Assembly: GCF_005377625.1 (NCBI RefSeq)
Contig: NZ_CP040098.1
Span: forward strand, 186,001-250,000
DNA from: Desulfoglaeba alkanexedens ALDC
GTDB lineage: Bacteria; Desulfobacterota; Syntrophobacteria; Syntrophobacterales; DSM-9756
Direction: 5' to 3'
DNA: 64,000 nt
Shown here: positions 1-64,000 of the stretch, one piece after another
Layout: each line of letters starts with the position of its first letter
Numbering within the stretch: the stretch's first letter is position 1
The notes under the pieces: model-generated
Database searches by the model: none
What the model saw: only the letters and a program-made list of their open reading frames with translations
Told to the model about the DNA's origin: nothing
Translations under genes and position numbers: made by a program

Positions 1-2
1 CG

Positions 3-653
3 GGGCGCGCCATCGCTTCCAGCATCGGCGAGGTGCTCGAAGGCTGCGACGTGGTGATCGACTTTACGAGCGCGCGATCGTCTTTGGAAAATCTGGAAGC
101 GGCGGCGGCGGCGGGACGGCCGATGGTCATCGGATCTACGGGTTTTTCCCGGGACGACCTTTCCCGAGCCGCCGCACTGGCCGCCCGGATCCCCTGCGTG
201 CTGGCCCCCAACATGAGCGTCGGGGTGAACGTACTCTTCAAGGTGGTCGCCGACGCGGCCAGGCTCCTGGGAACGGACTTCGACGTGGAAATCGTGGAAA
301 CCCACCACCGGTTCAAAAAGGACGCGCCCAGCGGCACCGCACTAAAGCTGGCTCAGGTGATCGCCGAAGCCTTGAACCGTGACCTGGAAGCGGCGGGGGT
401 TTTTTCCCGCCATGGGATGATCGGGGAACGGCCGAAGGACGCCATCGGGATCCAGACGCTTCGAGGCGGCGACATCGTGGGGGAACACACCGTCCTTTTC
501 GCCGGGATGGGGGAGCGGATCGAAATCACGCACCGAGCCCACAGCCGCGACAACTTCGCCCGCGGCGCCCTCCAGGCGGCCCGATGGGTGGCGGCGCAGC
601 CGCCCGGCCTCTACGACATGCAGCACGTCCTGGGTATCAAGACTCGGCTCTGA
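3..653 (+). CDS. dapB: 4-hydroxy-tetrahydrodipicolinate reductase, 5'-partial
   Basis: NAD(P)H-dependent reductase of the diaminopimelate/lysine pathway; cytoplasmic. The frame is open to the left edge of the window, so the N-terminus (about 50 residues carrying the Rossmann GxxGxxG loop) lies outside; a GTG at 33 is only an internal valine codon. Visible signatures are the GSTGF motif and the family signature [13 protein letters not shown], which holds the catalytic His pair, the substrate-binding Lys and the DAPSGT loop. The C-terminal [14 protein letters not shown] stretch is also typical. It ends 22 bp before dapL, the next enzyme-type gene of the same pathway, so the two are probably co-transcribed. 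Identification is secure; only completeness is limited. Confidence 0.96.
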
Positions 654-675
654 AGAACCCGGAGGATCACAGTCC

Positions 676-1848
676 ATGTCCATGTCATTGCAATTTGCGA
701 CTCGGTTGAAGCAACTCCCCCCCTACCTGTTCCAGGAAATCGACCGCCTGAAAGCCGAGCTCAAGGCAAAGGGCGTGGACGTCATCAACCTGGGCGTGGG
801 CGATCCGGACCTGCCGACGCCCAAGCCCATCATCGAGCGGCTTAAGCAGGCCGCCGAAGACCCGGCCAATCACCAGTACCCGTCCTATTCGGGGATGGAC
901 CGTTTCAAGCACAGCGTGGCCCGATGGTACGGCAAGCGCTTCGGCGTGGACTTGGACCCGGCGACGGAAGTGCTCACCCTCATCGGGTCCAAGGAAGGGA
1001 TCGCCCATCTTCCGCTGGCTTTTATCGACCCGGGGGACCTCGCCCTCGTGCCCAGCCCCGCCTACCCCGTCTACCACGCGGCCACCCTCTTCGCCGGTGG
1101 GGAATCCCACTACCTGCCCCTTTATCGGGAAAACGGCTTCCTGCCGAACCTGGACGCCGTCTCCGGCGACACGGCCCGCAGAACGAAGCTCCTGTTCATC
1201 AACTATCCCAACAATCCCACCGGCGCCGTCGCAGAACGCGACTTCTTCGAAAAAGTCGTTTCGTTCGCCCGGGAACACGGCGTCATCGTCTGCCACGACG
1301 CGGCTTATACGGAAATGGCCTTCGACGGCTATCGGCCCATGAGCTTCCTGGAAGTCCCGGGAGCCAAGGATGTGGGGATCGAGTTTCATTCGCTGTCCAA
1401 GACGTACAGCATGACCGGCTGGAGGCTGGGGTTCGCCGTAGGAAACGCCCGGGTGCTGGCCGGCCTGGGGCAGGTGAAAAGCAACGTGGATTCCGGCGCG
1501 TTCAACGCGATTCAGATCGCCGGGATCGAGGCGCTGGAAGGCGATCAGGGGTGCGTCGCCGAGATGCAGCGGGTCTACCAGGAACGCCGGGACGTGCTGG
1601 TGGCCGGGCTGCGGCGCGTGGGCCTGGACGTCGAGCCGCCCAAGGCGACCTTTTACGTGTGGTGCCCGACGCCCAAAGGGTATACGTCCGCCGAGTTCAC
1701 CGCGCGGCTTCTCAAGGAAGCCGGGATCGTCACGACCCCCGGCAGCGGCTTCGGCGAAGCCGGAGAAGGCTACATCCGCATGGCCCTCACCGTCACCAAG
1801 GAACGGATCGAGGAAGCAGTGGCGCGAATCGAAAAGCTTTCGCTTTGA
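676..1848 (+). CDS. dapL: LL-diaminopimelate aminotransferase
   Basis: PLP-dependent class I/II aminotransferase of 390 residues that converts tetrahydrodipicolinate to LL-diaminopimelate in one step, bypassing the succinylase/acetylase branches. Fold-type I features are visible: [12 protein letters not shown] near the N-terminus, the NYPNNPTGA loop around residues 177-184, and the PLP-lysine in [12 protein letters not shown] (Lys242). The length fits DapL (about 390-410). Start ATG 676 has GGAGG at 661-665; ATG 682 is a possible alternative. The position directly after dapB supports the DAP role over a generic aspartate/alanine aminotransferase. This pathway variant is known from deltaproteobacteria, chlamydiae, cyanobacteria and plants. 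Confidence 0.9.
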
Positions 1849-1867
1849 AAGCGCACAGGATCCAGGC

Positions 1868-2434
1868 ATGCCTCTCGACAGGACCCGCCGTGAAAGGATT
1901 CCCGGGCCGCCGGCCGGCGCGGAGGAACTCAAGCCGAGGCTTCGCCGGGCGGCCGTGGGATTCGGAAGCAACCAGGGCGACCCGGCGGCGGCCTGCCTTC
2001 GCGCGGTGGCCCGGTTCAGGGAGGAACCGGACGTGAAGGTCGTGGCGGTTTCATCCCTCTACCGCACGGAACCCGTGGGTTTCACCGAACAGGACTGGTT
2101 TCTGAACGGCGTGATGCTGCTTGAGACGTCCCTGGACGCCGGAGCGCTCCTGGAACTGGCTCAGCGCATCGAACAGGAACTGGGCCGCGTTCGGCGGCAG
2201 CGGTGGGGGCCGCGGACTATCGACCTGGACCTCCTGTTTTGCGGCGACGAGGTGCTCGACCTCCCGGAACTGACTCTGCCGCACCCGCGGCTTCACGAAA
2301 GGCGGTTCGTGCTGGTGCCGCTGGCCGAAGTGGCGCCCGATTGGAAGCATCCCGTTTTGGGAAAAAGCGTATCGGACCTGGCCGGGGAAGTTCCCGTGGA
2401 TGGTCAGCAGGTCCGCTTGTGGAAGCGAACGTGA
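1868..2434 (+). CDS. folK: 2-amino-4-hydroxy-6-hydroxymethyldihydropteridine pyrophosphokinase
   Basis: HPPK transfers pyrophosphate from ATP to the hydroxymethyl-dihydropterin in folate synthesis. The 188-residue protein has VGFGSNQGDP (substrate/ATP start motif), SSLYRTEPVGFTEQDWFLNGV and the diagnostic GPRTIDLDLLF segment whose aspartates bind two Mg2+ ions. About 30 residues precede the conserved core, slightly more than usual; ATG 1868 is the only nearby ATG, and a later start cannot be excluded. The stop TGA overlaps the GTG start of the next gene (GTGA), indicating translational coupling. Confidence 0.93.
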   Translation: MPLDRTRRERIPGPPAGAEELKPRLRRAAVGFGSNQGDPAAACLRAVARFREEPDVKVVAVSSLYRTEPVGFTEQDWFLNGVMLLETSLDAGALLELAQRIEQELGRVRRQRWGPRTIDLDLLFCGDEVLDLPELTLPHPRLHERRFVLVPLAEVAPDWKHPVLGKSVSDLAGEVPVDGQQVRLWKRT

Positions 2435-2703
2435 TCCGTCTTCTCTTTTACATCCTCGTTTTCTATGTCATCTATCGGCTGGTGAAGTCCCGGATGCGGC
2501 GCTGGATTTCCGGGTCCGAAGAAAGGGAGATCCAGGGAACCGAGGCTGAACTCACCCGGGATCCCCAGTGCGGGACCTACTTTCTGAAGCGGCGCGGCGT
2601 TAGCGCCGTGGTTCGAGGGGAAACCATCTACTTTTGCAGTGAACGCTGCCGGGATGCGTATCTCGCAGCCCAAACATCCAGTGAAGGAGACACTCGAAAA
2701 TGA
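2431..2703 (+). CDS. PP0621-like membrane-anchored zinc-ribbon (TRASH/YHS-like) protein
   Basis: Small protein of 90 residues. A hydrophobic N-terminal helix ([17 protein letters not shown]) is followed by a basic stretch and a C-terminal segment [13 protein letters not shown]...[13 protein letters not shown]. The spaced cysteines C-(~22)-C-x3-C resemble the metal-binding TRASH/YHS ribbon of the PP0621-type family, whose function is not known. GTG 2431 is chosen because it overlaps the folK stop (GTGA) and has GGAAG five bases upstream; GTG 2419 is the alternative. The stop overlaps the next ATG (ATGA), so it is embedded in the operon. Confidence 0.8.
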
Positions 2704-3359
2704 AATTTTTCATCGACACGGCGAACCTCAAGGAAATAGAAGAAGCCCACCGGTTGGGCATCTTGGACGGCGTGACCACCAATCCGTCGCTCATCGCCAA
2801 GGAAGGCGTCGTCGGCCGGGACGCCTTCGTCCGGCACATCAAGGCCGTCTGCGACCTGGTGGGAGCGCCGGTGAGCGCCGAAGCGGTGAGCACCGCCGCG
2901 GAAGACCTGGTTTCGGAAGCCCGCGAACTGGCGGCCATCGACGAAAACGTGGTGGTGAAGATCCCCATGACCATCGAAGGGCTCAAGGCGGTGCGGCAAC
3001 TGGCCGATGAAGGCGTCAGGACCAACGTGACCCTGGTTTTTTCGCCGCTCCAGGCTCTGATGGCGGCCAAGGCCGGGGCGAGCTACGTGAGTCCGTTCGT
3101 GGGGCGGCTGGACGATATCGCCCACGTGGGGATGGAAGTGGTGAGCGAGATCGTGGACATCTTTTCCAACTACCTGTTTGAAACGGAAATCATCGTCGCG
3201 AGCGTCCGGAACCCGCTCCACGTGCTGGAAGCGGCGAAGATGGGAGCCGACATAGCGACGATTCCCTTCAAGGTGATCGGCCAGATGGCCCGCCACCCGC
3301 TGACGGATCTCGGGCTCGACGCCTTCCTGAAGGACTGGAAGAAAGTGGAAACAAGGTAG
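2700..3359 (+). CDS. Transaldolase / fructose-6-phosphate aldolase (TalC/FSA subfamily)
   Basis: Short-type class I aldolase of 219 residues, matching the TalC/FSA subfamily (about 215-220) rather than the 320-residue classical transaldolase. FFIDTAN at the N-terminus, [10 protein letters not shown], and the Schiff-base lysine in NVVVKIPMT (Lys87) are all visible, as are TNVTLVFS and SPFVGRLDD. It probably works in the non-oxidative pentose phosphate pathway. Sequence alone does not decide between true transaldolase and fructose-6-phosphate aldolase activity. ATG 2700 overlaps the previous stop by four bases. Confidence 0.88.
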
Positions 3360-3470
3360 GAACGGCCCCGCGGGAAAGCGATTCCGCCCCCCGCAAGCGG
3401 GTACCGCCGAAAGCACCCGTCGCCGGGCCCGTTGCACGATCGGAGGACCCCCATCATCGAAGGATCTTCC

Positions 3471-4058
3471 ATGAAGGCGCTCACGCTGCTGGTTTCCCTT
3501 CTTGTTCCGGCGCTCCTGGTTTCGGCGCCGTCGGCACCGGCGGGAAGTATTTACAAGCACGTGGACGAAAACGGCGTGACCCACTTTACCAACGTTCCGA
3601 CCAGCCCGGAGTATCAAGTCGTATCGCTTCCCGAGCTCCGCAAATTCAGCCCGGCGCCCGCGACGGCTGAAGGGTCCTACGAACAGATGATCCGCACCGC
3701 GAGCCGAATCTACGGCCTGGATCACCGCCTGGTTCGAGCGGTCATCAAGGCGGAATCCAATTTCGATCCCGGCGCCGTTTCCCACAAGGGCGCCATGGGG
3801 TTGATGCAGCTGATGCCGGAAACGGCCCGGGACATGGGCGTCAAGGACCCGTTCGATCCTTTGCAGAACATCTTTGGAGGCGTACGCTACCTGAAGTTTC
3901 TCATGGACCGGTTCGACAACAGCCTGTTTCTCGCCCTGGCCGCCTATAACGCCGGACCTGAGGCGGTGACGAAGCATGGCGGGATCCCGCCCTTTGAAGA
4001 AACCAACGCGTACCTGCGTCGGGTTCTTCGGTACTACATGAAGTACAAGAGACCATGA
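3471..4058 (+). CDS. Lytic murein transglycosylase with N-terminal DUF4124 domain
   Basis: Exported muramidase-type enzyme cutting the MurNAc-GlcNAc bond. Residues 1-24 form a signal peptide (MKALTLLVSLLVPALL...SAPAG). Next comes a DUF4124-like segment (IYKHVDENGVTHFTNVP) and then an SLT domain with AESNFDPGAVSHKGAMGLMQ, where the first Glu is the catalytic acid, followed by LMPETA and AAYNAGP. ATG 3471 is preferred over the upstream TTG 3432 because it begins the signal peptide and has AAGGA at 3460-3464. The stop overlaps pgsA by four bases. Confidence 0.9.
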   Translation: MKALTLLVSLLVPALLVSAPSAPAGSIYKHVDENGVTHFTNVPTSPEYQVVSLPELRKFSPAPATAEGSYEQMIRTASRIYGLDHRLVRAVIKAESNFDPGAVSHKGAMGLMQLMPETARDMGVKDPFDPLQNIFGGVRYLKFLMDRFDNSLFLALAAYNAGPEAVTKHGGIPPFEETNAYLRRVLRYYMKYKRP

Positions 4059-4660
4059 AGTCCAGCGAATTTTCCAGAAAAAACCTCATGAACCTCCCCA
4101 ATACCCTGACGTATCTCAGGGTAGCGGCTATTCCGGCCATCTTGTTCCTGCTGACGCCGCCGGTGACCGGAAGAGCCTACCTGGAGGCCTTCGGACTCTA
4201 CGTGGTGGCATCGATCACCGACTACCTCGACGGCATCCTTGCAAGGCGCCGCAACCTGGTGACATCCGTGGGGAAATTGCTGGACCCCCTGGCGGACAAG
4301 CTCCTGACCTCTGCGGTTCTGATCATGCTGGTGCAGCTGGGCCGAGTGTCCGGATGGGTCGTCTTCCTGGTGCTGGGCCGGGAAATGACCATCACGGGAC
4401 TCCGCTCCATCGCCGCCAGCCAGGGCCTTATCCTGGACGCCAGCCGCATGGGGAAAAACAAGCTGATTTCGCAGACCGTCGCCATCCTGTTTCTCCTGCT
4501 CTACATCCCCTCGCTCCAGGACCCGCTGGACATGCTCGGACAGATCTTCCTCTGGATTTCGGTCTTCCTCGGCTACTGGTCCGCGTGGGATTACTTCGTG
4601 GATTTCTATCGAAAGGCCAAGGCGCTGGAAACCGCCGACGCCCCGCCCGCCGACGTTTAG
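4055..4660 (+). CDS. pgsA: CDP-diacylglycerol-glycerol-3-phosphate 3-phosphatidyltransferase
   Basis: Integral membrane enzyme making phosphatidylglycerol phosphate, the committed step to phosphatidylglycerol and cardiolipin. The CDP-alcohol phosphotransferase motif D-x2-DG-x2-AR-x8-G-x3-D-x3-D is present as DYLDGILARRRNLVTSVGK followed by LLDPLAD. Several hydrophobic helices are visible, and NLPNTLTYLR at the N-terminus is characteristic. ATG 4055 overlaps the preceding stop (ATGA); ATG 4088 (MNLPNTLT) would match the usual N-terminus better, and both are plausible. It is the last gene of the operon before a repeat-filled gap. Confidence 0.92.
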   Translation: MKSSEFSRKNLMNLPNTLTYLRVAAIPAILFLLTPPVTGRAYLEAFGLYVVASITDYLDGILARRRNLVTSVGKLLDPLADKLLTSAVLIMLVQLGRVSGWVVFLVLGREMTITGLRSIAASQGLILDASRMGKNKLISQTVAILFLLLYIPSLQDPLDMLGQIFLWISVFLGYWSAWDYFVDFYRKAKALETADAPPADV

Positions 4661-4706
4661 AGGCCGTCTGAAAATATCCTTCACCCTTCCGGGGATTGGG
4701 TGTCCG
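4657..4706 (+). repeat. Dispersed repeat family C, copy 1
   Basis: A 50-bp unit beginning TTAGAGGCCGTCTGA. It recurs at 8763-8812 with six differences and, more weakly, at 57306-57350. Each copy begins at or within a few bases of a stop codon (pgsA here). It could be the end of a small mobile element or a processed terminator; the origin is not known. Confidence 0.7.
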
Positions 4707-4792
4707 CAACTCGGATCGCGGCCATGGCGCCGCTCCCACAATGGCGCACCTGTGTGGGAGGCCCGCCCTCGGGCCGATGGGCTGAGACATTC

Positions 4793-4893
4793 CACCTTGT
4801 TCCCAAGCTCCAGCTTGGGAACACAACTGTGCAGAAGCTCCAGCTTCGATTCCCATGAGGCCGTTCCCAAGCCGGAGCTTGGAAACGAGGGGA
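4793..4893. repeat. Dispersed nested-palindrome repeat family A, copy 1
   Basis: This ~100-bp unit has an outer palindrome with 11-bp arms GTTCCCAAGCT / AGCTTGGGAAC (4799-4822), a middle palindrome GAAGCTCCAGCTTC (4834-4847) and a second large one at 4862-4887. Other copies lie at 10027-10062 (variant), 18836-18892, 23089-23204, 44620-44716 (plus a fragment at 44785-44806) and 57356-57453, all intergenic. The rest of the 388-bp gap 4661-5048 holds families C and D and the tRNA promoter; no gene is seen. Confidence 0.85.
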
Positions 4894-4941
4894 AACACGG
4901 CATGGCCGGTTTTACGGGTCGCGGGCAAGCCCGCTCATAAA

Positions 4942-4995
4942 AGAACAAGGAACCTTAGGGCCCGACTTTCATGAGCTTGTTTTTGGGCAAGTTCT
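4942..4995 (+). repeat. Dispersed repeat family D, copy 1
   Basis: A unit starting GAACAAGGAACCT and ending near GTTTTTGGGCAAGTTC. The reverse complement of 21203-21257 matches it at roughly 80% over 54 bp by eye. It lies just upstream of the tRNA-Cys promoter. Confidence 0.6.
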
Positions 4996-5002
4996 TACGT
5001 CC

Positions 5003-5031
5003 TTGACACCAGAGCCGGTTTCGGATAAACA
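5003..5031 (+). promoter_or_regulatory. Sigma-70-type promoter of tRNA-Cys
   Basis: TTGACA at 5003-5008, a 17-bp spacer and TAAACA at 5026-5031. Transcription would start about ten bases before the mature tRNA 5' end. Confidence 0.65.
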
Positions 5032-5048
5032 GCAAGCAACTGCAACAA

Positions 5049-5123
5049 GGCGGCATACCCAAGTGGTAAGGGAGCGGTCTGCAAAACCGTTATTCACCGG
5101 TTCGAATCCGGTTGCCGCCTCCA
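5049..5123 (+). tRNA. tRNA-Cys (anticodon GCA)
   Basis: A cloverleaf can be drawn by hand. The acceptor stem GGCGGCA pairs with TGCCGCC (5113-5119), followed by discriminator T and an encoded CCA (5121-5123). The anticodon stem is 5074-5078/5086-5090 with GCA at 5081-5083, and the T-arm contains GGTTCGAATCC. The discriminator U73 and anticodon GCA are the identity elements of tRNA-Cys. Confidence 0.97.
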
Positions 5124-5135
5124 ACACTGATGAAA

Positions 5136-5166
5136 AGCCCGGTCGTCTCTCGGCCGGGTTTTTTTA
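5136..5166 (+). terminator. Rho-independent terminator after tRNA-Cys
   Basis: The hairpin pairs CCCGG (5138-5142) with CCGGG (5154-5158) and is followed by a run of T residues. It sits 15 bases after the tRNA. Confidence 0.8.
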
Positions 5167-5356
5167 GTCCGTCTCGGGCTGGTTGCGCCCAATAGCACAA
5201 AACACACGGCACAATCCTCCTATTTCAAAAGGCCGCTCTTGCGGGAGCCGTCCGTATCCCGTGGAGAGGCGCTGGCTCCCACGCAGGTCTTTTCTCATCC
5301 TTTAGGGTAGAATGGCAAAAGGAACGGGGAAGGACGGGAAAGGGTGGAAATATTTT

Positions 5357-5404
5357 GAAGCGGAAGGATTTTAAAGCGGAAGGATCATAGAAAGGCGGAA
5401 GGGA
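5357..5404 (+). repeat. Purine-rich triplicate before lipA
   Basis: Three near-identical units of AAGCGGAAGGAT type lie at 5357-5369, 5373-5385 and 5391-5404, the last merging into the lipA ribosome binding site. The role is unknown: polymerase slippage, or extra Shine-Dalgarno-like sequence in the leader. Confidence 0.55.
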
Positions 5405-5414
5405 GGATTTGACG

Positions 5415-6281
5415 ATGACGCGACGGGTTGGGAAGCCTCCGTGGCTTCGCGTCCGGATGCCCGCGACGCTCCCCGATTCCCCGGTCCTGGAACGGATCCG
5501 GAACCGGGCGCTTTGCACCGTTTGCGTGGAAGCGCACTGCCCCAACCAGATGCACTGCTTTCAACGGGGAACGGCCGCCTTCATGCTGCTCGGACCCGCC
5601 TGCACCCGCCGGTGCACCTTCTGCGCCGTCGAAAAGGGCCCCGTCCGCGCGCCGGACCCAGCGGAACCCGAGCGGATCGCTCAAGCCGTCGAAGAAATGG
5701 GGTTGAGCTACAGCGTGCTCACCATGGTGACCCGGGACGATCTGCCGGACGGCGGGGCCGCTCACGTCGCCCGGACCGTGGAAGCGATCCGCAAGCGGCT
5801 CCCGGATCTTTCCGTGGAAGTGCTCATTTCGGACCTAGGCGGGAACCGGGACGCGCTCAGGCGCATCTTGGACGCGGGCGTCGATGTCCTGAACCACAAC
5901 GTGGAAACCGTGGCCCGGCTCTACTCCAAGGTCCGCCCCCAGGCGGACTACCGGCGTTCCCTGGAACTGCTGGAGCGGGCGGCGGGTCACAACCCCCGGG
6001 TGGTGACCAAGTCGGGGCTGATGGTGGGGCTCGGAGAAGAGCTGACGGAAGTCGTCGCGCTGATGCAAGACCTGCGAAACGTCGGCTGCCGGCTCGTCAC
6101 CGCCGGGCAGTACCTTTCCCCGTCGGAACACCATCATCCGGTGGTGCGCTACGTCACCCCTGAAGCGTTCCAGGAGCTGGAAAGACAGGCGCTGGCCATG
6201 GGTTTTTCCGGCGCGGCCTGCGCCCCCCTGGTGCGAAGTTCCTACGAAGCCCAGGCGCTCTTCCAGACGGCCCGCCTCTGA
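5415..6281 (+). CDS. lipA: Lipoyl synthase (radical SAM)
   Basis: Inserts two sulfurs into octanoyl groups on lipoyl-dependent enzymes. Both [4Fe-4S] motifs are present: the auxiliary-cluster motif C37-x4-C42-x5-C48 (CVEAHCPNQMHC) and the radical-SAM motif C63-x3-C67-x2-C70 (CTRRCTFC). The C-terminal RSSYEA carries the serine ligand of the auxiliary cluster. At 288 residues it is of normal length. ATG 5415 is chosen with GGAGG at 5402-5406, eight bases upstream; the TTG at 5409 is too close to it. No lipB is adjacent, so the octanoyl donor gene must lie elsewhere. Confidence 0.96.
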   Translation: MTRRVGKPPWLRVRMPATLPDSPVLERIRNRALCTVCVEAHCPNQMHCFQRGTAAFMLLGPACTRRCTFCAVEKGPVRAPDPAEPERIAQAVEEMGLSYSVLTMVTRDDLPDGGAAHVARTVEAIRKRLPDLSVEVLISDLGGNRDALRRILDAGVDVLNHNVETVARLYSKVRPQADYRRSLELLERAAGHNPRVVTKSGLMVGLGEELTEVVALMQDLRNVGCRLVTAGQYLSPSEHHHPVVRYVTPEAFQELERQALAMGFSGAACAPLVRSSYEAQALFQTARL

Positions 6282-6459
6282 TCCCCGTCTGTCCCGATTT
6301 GAGAGAGCATTGAAACGCGACAAACCCCGGCCTCCTTCCGCGTCTCAAAAGGTTCCGGCGCGGCGGCAAGTGTCTGTTTCAACCTGAGACGCCCGCCCTT
6401 CCCTACTTCTCTTCGCGGGCCGGCGGATTTCGCCTCATGGCGCGCCGTCGATCTTCCGA

Positions 6460-6993
6460 GTGGTCGTTTCCCATCTGGCCGGCGAAATCTGCCTGCTTCA
6501 CCATCGGCGGAAGGCTTCGATGATGAGCACCATCGCGCTGCTTCACGACATCGGAAAGAGCATGATCCTGCTCCTCAAGAGGCAGAACCCGAAGCTCCAC
6601 GTCCTGATCGACATGCTCGACTCGGGAAAGATCGGCGCCATGTTGCTGGCAAAGTGGAACATCCCGGACACTGTCTGCCTGAGTCTCGAATACCAGCATT
6701 ATCCGGAATTCGCGCCGCCGGCGCGGATTCCGGCCGAAACCCGTGAAACGGTGGCTCTGCTCCACGTGGCCCACCTGTGCGTGGACCACCTGAAGGGAAG
6801 CGCGGAAACACTGGAACGGTCGCCCTTCGCCGCAGAATACCTGCAGCTTGTCAAGGCCGGCGCCGCCTCCGTGCGGGATCTCGTGGCGCTCCAGTTGCTT
6901 CCCGCCATGGAAAAGAAGTTTCCCTCGCTTCCGGAATCCGTTCGGAAGCTGATGCTTTCCAGGGGAGACGCCCCCGCGGCGGCGGGGCCGTGA
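6460..6993 (+). pseudogene. HDOD-domain protein, N-terminally truncated
   Basis: The 177-residue frame begins with what looks like the middle of an HDOD domain: LLHDIGKSMILLLKR, then AKWNIPDTVCLSLEYQHYPEF, then LHVAHLCVDHL. The conserved first half of the domain (DP-x-L...NSA) is absent. No ATG or Shine-Dalgarno precedes the GTG at 6460, and the frame closes at a TGA at 6385-6387 upstream. I read it as a 5'-deleted remnant, although translation from GTG 6460 cannot be excluded. HDOD proteins usually act in signalling output, and this one lies upstream of a receiver and a sigma-54 activator. The 178 bp between lipA and this frame show no gene. Confidence 0.6.
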
Positions 6994-7106
6994 GGTTTCG
7001 GAGTTCGGCGCTACGCCCCCGCCGGCCGAAGCGGCCTTCCCGGCGCACCCGGCTGTGACATCTTCCGGTGCCGCCGTTCGAACTCTATCGCAGATCCGGT
7101 TTTCCG

Positions 7107-7136
7107 TTGACTTGAGAGCGTTCGGCCAAGTAACCT
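7107..7136 (+). promoter_or_regulatory. Possible sigma-70-type promoter upstream of the receiver gene
   Basis: TTGACT at 7107-7112, an 18-bp spacer and TAACCT at 7131-7136, about 120 bp before the receiver start. The -10 match is weak. Confidence 0.3.
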
Positions 7137-7253
7137 CTCGACTAAGATCCGAACGATCAGCATTGGACGATTCGCCTTTTCCATCGATTCTGGTGCGCCC
7201 TCAATGCCGCGCAGTGAGGGACCTTTCCACCCGTTGCCGACGAAAGCAAGGTT

Positions 7254-7607
7254 ATGCGCAAAATTCTGATCATCGAAGACGATGATGGATTGCGGGATCT
7301 TCTCCACAGCTACCTCGAAGAATCTGGATTCGCGGTCGTAGAGGCGGCCGACGGGCTCGAGGGCCTGGAAAAGATCAGCGGGGAGCTGTTCGATCTGATG
7401 ATCGTCGACGTGATGCTCCCTTACGTGAGCGGCATCGGGCTGGTGAAGATCGCCAAGGGGCGCCACCCCGAGACCCCGGTGATCTGTATCACCGGATACG
7501 GCAATTCACCGGAAAAGCTTGCCGAGGAGGAGCACGCCGACCGGGTGCTGTCCAAGCCTTTCGATCTCAAGGAATTGGCCCAGGCGATTTCCGAGCTGCT
7601 TTCCTGA
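7254..7607 (+). CDS. Stand-alone response-regulator receiver protein
   Basis: A CheY-like receiver of 117 residues without an output domain. The acidic pair is in IIEDDDG, the phospho-acceptor Asp52 in LMIVDVMLP, the Thr in ICITGYG and the conserved Lys in VLSKPF. The sigma-54 activator that follows 109 bp downstream on the same strand lacks a receiver. The two together therefore have the parts of an NtrC-type regulator, and a functional partnership is the simplest inference. No kinase gene is adjacent. Confidence 0.85.
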   Translation: MRKILIIEDDDGLRDLLHSYLEESGFAVVEAADGLEGLEKISGELFDLMIVDVMLPYVSGIGLVKIAKGRHPETPVICITGYGNSPEKLAEEEHADRVLSKPFDLKELAQAISELLS

Positions 7608-7716
7608 TCCGTTCCCGGCTACCCCGGGGAAGCGAAGGCGCCCCCCGGTTTCAACGCATCGACCAGGCAGGCTGCTACGGACCGTTCAGGGTTCATGATA
7701 CGGGGCTGAAAAAACG

Positions 7717-8754
7717 ATGACAGCTTGCGAACCGCAAATCATCGGCACCAGCCAGGCGATCTTGAAGGTCCGCCAGATCATCCTCAAGGTTGCGGATGTG
7801 GACCTCAACGTCCTGATCAGCGGCGAAAGCGGTGTCGGTAAAGAACTGGTAGCGCGGGCGCTCCACTATTATTCCGGACGCCGGGAAAAGCCTTTCATGA
7901 AGGTCAATTGCGCGGCGCTTCCCCGGGAACTCATGGAAACGGAGCTTTTCGGCTACGAAAAGGGAGCCCTCACGGGGGCGGACCGCCGGCGCATCGGAAA
8001 GTTCGAAGCCGCCGCCGACGGCAGCATCTTCCTGGACGAAATCGGGGAGATCCCGCTGACCATGCAGGCGAAGCTCCTGCAGGTCCTCCAGGACCAGAAG
8101 TTCCCCCGCATCGGGGGAAACAAGGAAATCGGCACCCAGGCGCGGGTTATCGCCGCCACCAATCGGAACCTGGAGGCGGAAATCCTGGCCGGAAACTTCC
8201 GGGAAGACCTCTACTTCCGCATCAACACCATCAGCATCGTGGTTCCGCCGCTTCGAGAAAGAAAGGAAGACATTCCGCCGCTCGTCGACTTCTTCCTCGA
8301 ACAACACCGCGCCATTTATGGAAACACGGTCTCCGCCGTGCCTGCGAGCCTCATGGAGCTCTTTCTCGACTACCATTGGCCCGGAAACGTCCGGGAACTG
8401 GAAAACTACCTCAAGCGCCTCAGTGTCCTGGGAAACCACCCCGAAATCGAACGGGAACTCCGGTGCCAGATGGACATCAGCGCCGCAAGAGAAACGGCGC
8501 CGCGAAAAGACGGCGCCGCTGACCCCGTCCAGGACGTCGAGGCCGAACCAGTGCTTGCCGTTCCAAAGGGAAAGAAATTCCCGTCGCTCAAAGAAGTCCG
8601 GGACCAAGCGGTGATGAAGGTCGAAAAGGCGGTAATCGAACAGGTGCTGGATGAAACCCATTGGAACCGCCGCGAAGCCGCTCGGATCCTAAAAATCAGC
8701 TACCGGACCCTCCTCTATAAGCTGAAAGACATGAACATCCGCCGCATGGATTGA
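7717..8754 (+). CDS. Sigma-54-dependent transcriptional activator without N-terminal regulatory domain
   Basis: Bacterial enhancer-binding protein of 345 residues. The AAA+ domain starts almost at the N-terminus (IIGTSQAIL). It has Walker A GESGVGKE (36-43), a sigma-54 contact loop GALTGA (83-88, where GAFTGA is canonical), Walker B GSIFLDEIG (102-110), the R-finger region FREDLYFRIN and WPGNVREL. A Fis-type helix-turn-helix is at the C-terminus (NRREAARILKISYRTLLYKL). No receiver, GAF or PAS domain precedes it, as in PspF. Regulation may come in trans from the receiver just upstream. Target promoters are not identifiable here. Confidence 0.92.
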   Translation: MTACEPQIIGTSQAILKVRQIILKVADVDLNVLISGESGVGKELVARALHYYSGRREKPFMKVNCAALPRELMETELFGYEKGALTGADRRRIGKFEAAADGSIFLDEIGEIPLTMQAKLLQVLQDQKFPRIGGNKEIGTQARVIAATNRNLEAEILAGNFREDLYFRINTISIVVPPLRERKEDIPPLVDFFLEQHRAIYGNTVSAVPASLMELFLDYHWPGNVRELENYLKRLSVLGNHPEIERELRCQMDISAARETAPRKDGAADPVQDVEAEPVLAVPKGKKFPSLKEVRDQAVMKVEKAVIEQVLDETHWNRREAARILKISYRTLLYKLKDMNIRRMD

Positions 8755-8762
8755 AGATTATC

Positions 8763-8812
8763 TTAGAGGCTGTCTGAGAATACCCTTCACCCTTCTGGGG
8801 ATGGGGTATCCG
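8763..8812 (+). repeat. Dispersed repeat family C, copy 2
   Basis: About 88% identical by eye to 4657-4706 (six differences in 50 bp). It begins nine bases after the stop codon of the sigma-54 activator. Confidence 0.7.
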
Positions 8813-8860
8813 TTTTTTCGCGTAGGGGCGGTTCCCGAACGGCACTTAAGCCGCGTAGCC

Positions 8861-9150
8861 GCGTAGGGTGCGTGGAGCGAGGCGAAGCCGAGCGCAACGC
8901 ACCATGCCCAGCCGCCCCGCCGCATCACCGCGTAGGGTGCGTGCAGCGACCGCGCCGTCGGCGCGGGAGCGCAACGCACCATACCCAACCGCGTAAAATC
9001 TTCTCCCGTTATGGTGCGTTTCGCCCGCTGTCGCGGGCTTCACGCACCCTACGGGGTTTCAACATCCGACGTTTTGGTGCGTTGCGTTCGGCTTCGCCTC
9101 ACTTCACGCACCCTACGCATTCCTTGCACCCTACGCATTCCTTGTACCCT
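8861..9150. repeat. REP cluster, left flank of the RAYT gene (family B)
   Basis: Four REP-type units lie here: forward at 8861-8905 and 8930-8982, reverse at 9011-9053 and 9074-9119. Partial tandem ends CACCCTACGCATTCCTTG continue to about 9150. Each unit runs from GTAGGGTGCGTG through a variable inner palindrome to GCGCAACGCACCAT, so its ends GGTGCGT/ACGCACC pair and a GTAG tetranucleotide sits at the 5' foot. That layout is typical of REPs recognised by RAYT transposases. This 400-bp gap holds no other gene. Confidence 0.9.
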
Positions 9151-9155
9151 GCTCG

Positions 9156-9704
9156 CTACTCACCGCCAATGCTTTCGGGAAAAACCGGAACCCTGCCCGC
9201 GGCCCAATCCATGGGATACAACCCTGCGGCCACGTAACGATGAAAAGTCGAATAAGGCCAATCGGCGGGCATCGAACACCACCCATGTTTCACGGGGTTG
9301 TAATGGATGTAATCGACGTGGGCGGCAAAGTCGTTGTCGTCCCGGATGGCATGTTCCCAAAAGCGGCGCTGCCATAGAAGCCGTTCCTTGCGCCGGGCAC
9401 GGGAAGAATCCGGAGCGGGTTCGCCGGCCCAATCGCCGCATCGTCTCGATACCATCGCCTTAATCCGGCGCCAGCGCTCGGGGAAATCGGCATCGCCGGC
9501 CGGAAGCGTCAGGATGCAATGCACATGGTCCGGAAGCAGAACCCAGGCATCGATGGCAAACGGAAACGAAGTCCGTACGCAGGTGATGGCATCCCGCAGG
9601 GCCCGACGGGCCTTTTCGTGGCACAGCCATGGCCGGCGATCGTAAGTGACGAGGGTGAAGAAATATTTTCCGCCGGGAACAAAGTGCCTTCGGTAATTCG
9701 GCAT
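9156..9704 (-). mobile_element. REP-associated tyrosine transposase (RAYT), TnpA_REP family
   Basis: Y1/HUH single-strand transposase of 182 residues, related to IS200/IS605 TnpA. It shows YRRHFVPGGKYFFTLVTYDRR at the start, the metal-binding HUH pair in LLPDHVHCI (His60, His62), and the region DYIHYNPVKHG with Tyr132 and Tyr135 as candidates for the nucleophile. RAYTs act on REP palindromes rather than on their own ends. The start at 9704 begins MPNYRRHF and is preceded by GGGAGG; longer upstream starts lack support. REP arrays flank it on both sides, and length and motifs are intact, so it may be active. Confidence 0.93.
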
Positions 9705-9804
9705 GGCCCGCGCCTCCCTTGCGCCGACGGGATGCGGTGTTTTCGGGCGACGGGTACCCAAGGGTCGCACCGGGTGCGCAAAATGGCGTCCCGCGCGTTA
9801 AATC

Positions 9805-10446
9805 GTGGTGCGTTACGCCCGCTGTCGCGGGCTTCACGCACCCTACGGTTGCTTCTTGATCGGCTGGTGCCTTACGGGTGGACTCAAACCTCTTTGGTGC
9901 GTTGCGCCCGCTGTCGCGGGCTTCACGCACCCTACGGTTGCTTCATGGTTGAAATCGGTTGCCCGGTTTGTCAATGTAGACCCGCCTGATCGGCCTCGGT
10001 CTATACCTGATTATAGAGATACCCCCCCTTGTTCCCAAGCGGGAGGTTGGGAACAAGGGGGAATCGCCGGCCCGATTACCCATAGCCGTCTCCACCAATG
10101 GAACATTCGCCGCTCAGCCGCGTAGGGTGCGTGGAGCGAGGCGAAGCCGAGCGCAACGCACCATCACCGGCCCGCGTAAAATCTTCTCCCGTTATGGTGC
10201 GTTTCGCCCGCTGTCGCGGGCTTCACGCACCCTACGGTTGCTTCATGATCGGCTGGTGCTTTCGGGTGGACTCAAACCTCTCTGGTGCGTTGCGCCCGCT
10301 GTCGCGGGCTTCACGCACCCTACGGTTGCTTCATGATCAAAATCCGTAACTGCCGTCCGCAAACCTTGCTTCGAAGATCGGTTCAATCGCATGCCTCAGC
10401 CGCGTAGGGTGCGTGGAGCGAGGCGAAGCCGAGCGCAACGCACCAT
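9805..10446. repeat. REP cluster, right flank of the RAYT gene (family B)
   Basis: Units lie at 9805-9847, 9894-9937, 10194-10237 and 10282-10324 (reverse) and at 10120-10164 and 10402-10446 (forward). Two larger duplications are visible. About 90 bp at 9848-9937 recurs at 10238-10324, sharing TGATCGGCTGGTGC and GGGTGGACTCAAACCTCT. About 65 bp at 8990-9053 recurs at 10173-10237, sharing CGTAAAATCTTCTCCCGTTA. A variant family A palindrome sits inside at 10027-10062. The whole gap 9705-10688 shows no credible gene. Confidence 0.9.
10027..10062. repeat. Family A palindrome, variant copy
   Basis: CTTGTTCCCAAGC / GTTGGGAACAAGG arms surround a changed core. The central AGCTCCAGCT of other copies is replaced, and only the outer arms match. 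Confidence 0.6.
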
Positions 10447-10489
10447 CCCGAGCGCAACGCACCATACCCAGCCGCCCCGCCGCATCACC

Positions 10490-10632
10490 GCGTAGGGTGC
10501 GTGGAGCGAGGCGAAGCCGAGCGCAACGCACCATCCCGAGCGCAACGCACCATCCCGAGCGCAACGCACCATACCAAGCGCAACGCACCATACCAAGCGC
10601 AACGCACCATACCAAGCGCAACGCACCATCAC
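10490..10632 (+). repeat. REP unit extended into a 6 x 19-bp tandem array
   Basis: A complete family B unit (10490-10534) runs directly into tandem copies of its own 3' arm. Six 19-bp units starting at 10519, 10538, 10557, 10576, 10595 and 10614 read GAGCGCAACGCACCATCCC, with drift to AAGCGCAACGCACCATACC in the last three. A second, two-copy version follows the unit at 10402-10446. A run of twelve C follows at 10665-10676. There are no spacers, so this is not a CRISPR. Confidence 0.92.
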
Positions 10633-10688
10633 CGGCCCCCACGCTCGCACGTCCCATCTTGGCGCCCCCCCCCCCCTCCCCCGGCATA

Positions 10689-13139
10689 TTACGTGCCTTC
10701 GATCTGAACCGTCACCCTTCTTGCCGGGCCCGCGGAGGTTTGAAATGTGACGGCGGCTTCTTCGTTCACCCGCAGGCGCTCCCCGCTTCCTCCCGCCCCA
10801 ACGCGAACGGCACGCCCGGCCGGAAGGTTCACGATGAGGTGGAACATCGGCCTGATACCTTCCGGAACCTGGTAGGAAACCTCATGGACGATGTTTCCCT
10901 CTTTTCCGAAAAGCACCACCGCGTGCCCCCACAGGAGCCCTTCCGCAGCTCCGGCATCCACCAGGACGGGAGTTTCTGGTAAAGAACCCTCGTCGCCGGC
11001 AAGCCCGGGCTTGAGCCCCACGAGAAAGCGGTCCGCCTTGCGCTTTTCCTCAGGCTGAATTTCCAGACGCCAGAGCCCTGCGTCAAACCAGGGCTGCTCC
11101 GAAGCCCCTGCTTCCATGTTGGTGCCGTCCAGGTCCTCATCGTCCCCGTCCACTTCCACGTAGTATCGATAGTCCGGGCCGCCCACCTTGCGAAGGACAG
11201 CCTCTTGAGGCAGCAGGGCGTGCACCTGGAGCGCCGCTCCTTCCCTTTGGATCACCGCTCGACGATCCTTAGATTCCAGGATGCCGTTATACTGGTCGCC
11301 CACCAGCACGCGCTCTTGGGCCGTCTCCGGTTTCGACCAACTGTGGAGCAGCCACTTTTTCGTGAAATCGGCCTGAACGGCCGTCACCCGGTCGTAAATC
11401 ACCACGGCGTCCTCTTTCGTCAGGTACACCATAGATCGTTCCACACGTTCAACTTTGCCGCCTCGCTCGTTGTCGTCATAGTGCGTGTTGTTGTAGGCTC
11501 CGGTCAGGTCGCTCGCCACATAGACAAAACGCGGATCGTGGTTGTCGAAGGCCGTGATTCTCCCACCTTCATAGCGGCGCCCGCGGTGGAGGTTCGCCCT
11601 CCAGTCGGCAAGGCTGACCACGGCGCTTCCCGTGGGCATCACGATGCGCTGGCCGCCGTCGGCCACGTTGGTTTCGAAAAACCGGTTGGGCCGGACCTGT
11701 TCTCCGGGGCGAAGCACCAGCAGCGAATTGGCTGCCACCGTGCGGATGTAATAATGGAGCCGGTGCGGTGAGGTGTAGCCGCCGTAGGTGCCGCTCTTGA
11801 CAGCCAGCGGAACCTTCTTGGTGATGGTGAAGTGCCCGGCCTGATAATGGCCGTGATGCGTGAAGGAATGTCCCGCCTGAAAGGAAATGAAAGTGGCTTC
11901 CGGTCCCCAATCGGAACGGATGAACACTTGACCCATGCCGTCGTGACGGCCGAAGACGGCGCTTCGTGGAACCCGTCCTTCCAGCACTCCGAGGTCCTTC
12001 AAGGCGTCTTCCGCACCATGATCCCATTCGGCAAGACCCCGAAGGAGCGGGATTCCCCAGCGATGACCGCTGTAATAGGCATCGCCGCCGTGAAGACCGG
12101 TGAGATACCGGGAATAATCCCGAAAGATGGGAAGGCTCGTTCCCAGCGTCACAAGATCGATGACCCGCTGAGTTTCGTCTTTCAGGTCGTTTCGAGGGCC
12201 CGTGTCGCCGAAAAGGGCGAAGCGCCCGATGGGTTCCGTCCCGTGAATGGTCCAAAGGCCCAATCGGGTGAGCGTATCGGCCATGAGGGCGTTCAGAGCC
12301 GGTTCCTTCACGGCGTGTAGATGCGCAAGACAGGCCAGGGCGAAAGGAAACGCCCGGTTGTTGATCCAGTAATTGTAGCCTTCGGGCCATCCGCCGCTCA
12401 GGCGAAACGCTTCCACCGATTCGAGAAAATGCCGTTGGGCCTGAGCTCGAAGCGCCATGTCTTCAGGACCTTGAGGGTCCATGGCGGCGGCCACCACCCA
12501 GGCGGAAGCCGCAAGCTGCGTTCTTCCGTGCCAAAGCGATGCCGAACCGCCGTCAAGGACCAGCATGGAATCTTCCAGGTTTTTGCGGAGCTTCAGGTTC
12601 AGGCGCTGGCGCTTTTCCGGGCTCCAGGCGGGATGGTCCCCCAGGAGGTCGTACGTAAAGGCCATTTCCAGCCCGTTCCCATAATTTCCTTCCGCCCGCG
12701 GTGTGTCCAGGACGACCTCGAGCAGCCTTTCCACCGCACTCCGGCCGGCCGCTTCATCGCCCCGGCAAACCCAGGCAACCGCTCCGTTCATGATCCCTTG
12801 GCCCGAACCGACCCCGTCCACCTGTTTTCTGAAGGCCGTGTCCGTTTCATAGCGGCTCCGAAGTCGAAACGTAGACTCCTTAGCGGAAAAGAGAATCCGC
12901 GGATGCCCTGAAACGGGCTCTCCCCGCAGTGCCTCGGGATGGTACCTCGGGCCGGGTTTTACGGCCTCGGCCACCTGTTCCGGAAACACGCCGAATTTGC
13001 GGGCCGCTTTCACCACCAGCTGCCGCGGGGTGAGGTCATACGAACGCAGGACCGTAAAGCCCACATAGGCCCCACCGACCAGGCTCACCAAACCCCAAAG
13101 GGCCAGCGCGTGCCACAGGATTCGAAATAAACGTTTCAT
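10689..13139 (-). CDS. Heparinase II/III-family polysaccharide lyase-like protein, membrane-anchored
   Basis: The 816-residue protein starts with a signal anchor (residues ~7-30, LWHALALWGLVSLVGGAYVG). It continues with an alpha/alpha-toroid region (LWHGRTQLAASAW, GGWPEGYNYW) and the heparinase II/III-like core TFISFQAGHSFTHHGHYQAGHF with PLAVKSGTYGGY, then a beta-sandwich C-terminal half. The His/Tyr-rich HHGHYQAGHF segment resembles the active-site region of this superfamily, which includes heparin and alginate lyases. The substrate is unknown. It starts 56 bp after the PaaK-like gene on the same strand; heparinase- and CapK-like genes are often found together in exopolysaccharide loci. Similarity is recognised by motif only. 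Confidence 0.78.
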   Translation of the reverse strand: MKRLFRILWHALALWGLVSLVGGAYVGFTVLRSYDLTPRQLVVKAARKFGVFPEQVAEAVKPGPRYHPEALRGEPVSGHPRILFSAKESTFRLRSRYETDTAFRKQVDGVGSGQGIMNGAVAWVCRGDEAAGRSAVERLLEVVLDTPRAEGNYGNGLEMAFTYDLLGDHPAWSPEKRQRLNLKLRKNLEDSMLVLDGGSASLWHGRTQLAASAWVVAAAMDPQGPEDMALRAQAQRHFLESVEAFRLSGGWPEGYNYWINNRAFPFALACLAHLHAVKEPALNALMADTLTRLGLWTIHGTEPIGRFALFGDTGPRNDLKDETQRVIDLVTLGTSLPIFRDYSRYLTGLHGGDAYYSGHRWGIPLLRGLAEWDHGAEDALKDLGVLEGRVPRSAVFGRHDGMGQVFIRSDWGPEATFISFQAGHSFTHHGHYQAGHFTITKKVPLAVKSGTYGGYTSPHRLHYYIRTVAANSLLVLRPGEQVRPNRFFETNVADGGQRIVMPTGSAVVSLADWRANLHRGRRYEGGRITAFDNHDPRFVYVASDLTGAYNNTHYDDNERGGKVERVERSMVYLTKEDAVVIYDRVTAVQADFTKKWLLHSWSKPETAQERVLVGDQYNGILESKDRRAVIQREGAALQVHALLPQEAVLRKVGGPDYRYYVEVDGDDEDLDGTNMEAGASEQPWFDAGLWRLEIQPEEKRKADRFLVGLKPGLAGDEGSLPETPVLVDAGAAEGLLWGHAVVLFGKEGNIVHEVSYQVPEGIRPMFHLIVNLPAGRAVRVGAGGSGERLRVNEEAAVTFQTSAGPARRVTVQIEGT

Positions 13140-13195
13140 TGGGCTCTCGAACCGTGCAACCTTCTACAGAGGTACGCGCCCGACATGGGGGCGCT

Positions 13196-14335
13196 CTACA
13201 CGTGGGTCGCCGTTTCGGCCACCCGGGAAACCACGTACCGGTATTTCCCGGACGCTTCCCGAGGGATGTCGGAAACACGCTCGATGCGGACGTTCACGGT
13301 TTCCCCCATGCGCTTTTTGAAGCCGCGGGCGATGCGCTGGTCGCCGTCCGCCGGGTAGAGCTCTTCGTGCACCTTGAGGAACACCCGCACGTCGTCCACA
13401 GCCTCCTGTACGATCTTGAACTGGTCCACCCCTTCGATGTCCCGAACCACGTAGATGACGGAAAGCGCGTGCTGCCATCGGCCGTCCGGCGTCACGATAA
13501 AATCGGTGCTCCGGCCCCGGACCTTGCTCATGAGCGAAAATCCCCTGCCGCAGGCGCACCCTTCCACGCGCCGCGACGCCACATCCCCCGTCCGATATCG
13601 AATCAAGGGCATGCCCCACGCATCCAGGTGCGTGATGACGATCTCGCCGTCTTCCTCCGGTGCGGCCGGCATCCCGTCCTTTAAGAATTCCAGCACGTAG
13701 TTCGAATCCATCACGTGGTAGGACCCTTCGGAGCATTGATGGTTGATGAAGCCCCCTTCGCGGCTTCCGTAGGAATCCACCACCGGCACGCCTCCGAAGT
13801 GGGAGGCGATGCTTTCCCTCTGATGGTCGTAGAGGACTTCGGCCGTGCAGAAAACCACCCGCACTCCCACATCATCCAGCCGATGGCCTTGAGCCCCTGC
13901 CATGCGACAGAACAAATCGATGGTGCTGGGGTAGCCGAAAACACAATCGGGCCGAAACCTTCGGAACGCCTCCACAAGCCCCGGAATACGCTCGGCCGAA
14001 ATCTCGAAGGCGCTCACAAGCAATTGGTTCGTCCATCGATCCCGCAGGTCCTTCAGGCGATCCTGTTTGGTGATTTCCAGCGGCGATCCCCACAGGTAAA
14101 GTTCGCGATCTCCGATATCGATCCCCCACCAACGATGGGTCATGGCCCGCGCCGCCGCATCATAGGCCTGCCGGCGCCGGTCGAAATAAAAAACCAGGGG
14201 CTCCCCCGACGATCCCCCCGTGTTGTAGCGAAAGAGCCCCCCGGGGCAGTCTTTCCAGAGCATGTCCTTGAGGTTCTTTCGAATTTCCGCTTTGGTGAGA
14301 AGCGGCAGTTGTTCCAGATCCTGAAAGCCGCTCAA
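13196..14335 (-). CDS. PaaK/CapK-like adenylate-forming protein, apparently N-terminally short
   Basis: Resembles the phenylacetate-CoA ligase/CapK family. LEQLPLLTKAEIRKNL is the usual entry to the core. It is followed by YNTGGSSGEPLVFYFD (AMP/phosphate loop), SYGSREGGF, HLDAWGMPLIRYRTGD and a C-terminal EASGKYRYV. Family members are usually 430-460 residues; here the frame is 379 and begins at a TTG (14335) immediately before the core, with a TGA at 14378-14380 upstream. The other minus-strand frame just upstream reads FRADGIACIDEAVERLSG, which could be the missing N-terminal part displaced by a frameshift. Function, if any, would be activation of an acyl or sugar-modifying acid in polysaccharide synthesis. 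Confidence 0.72.
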   Translation of the reverse strand: MSGFQDLEQLPLLTKAEIRKNLKDMLWKDCPGGLFRYNTGGSSGEPLVFYFDRRRQAYDAAARAMTHRWWGIDIGDRELYLWGSPLEITKQDRLKDLRDRWTNQLLVSAFEISAERIPGLVEAFRRFRPDCVFGYPSTIDLFCRMAGAQGHRLDDVGVRVVFCTAEVLYDHQRESIASHFGGVPVVDSYGSREGGFINHQCSEGSYHVMDSNYVLEFLKDGMPAAPEEDGEIVITHLDAWGMPLIRYRTGDVASRRVEGCACGRGFSLMSKVRGRSTDFIVTPDGRWQHALSVIYVVRDIEGVDQFKIVQEAVDDVRVFLKVHEELYPADGDQRIARGFKKRMGETVNVRIERVSDIPREASGKYRYVVSRVAETATHV

Positions 14336-14588
14336 CCGCTTCGTCGATGCAGGCGATGCCGTCGGCCCGGAAACATTTCAGAAAATCCCGAATGAGCCTC
14401 AACCCCTGCGGTGTACCGAGCCGGCCCGGCTCCAGGCGGCGGTCCGCGGACCGCCCCGCCGCCTGGAATAACGATCCGCGAGTTGGAACAGCAGCCTCCC
14501 GGGATCTCACGGGGAACGACCCGTTGGCCATCCCTGGGGACTGTGATATTTTCAAGCCGTATCCGGAAACTTTCGCAAGGGGTCCGCC

Positions 14589-15443
14589 ATGGGTGGCTAC
14601 GATGCCGCCATGAAGGTCATCCTCGCCCACTGCCGTGAGGCGGCGCTGGAGTTTTTCCTGGGTCTCCACGTGGAAGAATCGGAGATTTTGGAACTTCCCC
14701 AGGAGACGGCTTCGGTTCGCCGTAGCGATTTTCCCATCCGGGTGCGGGCTTCCGACGGGCGGGTCTTTATCGTGTTGCTGGAAGTACAAAGCCGGTGGGA
14801 ACCGAACGTACCGTTGCGGCTTCTGGAATACGACGCGCGGTATCGTCTGAAAACGGGCCTCTCGGTCTTGCCGGTGGTGATGCTTCTCACCCCCGGTGGG
14901 AACGTGGTGGAAATCTTCGAAGACGGCGGCATCCGCTACCGGTTCCAGGGGATATCCCTTGCCGCCATGGACGCCCAAAAGGTCCTGGAATGGGGAAATC
15001 CGTGCCTCATGCCGTTTGTGGCGCTCATGCGGGGAGGGTCGGAGATCTTTCAAATGGCCGAAGAGGCCGTCTATGGCTCGAGCCTCGGCCGAAGCGACAA
15101 GGCGGATCTTTTGACCGGCATGGCGCTTCTTTCGGGTCTTGTGGACAAGGATCCACCTCGCCGGCTGCTGGAGCGCAGGAGGGACATCATGATGGAATCC
15201 TATGCCTATGAACTGATCAAGAAGGAAGGCTACGAGTCGGGACTGCAGCAAGGGACGCTGGAGGCCACACGGGAACATATCCTGGAGACCTTGGAAGCGC
15301 GCTTTAAGGATGTTCCCAAAGATATCCTTCAGTCCCTTCGGAAGATCCAAGATCCGGATGCGCTGAAACTCCTCTTCAGGAAAGCTCTTCGTGCCGACTC
15401 CCTGGACGAATTCCACACCGCGTTGTCAAGCTTTCTCCATTAG
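14589..15443 (+). CDS. Rpn-family (PD-(D/E)XK) recombination-promoting nuclease/putative transposase
   Basis: The 284-residue protein has an N-terminal PD-(D/E)XK-like domain: Asp47 in RRSDFPIRV, then GRVFIVLLEVQSRWEP with the E-x-Q pair (Glu65, Gln67), then PLRLLEYDARY. The C-terminal half is helical and charged (ELIKKEGYESGLQQG...LETLEARF), typical of Rpn/transposase_31-type proteins. Characterised Rpn proteins are DNA endonucleases linked to recombination and phage defence. Start ATG 14589 follows AAGGGG. It is divergent from the shortened PaaK-like gene, whose N-terminal disruption lies in the 253 bp between them. The sequence does not show whether its arrival caused that disruption. Confidence 0.75.
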   Translation: MGGYDAAMKVILAHCREAALEFFLGLHVEESEILELPQETASVRRSDFPIRVRASDGRVFIVLLEVQSRWEPNVPLRLLEYDARYRLKTGLSVLPVVMLLTPGGNVVEIFEDGGIRYRFQGISLAAMDAQKVLEWGNPCLMPFVALMRGGSEIFQMAEEAVYGSSLGRSDKADLLTGMALLSGLVDKDPPRRLLERRRDIMMESYAYELIKKEGYESGLQQGTLEATREHILETLEARFKDVPKDILQSLRKIQDPDALKLLFRKALRADSLDEFHTALSSFLH

Positions 15444-15614
15444 GCGGCCGTTCCCGCAGGTTCTGTCGAAAAGTCAAGAAACATACGGAATCGCGGTTTG
15501 GCTGCTGAAACCGGGTTATCCGTATCCCGCTTGAAGACCGACGCGAAAATATGATAGGGAACCAGTCTTGGTGAAACGTTCCGGCCGTGGACTTCTCTGA
15601 CCTTCGCCTCGAGG

Positions 15615-16655
15615 ATGCGTACGTCGCTCATGAAATTCCGCGTCGCTTTTCTTTGCCACTTGGTGCTGCTTATCGGAGCCGCCGCCGGGTTTCACGTGTG
15701 GAACGCCTGGCACCGCCCGGCGGGCAACGGGATTTTCCCGCAGGCGGTGATCGTCGAAGAAGGTATGACCGCACGGGCCATAGCCCGGAAGCTGGCCGAG
15801 ACCCGTGTGGTGTCCGACGAAACCGACTTCTACGTCTTCTCCGTGATCACCGGGAACGCTCACAAGTTGCAAGCCGGCGAGTACCGGCTGTCGCCCTTTT
15901 TCACGCCCGCCCAGATCCTGGACCATCTCAGCCGGGGACGGATCGTCACCCACCGAGTCACCTTTCCGGAAGGTTCCACCGTGGACGACGTGGCCCGTAT
16001 TTTGGCGGAGTCCGGACTCGCCCGCCGAGAGCGGGTGCTGGAACTCGCAGGGGACCGGGCCTTCCTCGACTCGCTGGAAATCGACGCCCCATCCCTTGAA
16101 GGCTACCTCTTTCCCGACACCTACACTTTCCGGAAGTCCCAGGCCGAGGAGTCTATACTCCGGCGCATGGTTCAGACGTTCCGAAAGAACTTCCCCGAAG
16201 CGTTGCGGGACCACGCCGCCCAACGGGGACTCACCGTGCACGACACGGTCATCCTAGCCTCCCTGGTGGAAAAGGAAGCCATGGTGGACGAAGAACGCCC
16301 GCTCATCGCCGCCGTTTTTTTCAACCGGCTGCTGAAAGACATGCCGCTTCAGAGCGACCCGACCGCCGTTTACGACATCCCGGGGTTCAACGGCCCCATC
16401 ACCCGGCACCACCTGGAGCGGGAGACCCCTTACAACACCTACACCCGGACGGGGCTTCCCGCGGGACCCATCTGCAATCCGGGGAAGAAGTCCCTGGAGG
16501 CCGTCTTGAACCCGGCTGATGTTCCTTACCTCTACTTCGTGAGCAACAACGACGGCACGCACTCGTTTTCCGTCAGTTATTCCGAACACCTGCGCGCCGT
16601 GAAGCAATACCGCGAACGCCTGGGGGCATCCTCCGGCGATTCGGAGGGATCGTAG
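15615..16655 (+). CDS. mltG: Endolytic murein transglycosylase MltG (YceG-like)
   Basis: Inner-membrane enzyme that cuts nascent glycan strands and sets their length. After a short cytoplasmic start there is one membrane segment (VAFLCHLVLLIGAAAGF). Next come a LysM-like region (AVIVEEGMTARAIARKL) and the YceG domain with EGYLFPDTYTF, ILASLVEKEA (catalytic Glu), LQSDPTAVYDI, PYNTYTRTGLPAGPICNPG and YLYFVSNNDGTHSFS. Length 346 residues is normal. ATG 15615 is annotated; ATG 15630 is an equally good start. A nucleotidyltransferase gene follows after 22 bp, probably in the same transcript. The 171 bp after the nuclease gene show no gene. Confidence 0.94.
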   Translation: MRTSLMKFRVAFLCHLVLLIGAAAGFHVWNAWHRPAGNGIFPQAVIVEEGMTARAIARKLAETRVVSDETDFYVFSVITGNAHKLQAGEYRLSPFFTPAQILDHLSRGRIVTHRVTFPEGSTVDDVARILAESGLARRERVLELAGDRAFLDSLEIDAPSLEGYLFPDTYTFRKSQAEESILRRMVQTFRKNFPEALRDHAAQRGLTVHDTVILASLVEKEAMVDEERPLIAAVFFNRLLKDMPLQSDPTAVYDIPGFNGPITRHHLERETPYNTYTRTGLPAGPICNPGKKSLEAVLNPADVPYLYFVSNNDGTHSFSVSYSEHLRAVKQYRERLGASSGDSEGS

Positions 16656-16677
16656 ATCCGGCGAAGGAGCCGCAACC

Positions 16678-17490
16678 ATGACCTTGCAGGGCCTGCCCGC
16701 GGAAGCGGCCGGGATCGTGTTGGCCGCCGGCAAAGGGAGCCGCATGCGCGGCTACGAAGGAAACAAGACGCTGCTTCCGCTTGTACCGGTCGCCGGGCCG
16801 TTTGAAGGGCACCGCCCGCTGCTTCTGGAAGTCCTGGAAAATCTCCCACCCGGCCCCAAGGGGATCGTGGTTCACCACCGCCAGGAAGACATCCGCCGCG
16901 CCACCCGGGGCCTCTCCGTTCACTACATCTTCCAGTCGGAAATGAACGGGACCGGCGGAGCGCTCCTGGCCGCCCGCTCCTTTCTCGAAACCGCGGCCAC
17001 CGACGACGTCCTCATCACCATGGGCGACGTCCCCCTCATCCGCCCCGCCACCTACCGAAAGATCCTCCGGGAACTCTCCCGCCACCCATTCGCGGTGCTC
17101 GCCTTCGAACCCCGGGACAAGGCCGCCTACGGCGTCCTGGAGCTGGAAGGAGAAAGCGTCGCACGCATCACGGAATGGAAGTACTGGCGGAACTACCCGC
17201 AGGAACGGCGGGACGCGCTTCGATTCTGCAATGCCGGTGTCTACGGAGCCAAACGCGTGGTCCTGCTCCAAAGCCTGGATGAACTGGCCGCGCGGCCTCA
17301 CACCGTGGAAAAGGAACGTGACGGCGCCTGGACCGTAATCCGCGAGTATTTCCTCACCGACTTGGTGGAAATCCTGCGCGGCGCGGGCCGTTCGGTGGGG
17401 TTCGCCGTCGCCGAAGAAGACGAGGTGATGGGCGTCGACACCCCGGAAGCCCTGGCCCGCGCCCAGAACCTTTATGCACGGAGGCGCTGA
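16678..17490 (+). CDS. GlmU-like NTP transferase domain protein
   Basis: A single nucleotidyltransferase domain of 270 residues: GIVLAAGKGSRMRG (NTP-binding loop), NGTGGALLAAR (the uracil/sugar pocket in GlmU is GTA.A) and LITMGDVPLI with the metal-binding Asp. It resembles the uridyltransferase half of GlmU and lacks the left-handed beta-helix acetyltransferase half, so it cannot be the bifunctional enzyme. The sugar phosphate used is unknown. Context (mltG upstream) suggests envelope or sugar-nucleotide metabolism. ATG 16678 is preceded by GGAGCCG in the 22-bp gap. Confidence 0.78.
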   Translation: MTLQGLPAEAAGIVLAAGKGSRMRGYEGNKTLLPLVPVAGPFEGHRPLLLEVLENLPPGPKGIVVHHRQEDIRRATRGLSVHYIFQSEMNGTGGALLAARSFLETAATDDVLITMGDVPLIRPATYRKILRELSRHPFAVLAFEPRDKAAYGVLELEGESVARITEWKYWRNYPQERRDALRFCNAGVYGAKRVVLLQSLDELAARPHTVEKERDGAWTVIREYFLTDLVEILRGAGRSVGFAVAEEDEVMGVDTPEALARAQNLYARRR

Positions 17491-17592
17491 GGGGGGCGAA
17501 GGGGTGAGCGGGTGCGGGCTTCAACCCCTCGTCGAGTCCGTAAGCACCCGGGACGCCGGGACAACCCTTAAGATTCTGCAAGGAGGCTTTTC

Positions 17593-17808
17593 ATGGACCC
17601 GAGAAGCGTAGAGCAGGTCACCGTGGTGGACATCAGGATGCCCTTTTTTTCCATGGTGATTCTCATGGTCAAATGGGCTGTTGCATCCATCCCCGCGTTT
17701 CTCATTCTGACCGTACTCGGGAGCCTGGTTTTCGGAATTCTGGGAGCGGTCATGGGCGGGCTGTTCGGTGGGTTCCCGGGAGGCATGCACGGGTCGAGAC
17801 CGTGGTGA
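17593..17808 (+). CDS. Small membrane protein of unknown function
   Basis: The 71-residue protein has a strong ribosome binding site (AAGGAGG at 17580-17586). After a polar start (DPRSVEQVTVVDIRMPF) nearly all of it is hydrophobic, with two candidate membrane segments around residues 18-36 and 38-58. The second is glycine-rich (LGAVMGGLFGGFPGG). No family is recognised. The coding signal is the ribosome binding site plus a clean two-helix profile. Confidence 0.65.
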   Translation: MDPRSVEQVTVVDIRMPFFSMVILMVKWAVASIPAFLILTVLGSLVFGILGAVMGGLFGGFPGGMHGSRPW

Positions 17809-17925
17809 GCACCGCAGTCCGCCTTTTTCAGGACTCCACGACCGACAAATCCAGTTGACGGGAAGCTCCTGAGCCAGTAATGGGGATGGCCGCGACCAAA
17901 ATGTCTCGCGCAAAGGCGCAAAGAG

Positions 17926-18187
17926 ATTGATAGCGTAGAAAATAATAGACCTAATATTGGATGGCAAATTCTATTTCCCCTCCCCTGGTGGGAGGGGATT
18001 AAGGGGAGGGGAATGTAACTGATTGACATACGGTAACTTTCTCACCCTCACCCCAACCCTCTCCCATCAAGGGAGAGGGAGCATTTTCCCCTCCCCTGGT
18101 GGGAGGGGATTAAGGGGAGGGGGAGATTTTTTGACCTTCGTTAACCTTTTTGATCAAGGTCTCCACTTTAGAACGCTACCAAGAGAT
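17926..18187. repeat. Family F inverted-repeat arms enclosing two family E G/C-rich units
   Basis: The left arm (17928-17950, GATAGCGTAGAAAATAATAG) is related to the arm of the palindrome at 24100-24138. The candidate right arm at 18171-18187 (GAACGCTACCAAGAGATTT) matches the outer part in reverse. Between them sit two direct copies of a CCCCTCCCCTGGTGGGAGG unit (17975-18012 and 18085-18122); a third variant lies at 44729-44776. No gene is seen in 17809-18324 apart from the promoter at its end. Confidence 0.55.
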
Positions 18188-18252
18188 TTTCTTGTTTTTT
18201 GTGACAGAGAGCCCACCCACTTGATTTCGGGCGTTTTTTCTTTTAAAGATGC

Positions 18253-18281
18253 TTGACCTTGATGGCTCCAAGGGTTAAACA
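18253..18281 (+). promoter_or_regulatory. Sigma-70-type promoter for the small-protein pair
   Basis: TTGACC at 18253-18258, a 17-bp spacer and TAAACA at 18276-18281. The -10 hexamer is identical to that of the tRNA-Cys promoter. The predicted start is about 35 bp before the 26-codon gene. Confidence 0.55.
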
Positions 18282-18324
18282 CGCTGTTCGAACGCAAACG
18301 AGAGTGTCTTTTTCAGGAGGGCTT

Positions 18325-18405
18325 ATGGATCTGGCATGCTGGATCATCGCTGTGGCCGGGCTGCTGCTCTTGAGTCGGCTTGGCAAATGGTCTCCGGACA
18401 AGTGA
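18325..18405 (+). CDS. Predicted 26-residue single-pass membrane peptide
   Basis: The peptide is one hydrophobic helix (ACWIIAVAGLLLLSRLG) followed by a short basic/acidic tail (KWSPDK). CAGGAGG lies four to five bases before ATG 18325, and a TTGACC-17-TAAACA promoter lies about 45 bp upstream. It is too short for ordinary gene finders. Size and topology recall regulatory membrane peptides such as KdpF, but no kdp gene is nearby and no homology is claimed. A Cys-rich 62-residue gene follows 82 bp downstream. Confidence 0.5.
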   Translation: MDLACWIIAVAGLLLLSRLGKWSPDK

Positions 18406-18487
18406 TCTTTCTTCAAGTCCCTTTCCAGGGCCGCAGACATGAGGAAGATCCGGTCCCGAAACGTTTTGATGAGGAGGATGTTGGTCC

Positions 18488-18676
18488 ATGAAACAACTCG
18501 CTTCCCAGACCCTTCGCCATGAGCCAACGGCAGCTCCGGTACCCGTGCCCACGCGATGCAAAGAAGGGAAAGGTGTGCGAAACTTCGACTGCATTTACTA
18601 CGAGGCCTGCCTGGACAAGGCCGCCAAGAGCATGTGGAGCGGTTTCACCTGCGCGAAATGCGCGTATTACTCCTGA
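18488..18676 (+). CDS. Small cysteine-rich protein of unknown function
   Basis: The 62-residue protein has five cysteines in an ordered pattern: TRCKEG, NFDCIYYEACLDKAAK and FTCAKCAYY. The last two pairs (C-x5-C and C-x2-C) suggest a small metal-binding or redox fold. GAGGAGG lies at 18471-18477, ten bases before ATG 18488. Small proteins of this appearance occur in deltaproteobacteria, but I do not know a function. It is probably transcribed with the 26-residue peptide upstream. Confidence 0.65.
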   Translation: MKQLASQTLRHEPTAAPVPVPTRCKEGKGVRNFDCIYYEACLDKAAKSMWSGFTCAKCAYYS

Positions 18677-18835
18677 GGCGACCCGGCGGGCCCCGCTGAA
18701 AGGCGCTCCTGCCCGCCCGGTCGCTGCGTTCAACCGTAAGGGGACCCCCGACCTCCGGACTCCCCTTATGGCGCTTCTTCAAGCGGCTTCTCTTCCCCAC
18801 CCACCTTGTCCACCCTCCGAACCCCTTCACGCCAA

Positions 18836-18938
18836 TCGAAGCTGGAGCTTCGGCTGAGTTGTGTTCCCAAGCTGGAGCTTGGGAACAAGGTGGAAGGCGT
18901 AGGGTGCGTGAAGGCCGCGCCTGCGGCCGTAACGCACC
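18836..18938. repeat. Family A copy fused to a family B (REP) copy
   Basis: 18836-18892 is a family A unit (GTTCCCAAGCT/AGCTTGGGAAC arms). 18897-18938 is a REP unit beginning GTAGGGTGCGTG with the inner palindrome GGCCGCGCCTGCGGCC and an ACGCACC end. This is the only REP B unit outside the RAYT island. The remainder of 18677-19152 shows no gene. Confidence 0.75.
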
Positions 18939-19152
18939 GAAGCACCCATCACCGAAGCACCACGCAACGGCGGGCGGAGCCGCACGATCTTCGCCGAAAC
19001 GTCGGCGAGGGGGGGGTCCCGGAAGGTGCCTTTGGGCGGGCCGCCTTCCTTTGCCACGCCTCTTGCCGTCGGGAGCCGGAACAGGCATATTTTGAGCAGG
19101 CGGCTTGGGCACCTGCTTTCCACGGCAACGCAACGCCCACAGGAGGATCCTC

Positions 19153-20058
19153 ATGAAGGTTTTGATCACCGGCGGCCTGGGATTCATCGGCACCCAACTT
19201 TCGCTCCGCCTGCTGCAAAAGGGGCACGAGATCACCGTGGTGGATCGGTCGCCGGGCCGGAAGCCGCGCGCTCCGGCCGAGGTGCGGGTGATCGCCGCGG
19301 ATACCGCCCGGCCGGGCCCCTGGCAGGAAGCCCTCGCCCGGCAGGACGCCGTGATCAACCTGGCGGGAACCTCCATTTTCCGCCGCTGGACCGACGAAGC
19401 GAAGAAGGCGATCCGGGAATCACGGATACTGGCTACGAGGAACCTGGTGGACGCCTTCCCGGAAGGCGCCGGCCGTGTGCTGGTAAGCGCGTCGGCGGTG
19501 GGCTACTACGGCCCGCGCGGCGATGAGACGCTGACCGAAGAAGCCGCGCCCGGAAACGATTTCCTGGCGACCCTCTGCCGCGAATGGGAGGGGGAAGCCA
19601 TGGAAGCCGCTTCAAAGGGCGCGCGGGTGGTGATCACCCGCTTCGGGATCGTACTCGGAAAAACGGGCGGGGCCTTGGGCCAGATGATTCCCGCGTTCAA
19701 GCGCTTTGCGGGCGGCCCGCTGGGTTCCGGTAGACAGTGGTTTTCCTGGATTCACATGGAAGATCTTCTGGGCGCCATGGAATTCGTCCTGGAAAAGGAA
19801 GCGATCCGCGGGCCGGCCAACTTCACCGCTCCCAACCCCGTGCGGAACAATGACCTGGCACTCCTCCTGGGGCGGCTGCTCCACCGCCCGAGTCGCCTGC
19901 GGACGCCCGGCTTCCTGCTTCGGCTCGCCATGGGGGAATTCGGATCGGTGCTTCTCGAAGGCCAGCGGGTGATTCCCGCGGCGCTTCTGCGCCACGGGTA
20001 CGCCTTCCGCTACCCGGACATCGAGGCGGCGCTGCGCGATGTACTGGAAAGATCCTGA
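19153..20058 (+). CDS. TIGR01777-family NAD(P)-dependent epimerase/dehydratase-like protein (YfcH type)
   Basis: Short-chain dehydrogenase-like protein of 301 residues. The Rossmann loop is LITGGLGFIGTQL at the very N-terminus, and INLAGTSIFRRWTDEAKKAI is followed by SASAVGYYGPRG with Tyr-Tyr. The subfamily hallmark ITRFGIVLGKTGGAL and the C-terminal DUF1731-like segment (HGYAFRYPDIEAALRDVL) fit TIGR01777. The substrate is unknown. ATG 19153 has AGGAGG at 19141-19146. Nearby genes give no clear pathway. Confidence 0.85.
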   Translation: MKVLITGGLGFIGTQLSLRLLQKGHEITVVDRSPGRKPRAPAEVRVIAADTARPGPWQEALARQDAVINLAGTSIFRRWTDEAKKAIRESRILATRNLVDAFPEGAGRVLVSASAVGYYGPRGDETLTEEAAPGNDFLATLCREWEGEAMEAASKGARVVITRFGIVLGKTGGALGQMIPAFKRFAGGPLGSGRQWFSWIHMEDLLGAMEFVLEKEAIRGPANFTAPNPVRNNDLALLLGRLLHRPSRLRTPGFLLRLAMGEFGSVLLEGQRVIPAALLRHGYAFRYPDIEAALRDVLERS

Positions 20059-20169
20059 AGGAGCGCCCCCGCATCGGCGTACGGCGGCGGTCTCGGGAAG
20101 CGCAGGTCCGGCCGACGGGGCCGAAGGCCGTTCCCGCAGTAAGGCGAAAAAACGGAACAGGCCTGTCCT

Positions 20170-21135
20170 TTACGGCTTCAGCCGCTCAGCCAGGTAGCCA
20201 TCCATCATGAGGTGCACCAGGTGGTGGACCACGCAGAAAACGAGGGCTTTTCCGTAGTCCGGAAACACGGCCACCTGGACGAGGATCGAAAGCGGGAGCG
20301 TCTTCTGGCTTCCCATGAAAATCACCGATTCTCTCCGACCGGGGGCAAGCTTCAACAGCCGGCACAGGAGACCGCTCGCCGCCAGCAGCACCGCGTGGAA
20401 GGCGACGGCCAGCGGCACCACCTGGATCAGCACGGTCCAGTCGCCCACGATAGTCTGCCGTGATGTGGAAAGGGCGATCCAGACGATGACCAGCACCAAG
20501 CAGCCGTTGATGACACCCACGGCGTGGTCGGGGCTGACGCCGAAGCGGTGAAACCACGGGACCACCCGTGGGCGTAGAATCATACCCAGCATGAGGGGGA
20601 AAGCCACCAGGGAAGCGATCCGGACCATGAAGGCGAGCCACGGGATGGGCACGCCGGATGCCGCGCCCAGGCCGCCGAGGAAGATGTCGAGCCCCAGCGG
20701 CACGGTCAGGATCCCCAGGAAATTGGCGATGACGGTTATGAAGAGCGCGTTCGCCATGTTGCCTCCGGAGACGCCGGTCATGACAACGCCGCTGCTCAGG
20801 GTCGTCGGCATGAGGGCCACGATCATGAGCCCGATGCGCAGGCCGTCGGAAAGGGGCGCGGCGCTTAAGGCCAGGGCGGTGAGCGGCGACACCACGAAGA
20901 TGACGGTGAGGGCCGAAAGGGTGGCGGCCACGTCGGTGAGGCCCGTTTTCAAGCGGCGGGCGTCCAGTCCCAGCCCGGAAAGCAGAAAGATCGAAAAGAT
21001 CACCCCGTCGGGTCCGTGATGGCGCTGGAGCCACCGGCCGAGGCTGGCGACGCTTTCGCCGGCGTCGCCCAGGGTGACGGCGGCGACCGGCACGAGGCTC
21101 GAAAGGAACCAGTAGCGCTTGACCACGTGCAGCAC
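20170..21135 (-). CDS. Bile acid:sodium symporter-family (BASS) transporter
   Basis: Polytopic membrane protein of 321 residues with about nine or ten helices. The family segment IVALMPTTLSSGVVMTGVSGGNMANALFITVIANFLGI contains the crossover region of BASS transporters, and VIFMGSQKTLPLSI resembles the YfeH/SLC10A7 type. Substrate unknown; bacterial members move organic anions with sodium. The start is GTG (21135), with GGGGAGGA seven bases upstream. It stands alone on the minus strand and converges on the epimerase. Confidence 0.85.
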   Translation of the reverse strand: MLHVVKRYWFLSSLVPVAAVTLGDAGESVASLGRWLQRHHGPDGVIFSIFLLSGLGLDARRLKTGLTDVAATLSALTVIFVVSPLTALALSAAPLSDGLRIGLMIVALMPTTLSSGVVMTGVSGGNMANALFITVIANFLGILTVPLGLDIFLGGLGAASGVPIPWLAFMVRIASLVAFPLMLGMILRPRVVPWFHRFGVSPDHAVGVINGCLVLVIVWIALSTSRQTIVGDWTVLIQVVPLAVAFHAVLLAASGLLCRLLKLAPGRRESVIFMGSQKTLPLSILVQVAVFPDYGKALVFCVVHHLVHLMMDGYLAERLKP

Positions 21136-21202
21136 GTCGTGTCCTCCCCGGCGGATTCTTTGTTGCGAGGGGCCCGCAGATGCGCCACGTCCCGTACCTT
21201 AG

Positions 21203-21257
21203 AGCTTATCCAAAAGCAGTCTCATAAAAATCGGGCCATGAGGTTCCTTGTTCCTCT
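21203..21257 (-). repeat. Dispersed repeat family D, copy 2
   Basis: The reverse complement matches 4942-4995, with GAACAAGGAACCTCATGGC at its start and CTTTTGGATAAGCTC at its end. It lies between the BASS gene and a truncated sensor gene. Confidence 0.6.
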
Positions 21258-21293
21258 GGGAGCAGCCTTGGCCGTGATGAAAAAGGGCAGATA

Positions 21294-21461
21294 TTAGACA
21301 TCAGACTGGTAAGACGTGGAAATACAGACCTGCTTCAACCCCGCCGTGACCGACCGCTCCAGCGACGATTCCAGAAACCGGAGATAGGACACCCCGGTCA
21401 CACTCATCGCAACACCGACCAGCAGGCTGAGCAGCAGCGATATCTTTTTGCGAAGGGTCAT
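21294..21461 (-). pseudogene. N-terminal fragment of a membrane sensor (kinase or chemoreceptor type)
   Basis: A 55-codon frame beginning MTLRKKISLLLSLLVGVAM, a basic start plus a transmembrane helix, then SYLRFLESSLERSVTAGLKQV as the beginning of a periplasmic helical sensor region. It stops at TAA (21294-21296) with no further sensor sequence, and repeat D copy 2 follows. The start lies two bases beyond the Crp-type stop codon, so it was once the next cistron. I interpret it as a 3'-deleted sensor gene; function as a small protein is unlikely. Confidence 0.6.
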
Positions 21462-21463
21462 CT

Positions 21464-22150
21464 TCAAGGCGCCAGCTTGCCTCCCTGAGCAAGTTTCTCC
21501 AGACCTTCGCGGTCCGTCAATGCGATCTTGCGTCCCTGAACCCGGAGCAACCCCTGTTGGCTCATCTTTCCGAGAATCCGCGAAAGGGTCTCGGGAATCG
21601 TCCCCAGCAGGCTGGCCAATTGCCCCTTGGAAATATCCAGTTCCACCAGGTCGCCGCCGCCGCTTCCGTCGCTCATGTACAGAAGATAGGCGGCCAGGCG
21701 GCCCGGTACTTCCTTGAGGGAGAGGTTTTCGATGAGGTGCGTGAACTGGCGCAACCGGATGGAAAGGAGGGCGAGCATGTTCAGCGCCAGCGTGGCGTCC
21801 GCCTTGACCAGTTCGATGAAGCCGTCCCGTGGAATGAAGAGCAGCTCCGAAGGCTCCAGCGCTTCCGCATGTGCCGGGTACCGCCCGCCGGCGAACACGG
21901 GAACCTCCCCGATCACCTCACCGGAACCAAAAAGATGGAGGATCTGCTCCTTGCCTTCCAGTGAGACCTTGTACACCTTGACCCGCCCGGTTCCGATGGC
22001 GTAGAAACCGGTGGCGGGCTGCCCTTCAAAAAAGAGGCTCTCCCCCTTGTCGAAACGCTTCGGGATAACGATAGAAGCGATTCTCTGCAGCTGCCGTTCG
22101 GGCAAATCCTCAAACAGAGTGATCTTGCCCAGGATCGACGGAACATCCAT
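21464..22150 (-). CDS. Crp/Fnr-family transcriptional regulator
   Basis: The 228-residue protein has an N-terminal cyclic-nucleotide-binding-type barrel (ILGKITLFEDLPERQLQRIA, then FFEGQPATGFYAIGTGRVKVYKV, then GEVIGEVPVFAGG) and a C-terminal winged helix with DISKGQLASLLGTIPETLSRILGKM. The recognition-helix core ETLSR is close to the E-x2-SR of FNR-type proteins. No cysteine cluster for iron-sulfur sensing is present, so the signal is not oxygen through an FNR cluster. ATG 22150 has GAGGGA upstream; a longer frame to 22237 is less likely. Broken sensor genes flank it on both sides. Confidence 0.9.
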   Translation of the reverse strand: MDVPSILGKITLFEDLPERQLQRIASIVIPKRFDKGESLFFEGQPATGFYAIGTGRVKVYKVSLEGKEQILHLFGSGEVIGEVPVFAGGRYPAHAEALEPSELLFIPRDGFIELVKADATLALNMLALLSIRLRQFTHLIENLSLKEVPGRLAAYLLYMSDGSGGGDLVELDISKGQLASLLGTIPETLSRILGKMSQQGLLRVQGRKIALTDREGLEKLAQGGKLAP

Positions 22151-22258
22151 GGAACGTCCCTCACCGCCGTTTCCGCCCGCGGACTCAGCCAAGCGGCTGT
22201 ACGTTCTGGAGTGCATTGAACATGGTGCGAAACCCATAGCGATTACCAGTATTTCGCC

Positions 22259-22750
22259 TTAAGAGAAAGAACTATTCCGGGACATTGGAACGGGTTGATC
22301 GAACCCGGGTTTCGGCCACAGGTAGTCCACGAATCCCGCGCTTTGAGCCTTGCAGGTTTCCACGAATTCCACGAAAAGGTGTTTGCCCTGGGGGTCCTTG
22401 TAATCGCTGAGGTCCCTGCCGTCCAGCTCCGGCGTGTAAGGGTGCATGATCATGCGAGGACCCAGGTCGTTGATCCAGAAGTACTCCTTTTCTTCGTAAC
22501 GGAGCATCTTGATGCGTTCCACCGCCGCCTTCTGCGCCTCCTCCAACGTGATTTGCCCGCCTTGCACGCGGGCTTCGTAGTCGGCGAGGATCGAGTAGGC
22601 GACTTCCACCAAGTGGCGCGTCGCCGTCCGCTTCTCGCGGATGACCTTGTCCTCCAGAAGCAGGCTGACCCGGACCAAAACGGCCGCAAAAACCAGCATG
22701 CCCCCCAGTCCCAGAGAAAGAATCCGCTTTGAAATCGTCCAGTGCCTCAT
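22259..22750 (-). pseudogene. Cache-domain sensor, C-terminally truncated
   Basis: The frame has an N-terminal transmembrane segment (ILSLGLGGMLVFAAVLVRVSLLL). It then has a single-Cache-2 type domain (VEVAYSILADYEARVQGGQITLEEA, EEKEYFWINDLGPRMIMHPYTPELDGRDL, FVDYLWPKPGFDQPVP). Intact relatives continue with a second membrane helix, HAMP and a kinase or chemoreceptor output. Here homology ends after PVP and the frame stops nine residues later, 108 bp before the Crp-type gene. It is a 3'-deleted sensor gene; a secreted-domain fragment might still be made. Confidence 0.7.
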
Positions 22751-23088
22751 CTTTGCGACCTCCTCCCTGGCTCCTCCAAGCCGAGTCCCTGACTGAAACT
22801 CGTGTGGTCGGCCACGCCCGAAGCGCGGCCGACTACGCCAACGGCGTGGTCTACCGCCGAGAAGGCCGGAAATCCGGAACTCATTTGTGGGAAATAGGAC
22901 TGATCCGGTGCCGCGGGAATACTTCGCTTGGCTCGAGCAGGACTAGTGGATCGGAACGAGGAACACTGGCGGCCCTTCGCGCCTCCCCCCTGGCGCCGAA
23001 CAGCACCGAGCGCGGAAAACGACCGGAAGTCCGGTTTTCTTACCTTGATGAATCGGCAGGGACGGACGGAAACTTTAACCATACATTC

Positions 23089-23204
23089 CCCCTCGTTCCC
23101 AAGCTCCAGCTTGGGAACGAGGGGATGGGTCACGGCTTGGCGGGAATCGAAACTGGAGCTTCTGCACACTTGTGTTCCCAAGCTGGAGTTTGGGAACAAG
23201 GTAC
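23089..23204. repeat. Family A, copy 3
   Basis: Two large palindromes (23094-23119 and 23172-23200, arms GTTCCCAAGCT and related) flank a middle segment ending in AACTGGAGCTTCTGCACA. The gap 22751-23394 otherwise contains only the kinase remnant that follows. Confidence 0.8.
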
Positions 23205-23258
23205 TTGGCGGAGCTTGCAAACAAGAGGGAAAGGGGCATCCGCCGTTCGGGAGCGCAG

Positions 23259-23395
23259 GTGACGACCGGGGTTCCCGAGGACTTTCCGCCCGTCCACGCC
23301 GACCTGGACCGGGCGGTGCAGGAGATCGTCAACGTTTTGAAAAACGCGCTGGAAGCCGCCGGGCCCGTCCGTGCACCGCTGAACGTGATCCCGCT
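23259..23395 (+). pseudogene. Remnant of a histidine-kinase ATPase domain (N-box)
   Basis: In the plus frame, VPEDFPPVHADLDRAVQEI followed by VNVLKNALEAAGP matches the N-box of HATPase_c domains (DLPPV-x-AD-x-DR-x2-Q-x3-NL-x-NAIEA). It has no start, no dimerisation domain before it and no G-boxes after it. About 35 codons survive between a family A repeat and the convergent lipoprotein gene. Confidence 0.45.
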
Positions 23396-23964
23396 CAGTG
23401 GGCCCAGGACGAGTCCATTCCGTCGGATTCTTCGCCGTCGCCGCCTAGATCGAAATCGAAGTAGATAACCCCCAGTCGTTCGGCGTCCGCCCATTTCGAA
23501 GGCACCTCTTCTTTCGTCGGCTTCCCCAATCGCACCTCGTGGACGCGGATGCCGCTGTAATGGCCGACCTGATCCCGGATCTTCATTTCGATCCGGAGGG
23601 TTTCCCACCCGGAACGCGACCGGAAGCTGGGAGTCGGAAGTTCCACGTATCCCTTGAAATTGGCTTGCTTCGACCCTTCAAGCCGCACCGTATGATTGGA
23701 CCACATGTGCCCTCCGAGCTGCGAGACAACGAACCAGATGTGACTCATGTCGCCGTCCGGATCATGGCCTTCCACGTAAATACGAAGCACCTTGCCGAGC
23801 CACATGCTGGAAACGGTAAAGCTGTCGTCGAAGACCGGCGGATTAGGTTTCGGCGGCGCGGCCGCCTCTTTTGGCTGGACCGTCGCTGCACAGCCGGCCG
23901 AAAACAAGACCAACAGCCACAGGACACTCCGGCCGATTCTTCTGTACAGGGCTTCTTGCTCCAT
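23395..23964 (-). CDS. Predicted lipoprotein of unknown function
   Basis: The 189-residue protein has a lipoprotein signal (GRSVLWLLVLFSAGC, lipobox FSAGC, lipidated Cys about residue 25). A proline-rich linker (PKEAAAPPKPNPPVFDD) and an all-beta-looking domain follow, with WLGKVLRIYVEGHDPDGDM and WETLRIEMKIRD. The tail is acidic (DFDLGGDGEESDGMD). No catalytic motif is recognised; the beta domain could be immunoglobulin-like. ATG 23964 is chosen with GGAGG five bases upstream; ATG 23976 is four codons earlier. Confidence 0.75.
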   Translation of the reverse strand: MEQEALYRRIGRSVLWLLVLFSAGCAATVQPKEAAAPPKPNPPVFDDSFTVSSMWLGKVLRIYVEGHDPDGDMSHIWFVVSQLGGHMWSNHTVRLEGSKQANFKGYVELPTPSFRSRSGWETLRIEMKIRDQVGHYSGIRVHEVRLGKPTKEEVPSKWADAERLGVIYFDFDLGGDGEESDGMDSSWAH

Positions 23965-24099
23965 CGCCTCCTCCATCTTCCTCTGTGACGGTTCTTGAAA
24001 CCGCGTTTCGGTCCACCTTTCGGCGGGCGCCTTCCTCTTTTCAGATCGCGCACTCCCGGCGCAAATCCTCTTCACCGCGGAGCCGCTCTCAAAAGATTA

Positions 24100-24138
24100 G
24101 TAGTGTAGAAAATAATAGGCTATTATTTTTCACACTAC
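24100..24138. repeat. Family F AT-rich palindrome
   Basis: Inverted repeat with 19-base arms (24100-24118 and 24120-24138) matching at 17 of 19 positions, core GAAAATAATAG/CTATTATTTTT. It lies upstream of the lipoprotein gene and downstream of nothing. It is related to the arms at 17928 and 18171. It may form a hairpin or contribute promoter AT-content. Confidence 0.7.
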
Positions 24139-24267
24139 CAAGATATTGTTTGACGCGCGGCCTCTGCAGAAAGACCCTTTCTTGTGAGGGGATCGATCAA
24201 TGGGCGCGCAGGTGCGATCCGCCGGATCCACATCAACCCCTCCATGAACCTTCGGGCGGTAACGTCT

Positions 24268-24424
24268 CCATGGGAAGAGTCCATGGAACCGTCACGGCGG
24301 GTTCGACCAGGGATGCCCAACAGCCCGTGACGCCGCCGGTACCCTTTTCGCGAGGAGTCGCCGGCACAGCCTGACGCGAAGCCTTTCACGCATCCCGAGG
24401 AGGCTCATGGCAAGGGTTTCATGA
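24268..24424 (+). promoter_or_regulatory. Structured leader with a 5-codon reading frame coupled to the EAL-HDOD gene
   Basis: Possible hairpins are CCATGG...CCATGG (24268-24286), GTCACGG (24291-24297) with CCGTGAC (24325-24331), and GCCGG (24335-24339) with CCGGC (24361-24365). GAGGAGG at 24397-24403 precedes ATG 24407, which opens a five-residue frame (MARVS). Its TGA at 24422-24424 overlaps the ATG (24421) of the next gene. This looks like translational coupling or a leader peptide. No known riboswitch consensus, including c-di-GMP, was recognised. Confidence 0.35.
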
Positions 24425-25638
24425 ACAGCTTCGTCGCCCGCCAGCCCATCCTCGATCGAAGCCTCAGAGTCTTCGGCTACGAGATCCTCTACCGGCCGAC
24501 CGCCGTCAGCGAGGAGGCTTTGGTTTCGGACGGCGACAGCGCTTCTCTAAACGTCATCCAGAATATCGTCCTCGTTATCGGTTGCGACCGACTCACGGGC
24601 GGCCGTAAAGCGTTCATCAACTTCACCCGGAACCTGCTCCTTCAAGACGCCGCCTTCTATCTCCCCAAGGAACTGGCCGTAATCGAAATCCTGGAACACG
24701 TGAAGGTGGACCCCGAACTCATGGCCGCCTGCCAACGGCTCAAGCACGCCGGCTATCTCATCGCCCTGGACGATTTCGTCCTTAGCCGGAGCGAACACCA
24801 CCCCATCGCGCAACTGGCGGACATTGTCAAAGTGGATTTTCGCCTCACCACCCCGGAGGAGCACCGGGCCATCGTGTCCAGGTTCGGGAACGGATCCCGG
24901 CGTTTCCTCGCCGAAAAGACAGAAACCCGCGAAGAATTTCAGGAAGCGCTCCACGCGGGATATTCCCTCTTTCAAGGGTACTTCTTCAGCAAGCCGACCA
25001 TCATCGCCCGGAAAGACATCCCTGTGTCCAAGTTCAACTCCCTCAGGATGATGCGGGAACTCCACCGGGAGGACTTTCCCATCGAGGCGATTGAAAACGT
25101 GATCCGCCAGGATCCCTCCCTGGTCTACAAACTGCTCCGATACATCAACTCCGCCTTCTTCGGGCTCCGCCACAAGGTGACTTCCATACGCCACGCCTTG
25201 GCGCTGCTCGGCGAAAAGGAAGTGCGGAAATGGGCGACCCTCACCATCTACGCCCGCGTATCCAAGGGGCAGCCCGAAGAAGTACTCCGCCTGTCTCTGC
25301 TCCGGGCCGCTTTCTTCGAATCTCTGGCGCCGTACCTGAACATGGCGGAAGAAAAGCCGCAGCTCTTCCTCATGGGAATATTTTCCCTGGTGGATGTCCT
25401 GCTCGGCCGTCCTCTGGAGGAAGCCCTTTCCGAGGTGCCCCTTTCCGACGACATCAACCACGCCCTCCTGGGGGGTTCCAACCGCTACCGGCCCGTTTTC
25501 GACCTGGGCACAGCCTACGAAAAGGCCGACTGGACACGGGTTTTCGCTCTGTGCCAGAAGCTTTCCATTCATCCCCGCACCGTGGCAAGGCTCTACCTGG
25601 AAGCCATCGAATGGACCGAGCGGATCTTCCTGGTTTGA
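24421..25638 (+). CDS. EAL-HDOD (YuxH-family) signalling protein with degenerate EAL
   Basis: The 405-residue protein has an N-terminal EAL-like domain and a C-terminal HDOD domain (about 205-400, VIRQDPSLVYKLLRYINSAFFGLRHKVTSIRHAL). The catalytic EAL position reads GYEILYRP (EIL, residues 21-23). The later metal and catalytic positions DDF and K-x-D are partly kept (ALDDFV, VKVDF) but the full set is not. As in characterised YuxH-type proteins, it is therefore expected to lack c-di-GMP phosphodiesterase activity and act by protein contacts. ATG 24421 is coupled to the MARVS frame. A second HDOD sequence in the window (6460) is a remnant. Confidence 0.88.
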   Translation: MNSFVARQPILDRSLRVFGYEILYRPTAVSEEALVSDGDSASLNVIQNIVLVIGCDRLTGGRKAFINFTRNLLLQDAAFYLPKELAVIEILEHVKVDPELMAACQRLKHAGYLIALDDFVLSRSEHHPIAQLADIVKVDFRLTTPEEHRAIVSRFGNGSRRFLAEKTETREEFQEALHAGYSLFQGYFFSKPTIIARKDIPVSKFNSLRMMRELHREDFPIEAIENVIRQDPSLVYKLLRYINSAFFGLRHKVTSIRHALALLGEKEVRKWATLTIYARVSKGQPEEVLRLSLLRAAFFESLAPYLNMAEEKPQLFLMGIFSLVDVLLGRPLEEALSEVPLSDDINHALLGGSNRYRPVFDLGTAYEKADWTRVFALCQKLSIHPRTVARLYLEAIEWTERIFLV

Positions 25639-25690
25639 CACGGCTTGCGCGCCTTCGTCGAAGCGGGCGCCGAGACGGGTCGGAGCCAAA

Positions 25691-25716
25691 CAAAAAAAGC
25701 CCGGGAATCCCGGGCT
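25691..25716 (-). terminator. Rho-independent terminator of the nuo-GAF transcript
   Basis: On the minus strand the hairpin GCCCGGGATTCCCGGGC (25699-25715) is followed by seven T residues (25692-25698). It lies 39 bp beyond the GAF-gene stop. Confidence 0.85.
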
Positions 25717-25754
25717 GGAGGCGCCGGTCAAGCCGGCCGCCGGGTAGATCTCCA

Positions 25755-26597
25755 TCACTCCGGCCGATATGCGCAGTATTCAATCCAGTTGTGGACTTCG
25801 GAAAGCAAGGATTTGTACTTTTCCTTCCCCTTGCTGTACATGATGGCGTTTTCGATGGCGATCCCGCATTGTTCGGCGACCGCCATGGCGAAGTCCACTT
25901 CGTAACGGTGGAAGCGCCGCTTCTTTTCCGTGAAAATGCGCATGCTTCCGATGACGCGATCCCGGATTACAATGGGGACGGCGAGAATCGAGCCGATCCC
26001 TTCCAGGGCCGCTTCGCCCGGGTACTGGACGCGGGGATCGGTTTCCACGTCATAGATCTGCACGGGGGTTCCCGAAATCGTCTCGGCGATGCTCTTTTCG
26101 GCGTCCAGCGGCCCCTTTTCCAGGTATTTTTCACTCAACCCGTAGGCGGCCGCCTGATCCAGGCGCTCCTTGTCCTTGTCCAAGAGCAGCAGCGCGCATC
26201 CCTTGGCCTGGAAGATCTTACTGACTTCTTCCACGATGGCCTGGAGCACCTTCTGGTATTCGAGGGTCGACGTGACGGTACGGCTGATGTTCATGAAGCC
26301 CTGCAAGTACGGGTTCTTGAAGAGCCGCAGCATGGCCACGCTGTCTTCGTCGATTTCTTCGGCCACAAAACTCTGACGCCGGAAACATTCCAGCGAAAGC
26401 GCCATGAACGGGCACGCCTCCAGGTCGGAAATGTCCGTCACGTTGAGCGGGCAGCAGCCTTCCTTTTGGACCTTGGTGACCAGGCTCTCAACCACCAGGT
26501 CCGCCACTTCCGGTTCCGTAAGACTCTGAAGTATGCCCTCCAGCACCAGGCTCAACGCCCTGCGGACCTGCGCACTGCCTCTGTCCTTGTCATTCAT
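25755..26597 (-). CDS. GAF-domain protein, last cistron of the nuo operon
   Basis: A 280-residue soluble protein. Residues ~105-260 form a GAF domain (TVTSTLEYQKVLQAIVEEVSKIF, GCALLLLDKDKERL, GIGSILAVPIVIRDRVIGSMRIFTEK). The N-terminal 100 residues contain a cysteine-bearing segment (EGCCPLNVTDISDLEACPF) that could bind a metal or cluster; this is inference. It starts 24 bp after nuoN on the same strand, and a terminator lies after it, so it is very likely co-transcribed with complex I. No output domain is present, so it may sense a ligand or redox state and act through contacts. Confidence 0.8.
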   Translation of the reverse strand: MNDKDRGSAQVRRALSLVLEGILQSLTEPEVADLVVESLVTKVQKEGCCPLNVTDISDLEACPFMALSLECFRRQSFVAEEIDEDSVAMLRLFKNPYLQGFMNISRTVTSTLEYQKVLQAIVEEVSKIFQAKGCALLLLDKDKERLDQAAAYGLSEKYLEKGPLDAEKSIAETISGTPVQIYDVETDPRVQYPGEAALEGIGSILAVPIVIRDRVIGSMRIFTEKKRRFHRYEVDFAMAVAEQCGIAIENAIMYSKGKEKYKSLLSEVHNWIEYCAYRPE

Positions 26598-26621
26598 GAA
26601 AATCCCCTTTCCCGTGCGGCC

Positions 26622-28091
26622 TTACAGGAGAACATAAACGGACTGACGGGCCCATTCCCAGAACGCATGAGGAAAGATCCCCAGGTGTAGCGTCGCCCAC
26701 AGCGCCAGTACCAAGGCCCCGGCGGCGGCAACCGAACCGGCCGGACTCTCCGAAATCGCCGGGTGCCACCCGGATTCAGCGGATCGCGAGTACATCACCA
26801 CCACGACTCGAAGATAATAATACACCGCAACCACGCTGTTGAGCACCCCGATGATCACCAGCCACAGCAGGTCGGCCCGAACCGCCGCCGCGAACACGAA
26901 GAACTTGGCGATAAATCCCGCTGTGGGCGGAATGCCGGCAAGCGAAAAAAGAAACACCGCCATGGCCGCGCCCAAAAGCGGCGACTGAAACCCAAGACCT
27001 CTCAAGTCCTCAAGGGCCTCCCCCACTCCGTAGCGTTCCTGCAGATAGATCACCACGCCGAAGGCCCCCAGGTTCATGAAGGTGTAGGCCAGCAGATAGA
27101 CCAACATCCCTGTCAGTCCCTGGTCGGAGGCGGCGGTCACGGCCATGAGGATGGTTCCGGCGTGGGCGATGCTCGAATAGGCGAGCATCCGCTTCACGTT
27201 CTGCTGCGTGAGCGCCATGACGTTTCCCACCGTCATGGTCAGAGCCGAAAGGACCCAAAAGACCGGAATCCAATGAGGCCGGATCGTCGGAAGGGCGAGC
27301 CAGAAGACCCGGGCCAGCGCCGCGAACACGGCGGCCTTCACCCCGACGGCCATGTAGGCCGTGACGGGCGTCGCCGCGCCTTCGTACACGTCAGGCGTCC
27401 ACATGTGAAAGGGCACCAGGGCGATTTTGAAACTGAACCCCACGAGCACCAGCGCCGACCCCAGCAGGAGGTAAGCATTGAAGAGCGTTTGCGTGGTTCC
27501 CAGGTAGGCCGCCATGGCGCTCATGGAAAGCGAACCCACCGCGCCGTAGAGGAACGTGAGCCCGTAGACGAAGAATCCCGAAGCGAACGCACCCAGCAGG
27601 AAGTACTTGAGCGACGCTTCGTTCGCCCGCCGCTGATGCCGCGGCATGCCGACCAGCACGTAGATGGCGATGGAAAAGATTTCCAGCCCGAGAAACAGCA
27701 TGACCAGGTTGGCCGCCTGGGCCATGAGCATCATGCCCGCCGTACTGAAAAGCAGGAGGGCGTAGTATTCGCCTCGTTCGATCCGTTCCCAGCTCAGGAC
27801 CCCGACGGAGAGAAGCACCACTAGGAGCGTCCCCAGAAGGAACACGGCGTTGAAGAACACCGCAAAGGCGTCGGCATAGATCATCCCGCCGAACAGTTCA
27901 TTCTCCAGGGGAAGCGGCCGGAAAAGCGCCGCGAGCGCCAGCACCGTACCCACGCACGCCAGATAGGCCGGGTGTCCTTTGCGGCCGAGCGGGGAAAACG
28001 CGTCCACCAGGAGAATCACGATGCCGGTTCCCACCACGATAAGAAAAGGCAGAACGCCCGCACACTCGGCAAGATACTTCAAGCCATCCAT
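26622..28091 (-). CDS. nuoN: NADH-quinone oxidoreductase subunit N
   Basis: One of three antiporter-like proton-pumping subunits of complex I; 489 residues, about 14 helices. The proton_antipo_M core is visible (YYALLLFSTAGMMLMAQAANLVMLFLGLE; KMLAYSSIAHAGTILMAV), with the conserved Lys/Glu helices expected for pumping. Start ATG 28091 is preceded by GAGG. It is the last nuo gene, 22 bp after nuoM. Confidence 0.95.
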   Translation of the reverse strand: MDGLKYLAECAGVLPFLIVVGTGIVILLVDAFSPLGRKGHPAYLACVGTVLALAALFRPLPLENELFGGMIYADAFAVFFNAVFLLGTLLVVLLSVGVLSWERIERGEYYALLLFSTAGMMLMAQAANLVMLFLGLEIFSIAIYVLVGMPRHQRRANEASLKYFLLGAFASGFFVYGLTFLYGAVGSLSMSAMAAYLGTTQTLFNAYLLLGSALVLVGFSFKIALVPFHMWTPDVYEGAATPVTAYMAVGVKAAVFAALARVFWLALPTIRPHWIPVFWVLSALTMTVGNVMALTQQNVKRMLAYSSIAHAGTILMAVTAASDQGLTGMLVYLLAYTFMNLGAFGVVIYLQERYGVGEALEDLRGLGFQSPLLGAAMAVFLFSLAGIPPTAGFIAKFFVFAAAVRADLLWLVIIGVLNSVVAVYYYLRVVVVMYSRSAESGWHPAISESPAGSVAAAGALVLALWATLHLGIFPHAFWEWARQSVYVLL

Positions 28092-28113
28092 GGAAAAGAC
28101 CTCGTCCTCGCAA

Positions 28114-29712
28114 TCATTTCGAACCCGCTGGATGGGTAAGGGACATCCCGCCGGCCGATTCCGTTCCCGGCCCGCTCAAGGGCCATAATGCCGCCTGCCG
28201 GTGCGTCCCCGCACCTTGAGGAAGACTCACCCGCTCCAGGGTCGCCCGAACTGAAGGTTCCATCTTCTGCAGGAAGGGCGTCGGACCGATCCCGATCCAG
28301 ACGATGAAGAGCACCACCGGGACCAGCAGCCCCACTTCCCTCCGCGACAGGTCCGACAATCCCGTGTTTTCCTCATGCGTCACGGTCCCGAACATGACCC
28401 GCTGAAACATCGACAACATGTACCACGCGCCAAGGACAATCCCCGTCGCCCCCAGTACCGCCCAGTACGCTTCCACCCGGAAGGCACCGAGAAGGATCAG
28501 GAACTCGCCCACAAAGCCGTTGAGCCCCGGAAGGCCGATGGAAGCCAGCGTCGCCACCATGAAAAAGGCGGCAAGGCGCGGCACCGGCTTGGCCAGGCCT
28601 CCGAAATCGGCGATCATCCGGGTGTGGCGGCGTTCGTAGAGCATCCCCACCAGGAGAAAGAGCGCCCCCGTGCTCAACCCGTGATTCACCATCTGGATCA
28701 GGCCGCCCTGGACCCCTTCCACGTTCAACGTGAAGATCCCCAGCATCACGAACCCCAGGTGACTCACGCTGGAATACGCGATGAGCCGCTTGAGGTCCTT
28801 CTGCACCAGGCACATGAAGGCCCCGTAGATGATTCCGATGATGGCGAGAACCACCATCAGCGGTACGAGATAGGCCGTCGCGTCGGGAAAAAGCGGCAGA
28901 TTGAACCTGAGAAAGCCATAGGTCCCCATCTTCAGGAGCACACCCGCCAGGATCACGCTCCCCACCGTGGGGGCTTCCGTGTGCGCATCGGGAAGCCACG
29001 TATGGAAAGGAAACATGGGCACCTTGATGGCGAACGCCAGCCCGAAGGCCAGGAAAAGCCAGAGTTGCAGCGAAAACGGCAGCCGCAGATCGTACCATTG
29101 CAGCAGGTCGAAACTGTAGATGCCCGTCGTCCTGGCCTGGTGGAAATAGACAACCAGGATGCCGACCAGCATGAACACCGAACCCGCCATGGTATAGACG
29201 AAGAACTTGACCGCCGCGTACACCCGCCGGGCCGGGTTGCCCCAGACCAGGATGAGCATAGCCATGGGGATCAGCATCACTTCCCAGAAGATGTAAAAAA
29301 GGAAAAGATCCAGCGCTGCAAACACACCCAGCATCCCGCATTCCAGAACCAGGAAGCTCACCAGGAATTCCTTGAGCCGCTCCTGGATGTCGGTCCAGGA
29401 GGCCAGAACGCAGATCGGCCCCAGAAACGCGGTGAGCAGCATCAGAAACAGGCTGATGCCGTCGACCCCCAGGAAATACTGGATTCCGAGCCCCTGGTGC
29501 CACACGTGCCGCTCCACGAACTGCATCCCTGCCGTTCCCTCGTCGAAGGCGCCGTATAGCACCAGCCCCAGCAGGAACACCACCGTGGTGGTGATGAGCG
29601 CGATCCAGCGCTGCAGGTCCCGGTTTTCCCGGTCCACGAAAGCAAGTAGCAGCACACCCGCCAGGGGCGAAAAAATGATCGCAGAAAGCAGCGGGAACGA
29701 GATCGATTCCAT
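28114..29712 (-). CDS. nuoM: NADH-quinone oxidoreductase subunit M
   Basis: Antiporter-like pumping subunit of 532 residues. Motifs are LFYIFWEVMLIPMAMLILVWG (helix with the conserved Glu), FPFHTWLPDAHTEAPTVGSVILAGVLLKMGTYG and LKRLIAYSSVSHLGFVMLG. ATG 29712 (MESISFPLL) is selected with AGAGGAG five bases upstream; a longer frame to 29763 has no support. Gene order nuoL-M-N is canonical. Confidence 0.96.
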   Translation of the reverse strand: MESISFPLLSAIIFSPLAGVLLLAFVDRENRDLQRWIALITTTVVFLLGLVLYGAFDEGTAGMQFVERHVWHQGLGIQYFLGVDGISLFLMLLTAFLGPICVLASWTDIQERLKEFLVSFLVLECGMLGVFAALDLFLFYIFWEVMLIPMAMLILVWGNPARRVYAAVKFFVYTMAGSVFMLVGILVVYFHQARTTGIYSFDLLQWYDLRLPFSLQLWLFLAFGLAFAIKVPMFPFHTWLPDAHTEAPTVGSVILAGVLLKMGTYGFLRFNLPLFPDATAYLVPLMVVLAIIGIIYGAFMCLVQKDLKRLIAYSSVSHLGFVMLGIFTLNVEGVQGGLIQMVNHGLSTGALFLLVGMLYERRHTRMIADFGGLAKPVPRLAAFFMVATLASIGLPGLNGFVGEFLILLGAFRVEAYWAVLGATGIVLGAWYMLSMFQRVMFGTVTHEENTGLSDLSRREVGLLVPVVLFIVWIGIGPTPFLQKMEPSVRATLERVSLPQGAGTHRQAALWPLSGPGTESAGGMSLTHPAGSK

Positions 29713-29794
29713 GAAACTCCTCTGTCCTACCGGCGTCGTTCCGGGAGATTCGCCGGAAATCACTCACCCCCGGCCCGCACCGCCGCCTCCACCA

Positions 29795-31717
<1,923 letters not shown>

Positions 31718-31739
31718 TCCGTCTCCTTCGCTGTCGGCG

Positions 31740-32042
31740 TCAGCCCTTCAATAGGTGGATGCGGTCCACGAAGATGCTGCGCCAGTTGCGATAGAGAGTC
31801 ACGATGATCGCGAGTCCGACCGTCACTTCCGCCGCCGCCACCACCATGACGAAAAAGACGAACAGCTGCCCGTCGAAATTTTCCATAAACCGCGAAAAGG
31901 CGACGAAGCTGAGGTTGGCCGCGTTGAGCATCAGTTCGATGGACATGAAGATCACGATGGCGTTCCGCCGCACCAGAACTCCCAACACGCCCACGCTGAA
32001 AAGGATCGCGCTCACCACCAGGTAATAGTTCAACGGTACCAT
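31740..32042 (-). CDS. nuoK: NADH-quinone oxidoreductase subunit K
   Basis: Three-helix subunit of 100 residues. The two membrane glutamates of the proton path are visible in [13 protein letters not shown] and [21 protein letters not shown] precedes ATG 32042. It begins 13 bp after nuoJ, as expected for the J-K-L order. Confidence 0.96.
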
Positions 32043-32055
32043 CGATTCTCCCGCT

Positions 32056-32574
32056 TCAACGAATTTCCTTTTTCGCCAGGACGATCACGCCCACCACCGC
32101 CACCAGCAGCAAAACGGACGTCACTTCAAAGGGCAGCAGGTAATCCCGGAACAAAAGGCGGCCCACCGCGTGGATGTTCCCTCCCTGCGCCGCCACCCAA
32201 TCCGGCCCCTGCCCGCCCTTCGCACCCAAATGAGCCATGGGATGATAGAGGACCGTAAGGACCGCACCGAAAAGCACCGCCGTGAACGGCACCGCCGGCC
32301 GGAGCCTTTTGCGGAATACGGCCCGGTCCTCAGCACGCGGCCTGAGGTTCAACAGCATGATCACGAACAAAAAGAGCACCATCACCGCCCCGGCGTACAC
32401 CAGCACCTGCATGAGAGCGATGAATTCGGCCTGGAGCAGGAGGTAGAGCCCGCCCATGGAAAAGAAGCTCACGATGAGAAAGAGAGCGCTCTTGATGGGA
32501 TGCGGGTGCCAGACCACCATGCCAGCCGAACCGACGGTGAGTGCCGAAAAGAAGATAAAGAGCGCCAGTTCCAT
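32056..32574 (-). CDS. nuoJ: NADH-quinone oxidoreductase subunit J
   Basis: Five-helix membrane subunit of 172 residues. Conserved features include [52 protein letters not shown] (the pi-bulge helix region), then a soluble loop and a last helix ([21 protein letters not shown]). It starts three bases after the nuoI stop. Confidence 0.95.
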
Positions 32575-32577
32575 GGA

Positions 32578-32982
32578 TCATTCCTCGCTCAGTAGCTTTT
32601 CCTTGTCGTAGTACAGAACGTCCTTGTCGTACTGGGCCAGTTCATACTTGCGGTTCAGCACGATGGCTTCCTTGGGGCAGGCCGCTTCACAGAAGCCGCA
32701 GAAGATGCAGCGGGTGAGATCCACGATGAATGTCCTGGGATACTTGTCGTGCATGCCCTCCCCGGCGGCCGGTTCCACCGTGATGGCCCCCGACGGGCAC
32801 ACCGTCATGCACAGCTGGCACGCCACGCACTTGACCTTTCCGGTTTCGTCCTTCAGAAGCCGCGGGTGGCCTCGGAAACGTTCCGATACTTCCCGCTTTT
32901 CTTCCGGGTAGCGGATGGTGATGGGCTTCCGGAAACACTGTTCCAGCGTCTTGGCCAGACCTTTTAGAAACGGAGCGATCAT
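32578..32982 (-). CDS. nuoI: NADH-quinone oxidoreductase subunit I
   Basis: Carries clusters N6a/N6b in the peripheral arm; 134 residues with two 4Fe-4S motifs, CVACQLCMTVCP and CIFCGFCEAACP. At the N-terminus FLKGLAKTLEQCFRKPITIRYPEEKREV is typical. ATG 32982 is annotated. GTG 32988, two codons earlier, overlaps the nuoH stop (GTGA) and is an equally reasonable coupled start. Confidence 0.95.
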   Translation of the reverse strand: MIAPFLKGLAKTLEQCFRKPITIRYPEEKREVSERFRGHPRLLKDETGKVKCVACQLCMTVCPSGAITVEPAAGEGMHDKYPRTFIVDLTRCIFCGFCEAACPKEAIVLNRKYELAQYDKDVLYYDKEKLLSEE

Positions 32983-32984
32983 TT

Positions 32985-34013
32985 TCACCGCCAAAGCATC
33001 AGAAAACAGCCGGTCAGAATGATATTCCCCAGGGAAAGGGGCAGCAGCACCTTCCAGCCGAAATGCATGAGCTGGTCGAAACGGACGCGGGGAAAGGTGG
33101 CCCGCACCCAGATGAAGAAAAACACCAGCGCAAACGTCTTCAGGGCGAACCAGAGCCCCGATGGGAGCCACGGCCCCTGCCAGCCGCCCCAAAAGAGGGT
33201 CACGGCGACGCCGCTCACCGTGATGATGTGCGCGTATTCGGCGAGCTGGAACAGCCCGAATCTCATGGAGCTGTATTCCGTGTGGTAGCCTGCCACCAGC
33301 TCGTTTTCGCATTCGATGAGGTCGAAGGGGGTGCGGCACGTTTCCGCGAACGCCGCGATCATGTAGAGCACGAATCCCAGGGGCTGATAGACGATGAAGG
33401 GCAGGCGGGCCTGAGCCTCCACGATTTCTGTCATGCGCATGGAGCCGGCCACCATGAGGACGCCGATCACGGCCATACCGAGAGCGAGTTCATAGCTGAT
33501 CATCTGGGCCGTCACGCGCACCGCACCCAGCAGCGAGTAACGGTTGTCCGATGCCCAGCCACCCAGGACCACTCCATAGGTCGAAAGGGATGAAACAGCC
33601 AGAATAAAAAGAACACTTCCGGGAATATCGGCGACGACGCCGCGATTCATGGAAAAGCGCGTGAGATCCACTGTGGACCCCAGAAAAGTCACCACATCGG
33701 GGGCGATGCGATCGGCAAACGGAATGGCGAGAAAGGGAGAGAGCGCCGCCACGGCGGTGACGGCCGGAGCGACCGCGTAAAGCTTGGGTTCCGAAACAGG
33801 AAGCGCGATGTCTTCCTTGAAAAGAAGCTTCACCCCGTCGGCCACAGGCTGCAGCAGTCCCCAGGGACCCACGCGGTTCGGGCCGAGCCGGAGCTGCATG
33901 AAGCCCAGCACCTTGCGTTCCATCAAGGTGGCGTAGGCCACCGCCGTGAGGAACACCAACAGGAGGAAAAGGGTCTTGATTCCCGTAACGATTACCAGCG
34001 CGATCCAGTCCAT
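32985..34013 (-). CDS. nuoH: NADH-quinone oxidoreductase subunit H
   Basis: Membrane subunit forming the quinone chamber with NuoB/D; 342 residues, eight or so helices. Signatures: ATLMERKVLGFMQLRLGPNRVGPWGLLQPVADGVKLLFKED and FAETCRTPFDLIECENELVAGYHTEYSSM. It starts 61 bp after nuoG and its stop touches nuoI. Confidence 0.96.
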   Translation of the reverse strand: MDWIALVIVTGIKTLFLLLVFLTAVAYATLMERKVLGFMQLRLGPNRVGPWGLLQPVADGVKLLFKEDIALPVSEPKLYAVAPAVTAVAALSPFLAIPFADRIAPDVVTFLGSTVDLTRFSMNRGVVADIPGSVLFILAVSSLSTYGVVLGGWASDNRYSLLGAVRVTAQMISYELALGMAVIGVLMVAGSMRMTEIVEAQARLPFIVYQPLGFVLYMIAAFAETCRTPFDLIECENELVAGYHTEYSSMRFGLFQLAEYAHIITVSGVAVTLFWGGWQGPWLPSGLWFALKTFALVFFFIWVRATFPRVRFDQLMHFGWKVLLPLSLGNIILTGCFLMLWR

Positions 34014-34074
34014 GACTTCCGTCGTTCCTTCCGGAATCCGTCCCGGCGGGCAGCGGGCATCCCCGCCGACCCGG

Positions 34075-36765
34075 TCAGCCTTCCGCCCGCTTCACTTCGA
34101 TCCGGACGGGACAAAGGTTTCCATCTTCGGTCAGCAGCTGTACCGGAAGATCGGCAAAGTGGAGAGACGCCCCCACGGAGCCCCGTGCCATCCGCTTGTC
34201 GATTCCCACCGGACCTTCCAGCGATTCCGCCGCCGCGTGCACAACAACCCGGTCCCCTTCCTGGAGTCCCAACTCGCGGGCGTCTTCCGGGTGGAAGAGG
34301 AACCGGCCTTCCGCCTCAAGTTCCGTCGCTCCCAGCCCGTACCGAGTGAGCGTCCCGGACTGGAAGAGCGATTTTCCGAGAAAAAGCAGGAAAGGCCTGT
34401 CTTCCGAAGGCCTTACGTGCGGCGGCAGATCCGGCGCGGCCATCTCCAAGGTGGGATCCAACTTCCGTTTCCAGGTGGTGGAGCCGTACTTGGCCCGGTG
34501 GAGCTGGTTCCAGAGAAATCCTTCCCGGGGCATTTCTTTCAGCGGGTACTGTTCGTAGTGTGGAAACAGCCGCTGGATTTCTTCGAGGATCTCTTCCGGC
34601 CCGCCGTAGGCCATGGGCGTCCCCAGCCGCGCGCCGATTTCCTGGAGGATCTCCCAGTCCGCCCGCGGCCCTTCCACGAAGGCCCGCCCCAGCTGGCGCT
34701 GCACCCTGAATTCCGTGTTCGTGACAGTCCCGCCGGTCTCCACGGAGGTGAGCGCCGGAAACACGCAGTCCGCCATGGCCGCCGTTTCATTCAAGAACAC
34801 TTCCTGGCACACCAGGAGATCCAGGTTTTCGAGTGCCTTTTGGGTACGGCGGCGATTGGGGAGGGTGGCGAGAAGATTGGTCCCCATAACCAGGAGCGCG
34901 CGCAGGCTCCGTCCGCTTTCCCCCGCGGCGGCGCCGATCATTTCCATGAGGGTCAGGCCCGGCCCGGCGGGCGGCCGCTTGCCCCACACTTCCGCCACGG
35001 CGTCCGCTTTATCGAAAGGTCGATAGCCCGGAAGCCAGTACGGCGAAACGCCCATGTCGGAACACCCCTGGTGATTAGCCTTTTCCGACACCAAGTGCAC
35101 CTTTAGTTTCCGGCCCAGGAAGAGCAGAAGATCCGCCACGTAGCAGCCCGTTTCGTAGCCTTCCCGAAGCCCCGCCAGGTCGCAGCCTATGATGAGCGAC
35201 GGCCGTTCGGCTTCCTTGAGCGCATGCGCCACAACGCTCAATTCGTCTCGGCTCATGCCCGTGTGGGCTTCCACTTCCGCCCAGCTCAGCCGCGCGAGCC
35301 CCGCCTCCAGGTTTCGGCCTCCAAGAAATTCCCCGTATTCGTGCGTCGAGAGCCCGCCTTCTTCGAAAAGTACCTTGAGCAGGCCAACCACCACCAGGCC
35401 GTAACTCCCGGGCCGGCAGTAGCCGTTCCATTGCGCCGCAGACCGCATCCGGGTCCCTCGGGAACTCACGATCACCAGGTTCTTGAGAGTCCTGTGCTTC
35501 TGCGCCTGGTTGATGTGCCAGGCGTAGGGCGGCATTTCCTTCTTCACGTCCGCCCCCAGGACCACCACGGTGTCCGCACGCCTGAGGTCCTCGTAAGAGC
35601 CCACCGCCAGTTGAAACCCGCTCACTTCACGGATTCGCCCCGGTTCCGGACCTCCGGCCTCGGTTCTTTGCACCCGCGGCCGCCCCATCACCTCCACGAA
35701 CGCCCTTAGGATCTTCTGGTGATCGAGAGACGGCGTGGCGTCCACGTTGGGCGATTCCACTACGAGCCGCATGAACTTCTGAAAAACATAGTTCGACTCG
35801 TTGGTGGCCCGCGGCGACCCTACACCTCCGATGGCCTCCGGTCCGTGCTTTTCCCGGATCTCCCGCAGCCTCCCGGCCACGAAGTCGAAGGCTTCCTCCC
35901 AGCTCACCGGCTGCAGGCTGCCGTCTTTTCTGAGCATGGGCCGGGTGAGCCGTTCTGGATGTTCCAGGATGTTCAGGCTGAAGCGCCCCCGGCTGCAGAT
36001 GATCCCGCCGTTGACCGGTTCGTCGAAAGACGAAGTCACCCGCTTCAGCTTCCCGTGCTTGGTGTTCAGAAAGAGGTGGCAGCCACCGCCGCAGTAGGGG
36101 CATACGGCGGGTTCTTTTTCCAGCTCCCACGCGCGGGCGCTGTACTTGAACGTCTTGTCAACGATGGCTCCCACCGGGCATACCGCGATGCACGAACCGC
36201 AGAACTCGCAGTCCATCACCGGCCCCCCCGCGGTCACAGTCGTGCGGTAGCCGCGGTTGTCGAAGTAGAGGGCCGCCGCGCCCACCCAATCCCGGCACAC
36301 CCGAACGCAGCGCTCGCAGTTCACGCAGCGGTCCGGATACCGCTCGATGAGCGGCGACAAGTTGTCGTACTTGGGGACGAGTTTCACCGCCTGGTAAGGC
36401 TGTTCGCTGATCTTGAGCTCCCGGACCATGTTCTGCAGTTCGCACTCCCCGCCCTTGTCGCAGATGGGGCAGTCCAGCGGATGGTTGATCAGCAGAAGCT
36501 GAAGCACTTCCCGGCGGTAGCGATCAAGCCGCTCCGAACGGGTGGTCACCTCCATATTGTCGGCCACCGGCGTAGTGCAGGAAGGCACAGGCCGGGGCGG
36601 ACCCGGCTTCACTTCCACCACACAGAGCCGGCAGCTCCCGATGGGACTCAACGCCTTGTGGTAGCACAACCTCGGGATGTAGATCCCGTTGGCGTCAGCC
36701 GCCTGCAGAATGGTCATGCCGGGCTCGGCATGGATCTCCTTGCCGTCGATCTTGAGATAAATCAT
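34075..36765 (-). CDS. nuoG: NADH-quinone oxidoreductase subunit G
   Basis: Peripheral-arm subunit of 896 residues. In order it has a [2Fe-2S] ferredoxin domain (Cys34, 45, 48, 63), the His/Cys 4Fe-4S motif in HPLDCPICDKGGECEL, two 4Fe-4S motifs (CVNCERCVRVC, CEFCGSCIAVC) and a molybdopterin-oxidoreductase-like domain. That last domain opens with CPYCGGGCHLFL, an extra cluster site (N7-type) that only some bacterial NuoG proteins keep. It lies between nuoD and nuoH, as in operons where E and F have moved. ATG 36765 follows nuoD by two bases. Confidence 0.95.
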   Translation of the reverse strand: MIYLKIDGKEIHAEPGMTILQAADANGIYIPRLCYHKALSPIGSCRLCVVEVKPGPPRPVPSCTTPVADNMEVTTRSERLDRYRREVLQLLLINHPLDCPICDKGGECELQNMVRELKISEQPYQAVKLVPKYDNLSPLIERYPDRCVNCERCVRVCRDWVGAAALYFDNRGYRTTVTAGGPVMDCEFCGSCIAVCPVGAIVDKTFKYSARAWELEKEPAVCPYCGGGCHLFLNTKHGKLKRVTSSFDEPVNGGIICSRGRFSLNILEHPERLTRPMLRKDGSLQPVSWEEAFDFVAGRLREIREKHGPEAIGGVGSPRATNESNYVFQKFMRLVVESPNVDATPSLDHQKILRAFVEVMGRPRVQRTEAGGPEPGRIREVSGFQLAVGSYEDLRRADTVVVLGADVKKEMPPYAWHINQAQKHRTLKNLVIVSSRGTRMRSAAQWNGYCRPGSYGLVVVGLLKVLFEEGGLSTHEYGEFLGGRNLEAGLARLSWAEVEAHTGMSRDELSVVAHALKEAERPSLIIGCDLAGLREGYETGCYVADLLLFLGRKLKVHLVSEKANHQGCSDMGVSPYWLPGYRPFDKADAVAEVWGKRPPAGPGLTLMEMIGAAAGESGRSLRALLVMGTNLLATLPNRRRTQKALENLDLLVCQEVFLNETAAMADCVFPALTSVETGGTVTNTEFRVQRQLGRAFVEGPRADWEILQEIGARLGTPMAYGGPEEILEEIQRLFPHYEQYPLKEMPREGFLWNQLHRAKYGSTTWKRKLDPTLEMAAPDLPPHVRPSEDRPFLLFLGKSLFQSGTLTRYGLGATELEAEGRFLFHPEDARELGLQEGDRVVVHAAAESLEGPVGIDKRMARGSVGASLHFADLPVQLLTEDGNLCPVRIEVKRAEG

Positions 36766-36767
36766 CG

Positions 36768-37988
36768 CTAACGATCCACGTCCGCCAAAACGATGTCGAT
36801 GGTTCCGATGAGGGCGATGAGGTCCGCGAGGAGTCTGCCTTCAGCCAGCTTGCTCAAGACCTGGAGGTTCGCGAAAGAGGGCGCCCGGATCTTCACGCGG
36901 AACGGTTTGGGCGACCCGTCGCTCACGATGAAAAACCCCAGCTCTCCCTTGGGGGCTTCCGTGTGGTGAAACACCTCCCCCGCCGGCGGCTTCACTCCTT
37001 CTTCCACCAGGAGAAAATGCTGAATGAGCGATTCGATGCGGGTGAGCACCGCTTCCTTGGGAGGGAAAGCCACCGTGGGATCGTCCACGCAGATGTCGCC
37101 GCCCGGAAGGCGGTCCACAGCCTGCCGGATGATCTTCGCACTCTGGCGCATTTCTTCCAGCCGCACCAGGTAGCGGTCGTAGGTGTCGCCGTTTTCGCCC
37201 GTAGGGATGTCGAAATCGTACGTTTCGTAGCCGCAGTACGGGTCGGCCCGGCGAATGTCCCAGGCGAGCCCCGAACCTCGGGCCATGGGGCCGCTCAATC
37301 CGTAGTCCAACACTTCGTCGATGGTGAGCACCCCCACGCCGCGGGTGCGCTGGAGCCAGATGGGGTTCTTGGTCAGCAGTGTTTCGTAGTCCTTCATCTT
37401 TTCGGGAAACGACAGGACGAACTCTCGGACCGCCGAATCCCAGCCGTCCGGGATGTCTCGGGCGACGCCGCCGATTCGGAAATAGCAGGGGAAAAGCCGC
37501 CCGCCGGCCACCGCCTCGAAAAAATCCATGATCTGTTCGCGTTCGCGGAGGGCATAAAAGAGCGGCGTCATGGCGCCCAGGTCGTGGGCGTGGGTGCCCA
37601 GCCAGAACAGGTGGCTGGAAATCCGTGTGAGTTCCGCCATGATCACCCGGAGCGCCTGGGCGCGCGGCGGGGCGTCGACTCCCAGGAGTCGTTCCACCGC
37701 CAGCACGAACCCCAGGTTATTGGCCGATCCCGCCAGGTAGTCGATGCGGTCGGTGAGCGGCAGGCACTGGTGGTAGGTTTTGGACTCCATGAGCTTTTCG
37801 ATCCCCCGGTGGAGATAGCCGATGTCGGGGGTGCAGCGGACGATGACCTCCCCTTCCAGTTCCACCACCACACGCAGCACCCCATGGGTGCTCGGATGCT
37901 GGGGCCCTATGTTCAGGATCAACCGTTCTTCGCCGATGGGCTCCGATGCTTCGTTCTCGATTTCCGGCGAACCGTTCGCAGCCATCAT
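36768..37988 (-). CDS. nuoD: NADH-quinone oxidoreductase subunit D
   Basis: 49-kDa-type quinone-binding subunit, 406 residues. Signatures: LNIGPQHPSTHGVLRVVVELEGE (quinone-site His/Tyr region), YLHRGIEKLMESKTYHQCLPLTDRIDYL and DPYCGYETYDFDIPTGENGDTYDR. It is separate from nuoC here, unlike the fused CD of enterobacteria. ATG 37988 overlaps the nuoC stop by four bases. Confidence 0.96.
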   Translation of the reverse strand: MMAANGSPEIENEASEPIGEERLILNIGPQHPSTHGVLRVVVELEGEVIVRCTPDIGYLHRGIEKLMESKTYHQCLPLTDRIDYLAGSANNLGFVLAVERLLGVDAPPRAQALRVIMAELTRISSHLFWLGTHAHDLGAMTPLFYALREREQIMDFFEAVAGGRLFPCYFRIGGVARDIPDGWDSAVREFVLSFPEKMKDYETLLTKNPIWLQRTRGVGVLTIDEVLDYGLSGPMARGSGLAWDIRRADPYCGYETYDFDIPTGENGDTYDRYLVRLEEMRQSAKIIRQAVDRLPGGDICVDDPTVAFPPKEAVLTRIESLIQHFLLVEEGVKPPAGEVFHHTEAPKGELGFFIVSDGSPKPFRVKIRAPSFANLQVLSKLAEGRLLADLIALIGTIDIVLADVDR

Positions 37989-38449
37989 GGTCCTTCCACG
38001 GGATAGTCTTTACGTAGCGGATGCCCGTCCCAATCCAGGGGGAGCAGTATTCGCGTCAGGTTGGGGTGCCCCTCGAACACGATCCCGAACAGGTCGAAAC
38101 ATTCCCGTTCGTGCCAATTGGCGGTGGCCCAGATACTCGAAACCGACGGAACCGCGGGCGGGTTCCCTTCCGGAGTTGTCTTCAGGCGAAGCAACCGGTT
38201 TCCGTCATGGGCCCACAGGTGATAGACCACTCGAAAACGAGGCGTTGCCGGATGGAAATCCAGGGCCGTCACATCGATCAGGTAGCGAAAACCGAACCGC
38301 GTCTTCAACGTCTCCATCACCGGAAGGAGAGCCGACCGCTCCACCATCAGGCTGTCCTGGCTCCGGTGGCATTCCCACCCGAGCACCGACCCTTCCGGCA
38401 GTGCTTCGATCAAGCGCTCGATCTGTGTGCCGCGTTCTTCCGTGCTCAT
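37985..38449 (-). CDS. nuoC: NADH-quinone oxidoreductase subunit C
   Basis: 30-kDa-type subunit of 154 residues. The family signature ERECFDLFGIVFEGHPNLTRILLPLDWDGHPLRKDYP is intact at the C-terminus. The start touches the nuoB stop (TGATG), so translation is coupled. Confidence 0.95.
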   Translation of the reverse strand: MSTEERGTQIERLIEALPEGSVLGWECHRSQDSLMVERSALLPVMETLKTRFGFRYLIDVTALDFHPATPRFRVVYHLWAHDGNRLLRLKTTPEGNPPAVPSVSSIWATANWHERECFDLFGIVFEGHPNLTRILLPLDWDGHPLRKDYPVEGP

Positions 38450-38982
38450 CAGCCCTTCATTCCTTCAGCGTTTCCGGGAGGGTCAGGAAACTCGATGTGT
38501 CCGTATTTCCGGGTCAGGAACGGGTCCTTTTTGATCTTTTCATGCAGCTTGAGTATCCCGTAGAGCAGGGCTTCCGGCCGCGGCGGACAACCCGGGATGT
38601 AGACGTCCACGGGAAGATAGCGGTCGATCCCCTGCACCACGGCGTAGGTCCGAAAGATCCCCCCCGAAGACGCGCACGCCCCCATGGCGATCACCCACTT
38701 GGGCTCCGGCATCTGCTCGTAGATACGCACTACCGCCGGAACCATTTTCCGGGTCACCGTCCCCGCCACGATCATCAGGTCCGCCTGGCGCGGCGAAGCC
38801 CGAAACGCTTCCATGCCGAACCGCGCGATGTCGAAACGGTTGGCCGCCGTGCAGATCATTTCAATGGCACAGCACGCCAGACCGAAGGTGGCCGGCCAGA
38901 CCGACGATTTTCTCGCCCAGTTTACAAATTTTTCCAGCGTGGCGGTCATCACCTGGTTCTTGATCTGCTCCTCTAGTCCCAT
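38449..38982 (-). CDS. nuoB: NADH-quinone oxidoreductase subunit B
   Basis: Holds cluster N2, the last electron carrier before quinone; 177 residues. The tandem Cys pair in [10 protein letters not shown], the Cys in [10 protein letters not shown] and the Cys in IPGCPPRPE supply the ligands. The start overlaps the end of nuoA by ten bases. Confidence 0.96.
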
Positions 38983-39329
38983 TCCAGAGCGCCCTTTCGG
39001 TAAAGATAGACCAGCCCGATCACGAGAATCACCGCGAAGAGAAACATCTCCACAAAGCCGAACCAGCCAAGGTCTCGGAACACCACGGCCCAGGGATACA
39101 AAAAGACCGTTTCAATGTCGAAAATGATGAAAATCATGGCAACCACGTAGAACCGGATGGGATAGTGCACCGCCATGGTTCCCTGCGGGTCCACGCCACA
39201 CTCGTAGGGAAGCATCTTTTCCGGCGTGCTCCGCCGCCTCCCGAGCTGCGATGAAAGGAGAAGAATGACGCTCACCAGGACGATGGTCGCCCCCATGTAG
39301 ACCAGTGCGGGAACGTAATAAACCGTCAT
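38973..39329 (-). CDS. nuoA: NADH-quinone oxidoreductase subunit A
   Basis: Three-helix membrane subunit of 118 residues. The loop [39 protein letters not shown] is diagnostic. ATG 39329 overlaps the nuoEF stop (ATGA); the frame extends further upstream but only through nuoF coding sequence. Confidence 0.95.
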
Positions 39330-41191
39330 GGATGTTTCCTCGATTCGGGCCGGCACACACCCAGCGGGCATTTCCGGTCCGTAATGTGAGCCAGGTATTC
39401 GTCTCGCAGCCGTTCGATGGTCGTCCGCACGAAGAAGATGGGGCTCATACCCAGCGCGCAATTGGCGGTGGCCGACATGGTGTGGGCCACCTCGATCATG
39501 AGGTCCAGGTCGCTTTCGCGGCCGTCGCCCAGCGCGATCCGCGTAATGGTATCGTAGAGCACCCGGGTGCCGCGCCGACAGGGTGCACAGAACCCGCAGG
39601 ACTCATGCTGGAAGAAGTAGAGGATGTTCCGGACCACGTCCACCACGCAGGTCTTTTCGTTCATGACCAGCATGGTTCCCGACCCCAGCGCTCCCCCCTT
39701 CTTCTGCATGGACGCATAGTCCATGACCGTGTCCAGGTGTTCGGCCGTAAAAAACCCGAAGGATGCTCCGCCGGTCTGGCACATCTTGAAGGGGACGCCG
39801 TCGCGCATGCCTCCGCCGTAGCGCTCGATGAGCTCACGGAGGGTCAGCCCGAGCGGCGCCTCAACGATCTGTGGGTGGTTCACGTGGCCGCAGATCTGGT
39901 AGAGCTTCACGCCGGGGGAATCCTCCGTTCCGAACGACCGGTACCATGCGGGGCCGCGAACGATGATAGCCGGAATGTTGGCCAGCGTTTCCACGTTGTT
40001 GACGACCGTGGGGTTCTGCCACAGCCCGCGGACCCCGGGAAAGGGCGGCTTGACCCGGGGATTTCCACGAAGGCCTTCGATGGATTCGATGAGCGCCGTT
40101 TCTTCGCCACAGACGTACGCTCCGGCCCCGGCCCGCACCTCGATGTCGAAGTCGAAACCGCTGCCCAGGATGTTTTTCCCCAGAAATCCCTTTTCGCGGG
40201 CCGCTTCCACCGCCTTTTGAAGCCGGTGCATGGAAAGCGCGTACTCACCCCGCACGTAGATGTAGCCGGTGCAGGCCCCTACCGCATAGCCGGCGATGAT
40301 GAGCCCTTCGATGAGCCGGTGCGGGTTCCCTTCCATAATGTAGCGGTCTTTGAACGTGCCCGGTTCGCCTTCGTCGGCGTTACAAATCACGTATTTTTCG
40401 CGGGCCTTTAGGGGCAGCGTAAACGACCACTTGAGGCCCGTGGGAAAACCCGCTCCGCCTCGGCCGCGGAGCCCCGATTCCTTAACTTCCTCCACGACGG
40501 TTTCCGGCGTCATGGCGGTGAGCGCCTTCTTGAGGGCTTCGTAGCCGCCGATCCGCAGGTAATCGTCGATGCTTTCGGGATCGATCTCTCCCACCCCGTG
40601 AAGCAGCACCAGTTCCCTGTGAACATCCAGGTCCCTGCTCACACGGCCCCCGGAACCGGAAAGCTTTCGAAAATCCACCGTCTGTCCTTTCCGGTACCGG
40701 TCGATCACCTGAACGATCTTGTCGCGGGTCAGATTTCCGAAGACCACTTCATTGATCTGCATGGCGGGAGCCACTTCACACACCCCGAGGCACGACGAGC
40801 GCTCCAAGGTGAACAGCCCGTCCGGGGTGGTCTCCCCTTCCTCGATTCCCAGGACGTCCACGAGCACGTCAAAGACCGTTTCAGCGCCCAGCACGTGGCA
40901 GGTGGGCGACTCGCACACGCGCACGATGAACCGGCCCCGGGGCTTGAGGGAAAACATGGTGTAGAAGGTGGCGATGCCGTAGAGGTAACTCAGGTGGACG
41001 TCGTAGGCGTCGGCGATGAGGGCCAGCACGTTGGCCGGAAGCCAATTGCCGCAGACCGCCTGGGCTTCGGTGAGGAGCGGGAGGAGCGTTCCCTTGCGCC
41101 CGCGGTACTTCTCGATGACCTGCTGAAGGCTTCGGTTCTCCTGGTCGCTCAAAGCTTTCGTCTGGTTTTCGAACAGAGCTGGTCGTCGCAT
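39326..41191 (-). CDS. nuoEF: Fused NADH-quinone oxidoreductase subunits E and F
   Basis: One 621-residue frame joins both electron-input subunits. Residues 1-165 are NuoE, with [2Fe-2S] ligands Cys93, Cys98, Cys134 and Cys138 (RVCESPTCHVLGA, SSCLGVCEVAP). After a short linker the NuoF part has GLRGRGGAGFPTGLKWS (FMN/NADH loop), GAGAYVCGEETALIESIEG and the N3 cluster motif ESCGFCAPCRRGT plus a distal Cys. A normal NuoE (~160) plus NuoF (~430) accounts for the whole length. ATG 41191 is chosen because a strong promoter lies at 41276-41303, inside the longer frame that reaches 41287. It is the first gene of the operon, ahead of nuoA, which is not the usual order. Confidence 0.95.
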   Translation of the reverse strand: MRRPALFENQTKALSDQENRSLQQVIEKYRGRKGTLLPLLTEAQAVCGNWLPANVLALIADAYDVHLSYLYGIATFYTMFSLKPRGRFIVRVCESPTCHVLGAETVFDVLVDVLGIEEGETTPDGLFTLERSSCLGVCEVAPAMQINEVVFGNLTRDKIVQVIDRYRKGQTVDFRKLSGSGGRVSRDLDVHRELVLLHGVGEIDPESIDDYLRIGGYEALKKALTAMTPETVVEEVKESGLRGRGGAGFPTGLKWSFTLPLKAREKYVICNADEGEPGTFKDRYIMEGNPHRLIEGLIIAGYAVGACTGYIYVRGEYALSMHRLQKAVEAAREKGFLGKNILGSGFDFDIEVRAGAGAYVCGEETALIESIEGLRGNPRVKPPFPGVRGLWQNPTVVNNVETLANIPAIIVRGPAWYRSFGTEDSPGVKLYQICGHVNHPQIVEAPLGLTLRELIERYGGGMRDGVPFKMCQTGGASFGFFTAEHLDTVMDYASMQKKGGALGSGTMLVMNEKTCVVDVVRNILYFFQHESCGFCAPCRRGTRVLYDTITRIALGDGRESDLDLMIEVAHTMSATANCALGMSPIFFVRTTIERLRDEYLAHITDRKCPLGVCRPESRKHP

Positions 41192-41275
41192 GATCCACTG
41201 TCCGCGGTCGCTACAGGTCAACGGAATTCGCAGAATCGGCTCCGAGAGGCGATCTCTTGTCCACAGTTCGGCGGG

Positions 41276-41303
41276 AGTATAGCTCACTTTCCGCCGCTGT
41301 CAA
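41276..41303 (-). promoter_or_regulatory. Sigma-70-type promoter of the nuo operon
   Basis: On the minus strand TTGACA (41303-41298), a 16-bp spacer and TATACT (41281-41276) give a near-consensus promoter. The predicted start near 41269 leaves a leader of about 78 bases before nuoEF. The intergenic stretch 41192-41544 holds this and a divergent promoter for the Nudix gene, and nothing else is seen. Confidence 0.75.
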
Positions 41304-41456
41304 TGAAAAGATTCACGAAGTCTGCTGTCTTCGTGGACATTTCTCTGAACTCCATTCATTGACGCACAGCGCAGAAAAGGCTTCACGGATCGCGCCGCGA
41401 TGGGGAGTGCGTTCCACGACTTCCGAGCCGCAACCCGGTTCCGGTCGCCGCCGTCC

Positions 41457-41485
41457 TTGATCTCACAGCGGAAACGTGCTTTATT
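41457..41485 (+). promoter_or_regulatory. Possible promoter of the Nudix-gre unit
   Basis: TTGATC at 41457-41462, a 17-bp spacer and TTTATT at 41480-41485, about 60 bp before the Nudix start and divergent from the nuo promoter. Confidence 0.4.
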
Positions 41486-41544
41486 CCCTTTGCCGTTCGA
41501 ACGTTTCGGCGGATCCCCGTTCCCGTGGAAGAGGCGCTCACTTT

Positions 41545-42099
41545 ATGGAAACGAAACTTCGCACCCTGGCCAGCATCCACGCCAACCACTTCAGTGCTCA
41601 CCTGGACGCCGTGCGCCTGCGCACCGGCAAGACCACGGAGCGCATCCGGATCGAACATCCCGAAGCCGCCGCCGTGCTCCCCTTTATCGACGCCGAAAGG
41701 ATCCTCATGGTGAGGCAATGGCGGTACGCGGTCGGGCGCGCGACCTTGGAAATTCCGGCGGGAAAGGTCGACCCCGAAGAAGGACTGGAAACGTGCGCTC
41801 ACCGGGAACTGCTGGAGGAGACGGGCTACCGGGCGTCGCGGCTGATTTCGCTCTTCCGCTACCACCCGGCCATCGGTTATTCGGACGAAGTGATCGAAAT
41901 TTTCGCGGCCTCCGGGCTGGACGCTCACCCCGGGACCCTGGACGTGGACGAAATCTCCCATGTCGAAACCGTCCCGCTCGCGCAGGCCATGGACTGGATT
42001 GTGGACGGCACCATTTCCGACGGAAAGACAGTTCTCGGAATTTTCCTTTTCAACGAACGGATGAAACGCGGAGAAATCCCGGCCTCGTTTTTCACATGA
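41545..42099 (+). CDS. Nudix hydrolase, ADP-ribose pyrophosphatase-like
   Basis: The 184-residue protein has a complete Nudix box, GKVDPEEGLETCAHRELLEE followed by TGY, giving the Mg2+-binding R-E-x2-E-E. The preceding VRQWRYAVGRATLEIPAGKV is typical of the ADP-ribose pyrophosphatase subgroup. It probably hydrolyses ADP-ribose to AMP and ribose-5-phosphate. ATG 41545 has GGAAGAGG ten bases upstream. The GreA-like gene follows after 12 bp, so the two are probably co-transcribed. Confidence 0.88.
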   Translation: METKLRTLASIHANHFSAHLDAVRLRTGKTTERIRIEHPEAAAVLPFIDAERILMVRQWRYAVGRATLEIPAGKVDPEEGLETCAHRELLEETGYRASRLISLFRYHPAIGYSDEVIEIFAASGLDAHPGTLDVDEISHVETVPLAQAMDWIVDGTISDGKTVLGIFLFNERMKRGEIPASFFT

Positions 42100-42111
42100 C
42101 GAGTCACGGCC

Positions 42112-42582
42112 ATGGAAAAGATCCCTATCACTCGAAACGGATTCGATCAGCTGGAAGCTCAGCTCACCCACCTCCGCCGCGTGGTTCGACCCCAGGTCCT
42201 CGAGGAACTCCAGGAAGCCCGTTCCTTCGGCGTAAAAATCGACAACCAGCAATATCTCACGGCCCGCGAACGCCACCTGCAGATCCTCCGGAAGATCCAG
42301 GACCTGGAAGAGAAGCTCGCCCACTGCGAAGTGGTGGTGGGGCGCAAGTTCTTCCGCAAGCAGGTGGGGTTCGGAACCTGGGCCGTGATCCAGAACCTCG
42401 ACACGGGGGAAACCAGTGGCTACCAACTGGTGGGGCCCTACGAATCCGACGTGGCCATGGGAAAACTCTCCGTGGAATCCCCCGTGGGCCGAGGCATCAT
42501 GGGCTGCTTCGAAGGCGACGAAGTGACAGTCGACACCCCTTCCGGCACCCGGATCTATCGCGTCCTGTCCATCCAGCTCTGA
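42112..42582 (+). CDS. GreA/GreB-family transcription factor with altered coiled-coil tip
   Basis: The 156-residue protein aligns with GreA end to end: an N-terminal coiled coil (MEKIPITRNGFDQLEAQLTHL ... RPQVLEELQEARS) and a C-terminal FKBP-like domain (YQLVGPYESDVAMGKLSVESPVGRGIMG). GreA makes stalled RNA polymerase cut its transcript using two acids at the coil tip, Asp41 and Glu44 in G-D-L-x-E-N. Here the tip reads GVKIDNQQY: position 41 is Val and position 44 is Asp. One Mg2+-binding acid is therefore missing and cleavage is probably weak or lost, as in Gfh-type anti-Gre proteins. A canonical greA is expected elsewhere in the genome. Confidence 0.85.
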   Translation: MEKIPITRNGFDQLEAQLTHLRRVVRPQVLEELQEARSFGVKIDNQQYLTARERHLQILRKIQDLEEKLAHCEVVVGRKFFRKQVGFGTWAVIQNLDTGETSGYQLVGPYESDVAMGKLSVESPVGRGIMGCFEGDEVTVDTPSGTRIYRVLSIQL

Positions 42583-42606
42583 TCCGACGTCCGGACGCCG
42601 AACGCA

Positions 42607-44064
42607 TCAGCCTTTCATGACTCCCAGAGGTTTGAGCCGCGCCACTTTCCGGCTGATTCCGGCCTGATGGACCACCTCCACCACGTCGCTCACATCCTTG
42701 TAGGCTTCCGGCATCTCTTCGTCCAGGGTGGCCCGGGTGGCACCGCGCACATAGATCCCGTGAGACTCCAGCTCCCGAGCGATGGAACGCCCCTGGGCGG
42801 CCTTTAGGGCCTGGTGGCGACTGAGGACTCTTCCGGCTCCATGGCAGGTGCTCCCGAAGGTCTCTTCCATGGCGCCCGGGGTTCCCACGAGCACGTAGCT
42901 GCAGCGGCCCATGTCTCCGGGGATGAGCACGGGCTGGCCCACCTGGCGGTAGATTTCGGGAACCTGCGGGAGTCCGGCGGCGAAAGCCCGGGTGGCCCCT
43001 TTTCGGTGCACGCACAGTTTGCGTTCCCGGCCTTCGAAACGGTGCGTCTCGATCTTGGCCATGTTGTGGCAGACGTCGTAAAGGACCGAAAGCCCCAGCC
43101 GTTCCGCAGAAAGTCCGAAAAAGGATTCAAAGCTCTCCCGCACCCAGTGGGTGATCAGCTGCCGGTTCGCGAAGGCGAAGTTGGCGGCGGCGCCCATGGC
43201 GGCGATGTAGTCGCGTCCTTCGGCGGATTCCACGGGGGCGCAGCACAACTGCTTGTCGGGAAGTTCGATCCCGTACTTCTTGGTGCTCTTGAGGAGCAGC
43301 CGGATGAAATCGTCGCACACCTGGTGGCCCAGGCCGCGGGACCCCGTATGAACGAAAACGGTGACCTGTCCTTCGAACAGTCCGAAAACCCGGGCCACCT
43401 CGGTGTCGAAGATCTCTTCCACCATCCCCACTTCCACGAAGTGGTTCCCGGAACCCAGCGTCCCCAGCTGGGACCTGCCTCGTTCCAGGGCCTTTTCGGA
43501 AACCTTTTCCGGGTCCGCCCAGGGAATCGTGCCCCCTTCTTCGATCCGCTCCAGGTCCGCCGGCGTCCCGAACCCCTGCGACAAGGCCCACCCGGCGCCG
43601 TCCCGGAGGACCTTTTTGAGTTCGGCCGGACTCAGCTTCAGATCTTTGCGGGAAGACCCCACCCCGGAAGGAATGTTCTGAAAAAGGGTGTTCACCAGGT
43701 CCTTGATCCGCTCATCGCCCAGTTCGCTCCGCGACAACCGGCTCGTCATGAGCCGCACCCCGCAGTTGATGTCGTAGCCGACGCCGCCCGGAGAGACGAT
43801 CCCTTCGTCCATATCGAAGGCCGCAACGCCCCCGATGGGAAATCCGTAACCCCAGTGGATGTCCGGCATGGCCATGGAAGGCCCCACGATTCCGGGAAGG
43901 CAGGCCACGTTGGCCACCTGCTGGAGGCTTTCTTCTTTCCGAATGGATTCGAACATCCCGGCGCTGGCAAACACCAGTCCGTCCGTGCGCATGGCGCCGT
44001 GCCGCTTCAGGCGCCAGCGGTAAGCGTCCACGCGTTCGATATCGATGACGTTCTTCCTTTCCAT
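42607..44064 (-). CDS. rtcB: RNA-splicing ligase RtcB
   Basis: GTP- and Mn2+-dependent ligase joining 2',3'-cyclic phosphate to 5'-OH RNA ends; 485 residues. Signatures: SPGGVGYDINCGVRLM (metal Asp and Cys), GTLGSGNHFVEVG, VFVHTGSRGLGHQV, DVCHNMAKIE, and STCHGAGRVLSR with the histidine that is guanylylated. ATG 44064 has AAGGAG upstream. It lies 35 bp behind archease on the same strand, the classic activator-ligase pair. No rtcR-type regulator or rtcA is adjacent. Confidence 0.96.
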   Translation of the reverse strand: MERKNVIDIERVDAYRWRLKRHGAMRTDGLVFASAGMFESIRKEESLQQVANVACLPGIVGPSMAMPDIHWGYGFPIGGVAAFDMDEGIVSPGGVGYDINCGVRLMTSRLSRSELGDERIKDLVNTLFQNIPSGVGSSRKDLKLSPAELKKVLRDGAGWALSQGFGTPADLERIEEGGTIPWADPEKVSEKALERGRSQLGTLGSGNHFVEVGMVEEIFDTEVARVFGLFEGQVTVFVHTGSRGLGHQVCDDFIRLLLKSTKKYGIELPDKQLCCAPVESAEGRDYIAAMGAAANFAFANRQLITHWVRESFESFFGLSAERLGLSVLYDVCHNMAKIETHRFEGRERKLCVHRKGATRAFAAGLPQVPEIYRQVGQPVLIPGDMGRCSYVLVGTPGAMEETFGSTCHGAGRVLSRHQALKAAQGRSIARELESHGIYVRGATRATLDEEMPEAYKDVSDVVEVVHQAGISRKVARLKPLGVMKG

Positions 44065-44099
44065 GACAGACTCCTTGGCCGCTTCGAAGGTTCGTCGGC

Positions 44100-44522
44100 T
44101 CAGATATCCAAAATGACCTGAGCGCGCCACCCTCCGTTGATGGGCGCCACTTCCGCCTGGTGGTACGTGACGGCCTTGACGGCAAGCTTCCACCGGTGCC
44201 GCTCCGGGTCCAGCCGCTCGCCGCGCAGAGTCGCCTTCAGCGAAACGCCGGGGCCGACGGTCACGCGAAATTTGGAAAAAAGCAGCCCTTCGGTTTCGAA
44301 AAGGTAGAGGAGTTCCGACAGCCAGGCGACCAGCAGTTCGTCGAGGGAGTCTCCTTCAAGTCGGAGGGACCGTTCTTCGACGGGGTTCACGTCCGAAAGG
44401 TCCACCATGAGGTCCGTGAAGGCGGCTCCGGCGCGTTGGAACAGTTCGTCGAGCGTTTTGCCGGTCACCCGGAAACCCACGTCGGCCGTATGATCGATCC
44501 ATTCGTATAACGGAGTTTCCAT
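44100..44522 (-). CDS. Archease
   Basis: Metal-binding cofactor that speeds RtcB guanylylation; 140 residues. EWIDHTADVGFRVTG at the N-terminus, LDELFQRAGAAFTDLMVDL and the C-terminal KAVTYHQAEV with terminal ILDI give the conserved Asp/His residues. ATG 44522 is chosen with GGGGGAGG six bases upstream. It is the first gene of the archease-rtcB unit. An AT-rich island at 44563-44586 is the likely promoter region, although no clear hexamers are seen. Confidence 0.94.
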   Translation of the reverse strand: METPLYEWIDHTADVGFRVTGKTLDELFQRAGAAFTDLMVDLSDVNPVEERSLRLEGDSLDELLVAWLSELLYLFETEGLLFSKFRVTVGPGVSLKATLRGERLDPERHRWKLAVKAVTYHQAEVAPINGGWRAQVILDI

Positions 44523-44534
44523 GGAAACCTCCCC

Positions 44535-44873
44535 CTCGTTCATCCAGGCGGCGCCGACCCTATTTTTACTAATAGCATATCATAAAAGGTGGCGCTCCAT
44601 GCGGCATTGCAGATTTTAGCTTGTTCCCAAGCTCCAGCTTGGGAACACAACTGTGCAGAAGCTCCAGCTTCGGTTCCCATGAGGCCGTTCCCAAGCCAGT
44701 GCTTTGGAACGAGGGGAAAGTCAAAAAATCCCCCTCTCCCCCTCCCCTTAATCCCCTCCCACAAGGGGAGGGGAAATAAAATTCCACCTTGTTCCCAAGC
44801 TCCAGATCACCTTCACCTCGTTCATCCAGGCGGCGCCAGTCATCTCTATATGTTATAAAAAGCAGCGCTCAAT
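44535..44873. repeat. Repeat block flanked by imperfect direct repeats upstream of archease
   Basis: CTCGTTCATCCAGGCGGCGC at 44535 recurs at 44817, each followed by an AT-rich stretch ending in CATAAAAGGTGGCGCT (44581) or TATAAAAAGCAGCGCT. Between them lie a family A copy (44620-44716), a family E copy (44729-44776) and a family A fragment (44785-44806). The interval 44523-45154 shows no gene. The layout suggests duplication of the archease upstream region, with repeats between the copies. Confidence 0.75.
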
Positions 44874-44953
44874 CCGCCCCAGCCGCAGAGACAAAGGAGC
44901 CCGCCCTACACGGGGCTCTCTTTATAGTAGTCGGCCTGCCGGCCACCCCAGTC

Positions 44954-45006
44954 GCGGCCAAGGCCGCTCCTACACATGGTTTGAGCGGCCAAGGCCGCTC
45001 CTGCAC
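44954..45006 (-). repeat. Pair of GTAGGAGCGGCC REP-type palindromes (family G)
   Basis: Direct copies at 44954-44975 and 44985-45006, each with the near-palindrome GCGGCCAAGGCCGC followed by TCCTACAC or TCCTGCAC. Read on the minus strand the first gives GTGTAGGAGCGG, so it has a GTAG foot like Pseudomonas-type REPs. This is a different sequence from the REPs around the RAYT gene. Confidence 0.7.
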
Positions 45007-45108
45007 GTGATTTGCGTCGCGGTCAGGGACGATGCTGCATGGAACCGAAAGCACGGCTCTTTCACACGCAAACAGAGGTGCGAAGAAAGGCGGACGGCCA
45101 GATTCGGC

Positions 45109-45137
45109 TTGACTTGCCCGGGGGTGCTCTTTAGAAT
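45109..45137 (+). promoter_or_regulatory. Sigma-70-type promoter of tRNA-Gly
   Basis: TTGACT at 45109-45114, a 17-bp spacer and TAGAAT at 45132-45137; the start would be about ten bases before the tRNA. Confidence 0.75.
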
Positions 45138-45154
45138 GCGACTACTTTGAACGG

Positions 45155-45230
45155 GCGGGTATAGCTCAGCTGGTAGAGCACAAGCTTCCCAAGCTTGGGG
45201 TCGCGGGTTCGAATCCCGTTGCCCGCTCCA
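45155..45230 (+). tRNA. tRNA-Gly (anticodon CCC)
   Basis: The acceptor GCGGGTA pairs with TGCCCGC (45220-45226), with one G-U pair. The discriminator is T and CCA is encoded at 45228-45230. The D-arm is AGCTCAGCTGGTAGAGC. The anticodon stem CAAGC/GCTTG encloses TTCCCAA with CCC at 45188-45190, and the T-loop is TTCGAAT. Confidence 0.97.
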
Positions 45231-45417
45231 TTTGAAGGATGACGGCTCACCCTTCCAAAGGCGGAAGGCTTCCCCTGTTGAGGCGGCTGTAGTTGCAGGT
45301 CTCAATGCAGGCCGGCTTCGACTCGTGGATGACGATGTTGAACTTGAACTCGCTTTAAAGACTCTCGGATCCATATCCGGGAATCGGGATCACGTTGACG
45401 AATCGTCTGCCAATGGA

Positions 45418-45443
45418 AGTGGGCATAGCCCGCTTTTTTTTTT
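45418..45443 (+). terminator. Rho-independent terminator between tRNA-Gly and rimP
   Basis: AGTGGGC/GCCCGCT stem (7 bp with one G-U) with a three-base loop, then ten T residues. The 298 bp from the tRNA to rimP otherwise show no credible gene. Confidence 0.8.
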
Positions 45444-45528
45444 GTTTTCGCCTCGAACCGGGTTGTACGGCGGAAACATTGGATAAATCAGGCGATCGGG
45501 CGGAAAGGATCGGACGGCCGAACGAGCC

Positions 45529-46035
45529 ATGGAACCACGAGACAGGGCGGCGGAAGACAAAGCCAGGCAACGGGTCCAGGACATCTGGGCGCTCGTCCAG
45601 CCTGTGATTCAAGCCGAAGGGTTGCGGCTGATCGAAGTGGAATACCGGCGTGAACCCAAAGGCTGGGTTCTTCGCTTCTTCATCGACCGGGAAGACGGCG
45701 TCACGGTGGACGACTGCGCGCGGATCAGCCAGGTGGTGGGGGACCTGCTGGATGTAGCCGACCCCATCCCCGCTGCGTATCACCTTGAAGTTTCTTCTCC
45801 GGGACTGAACCGGCCGCTGAGGCGACGCGAGCATTTCGTGGAACAGGTGGGCAACGTGGTCCAGGTCCGAACGGTCGAACCTCTCGGGAGGCGCCGTAAC
45901 TTCAAGGGCCTGCTCACGTCCGTGGGCGAAGACGACTTCACGGTGGAATGCGACGGCCAGCCCTTTCGCATCGCCTTCGACCTCGTCGAGCGAGCCAGAC
46001 TTTGTTACTTTGAATCTCAAGAAAAACGATCATGA
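45529..46035 (+). CDS. rimP: Ribosome maturation factor RimP
   Basis: Needed for 30S subunit maturation; 168 residues. LRLIEVEYRREPKGWVLRFFIDREDGVTVDDCARISQ and YHLEVSSPGLNRPLRRREHF are family signatures. The C-terminal SH3-like half (FKGLLTSVGEDDFTVECDG) is present. It opens the classic rimP-nusA-infB operon, 68 bp before nusA. Confidence 0.94.
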   Translation: MEPRDRAAEDKARQRVQDIWALVQPVIQAEGLRLIEVEYRREPKGWVLRFFIDREDGVTVDDCARISQVVGDLLDVADPIPAAYHLEVSSPGLNRPLRRREHFVEQVGNVVQVRTVEPLGRRRNFKGLLTSVGEDDFTVECDGQPFRIAFDLVERARLCYFESQEKRS

Positions 46036-46103
46036 CCTCGCGGCATCCAGGGGTTTGAACATCGCGCCGGGGACAGCGTTTTGAGACGAGGAGAAAGAAG
46101 ACT

Positions 46104-47504
46104 ATGGTGAGCGAACTGAAGCGGTTGATCGATCAGGTCAGTCGGGAAAAGGGGATCGACCGCCAGACCTTGACTCAGACCCTTGAAGAGGCGGTCAAGT
46201 CGGCCGTCAAGAAACGTTACGGGTCCAAGACGGACATCGAGGTCGCCTTCAACGAGGAATTCGGCGAGATGGAGGCGTTCATCTTCAAGGAAGTGGTGGA
46301 CCAGGTGGAAGACCCCGAAATCCAGATCGGCCTCGATGACGCCCGGGAACTGGATCCCGAGGCGCAGATCGGCGACGAGTTGGGCATTCGCATGGACACG
46401 GACACACTGGGGCGGATCGCCGCTCAGTCCGCCAAGCAGGTGATCATCCAGAAGATGAAGGACGCCGAGCGCGAGGCGGTCTACGAAGAGTTCAAGGACC
46501 GGCGCCGGGAAATCGTGAACGGCATCGTGCAGCGTGTGGATCGTTCGGGCATCATCGTGAATCTGGGACGCGCGGAAGCCGTCCTACCGCCCAAGGAACA
46601 GATCCCCCGGGAAGTTTACCGCCAGGGGGACCGTATCCGGGCCTACATCCTCGATGTCAAAAAGATCAGCAAGGGGCCGCAGATCGTGTTGAGCCGCACC
46701 CATCCGGATTTTCTCATTCAACTTTTCCGCATGGAGGTGCCTGAGATCGCCGAGGGCATCGTGAGCATCATCAGCGCGGCCCGGGAGCCGGGTTCACGCG
46801 CCAAGATCGCCGTGGTGTCCAAGGAGTCCGACGTGGACCCGGTGGGAGCCTGCGTGGGCATGAAGGGAGCGCGGGTTCAGAGCGTGGTGCAGGAACTGAG
46901 GGGAGAAAAGATCGACATCGTGCCCTGGAACATGGATCCGGCGAAGTTCGTGGTGAACGCTCTGGCGCCGGCCATCATCACCAAGGTGATCATCGACCAG
47001 GCCAACAAGAACATGGAAGTGATCGTCCCCGACGACCAGCTGTCGCTCGCCATCGGCCGGCGGGGCCAGAACGTGCGCCTGGCTTCGCGGATCACCAATT
47101 GGCACATCGACGTCAAGAGCGAATCGCGCTACGAAAGACAGAAACACGCCGACTACCAGTCCCTGCTGCAGATCAGCGGACTCAGCGAAGAACTGGCCGA
47201 TCGGCTCTACGAAGCCGGCATCACGTCACTGGACGAATTCGCGGAAGCTCCCTTGGAAGAACTCCAGGGACTCACCAAGCTGGCGCCGGAAAGCCTGGAA
47301 AGCATGCAGGAAGAGGCTCGAAGGCTCCTTGAAGAGGGCTACGGCCTGGAAGAAGGTGAAGCCGAAGCGGAACCACCGGCCGCGTCCGCCGAAACCCCGG
47401 CCGCCGAGGAAGAACCGGCGCCGGAATCGGTGGTGGAAGCCGCCCGGGAGCCGGAGGTTCCCGAGGTTCTTCCCGCACCCGGCGAAACCACCGGAGGACG
47501 GTGA
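46104..47504 (+). CDS. nusA: Transcription termination/antitermination factor NusA
   Basis: RNA-polymerase-associated factor for pausing, termination and rRNA antitermination; 466 residues. Order: N-terminal polymerase-binding domain, S1 domain (NGIVQRVDRSGIIVNLGRAEAVLP), and two KH domains with GSRAKIAVVSKESDVDPVGACVGMKGARVQ and SLAIGRRGQNVRLAS. A helix-hairpin-helix segment (ISGLSEELADRLYEAGITSL) follows, then an Ala/Glu/Pro-rich tail (about 410-466). One C-terminal helical repeat is seen, not the two of E. coli. GGAGAAAGAAG precedes ATG 46104. The stop overlaps ylxR (GTGA). Confidence 0.96.
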   Translation: MVSELKRLIDQVSREKGIDRQTLTQTLEEAVKSAVKKRYGSKTDIEVAFNEEFGEMEAFIFKEVVDQVEDPEIQIGLDDARELDPEAQIGDELGIRMDTDTLGRIAAQSAKQVIIQKMKDAEREAVYEEFKDRRREIVNGIVQRVDRSGIIVNLGRAEAVLPPKEQIPREVYRQGDRIRAYILDVKKISKGPQIVLSRTHPDFLIQLFRMEVPEIAEGIVSIISAAREPGSRAKIAVVSKESDVDPVGACVGMKGARVQSVVQELRGEKIDIVPWNMDPAKFVVNALAPAIITKVIIDQANKNMEVIVPDDQLSLAIGRRGQNVRLASRITNWHIDVKSESRYERQKHADYQSLLQISGLSEELADRLYEAGITSLDEFAEAPLEELQGLTKLAPESLESMQEEARRLLEEGYGLEEGEAEAEPPAASAETPAAEEEPAPESVVEAAREPEVPEVLPAPGETTGGR

Positions 47505-47791
47505 GGGTGCGACGGGGACATCGACCCGAAAGGACCTGCGTGATTTGCCGCACCCGACGGCCCAAGACGGCCCTCATTCGGCTCGCCCTGGATTCCGGCG
47601 GGCTGGTGACCGTAGACCCTGGGCAGCGGGCGCCGGGACGAGGCGCTTACACCTGCCCTTCCTGTCTGCCCGAACTGCGCTTCGACAGGCGGATTCAACG
47701 GGCCTTTCGTCAACGGGCGCAAGGATTTCATTCTTCGCTGGACGCATTGCTGAGGGGAGACGCAAACGATTCGATCGCAACACGAGCCTAA
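47501..47791 (+). CDS. ylxR: YlxR-family (DUF448) RNA-binding protein
   Basis: The 96-residue protein has PERTCVICRTRRPK and PGRGAYTCPSC, the two conserved patches of YlxR, a protein shown in Bacillus to modulate RNase P (RnpM). GTG 47501 overlaps the nusA stop and has GGAGG at 47493-47497. The L7Ae-like ylxQ that often follows is absent; the 123 bp to infB contain only a small hairpin (CGGCAC/GTGCCG near 47878-47895). Confidence 0.9.
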   Translation: MRVRRGHRPERTCVICRTRRPKTALIRLALDSGGLVTVDPGQRAPGRGAYTCPSCLPELRFDRRIQRAFRQRAQGFHSSLDALLRGDANDSIATRA

Positions 47792-47914
47792 AGAAAGACG
47801 GGCGGGAGGCACTGGCCGCTTGCCTTTGGGTTTCAGGCTGTCGTGCCGACGCTACCGGGGGTGCCTTGCGCCTGACGCGGCACGTTGCAGTGCCGTCTCA
47901 AAAGGGGGATATTC

Positions 47915-50761
47915 ATGGCGCGGATGAGGGTGCACGAGCTGGCCAAAGAGCTCAATGTGAACACCAAGGAACTGATAGACCGGATTATGAAGCTTGGGAT
48001 TCCGGTCAAAAACCATATGAGCACCTTGACCGACTCGTCTGTGGAAAGAATCCGGGAACATTTCGAGGAAGCGACCGTCGAGCGCGTGGAAAAGACCCGG
48101 GTGGCCCGGGGCGTCATCCGCCGCCGGCGGACGACGACTCTTGAGGAATTTCCCGCGGAAGCCCCGGCTGAGGCGGAACAGGTTGAGGAGGTGGTGGGCG
48201 CCGCGGCCGAAGTTCCCGCATCGGAAGCCCCCGCCGCGGTTGAAGTGACCGGAGAGGTATCCGAGGCCGTCGGTCCGCCCGAAGCCCCCGTCGAAGTCGT
48301 TGCTGTGGAACCCGACGGCGCGGTGGAAACGGAAATCCAAGCGAAGGCGGTGACGGAAACCCCCGCCGTGGAACCGCCTTCGGAAGAAGTGGAAGCAGCG
48401 ACGCTCTTGGAAGCGCCGGCGCCCGCTTCTGAACCCGGCGCCGAACCGGTGGAAGCCGAGGCATCCGAGGAAGTCGCCGAAGAGGCCCCCGAAGAGACCT
48501 TCGAAGAAACGGAGGCCGCAGCTGAAGGCGAAGCGGCCGAGGTTCCCGCGGCGGTGACTGCCGAAGGCGAAGTAACCGCCGAAGGCGAAGAGGAGGAGGA
48601 AGAAGAAGACGCTTCCAAGCCCAAGAAGGCCAAACGGCGCCGGCGTAAGAAGCGCAAGGAGGAGCCGGCCCGGATCATTCGACTTCCGGACATCGTGCCG
48701 GAAGAACCCGCTGAGGAGGTGGACATCCCGGCACCCATCGCGCGGCTCAAGCCCGACGAACAGGTGTCCCGCGAATCCCTGCGCAAGAAGCGCGTGAAAG
48801 AGCCGGACGCCAGGGAAATCGCCGATCACAAGGTGCGCAAGCCGCGGAAGGAAGTCGTCGGCCGCGAAAACCTCTATACCAAGAAGGAACTGGCCGCTCA
48901 GGCCGAACGCGGCAGGGTGAAGGACCGCAGGGCCGAAGGCCGAGAACCGCACAAGCAGGTGGTCACGGTCCCCAAGGCCGCCAAGCGGCGCGTCAAGATC
49001 GATGAAGCGATCACCGTGGCCAACCTGGCCAAGCAGATGGGGGTCAAGGCCACCGAAGTCATCAAGAAGCTGCTGCTGCTCGGGCTCCCCGCCAACATCA
49101 ACCAGGCCCTGGACTTCGACACTTCCGCCCTGCTGGCGTCCGAATTCGGCTACGAAGTGGAAAGAGCGGGCTTCGAAGAGGAGGAAGTGTTGCAGGTTCA
49201 GCAAGACCACCCCGAAGATCTCCGGCCCCGCCCGCCGGTGGTCACCGTCATGGGACACGTGGACCACGGCAAGACCTCACTGCTCGACGCCATCCGCCAC
49301 AGCAACGTGATCGCCGGTGAAGCGGGAGGCATCACCCAGCACATCGGCGCCTACTACGTGCAGCTCGATACCGGCGACGTGGTGTTCCTCGATACCCCCG
49401 GCCACGAGGCGTTCACCGCCATGCGGGCCCGCGGCGCCGAGGTGACCGACATCGTGATCCTCGTGGTGGCGGCCGACGACGGCGTGATGCAGCAGACGGT
49501 GGAAGCCATCAACCATTCGAAGGCCGCGGGGGTTCCCATCATCGTCGCCATCAACAAGATCGACAAACCCGACGCCAACGTGGAACGGGTAAAGCGGGAA
49601 CTGGCCGACCACGGTTTGATACCGGAAGAATGGGGCGGCGACGTGACCATGGTCGAAATATCGGCCAAAAAGGGCATCGGTATCGACGACCTCCTGGAAA
49701 TGGTTCTGCTCCAGGCCGAACTGATGGAACTAAAGGCCAACCCCGACAAGCCGGCCAGAGGCCACGTGATCGAAGCCAAGCTGGACAAGGGCCGCGGCCC
49801 GGTGGCCACCGTGCTCGTCCAGGAAGGCACGCTCCGGGAAGGAGACGTCTACGTGTGTGGGACGTATTCCGGCCGTGTCCGCAGCATGTTCAACGACCGC
49901 GGCCAGCGGATCACCGTTGCTGGCCCCGCCTGGCCGGTGGAAGTGGTCGGGCTTTCCGGCGTGCCCAACGCTGGGGACGACTTCGTGGTGCTCGCCGATG
50001 AAAAACAGGCCAAAGCGGTGGCCGAACATCGCCAGGTGAAGCAGCGCGAAAAGGAACTGACCCGCACCACCAAGGTCACCCTGGAGAAGCTCTACGAACA
50101 GATCAAGGAAGGCCAGATCAAGGAAGTCAACGTCATCCTGAAGACCGACGTGCAGGGGTCGCTGGAAGCCATCGCCGATTCTCTGGAAAAGCTCTCGACG
50201 CCGGACGTCAAGGTGAACCTGCTCCACAGCGGCACAGGCGCCATATCCGAAAGCGACGTCATGCTGGCCTCGGCTTCCAACGCCATCGTGATCGGGTTCA
50301 ACGTCCGAGCGGACGTCAATGCCCTGGAACTGGCCGAACAGGAGAGCGTGGACATCCGTTACTACGACGTCATCTACCAGATCCTGAACGACATCAGGGA
50401 CGCCATGGTGGGCATGCTCGAGCCCACCTTCGAAGAAAACGTCATAGGGCGGGCGGAAGTCCGCCAGACATTCCACGTTTCCAAGGTGGGCACCATCGCC
50501 GGATGTTACGTAGTGAGCGGCAAGGTGGAACGCAATGCCAAGGTCCGCGTGGTCCGCGACGGCGTCGTGGTCTACGACGGCAAGATCGCCTCGCTGAAGC
50601 GCTTCAAGGACGACGTGAAGGAAGTGAAGTCGGGCTTCGAGTGCGGCCTGACCGTGGACAATTTCAACGACATCAAGTCCGGCGACATCCTGGAGGCCTA
50701 CGAGATGGTGGAAATCAAGCCGACCCTGGAACCCGGTTCCTCCGAACAGAACAGCCGGTGA
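47915..50761 (+). CDS. infB: Translation initiation factor IF-2
   Basis: GTPase that brings fMet-tRNA to the 30S subunit; 948 residues. An IF2_N domain ([24 protein letters not shown]) is followed by a long low-complexity linker (about 75-235, rich in Glu, Ala, Val, Pro, then runs of Glu) and a basic patch ([14 protein letters not shown]). A second IF2_N-like domain precedes the G domain with [17 protein letters not shown] and NKID, and domains II-IV close the protein. ATG 47915 has AAAGGGGG upstream; the longer frame to 47885 is not supported. Confidence 0.97.
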
Positions 50762-50786
50762 CGGGCGGGGGGAGGCATCGAGGGGC

Positions 50787-51074
50787 ATGACGGTGGGTGT
50801 GGCGCGCGTTACTTTCATCCTTCACGGGAATCAATCGCTCAAGGGCAAGCGAAAGGTGGTCAAGAGCCTGATCGAAAAGTGCCGCCACCGTTTCAACGTC
50901 TCGGTGGCCGAAGTGGACCACCAAGACCTCCACCAGCGAACGACGGTGGCCGTGGCCGTGGTCGGAAGCGATTCCAGGCTGGTCAATTCCATCCTCGACC
51001 GCATCATCGAATACCTGGATTCGCTGGGCCTGGCGGACCTGGCGGACCACCAGATCGAACTCATCCGGCTATGA
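50787..51074 (+). CDS. DUF503 (YlxP-like) protein
   Basis: The 95-residue protein has LHGNQSLKGKRKVVKSLIEKCRHRFNVSVAEVD, the signature of DUF503/YlxP. The family regularly sits between infB and rbfA and is presumed to act in ribosome or RNA metabolism, but its activity is not known to me. The start is 25 bp after infB. The stop overlaps a possible rbfA start (ATGA at 51071). Confidence 0.9.
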   Translation: MTVGVARVTFILHGNQSLKGKRKVVKSLIEKCRHRFNVSVAEVDHQDLHQRTTVAVAVVGSDSRLVNSILDRIIEYLDSLGLADLADHQIELIRL

Positions 51075-51124
51075 TTCTTCCGGCCGCAAAGACGGCGGTT
51101 GGAGGGATCGGGAGTGTGAAGCGC

Positions 51125-51475
51125 ATGGCGGAATACAAGCGTTCCCAGAGGGTCGCGGATCTCCTGCAGCGGGTCATCGCCGAACTGCTGTACCGGCGGG
51201 TCCGGGATCCCCGACTGGCCAGGGTGACCATCACCGGGGTGGACGTGACGCCCGACCTGCGCATGGCTCGGGTTTACTACTGTTTCGTGGGAACCGACGA
51301 GGAAAAGGCTCCCGTTGCGGACGCTCTGGAACGGGCGAAGGGTTTCATCCGCAGGGAAGTGGGACTCAGGGTTCACCTGCGCTACACACCGGAACTGGTG
51401 TTTCACTACGATACCTCTTTCGAATACAGTGAAAAAATCGATCACCTTCTTCGCGAGTTGCGACACGATGAATGA
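51125..51475 (+). CDS. rbfA: 30S ribosome-binding factor A
   Basis: Late 30S-assembly and cold-adaptation factor; 116 residues from this start. YKRSQRVADLLQRVIAELLYRRVRDPRLARVTITGVDVTPDLRMARVYY is the KH-like core. ATG 51125 begins just before the conserved KRSQRV, with GGAG at 51111. ATG 51071, overlapping the DUF503 stop, would add 18 residues and cannot be excluded. The stop overlaps the nrnA start region. Confidence 0.94.
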   Translation: MAEYKRSQRVADLLQRVIAELLYRRVRDPRLARVTITGVDVTPDLRMARVYYCFVGTDEEKAPVADALERAKGFIRREVGLRVHLRYTPELVFHYDTSFEYSEKIDHLLRELRHDE

Positions 51476-52454
51476 CACCTCTTCGACCGGGATGGAAGCT
51501 ATCTGCGAGGCGCTTCGGCGGTACCGGCGTTTCGCCGTGGTGACCCACGAGCATCCGGACGGGGACGCGGTGGGATCCGTGCTGGCCATGACCACCCTAT
51601 TGGACCGGCTGGGAAAGGAAGCGCATCCCTACTGCCAAGATCCGTTTCCCCCGGGCCACGACTTTCTACCCGGTACATCCAGGGTCCGTCGCGGACCCGA
51701 CGATCCCGGGCGATACGAAGCGGTGGTGCTGGTGGACTGCGGGGAGTTCTCGCGGGTGGGCCCGCCCCTGGCCGAAGCCTTCGCTCACGTACCGGTGGTC
51801 ATCAACATCGACCACCATGTGAGCCGCCGGCCGTTCGGCACCTTTTCCTGGGTGGAAGAGACGGCCAGCAGCACCTGCGAGATGCTTTACGAACTGAGCC
51901 TCGGACTGGGGATCAAGCTCGACGAGACGTTGGCGTCTCAGCTCTACATGGGGCTCATGACGGACACGGGCGGTTTTCGGTTTTCCAACACGAACCAGAA
52001 GGTGCTGGAGATCGCCGCTCGGCTTGTGGCGGCCGGCGCCGATCCGGCACGGATAGCCGCCGAGGTGTACGAGTCGGCATCGCCTCAGGGGCTTCGCCTT
52101 TTGGCCGAAGTCCTGAACACGGTTGAGTTCCACGCCGGCGAACGGTTGGCCGCGGCGGAACTGACCCGAAGCATGCTGGAAAGGACCGGCGGCACCCGTT
52201 CGGACAGCGAAGGGTTCATCAACCACCTGCGCGCGGTGAAGCCGGTTCAGATCGCCATCCTCTTCAAGGAAGAAGAAAACGGGCTGATTCACGTGAGCCT
52301 GAGGTCCAAAGGGAACGCCGACGTGGCCTCGTTCGCCCAGTCCCACGGCGGCGGCGGTCACCGGCGCGCGGCCGCCTTTCGCACGAACGGTTCCATGGAT
52401 GCGGTAAGGGCCCGCATTGTTCGCGAAGCCCTGGGTTGCCTGACCGATGATTGA
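51468..52454 (+). CDS. nrnA: DHH/DHHA1 phosphoesterase, NrnA-like oligoribonuclease/pAp phosphatase
   Basis: The 328-residue protein has the DHH-domain metal motifs VTHEHPDGDAVGS, VVLVDCGE and INIDHHVS, and the DHHA1 motif SHGGGGHRRAAAF near the C-terminus. NrnA enzymes degrade short RNAs and 3'-phosphoadenosine-5'-phosphate. Its place between rbfA and truB is common outside the gammaproteobacteria. The start ATG 51468 overlaps the rbfA stop, and its own stop overlaps truB by eight bases. Confidence 0.92.
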   Translation: MNDTSSTGMEAICEALRRYRRFAVVTHEHPDGDAVGSVLAMTTLLDRLGKEAHPYCQDPFPPGHDFLPGTSRVRRGPDDPGRYEAVVLVDCGEFSRVGPPLAEAFAHVPVVINIDHHVSRRPFGTFSWVEETASSTCEMLYELSLGLGIKLDETLASQLYMGLMTDTGGFRFSNTNQKVLEIAARLVAAGADPARIAAEVYESASPQGLRLLAEVLNTVEFHAGERLAAAELTRSMLERTGGTRSDSEGFINHLRAVKPVQIAILFKEEENGLIHVSLRSKGNADVASFAQSHGGGGHRRAAAFRTNGSMDAVRARIVREALGCLTDD

Positions 52455-53415
52455 CGAACCGCTTGCACCTCCAAGCCCCGGGGAACCAGCGACCGCCGCG
52501 GACCAAACACTCGTCGAAGACGGCGTGCTGCTCATCGACAAGCCCGCCTCCATGACTTCCCACACGGTGGTCGACAAGGTTCGGCGGTGGCTCCGGGTCA
52601 GGAAGGCCGGGCACTGCGGCACACTGGACCCGTTCGCCACCGGGCTTCTGGTGGTGTGCGTGAACCGGGCCACCCGCATCGCGGATCTCCTAACCGGCGA
52701 CGACAAGGTCTACCGCTTCGAGATGCAACTCGGCGTGGAAACGGACACCCACGATCCCACCGGCGAAGAGATCCGCCGCCACCAGGGCGCACCGGTCGCC
52801 CGGGAAGACTTCGCGGCGGTCCTGGAACGGTTCCGGGGTTCTATCCTGCAGGAAGTGCCGGCGCACGCGGCCGTCAAGGTCAGGGGACGCAGGCTCTATG
52901 AGTGGACCCGTTCCGGCGTGGACGTGGAACGTCCCAGCCGTCGCATCACCATCCACCGGCTGGAACTCGTCCATTACCACTGGCCGCTCGCTGTTTTGGA
53001 CCTTCGCTGCTCAAAGGGAACCTATGTCCGCCGGCTTGCGGCAGATATCGGAAACATGCTGGGCTGCGGCGCTCATGTCACCCGGCTGACCCGACTGGCC
53101 AGCGGCCCGTTTCACCTCGATGCAGCGGTAAGCATGGAAGAGGTCCAGTCATGGAGGGCTCAGCCCCAGTGGCAGTCCCGCCTCATTCCCATCCACCGCG
53201 CCTTGGACCACCTGCCCCGGATCATCGTCGAAGATGAGCATCTGCGGAGACGGCTCCGGCAGGGAATCCTGGATCCGGTCTGGGAGGAACAGCATCGGCA
53301 AGCCGCCGAGGCCGGGGACCTCCCCGTGTGCTTGGTGAGCCCCGAAGGCGGACTCCTGGCTCTCTGGCGGCCTGCCGCACCGGACCGAAAACGTCAGTTG
53401 CGGGTCTTTTCTTGA
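52447..53415 (+). CDS. truB: tRNA pseudouridine-55 synthase
   Basis: Makes pseudouridine 55 in the T-loop of tRNAs; 322 residues. GHCGTLDPFATGLL carries the catalytic Asp, DKVYRFEMQLGVETDTHDPTGE and SKGTYVRRLAADIG follow, and a PUA-like C-terminal region completes the protein. The PAHAAVKVRGRRLYEW segment has His-Ala where many relatives have Tyr-Ser, a minor variation. Confidence 0.95.
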   Translation: MIDEPLAPPSPGEPATAADQTLVEDGVLLIDKPASMTSHTVVDKVRRWLRVRKAGHCGTLDPFATGLLVVCVNRATRIADLLTGDDKVYRFEMQLGVETDTHDPTGEEIRRHQGAPVAREDFAAVLERFRGSILQEVPAHAAVKVRGRRLYEWTRSGVDVERPSRRITIHRLELVHYHWPLAVLDLRCSKGTYVRRLAADIGNMLGCGAHVTRLTRLASGPFHLDAAVSMEEVQSWRAQPQWQSRLIPIHRALDHLPRIIVEDEHLRRRLRQGILDPVWEEQHRQAAEAGDLPVCLVSPEGGLLALWRPAAPDRKRQLRVFS

Positions 53416-53445
53416 AAACAAAATGAAGGACAAGGAGGAATCACC

Positions 53446-53715
53446 GTGGTATTGACCCCTGAGCGGAAAAAGGAAATCATCGACACTTTCAAGACCCACC
53501 CGACGGACACAGGGTCGCCGGAAGTCCAGATCGCTCTTTTGAGCGAGCGCATCAGTTACCTGACCGAGCATTTCAAGACCCACAAGAAAGATCACCATTC
53601 GCGGAGGGGGCTTTTGAAGCTGGTGGGGCAACGCCGCCAGTTGCTGAACTATCTGAAGAAGAAAAACATCCATCGCTACCAGACGGTTATCGAGAGGCTG
53701 GGGCTGCGCCGCTGA
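53446..53715 (+). CDS. rpsO: Ribosomal protein S15
   Basis: The 89-residue protein has [51 protein letters not shown], the typical rRNA-binding helices. The start is GTG 53446 with AAGGAGG at 53432-53438. It precedes pnp as in most bacteria. Confidence 0.97.
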
Positions 53716-53804
53716 CGGGAAGGCCCGCAGGGAACACCGATCCGCGCAGCCGGTTCAGCCCGCCTGCCGCCCGGTTTTGAAGCCTCGGCAAGAAGGCGGC
53801 GGCC

Positions 53805-53886
53805 GGGACCTGTGGAAGCGGTCACAGGTCCCGCCGAACGGAAGCTCAACCGGAACCGGCCGGGCTTTGCCCGGCCGCCGGCGGAA
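53805..53886 (+). promoter_or_regulatory. Two strong hairpins in the rpsO-pnp spacer
   Basis: Hairpin 1 is GGGACCTGTG (53805-53814) with CACAGGTCCC (53823-53832), ten perfect pairs and an 8-base loop. Hairpin 2 is GGCCGGGC (53858-53865) with GCCCGGCC (53869-53876), a TTT loop and no T-run after it. In E. coli the pnp leader hairpin is cut by RNase III and mediates PNPase autoregulation. These may serve the same role (inference); without a U-tract they are poor terminators. No gene is seen in 53716-53948. Confidence 0.55.
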
Positions 53887-53948
53887 GTCGGTGTTGCAGC
53901 CGTCCATGATTTTTACAAACGCGATTGGCAAGGGAGAACAGGACCCCT

Positions 53949-56051
53949 ATGAAGACAAGTGTACAGGTTGAAGTGGGTGGACGCCCGCTTGTTCTGGAGA
54001 CCGGTGAAGTCGCACGTCAGGCCGGCGGATCCATTCTGGCCAGGTACGGCGACACCGTGGTGCTGGTGGCCGCGGTGCAGGAAGACCGCGTGCGCGAAGG
54101 CATCGATTTCGTCCCCCTCATGGTGGAATACCAGGAGATGAGTTACGCCGCGGGACGCATCCCCGGCGGTTTTTTCCGGCGCGAAATCGGACGCCCCAGC
54201 GAAAAGGAAACTCTGACTTCGCGGCTCATCGACCGTCCAATTCGGCCCCTTTTCCCCAAGGGCTTCAACTATGAAACCCAGGTGATCGCCACGGTCCTTT
54301 CCGTGGACCAGGTGAACGAGCCCGACGTGGTCGCCCTTTCCGCGGCTTCCGCTGCACTGCACCTTTCGGCCATCCCCTTCAAGGGGCCCGTGGCGGCGGT
54401 CCGCGTGGGACGTGTAGACGGCCGGTACGTCATCAATCCCAGCAAACTGGAACTGGAACGCAGCGACATGAACGTGGTGGTGGCCGGGAGCCGGGACGCC
54501 GTGGTGATGGTGGAAGGCGGAGCGGATTTCGTCTCCGAAGAAGACCTGGTGGAAGCCATCGATCGAGCTCACCAGGCCATCCTTCCCATCCTGGACGCCC
54601 AGGAGGAACTGCGGCGGCTGGCCGGCACAGCCAAGCAGGAGATCCCGGAAACCGCTCCCGACCCGGCCCTTGTGGAAGCGATCCGCAGTGCGGCCGCCGA
54701 TCCCATGCGCGAGGTCATGACCACCCCCGACAAGCTGCTCCGCCGGGACCGCAAGCGGGAGCTCAAGAAAAAGGTCGTCCAGGAACTTTCCACCACCTAT
54801 CCCGACCGGGAGAAGGAAATGGAGGGAATCCTCGAAGACCTGGAAAAAGAAACGGTCCGGCGCATGCTGGTCCGAGACAGCCGAAGGATCGACGGCCGCC
54901 GGTTCGACGAAGTCCGCCCCATCAGCATCCAGGTGGGACTGCTTCCGCGAACCCACGGTTCAGCCCTCTTCCGGCGGGGCGAAACCCAGGTGCTGGCGGT
55001 TGTCACACTGGGCTCTTCCTCCGATGAACAGAAGATCGAAGCCCTCACTGGCGAAACCTTCAAGTCATTCATGCTTCACTACAATTTCCCGCCCTACAGC
55101 GTGGGTGAAGTGAAGCCGCTTCGCGGCCCGGGACGGCGGGAAATCGGCCACGGCGCCCTGGCGGAGCGCGCCGTGAAGGCCATACTGCCGCCCAACGGCG
55201 ATTTTCCGTACACCATCCGGGTGGTTTCCGAGGTGCTGGAATCCAACGGGTCCAGTTCCATGGCCACCGTCTGCGGCGCCAGCCTGGCCCTCATGGACGC
55301 CGGCGTCCCGGTGCGCGAACCGGTGGCCGGGATCGCCATGGGGCTTGTGAAGGAAAGCGACCAGTTCATCGTCCTCTCCGATATCCTGGGCGACGAAGAC
55401 CACCTGGGAGACATGGACTTCAAGGTCACCGGAAACGAACGCGGCATCACCGCCTTCCAGATGGACGTGAAAATCCCGGGTATCGACCGAAACATCATGA
55501 CCCGGGCGCTCAACCAGGCCCGCGCCGGCCGCCTCCACATCCTGGAAAAGATGAAAGCGGCCATGCCCGCTCCGCGAGCCGAACTGTCCCCTTACGCGCC
55601 GCGCATGACGGTCATCCAGATCAACCCCGACAAGATCCGCGACATCATCGGACCGGGCGGCAAGGTGATTCGAGCCATCGTGGCCGAAACAGGCACCAAG
55701 ATCGACGTGGACGATTCCGGCCGGGTGGTGATCATGAGCCCCGACCAGTCGGCGTGCGACAAAGCGATCAAGCGCATCAAGGACCTCACCCAGGAACCCG
55801 CGGTGGGCGAAGTCTACCTGGCCCGCGTGACCAAGGTCACCGACTTCGGGGCGTTCGCCGAGATCTTTCCCAACACCGAGGGCCTCATACACATCTCGCA
55901 GCTCGACCACAAGCGGGTCCACAAGGTCACCGACGTGGTCAAGGAAGGCGACGAGGTGCTGGTGAAGATCATCGACATCGACCGGGAAGGCCGCATCCGA
56001 CTCAGTCGCAAAGCCGTGATCGAAAAACCGCAGCAACCCCGGGAGTCGTGA
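53949..56051 (+). CDS. pnp: Polyribonucleotide nucleotidyltransferase (PNPase)
   Basis: Phosphorolytic 3'-5' exoribonuclease and RNA polymerase; 700 residues. It has two RNase PH domains ([50 protein letters not shown] with the metal-binding Asp residues), a KH domain ([12 protein letters not shown]) and an S1 domain ([31 protein letters not shown]). ATG 53949 (MKTSVQVEV) is preferred over the TTG at 53925. Two hairpins lie in its leader. Confidence 0.97.
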
Positions 56052-56058
56052 GGTCGGT

Positions 56059-57309
56059 TTGGTCGAGAAAACGGTTCTAGCCAACGGCGTCAGGGTGATC
56101 ACCGAAAAGATTCCCTTCCTTCATTCGGTCTCGACCGGGATTTGGGTCAACGCCGGATCCCGGGACGAACAGGATCATGAACGGGGGATCACCCATTTTA
56201 TCGAACACATGCTGTTCAAGGGCACCGCGCGCCGGACCGCCCTGGACATCGCCAAGGAACTGGACGCGGTGGGAGGATTCTCCAACGCCTTCACTTCCAA
56301 GGAAAACGTGTGCTTCCATGCCAAGGTGCTGGACACCCACCTCCCCCTGGTCGTGGATGTCCTGACCGACATCTTTCTGAACTCCGTCATCTCTGAAGCG
56401 GAAGTGGAACGCGAACGCCAGGTGATCCTCCAGGAAATCAGCATGATCGAGGACATCCCCGACGAACACGTCCACATCCTCTTTCAAGAAGAGTACTGGC
56501 GGGATCATCCCCTGGGATGGCCCATCTACGGATCCGCCGACACCGTTTCCAGACTCGGACGCCGGGACATCCTTCACTACATGCGCCGCACCTTCCACCC
56601 AGAAAAGATCGTGGCCGCCGCAGCGGGCAACCTCGAACATCACGCCTTTGTCGACCTGGTGGCTCCGTCCCTGGAGGTCCTCAACAGCACCCCCGAACCT
56701 TCCCGGCGCCTGCCGCCGACCGAACATCCGATCCACCGGGTCCTCCGAAAGGACCTCGAACAGGTCCACATCTGCCTGGGGATGCCCGGATGTTCCCAGG
56801 CACATCCCGCCCGCTTCGCCTGCCACCTTCTCAACACGGTCCTGGGCGCCAGCATGAGCAGCCGGCTCTTCCAGGAAGTCCGCGAAAAGCGCGGTCTCGC
56901 CTACTCCGTCTACTCCTTCACGAACAGCCACGAAGACACCGGATTGCTGGGTATTTACGCGGGAGTCGCCCCGCAGCAGGTGGAACCGGCCCTCCAGGTG
57001 ATCCGGGACGAACTCGTGCGACTGGCCGAAGAACCCATTTCGGAGGCCGAGTTCGCCGCCGCTAAGGAGTACCTCAAGGGCAGCATGTACCTGAATGCGG
57101 AAAGCACCGATTCCAGAATGAATCGGCTGGCGAAAAATGAATTCACCTTCGGCCGCCACGTATCCCTGGAAGAAGTGGAAGCCTTAGTGGACCAGGTGAC
57201 TCCGGAAGAGGCGCGCTCCTGGTTCGCCGGCGCCTTCCGCCCGAACCGCATCGGGCTGCTTCTGCTCGGCCCGGCTCACGAAAGCCAGATCCGAGCATTC
57301 GTAGGCTAG
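56059..57309 (+). CDS. M16-family zinc metallopeptidase
   Basis: Processing-peptidase/insulinase-type protein of 416 residues. The inverted zinc motif H46-x2-E49-H50 is in THFIEHMLFKGT, with the distal Glu in the helix EAEVERERQVILQEI. The C-terminal half has the family's RLFQEVREKRGLAYSVYSF. The start is TTG 56059, eight bases after the pnp stop, with GAGG upstream. The same gene follows pnp in many genomes. Substrate unknown. Confidence 0.92.
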   Translation: MVEKTVLANGVRVITEKIPFLHSVSTGIWVNAGSRDEQDHERGITHFIEHMLFKGTARRTALDIAKELDAVGGFSNAFTSKENVCFHAKVLDTHLPLVVDVLTDIFLNSVISEAEVERERQVILQEISMIEDIPDEHVHILFQEEYWRDHPLGWPIYGSADTVSRLGRRDILHYMRRTFHPEKIVAAAAGNLEHHAFVDLVAPSLEVLNSTPEPSRRLPPTEHPIHRVLRKDLEQVHICLGMPGCSQAHPARFACHLLNTVLGASMSSRLFQEVREKRGLAYSVYSFTNSHEDTGLLGIYAGVAPQQVEPALQVIRDELVRLAEEPISEAEFAAAKEYLKGSMYLNAESTDSRMNRLAKNEFTFGRHVSLEEVEALVDQVTPEEARSWFAGAFRPNRIGLLLLGPAHESQIRAFVG

Positions 57310-57453
57310 GAGGCTGTCCGAGAACACAGAATCAACCCTTCGGGGCAACGCAATTCCCCTCGTTCCCAAGCTCTGGCTTAGGAACGGCCTCATGGGAATC
57401 GAAGCTGGAGCTTCTGCACAGTTGTGTTTCCAAGCTGGAGCTTGGGAACAAGG
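57306..57453. repeat. Family C-like fragment followed by a family A copy
   Basis: 57306-57350 begins CTAGGAGGCTGTCCGAGAAC, weakly like family C, and overlaps the M16 stop. 57356-57453 is a family A unit in reverse order (palindromes at 57360-57386 and 57423-57451, middle GAAGCTGGAGCTTC). No gene lies in 57310-57534. Confidence 0.7.
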
Positions 57454-57534
57454 AGAAGGGGAAGATAGCAGGTGCCGCGCCTCAACGACCCTTGGCCGAT
57501 TCCATGAACCCTTCGCCGTGACGCGGGGAGTCCC

Positions 57535-58317
57535 ATGCCGCTTCTTTTTCAGCTGCTTGCCAGCGGTTCCAAGGGCAACGCCGTTTTGGTTTCCAGCCCC
57601 ACGACCCAGGTACTGGTCGACACGGGACTGAGCGGGAAGGAGACGATCCGGCGTCTGGACAAGACCTTCGCACGCACCGGGGCCCTCCAGGCTCTGGTCG
57701 TCACGCACGAACACCAGGATCACGTGCGGGGCGTCGGGGTTCTGAGCCGCCGGTTCGGGCTTCCGGTCTACCTCACCCGGGGAACCCTGGAGCACCTGCC
57801 GCACAGCGTGGGAACTCTGGCGGAAATACAGCTTTTTCAGCCCGGCCAGGCCTTCACCATCGGCGACCTGACCTTCCATGCCTTTTCGACATCCCACGAC
57901 GCCGCCGACCCGGTTGGGTTCGTGGTCGATCACAACGGAACCCGGCTGGGGGTCTGCACCGACCTGGGGACCGCCACACAGCTGGTGAAAACCCGCCTCG
58001 CCGGGTGCCACGGGCTCATCGTGGAGGCCAACCACGACCCTCAACTGCTCATGAACGGCCCCTACCCGTTCCACCTCAAGCAGCGTATACGAAGCCGGCA
58101 CGGTCACCTGAGCAACGATGACACGTGCCATCTGCTGGAGGCCCTGCATCATCCGTCCCTTCGGACGGTGGTCCTGGCTCATCTGAGTGAAGTCAACAAC
58201 CGTCCGGACCTGGTCGCCCGGTGCGTCGCATCTCACCTGGCCGGCCCGCAATGGAGCCCCATCCGTTTCATCGTCGCCGCCCAGCATGAGGTCAGCGAAG
58301 AAGCGGAACTTCCATGA
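57535..58317 (+). CDS. Metallo-beta-lactamase-fold hydrolase (YycJ/WalJ-like)
   Basis: The 260-residue protein has an N-terminal LASGSKGNAVLVSS, the DTGLSG loop and the metal motif THEHQDHVRG (His58, His60, Asp62, His63). Later ligands are in STSHDAADPVGF, CTDLG and a C-terminal His in LAHLSEVNN. The small single-domain architecture and LSGKETIRRL resemble YycJ-type exonuclease-like proteins. Activity untested. GGGGAG precedes ATG 57535. Confidence 0.87.
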   Translation: MPLLFQLLASGSKGNAVLVSSPTTQVLVDTGLSGKETIRRLDKTFARTGALQALVVTHEHQDHVRGVGVLSRRFGLPVYLTRGTLEHLPHSVGTLAEIQLFQPGQAFTIGDLTFHAFSTSHDAADPVGFVVDHNGTRLGVCTDLGTATQLVKTRLAGCHGLIVEANHDPQLLMNGPYPFHLKQRIRSRHGHLSNDDTCHLLEALHHPSLRTVVLAHLSEVNNRPDLVARCVASHLAGPQWSPIRFIVAAQHEVSEEAELP

Positions 58318-58340
58318 ACGCCTGACAGAAGGAGAATCCC

Positions 58341-59279
58341 ATGAACCCTCTGCCAAAAGCGTTGCTGCTTCCCATCAACGAGACGGAAGAGTCGCTCCGG
58401 CCCATCCATTTCCTCACCCGACTCTACCCCAAGCGGGACCACATCAGCCTCATCCTTCACTACCTGGTTCCCCCCCTTTCGCCCGTTTATCAGCAGAAAC
58501 CGGCGACAGAGGCCATCGCTTCACGAAAGAAGGAACTGCTCCGGGAACGGGAAGCGAAGGCCCGCGAAATCCTGGAAGAAGCCAAGAAGGTGCTTCTCAG
58601 GGAAGGCTTTTCGGAAGACGTCATCCACGAACACGTCCAGGAAAAGGAACTCAGCGTCGCCCACCACGCCTGCCGCCTGGCCGACTTCAAGAAGGTGGAC
58701 GCCGTCATTGTGCAGAAGCAGACCAGGAGCCGCCTGGAAGAATTCATGAAAGGAGACCCCCATTCGGCGCTCCTTCACCACTGTATCGTGAGTCCCATCT
58801 GGTTCGTGGACGGGCAGCCGGAACCCTCCCGGGCCGTCATCTGCGTTCAGGAAAACGATGCATCCCTCAGGGCCGTGGACCACGCCGCCTTCATGCTGGC
58901 GGAAACGGAAGTCACCCTGGAACTGGTTCACTTCTCTAGATCCGTGAATCACCCGATCCGCTGCCCCCTCACCGACACCACGAGCGCATTCCGGTCCTGG
59001 CACGCTGGACAAGGCCGGGCGATCCAGGGCTTTTTCGACCAGGTCCTCAAGGTCGTTCACGACGCCGACTTCGACGCCGATAGGGCCCGCTGGTCTATTC
59101 AACTCAGCAAAGGTAAGGTGGCTTCCGAAATCCTCGATTACTGCAAACGGGAAAAGGCGGGCATCGCCGTCCTGGGACACGCGGGAAGCCGGGACGGCAC
59201 CTGGGACTTCCTCAGAAGTTCCATCACCAAGACGGTCCTCACGGACTTCAAGGATATGGCGGTCTGGGTGAACCAGTGA
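58341..59279 (+). CDS. Tandem universal-stress-protein (UspA-like) domains
   Basis: The 312-residue protein has two Usp-like halves. Residues ~5-160 include LLLPINETEESLRPIHFL and a coiled, charged helix (RKKELLREREAKAREILEEA). Residues ~165-312 end in IAVLGHAGSRDGTWDFLRSSITKTVL. The first half lacks the ATP-binding G-x2-G-x9-GS motif; the second has a partial form, so nucleotide binding is uncertain. AAGGAG precedes ATG 58341. It converges on secF. Confidence 0.75.
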   Translation: MNPLPKALLLPINETEESLRPIHFLTRLYPKRDHISLILHYLVPPLSPVYQQKPATEAIASRKKELLREREAKAREILEEAKKVLLREGFSEDVIHEHVQEKELSVAHHACRLADFKKVDAVIVQKQTRSRLEEFMKGDPHSALLHHCIVSPIWFVDGQPEPSRAVICVQENDASLRAVDHAAFMLAETEVTLELVHFSRSVNHPIRCPLTDTTSAFRSWHAGQGRAIQGFFDQVLKVVHDADFDADRARWSIQLSKGKVASEILDYCKREKAGIAVLGHAGSRDGTWDFLRSSITKTVLTDFKDMAVWVNQ

Positions 59280-59312
59280 GATGCAGGGGCAGGGGAGCGG
59301 GCTCGCCCGGTC

Positions 59313-60383
59313 CTACCCGGCGGTCCTGGTAGCCGGCCGGGGCTTGGCCGACCAGTCTTCATAAAGGATAAGAAGCGGACTGGCCACGAAGATCGAGGAA
59401 TAGGTGCCGACGCCGATCCCCACCAGCAGCGCGAACGCGAAGTCATGGATGACGCTGCCTCCGAAGACGAACAGGCACAAGACCACAAGAAGGGTCGTAC
59501 CCGAAGTGAGGATGGTGCGGCTGAGGGTCTGGTTGATGCTGGTGTTTACGATTTCCTTCAGTTCTCCGCGCCGGCCGGTTTTTCTGAGGTTTTCTCGGAT
59601 GCGGTCGTAGACGATGATGGTGTCGTTCAGCGAGTAGCCCACGATGGTGAGCAGCGCCGCTACAATGGTAAGGGAAAATTCCTTGTCGGTGAACGCGAAC
59701 GCCGAAATGGTGATGAGCACATCGTGAACCAGAGAAACCACGGCGCCCAGGGCGAAGGGAAGCTTCAGCACCCAGCACAGGACGAGCGTCAGGACCAGGG
59801 CCGCCGCGATGAGAAGACTCATGGGCGCCCCCACGGCCCCCAGCAGGTAGACGCCCGCCACCAGCGTTCCCGCCATGACCCCGCTGGTTCCCCATTTCAG
59901 CTCAAAGCGACCCGAAATATACAGCGCGATGAAAAGCAGGGCGTAGTAAATGGCGAGAAGCGCCTTCTCCCGCAAATCTTCACCCACTTTCGGCCCGACC
60001 ATTTCCACGGAGCGGATGGTGCTCTGCCCCGGCCCGAAATGCTTGTCCAGTTCGGCCTGGATTTCGTCGCCAACGTTCTTGAGGCCCGTGAAACTCACTT
60101 CTGTCCGGATCAGGTATTCGTTGTCTTCCCGGGAACCCACCCGCTGGATGGCCCCTTGAGCGATCCCCAGTCCCGAGAGGGCTTCCCGGATTTCACTCGG
60201 TGTGGTCGGCTTTTGGAATTGGACCTGGATAACGGTCCCACCGGAAAAATCAACGCCCAGTTTCAGACCGCCCCGCCAGGCAAGGGTTCCCAGCCCCAGG
60301 ACGATCAGGACCAATGACAGGACGAACGCCTTGAACCGCATGCCGACGAAGTTGATGTTGATGTCCGGCCTGATAAATTCCAT
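59313..60383 (-). CDS. secF: Protein translocase subunit SecF
   Basis: Partner of SecD in using the proton gradient to pull proteins through SecYEG; 356 residues, six helices. Signatures: GLKLGVDFSGGTVIQVQF at the start, VGEDLREKALLAIYYALLFIALY and VGYSLNDTIIVYDRIRENLRK. Start ATG 60383, 48 bp after secD. Confidence 0.95.
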   Translation of the reverse strand: MEFIRPDININFVGMRFKAFVLSLVLIVLGLGTLAWRGGLKLGVDFSGGTVIQVQFQKPTTPSEIREALSGLGIAQGAIQRVGSREDNEYLIRTEVSFTGLKNVGDEIQAELDKHFGPGQSTIRSVEMVGPKVGEDLREKALLAIYYALLFIALYISGRFELKWGTSGVMAGTLVAGVYLLGAVGAPMSLLIAAALVLTLVLCWVLKLPFALGAVVSLVHDVLITISAFAFTDKEFSLTIVAALLTIVGYSLNDTIIVYDRIRENLRKTGRRGELKEIVNTSINQTLSRTILTSGTTLLVVLCLFVFGGSVIHDFAFALLVGIGVGTYSSIFVASPLLILYEDWSAKPRPATRTAG

Positions 60384-60431
60384 GTATTGAACCTTTCTGT
60401 CGGCGTCCTTTTCCGTTGCGCCGCCGGATTT

Positions 60432-62030
60432 TCAGACATTCAGCGTTTTCATCCGTCGGTGGATCAGCAGGTAGTCGAAAACCAGCCGCGTGACGATGAT
60501 GGCCGTGAACATGCTCGCCAGGATTCCGATGCACAGGGTGACCGCGAATCCCTTGACCGGCCCGGTTCCGAACTGGAAGAGTACGACGGCCGCGATGAGG
60601 GTGGTCACGTTGGCGTCGAGGATGGTCATGGTGGCCCGGGAATAGCCCGCTTCCACCGCCGCCCGGAGCGTCTTGCCCAGCCGGGTTTCTTCGCGAATCC
60701 GTTCGTAGATGAGCACATTGGCGTCGACGGCCATACCGATGGTCAGGATGATGCCGGCGATCCCGGGCAGCGTGAGGGTCGCCTGGAAGGCCGCGAGCGC
60801 CCCCAGGATAAGAATCATGTTGATCAGGAGCGCCATATCGGCCACAGCACCCGCCAAGCGATAGTAAAACACCATGAAGACGACGATGAGGGCCCCGCCC
60901 ACCAGCATGGAGAAGAACCCCTTCTGGATGGAGTCCCTTCCGAGGCTGGGACCGACCGTGCGCTCTTCAAGCACGACGACGGGAGCGGGCAGAGCGCCCG
61001 CCCGCAGCACGATCGCAAGGTCCCGCGCTTCTTCCATGGTGAACGACCCGGTGATGCTCGCCCTCCCGCCCGAAATCCTCTCCTGGATGACCGGTGCCGA
61101 ATAGACCACGCCGTCCAGGACGATCGCCAGGCGCTTCTTGACGTTTTCGGCGGTGATGCGCTCGAAGATCCTGGCCCCCTGCGGGTCGAATTCCAGCGAC
61201 ACGTAAGGCGTGTTGTACTGAGTGTCGATCTGGACCCGAGCGTCGGTAATGGTTTCGCCCGTCATCAGGGTTCGATCGATCAGGGCGATTTCGGACTCGG
61301 TCGTCCGGCCCGTAGCGGGGTCGAAATGCTTCATGCGATAGACCGCAGTGCGCGGCGGCAGGTTGCCCGACCGAATGTCTTGAGGCGAAACGCCCTCCGC
61401 CACGAGCTTGAATTCCAACAGGGCGGTCTTTCCGATCAGCTCGATAGCCCGTTGAGGATCCTTGATCCCCGGCAGTTGAACCAGGATGCGATCTTCCCCC
61501 TGGGGACGGATATCGGGTTCGGAGACACCGAACTGATCCACGCGGTTCCGAATGGTCTCCAGGGCCTGGTCGACCGCCAGCCGCCGCACGTGGTCCGCTT
61601 CGCTTTCCCTCAGTCGGTAGACCGCGGAAAAATTCCCGTCCCGGGTCTCTTCCCGCACCCACTCCAGCATGGGAAACTCTTTTTCCAGGAGATCCTTCAA
61701 CTTCGATGGATCGGCCGCCTGAGCGAGCTCCACCCGCAGGTCCCAAGGGTCCGTGCGTTCCACGTTCCGGAATGGAACGTTCGCCTCTCGAAGCCTTTCC
61801 TTCAAGTCTGCAGCAAGCCGTTCGGCGGTGTTCTTCACCGCTTCGTCCACCTGAACCTCGAGCACGAGATGCATGCCGCCCTGGAGGTCCAGTCCCAGAT
61901 GGATCCTTTCCGTCGGAAACACCCCGGACCACCATGCCGGCAGCGACGAGCTGACAGTCGGCAACAGGTAGACCAGGGCCGCCCCGATGACTAAGATCAC
62001 CAGAACCGCCCGCCACTTCAGAGTCTTCAA
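60432..62030 (-). CDS. secD: Protein translocase subunit SecD
   Basis: The 532-residue protein has a first helix (WRAVLVILVIGAALVYLLPTV), a periplasmic domain containing LGLDLQGGMHLVLEV, and C-terminal helices with AGIILTIGMAVDANVLIYERIREE. The start is assigned to TTG 62030 (LKTLKWRAVL) because GGGAGGGAGC lies directly upstream and the first transmembrane helix follows. The frame continues upstream to 62117 without any hydrophobic or conserved sequence. The 189 bp to yajC hold no gene. Confidence 0.93.
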   Translation of the reverse strand: MKTLKWRAVLVILVIGAALVYLLPTVSSSLPAWWSGVFPTERIHLGLDLQGGMHLVLEVQVDEAVKNTAERLAADLKERLREANVPFRNVERTDPWDLRVELAQAADPSKLKDLLEKEFPMLEWVREETRDGNFSAVYRLRESEADHVRRLAVDQALETIRNRVDQFGVSEPDIRPQGEDRILVQLPGIKDPQRAIELIGKTALLEFKLVAEGVSPQDIRSGNLPPRTAVYRMKHFDPATGRTTESEIALIDRTLMTGETITDARVQIDTQYNTPYVSLEFDPQGARIFERITAENVKKRLAIVLDGVVYSAPVIQERISGGRASITGSFTMEEARDLAIVLRAGALPAPVVVLEERTVGPSLGRDSIQKGFFSMLVGGALIVVFMVFYYRLAGAVADMALLINMILILGALAAFQATLTLPGIAGIILTIGMAVDANVLIYERIREETRLGKTLRAAVEAGYSRATMTILDANVTTLIAAVVLFQFGTGPVKGFAVTLCIGILASMFTAIIVTRLVFDYLLIHRRMKTLNV

Positions 62031-62219
62031 AGTGCTCCCTCCCAGGCCCCGTCTCGCGAAACGATCTTCCCGCCCGACGACCCCGCCGCCGGGTCCGGTC
62101 TCCGGACAAGGCCCCACGGCGACCGAACCTTCCCCCGATCACACAACACAGGGCACCCCGGCGGCAACCGGTCGTGCCCTGTCATTTTCCCAAGCACCGG
62201 CTCACGCCCCCGGTCACGG

Positions 62220-62561
62220 CTATTCCACGGGTTCTCCCCTGGAAACCAAGGATGCGATATACCCCCGATGCACTTTCACCCGTACTTTGTCAGCGATCTC
62301 CAGGGTAACCACGGAATCGGTGAGCCCGGTGATTTTTCCCTGAAGTCCACCCTGGGTCAGGACCACATCGCCCTTCTGCAGGTTCTGGAGCATGGCGCGG
62401 TGCTGTTTCTGTTTCTTCTGTTGCGGGCGTATCAGGAGGAAATAGAAAATACCCACCATCAAGATCAAGGGAAGGAACGCCGCCAAGCCCCCACCGGCTC
62501 CTCCACCGGTCGTTCCCTGGCCTGCCGTGCCCATGGCGTGGGCCAAACTCACAAGATTCAT
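62220..62561 (-). CDS. yajC: Preprotein translocase accessory subunit YajC
   Basis: The 113-residue protein has a single helix (LAAFLPLILMVGIFYFLLIRPQQKKQKQH) and a small cytoplasmic domain (LQKGDVVLTQGGLQGKITG). The Gly-rich N-terminus is normal for the family. It lies between tgt and secD, the standard arrangement. Confidence 0.95.
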   Translation of the reverse strand: MNLVSLAHAMGTAGQGTTGGGAGGGLAAFLPLILMVGIFYFLLIRPQQKKQKQHRAMLQNLQKGDVVLTQGGLQGKITGLTDSVVTLEIADKVRVKVHRGYIASLVSRGEPVE

Positions 62562-62663
62562 CCAGTCTTCTCCTTTTTGTCCCGATTCATCATCGGTCTG
62601 CTTTCACGGGCCCCAGGGTCTTGACGCCCCTTCCAACGGGATATCCTCCAAAACAGGTATGCA

Positions 62664-62692
62664 TGTAAACGATATTTTCAGCCCCTTGTCAA
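62664..62692 (-). promoter_or_regulatory. Sigma-70-type promoter of yajC-secDF
   Basis: On the minus strand TTGACA (62692-62687), a 17-bp spacer and TTTACA (62669-62664). It lies in the 250-bp gap after tgt, giving yajC-secD-secF a promoter independent of queA-tgt. Confidence 0.65.
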
Positions 62693-62811
62693 TCATCTTT
62701 GCCGAAATGTCACCCGGCGGCGGCCACTTAGAGGTTTCTTTCAGCGGGAGGCGGCGCGGGAAATGGGGACGAACCGTCCGCATCGCCCTCGCCCGCGGCG
62801 GTGCAGACACC

Positions 62812-63924
62812 TCATGAAGACCCGCCCGAACGCCTTTCATAAAAGTCCTTCCTCCAGGATTCGAAGCTTCCCGCTTCGACGGCGTTTCGAATGTCGGCCA
62901 TGAGCTTCAGGTAGTAGTGGAGGTTATGGAGCGTGTTGAGCCGGTAGGCCAGCAGTTCCCGGGCGAGAAAAAGATGGCGGAGGTAGGCCCGGGAGAAGCG
63001 GCGGCAGGTATAGCAGGTGCACCCCCGTTCGATGGGCTCGGAATCGTCGGCAAAGCGGCTGTTCTTGATCTGAAGATTTCCGCTGGATGTGAAGAGCGCC
63101 CCGTTTCGAGCGTTCCGGGTCGGCATGACGCAATCGAACATGTCGATGCCGAGGCGCACGCCTTCCACCAGGTCTTCGGGGGTCCCGACGCCCATGAGAT
63201 AGCGCGGGCGTTCTTCGGGGAGGCACGGCGCCAGTTCTTCCAGGACCGAAAGCATCGTTTCTTTCGGTTCCCCCACCGAAAGACTTCCGACGGCATAGCC
63301 TTCGAACCCGATCTCCTGCAACGCTTCCAGGCACGCCTTTCTCAAGTCGGCAAACACACTGCCTTGGACGATCCCGAAGACCGCCTGATGATCGCCCGTT
63401 CGCGACCGCCGGCACCGTTCGGCCCACCGCACGGTGCGCCTCATCGATTCTTCCGCGTAGTCGCGGGTTACCGGATAGGGCGTGCATTCATCGAAGCACA
63501 TGGCGATGTCGGAACCCAGAAGGCGTTGAATCTCCATGGCCGTTTCCGGCCGGATAAAATGCGAGGACCCGTCGATGTGGGACTGAAACCTCACGCCCTC
63601 CTCTTCGACGGCGCGGGTCCGGGCCAGGCTGAACACCTGGAATCCCCCACTATCGGTGAGAATCGCCCGATGCCACGCCATGAAGCGGTGGAGTCCTCCC
63701 AGGCGCGCCACACGCTCGGCACCGGGACGCAGGTAAAGGTGATAGGTGTTTCCCAGGATGATGGAGGCCCCCAGCGACTCCAGTTCGTCCGGAGAAAGGC
63801 TTTTCACCGTCGCCTGGGTACCGACCGGCATGAAAACCGGTGTCTCCACCGTCACACCGCGTGCCGTGACCAAGCGCCCCCGTCGCGCCCTGCCGTCACG
63901 AGCCACCACACGAAACTCCAGCAT
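62812..63924 (-). CDS. tgt: Queuine/preQ1 tRNA-guanine transglycosylase
   Basis: Exchanges G34 for the queuosine precursor in tRNAs with GUN anticodons; 370 residues. LTDSGGFQVFSL contains the general-base Asp, FDCVMPTRNARNG contains the nucleophilic Asp, and CTCYTCRRFSRAYLRHL with its downstream His binds zinc. ATG 63924 lies nine bases after the queA stop, so the two queuosine genes form one unit. Confidence 0.97.
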   Translation of the reverse strand: MLEFRVVARDGRARRGRLVTARGVTVETPVFMPVGTQATVKSLSPDELESLGASIILGNTYHLYLRPGAERVARLGGLHRFMAWHRAILTDSGGFQVFSLARTRAVEEEGVRFQSHIDGSSHFIRPETAMEIQRLLGSDIAMCFDECTPYPVTRDYAEESMRRTVRWAERCRRSRTGDHQAVFGIVQGSVFADLRKACLEALQEIGFEGYAVGSLSVGEPKETMLSVLEELAPCLPEERPRYLMGVGTPEDLVEGVRLGIDMFDCVMPTRNARNGALFTSSGNLQIKNSRFADDSEPIERGCTCYTCRRFSRAYLRHLFLARELLAYRLNTLHNLHYYLKLMADIRNAVEAGSFESWRKDFYERRSGGSS

Positions 63925-63933
63925 GGTTTTCCC

Positions 63934-64000
63934 TCAAACGATCAGCATGGCGTCCCCATAGCTGTAAAACCGGTATTCTTTTCGAACGGCTTCCGCGTAA
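63934..64000 (-). CDS. queA: S-adenosylmethionine:tRNA ribosyltransferase-isomerase, C-terminal end only
   Basis: The last 21 codons before the window edge read AEAVRKEYRFYSYGDAMLIV then stop; RFYSYGDAMLI is the conserved QueA C-terminus. The rest of the gene lies beyond position 64000. QueA makes epoxyqueuosine from preQ1-tRNA and precedes tgt here as in many genomes. Confidence 0.9.
   Translation of the reverse strand, partial: YAEAVRKEYRFYSYGDAMLIV

Follow-up and report, generated by a model that had tools for sequence, protein, structure and literature searches.

The closest described system is the REPtron of Escherichia coli, in which Y and Z REPs lie in both orientations around the gene for the transposase TnpAREP (RayT) and hundreds of further copies are dispersed. 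These REPs have a GTAG foot, a 7-bp lower stem, a mismatched middle in the form of an AA/GC bulge, and a variable upper stem. In vitro, E. coli TnpAREP requires GTAG and the unpaired mid-stem; the sequence of the upper stem or of the loop can be swapped, but the upper stem-loop cannot be removed (PMC8266576). Residues W94, Q95, E100, H101 and R104 of the protein have roles in contacting GTAG (PMC6006769). Among the 24 consensus families of GTAG REPs given by Di Nocera 2013 (PMC3733652), GTAG-3 and GTAG-14 are described with constant stem ends that enclose several alternative, self-complementary inner loops per genome, and GTAG-23 of Thermomicrobium roseum is described as occurring in blocks at few loci and not dispersed.

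In this paper we analyse a 64,000-nucleotide stretch of the Desulfoglaeba alkanexedens ALDC genome (the window, to which positions refer unless the genome is named), in which a RAYT gene lies within an island of short palindromic units. The locus is very probably a REPtron, composed of an E. coli-type TnpAREP (putatively of Bertels group 2 / Quentin subclass 2.2) and its cognate REPs. Its RAYT-REP system belongs to a known kind of element and as a REPtron the locus is ordinary; it is remarkable for repeats that have hardly spread and for variation that is restricted to the tip of the unit.

The open reading frame of the RAYT, as listed, opens with a GTG start, and the homologous part begins at residue 23 (MPNYRRHF). 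Both elements of the Y1 HuH core are present, the HuH motif as DHVH and the Y---NP tyrosine motif as the catalytic YIHYNP, and the GTAG-contact segment reads WQRRFWEHAIR. The protein is recognised by NF047646, the NCBI model for REP-associated tyrosine transposases, at 3.6e-59, scores just over the cut-off of Pfam Y1_Tnp, and has a single PDB match, E. coli TnpAREP (4ER8, E=5.9e-49). The GTAG-contact segment is conserved between the two homologous proteins, with W94, Q95, E100, H101 and R104 identical in the alignment to 4ER8; for the E. coli lower-stem contact G32 there is no clear counterpart. The comparison with subclass 2.2 is one of motifs only, YIHYNP being the 2.2 motif and the HuH motif being DHVH here versus DHLH in 2.2. 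An IS200/IS605 insertion sequence was ruled out, as the gene is present in a single copy in the genome and falls under the RAYT model. The next RAYTs of the genome are approximately 53% identical to it, and its true IS200-like genes are represented by three different copies that score equally.

The pattern GTAGGGTGCGT-N10-40-ACGCACC has 12 matches in the window versus none in 100 shuffles. All 12 have the foot GTAGGGTGCGTG and the ACGCACC end in common, and 11 of them (5 plus, 6 minus) are full GTAG-GGTGCGT…ACGCACC units at 8863-10532, a span of about 1.7 kb, with U1-U4 downstream and U5-U11 upstream of the gene (Table 1). GT[AG]G-tagged palindromes are thus found on both sides of the RAYT within 1 kb. 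The initial annotation, which had reported at least eleven units in both orientations around an intact RAYT, a common foot and ACGCACC end, and a single further unit in the rest of the window (U12), was accurate in each of these respects. It had missed the six 3'-half units (10455-10629) and the 5'-half fragments (9126-9150), of which there are two, as well as the duplication of whole spacers. The RAYT-REP pairing that it had taken as established is supported here by the family models, by 4ER8 and the GTAG-contact residues, and by GTAG-GGTGxxx stems beside RAYTs of the same clade elsewhere.

Table 1. The RAYT gene, REP units and partial units (window positions), and unit clusters of the genome (last four rows, genome kb).
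Feature	Position	Strand	Evidence
U1, full REP unit, apical type A	8863..8903	+	pattern match
U2, full unit, apical type B (genome-unique)	8932..8980	+	pattern match
U3, full unit, apical type C	9013..9052	-	pattern match
U4, full unit, type A variant	9076..9116	-	pattern match
5'-half (foot) fragments after U4, tandem, 18-bp period, last degenerate	9126..9150	-	
RAYT / TnpAREP gene, intact, 204 aa	9156..9770	-	ORF list, family models, 4ER8 alignment
U5, full unit, type C	9807..9846	-	pattern match
U6, full unit, type C	9896..9935	-	pattern match
U7, full unit, type A	10122..10162	+	pattern match
U8, full unit, type C	10196..10235	-	pattern match
U9, full unit, type C	10284..10323	-	pattern match
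U10, full unit, type A	10404..10444	+	pattern match
3'-half unit, single, immediately after U10	10447..10465	+	
U11, full unit, type A	10492..10532	+	pattern match
3'-half units after U11, five in tandem, 19-bp period	10535..10630	+	
U12, full unit outside island, fifth apical type	18899..18938	+	pattern match
Cluster of 4 units	159.35-159.57 kb		
Cluster of 11 units (island)	194.86-196.53 kb		
Single unit	204.9 kb		
Cluster of 3 units	2124.66-2125.24 kb		

Across the 3.37-Mb contig the exact pattern identifies 19 distinct full units, which occupy 4 places (each nested match near 159 kb being counted once), and two of the four clusters have no RAYT nearby. The local enrichment that had been claimed is therefore real, with 11 of the 19 units in 1.7 kb, that is, 58% of the genomic units in 0.05% of the genome, around the RAYT. 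A covariance model for degenerate copies, built from 17 units, returned the 19 units, one weak extra (1456716, E 6e-5) and noise, so that decayed copies are almost lacking genome-wide. The high copy number and intergenic dispersal of a classical REP family are not seen, and the contrast with the hundreds of dispersed REPs of E. coli is marked. Searches of seven same-family genomes found no GGTGCGT-type unit and no RAYT of comparable similarity. Neither an even genome-wide spread nor identical arrays in all relatives, the two outcomes named beforehand as contrary to the claim, was encountered. Rfam gave no match at gathering score, and the reading as an RNA family was dropped; a text search of the literature for the motif GTAGGGTGCG gave nothing on REPs by title among the matches listed.

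In an alignment of 17 units the invariant positions are GTAG, GGTGCGT and its partner ACGCACC, G12, and C-G-N-A on the far side. In 16 of the 17, the segment that separates the lower stem from the apical hairpin reads GNA on each strand, the exception being the unit at 2124885 with GGC on the 5' side. The consensus fold consists of GTAG, a lower stem of 7 bp, a 3x3 internal loop and an apical hairpin, and all six representative units fold better than their own shuffles (z -2.9 to -6.2). Opposed GNA triplets, as putatively here, would form sheared G.A pairs that bracket the middle base. In other RAYT clades a G.A first mismatch holds in 46 of 109 distinct units, so that it is a feature of some clades and not universal. 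The layout of foot, lower stem, mismatched middle and variable upper stem is that of the E. coli REPs, whereas the middle is a 3x3 GNA/GNA loop in place of their AA/GC bulge.

The apical sequences are mutually unrelated yet always self-complementary. Tip A (GGCGAAGCC) is carried by U1, U7, U10 and U11, with a variant in U4, tip B (CCGCGCCGTCGGCGCGG) by U2 alone, and tip C (CCCGCGACAGCGGG) by U3, U5, U6, U8 and U9. The island thus holds four inner palindromes, in line with the earlier count of at least four; U12 adds a fifth and the other genomic loci further ones. The types include GC alone (159 kb), GCGA-GGC...GCC-GAGC and a 7-bp version of it, GCCCGC...GCGGGC, GGCCGC...GCGGCC, and GTTCCGCC...GGCGGGAC. 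The earlier description of fixed outer arms with replaced inner stems was right but incomplete, since the GNA/GNA internal loop is also fixed in nearly all units. At the tip, structure appears to be required and sequence to be free, as the published TnpAREP biochemistry predicts. A variable tip in a fixed frame is expected for such a TnpAREP and is not by itself proof of recent activity. GTAG-3 and GTAG-14, as described, are alike in this respect and differ from the window units in arm sequence and in the strong clustering of the latter.

A tree of 98 RAYTs places the window RAYT on a long branch within a clade of 30 (support 100/98). Stems of the form GTAG-GGTGxxx recur in this clade, where many RAYTs are accompanied by REPs of this kind with loops of 2-3 nt; examples are GTAGGGTGCGTTTCACGCACC, next to the RAYT in genome G061, and GTAGGGTGCATTCCATGCACC, from Methylococcaceae. 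GTCGGGT stems belong to a separate, fully supported clade of 23, and GTTGGGT stems are found mainly with cyanobacterial and desulfobacterial RAYTs. The arms therefore follow the RAYT clade, and it is the middle of the unit that differs, from a 3-nt loop to a TA/TA extension with a tip (G113) and to GNA/GNA with a tip (the window). Among the nearest clade members with similar arms, the REPs mostly lack an upper stem and have a loop of 2-3 nt, so not every RAYT of the clade needs the middle and apical parts. Units whose arms are GGTGCGT, GGTGCGC or GGTGGGC are spread over many contigs in G061, G072, G109 and G113, which shows that similar arms are able to disperse in other genomes.

The same genome carries a second REPtron set at 733-757 kb, with four RAYTs that are about 53% identical to the window RAYT and 39 units of two types (GTAGGGCGCAATAAGCGAAGCGCATTGCGCC, GTAGGGCGGATTAGCGGAGCGTAATCCGCC) in dense, regular, alternating arrays. 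No unit of this set was found in the genome outside these 25 kb. The two sets are alike in having homologous RAYTs and dense, confined REPs; the second differs in its stems (GGCGCAAT, GGCGGATT), its uniform inner loops and its regularly alternating orientation. Since it too is confined, REP confinement is a trait of the genome and is not peculiar to the window locus. GTAG-23, as described, resembles the island in its blocks at few loci and belongs to another genome and family.

A different palindrome, GTTCCCAAGC-TCCA-GCTTGGGAAC, is dispersed over 470 sites in the 3.37-Mb genome and occurs in the window at 4799, 10031, 18863, 23095, 23174 and 44623. It belongs to a longer element of two hairpins, after which GAAGCTCCAGCTTC often follows. 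All four GGTGCGT-unit loci have a copy within 96 bp, and the island copy (10031-10054) has an unusually long stem, CCCCCTTGTTCCCAA...TTGGGAACAAGGGGG. None was found in 73 kb from four same-family genomes, and neither a transposase nor a published description was found for it. The RAYT-less cluster at 159.33-159.59 kb of the genome, with four minimal units and tandem partial units, adjoins a four-fold tandem of a 65-bp element that has GTTCCCAAGC...GCTTGGGAAC and the perfect palindrome GTAGGGGCGGGTTT...CCCGCCCCTAC.

The spacers of the island are themselves repeated: U1-U2 and U10-U11 have 27 of 28 bases in common, U5-U6 and U8-U9 have 44 of 47, and U2-U3 and U7-U8 agree exactly over some 24 bases. 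An 88-bp tandem duplication spans U10-U11, and the partial tandem repeats of the 159-kb cluster resemble the half units of the island. Because most copies have common spacers, segmental and tandem duplication is indicated and not repeated transposition, and the island would have arisen mainly by local duplication of this kind from few seed units. Between duplicated blocks the units are identical at 119 of 120 positions and the spacers at slightly fewer, numbers that are too small to prove selection or conversion. Such duplications, together with the 19-bp half-unit arrays and a cluster at 159 kb that grew in tandem with no RAYT near, are also what host replication slippage and unequal recombination alone would produce, with the RAYT a bystander or domesticated otherwise. 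We consider this improbable, as it leaves unexplained why these units surround this RAYT and a different type the other four, and why stem type tracks the RAYT clade. The left flank of U2 is homologous to the left flank of U11, and its right flank to the right flank of U7. U11 and U7 both have tip A; U2 has tip B, with GCGA/GAGC and the outer parts retained. It probably represents an in-place replacement of the apical hairpin, and is the only direct sign of such an event at a fixed site. No donor is seen, since tip B was found nowhere else in the genome at up to 3 mismatches; possible causes are template switching, gene conversion from a donor since lost, or an ancestral tip B that gave way to A at other sites. 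Template switching, which the initial annotation had proposed, is thus one candidate among several, for a single unit. A broader reading, in which apical hairpins are actively exchanged between units by template switching or gene conversion as the folded strand is replicated and give combinatorial REP diversity, would suit U2, the several unrelated, self-complementary tips in identical arms, and half-unit arrays with breakpoints within the apical arm, the expected product of polymerase slippage at a hairpin. It seems rather unlikely to us, with one clear case that drift with compensatory change or a lost donor explains equally. There is likewise little probability that wholesale tip replacement by template switching within a conserved frame (GTAG, lower stem, GNA/GNA) goes together with a restriction of the REPs in cis near the gene in this lineage.

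The island (8755-10689) coincides with a synteny boundary. The two regulator genes to its left have conserved counterparts, about 65-72% identical, in four same-family genomes; nothing else of the first 25 kb of the window was found within up to 20 kb around these regulators in the four relatives, and the seven family genomes lack the right-hand gene (10689-13139). Synteny with the four relatives gave no empty site and, as only the two left regulators are conserved, the right junction is not placeable. It is a real possibility, somewhat short of an even chance, that the whole island arrived recently as one block by horizontal transfer. The conserved left and absent right neighbors, the absence of the RAYT and units in this form from the seven genomes, and the near lack of decayed units would agree with this, but the RAYT and the window have the same GC content (0.61 and 0.615), no near-identical donor was found (best identity about 58-60%), and there are further unit clusters at distances of 35 kb and 1.9 Mb. 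Recent activity, suggested earlier from the local density, is plausible given near-identical units, few decayed copies and absence from the family, although the common spacers point to duplication.

Returning to the REPtron reading, we infer that the RAYT acts on the GGTGCGT units, and a route of amplification can be proposed. The RAYT would bind one REP strand in its hairpin form, recognising the GTAG foot, the lower stem of 7 bp and the mismatched mid-stem, and would cut and rejoin single-stranded DNA. In this way units would have been seeded close to the gene and at a few sites beyond it. Most of the later growth of the island would have come from local duplication, both of units together with their spacers and of half units. 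The apical hairpin would have to exist with its sequence unread, and could drift or be replaced while it stayed self-complementary.

The system offers a compact natural series for RAYT recognition, in which a constant foot, lower stem and internal loop are set against at least six apical hairpins. This series adjoins its presumed enzyme, in a genome with a second, differently specified RAYT-REP set. Both sets are confined, whereas units with similar arms are dispersed in relatives, and the question of why REPs sometimes fail to spread becomes testable.
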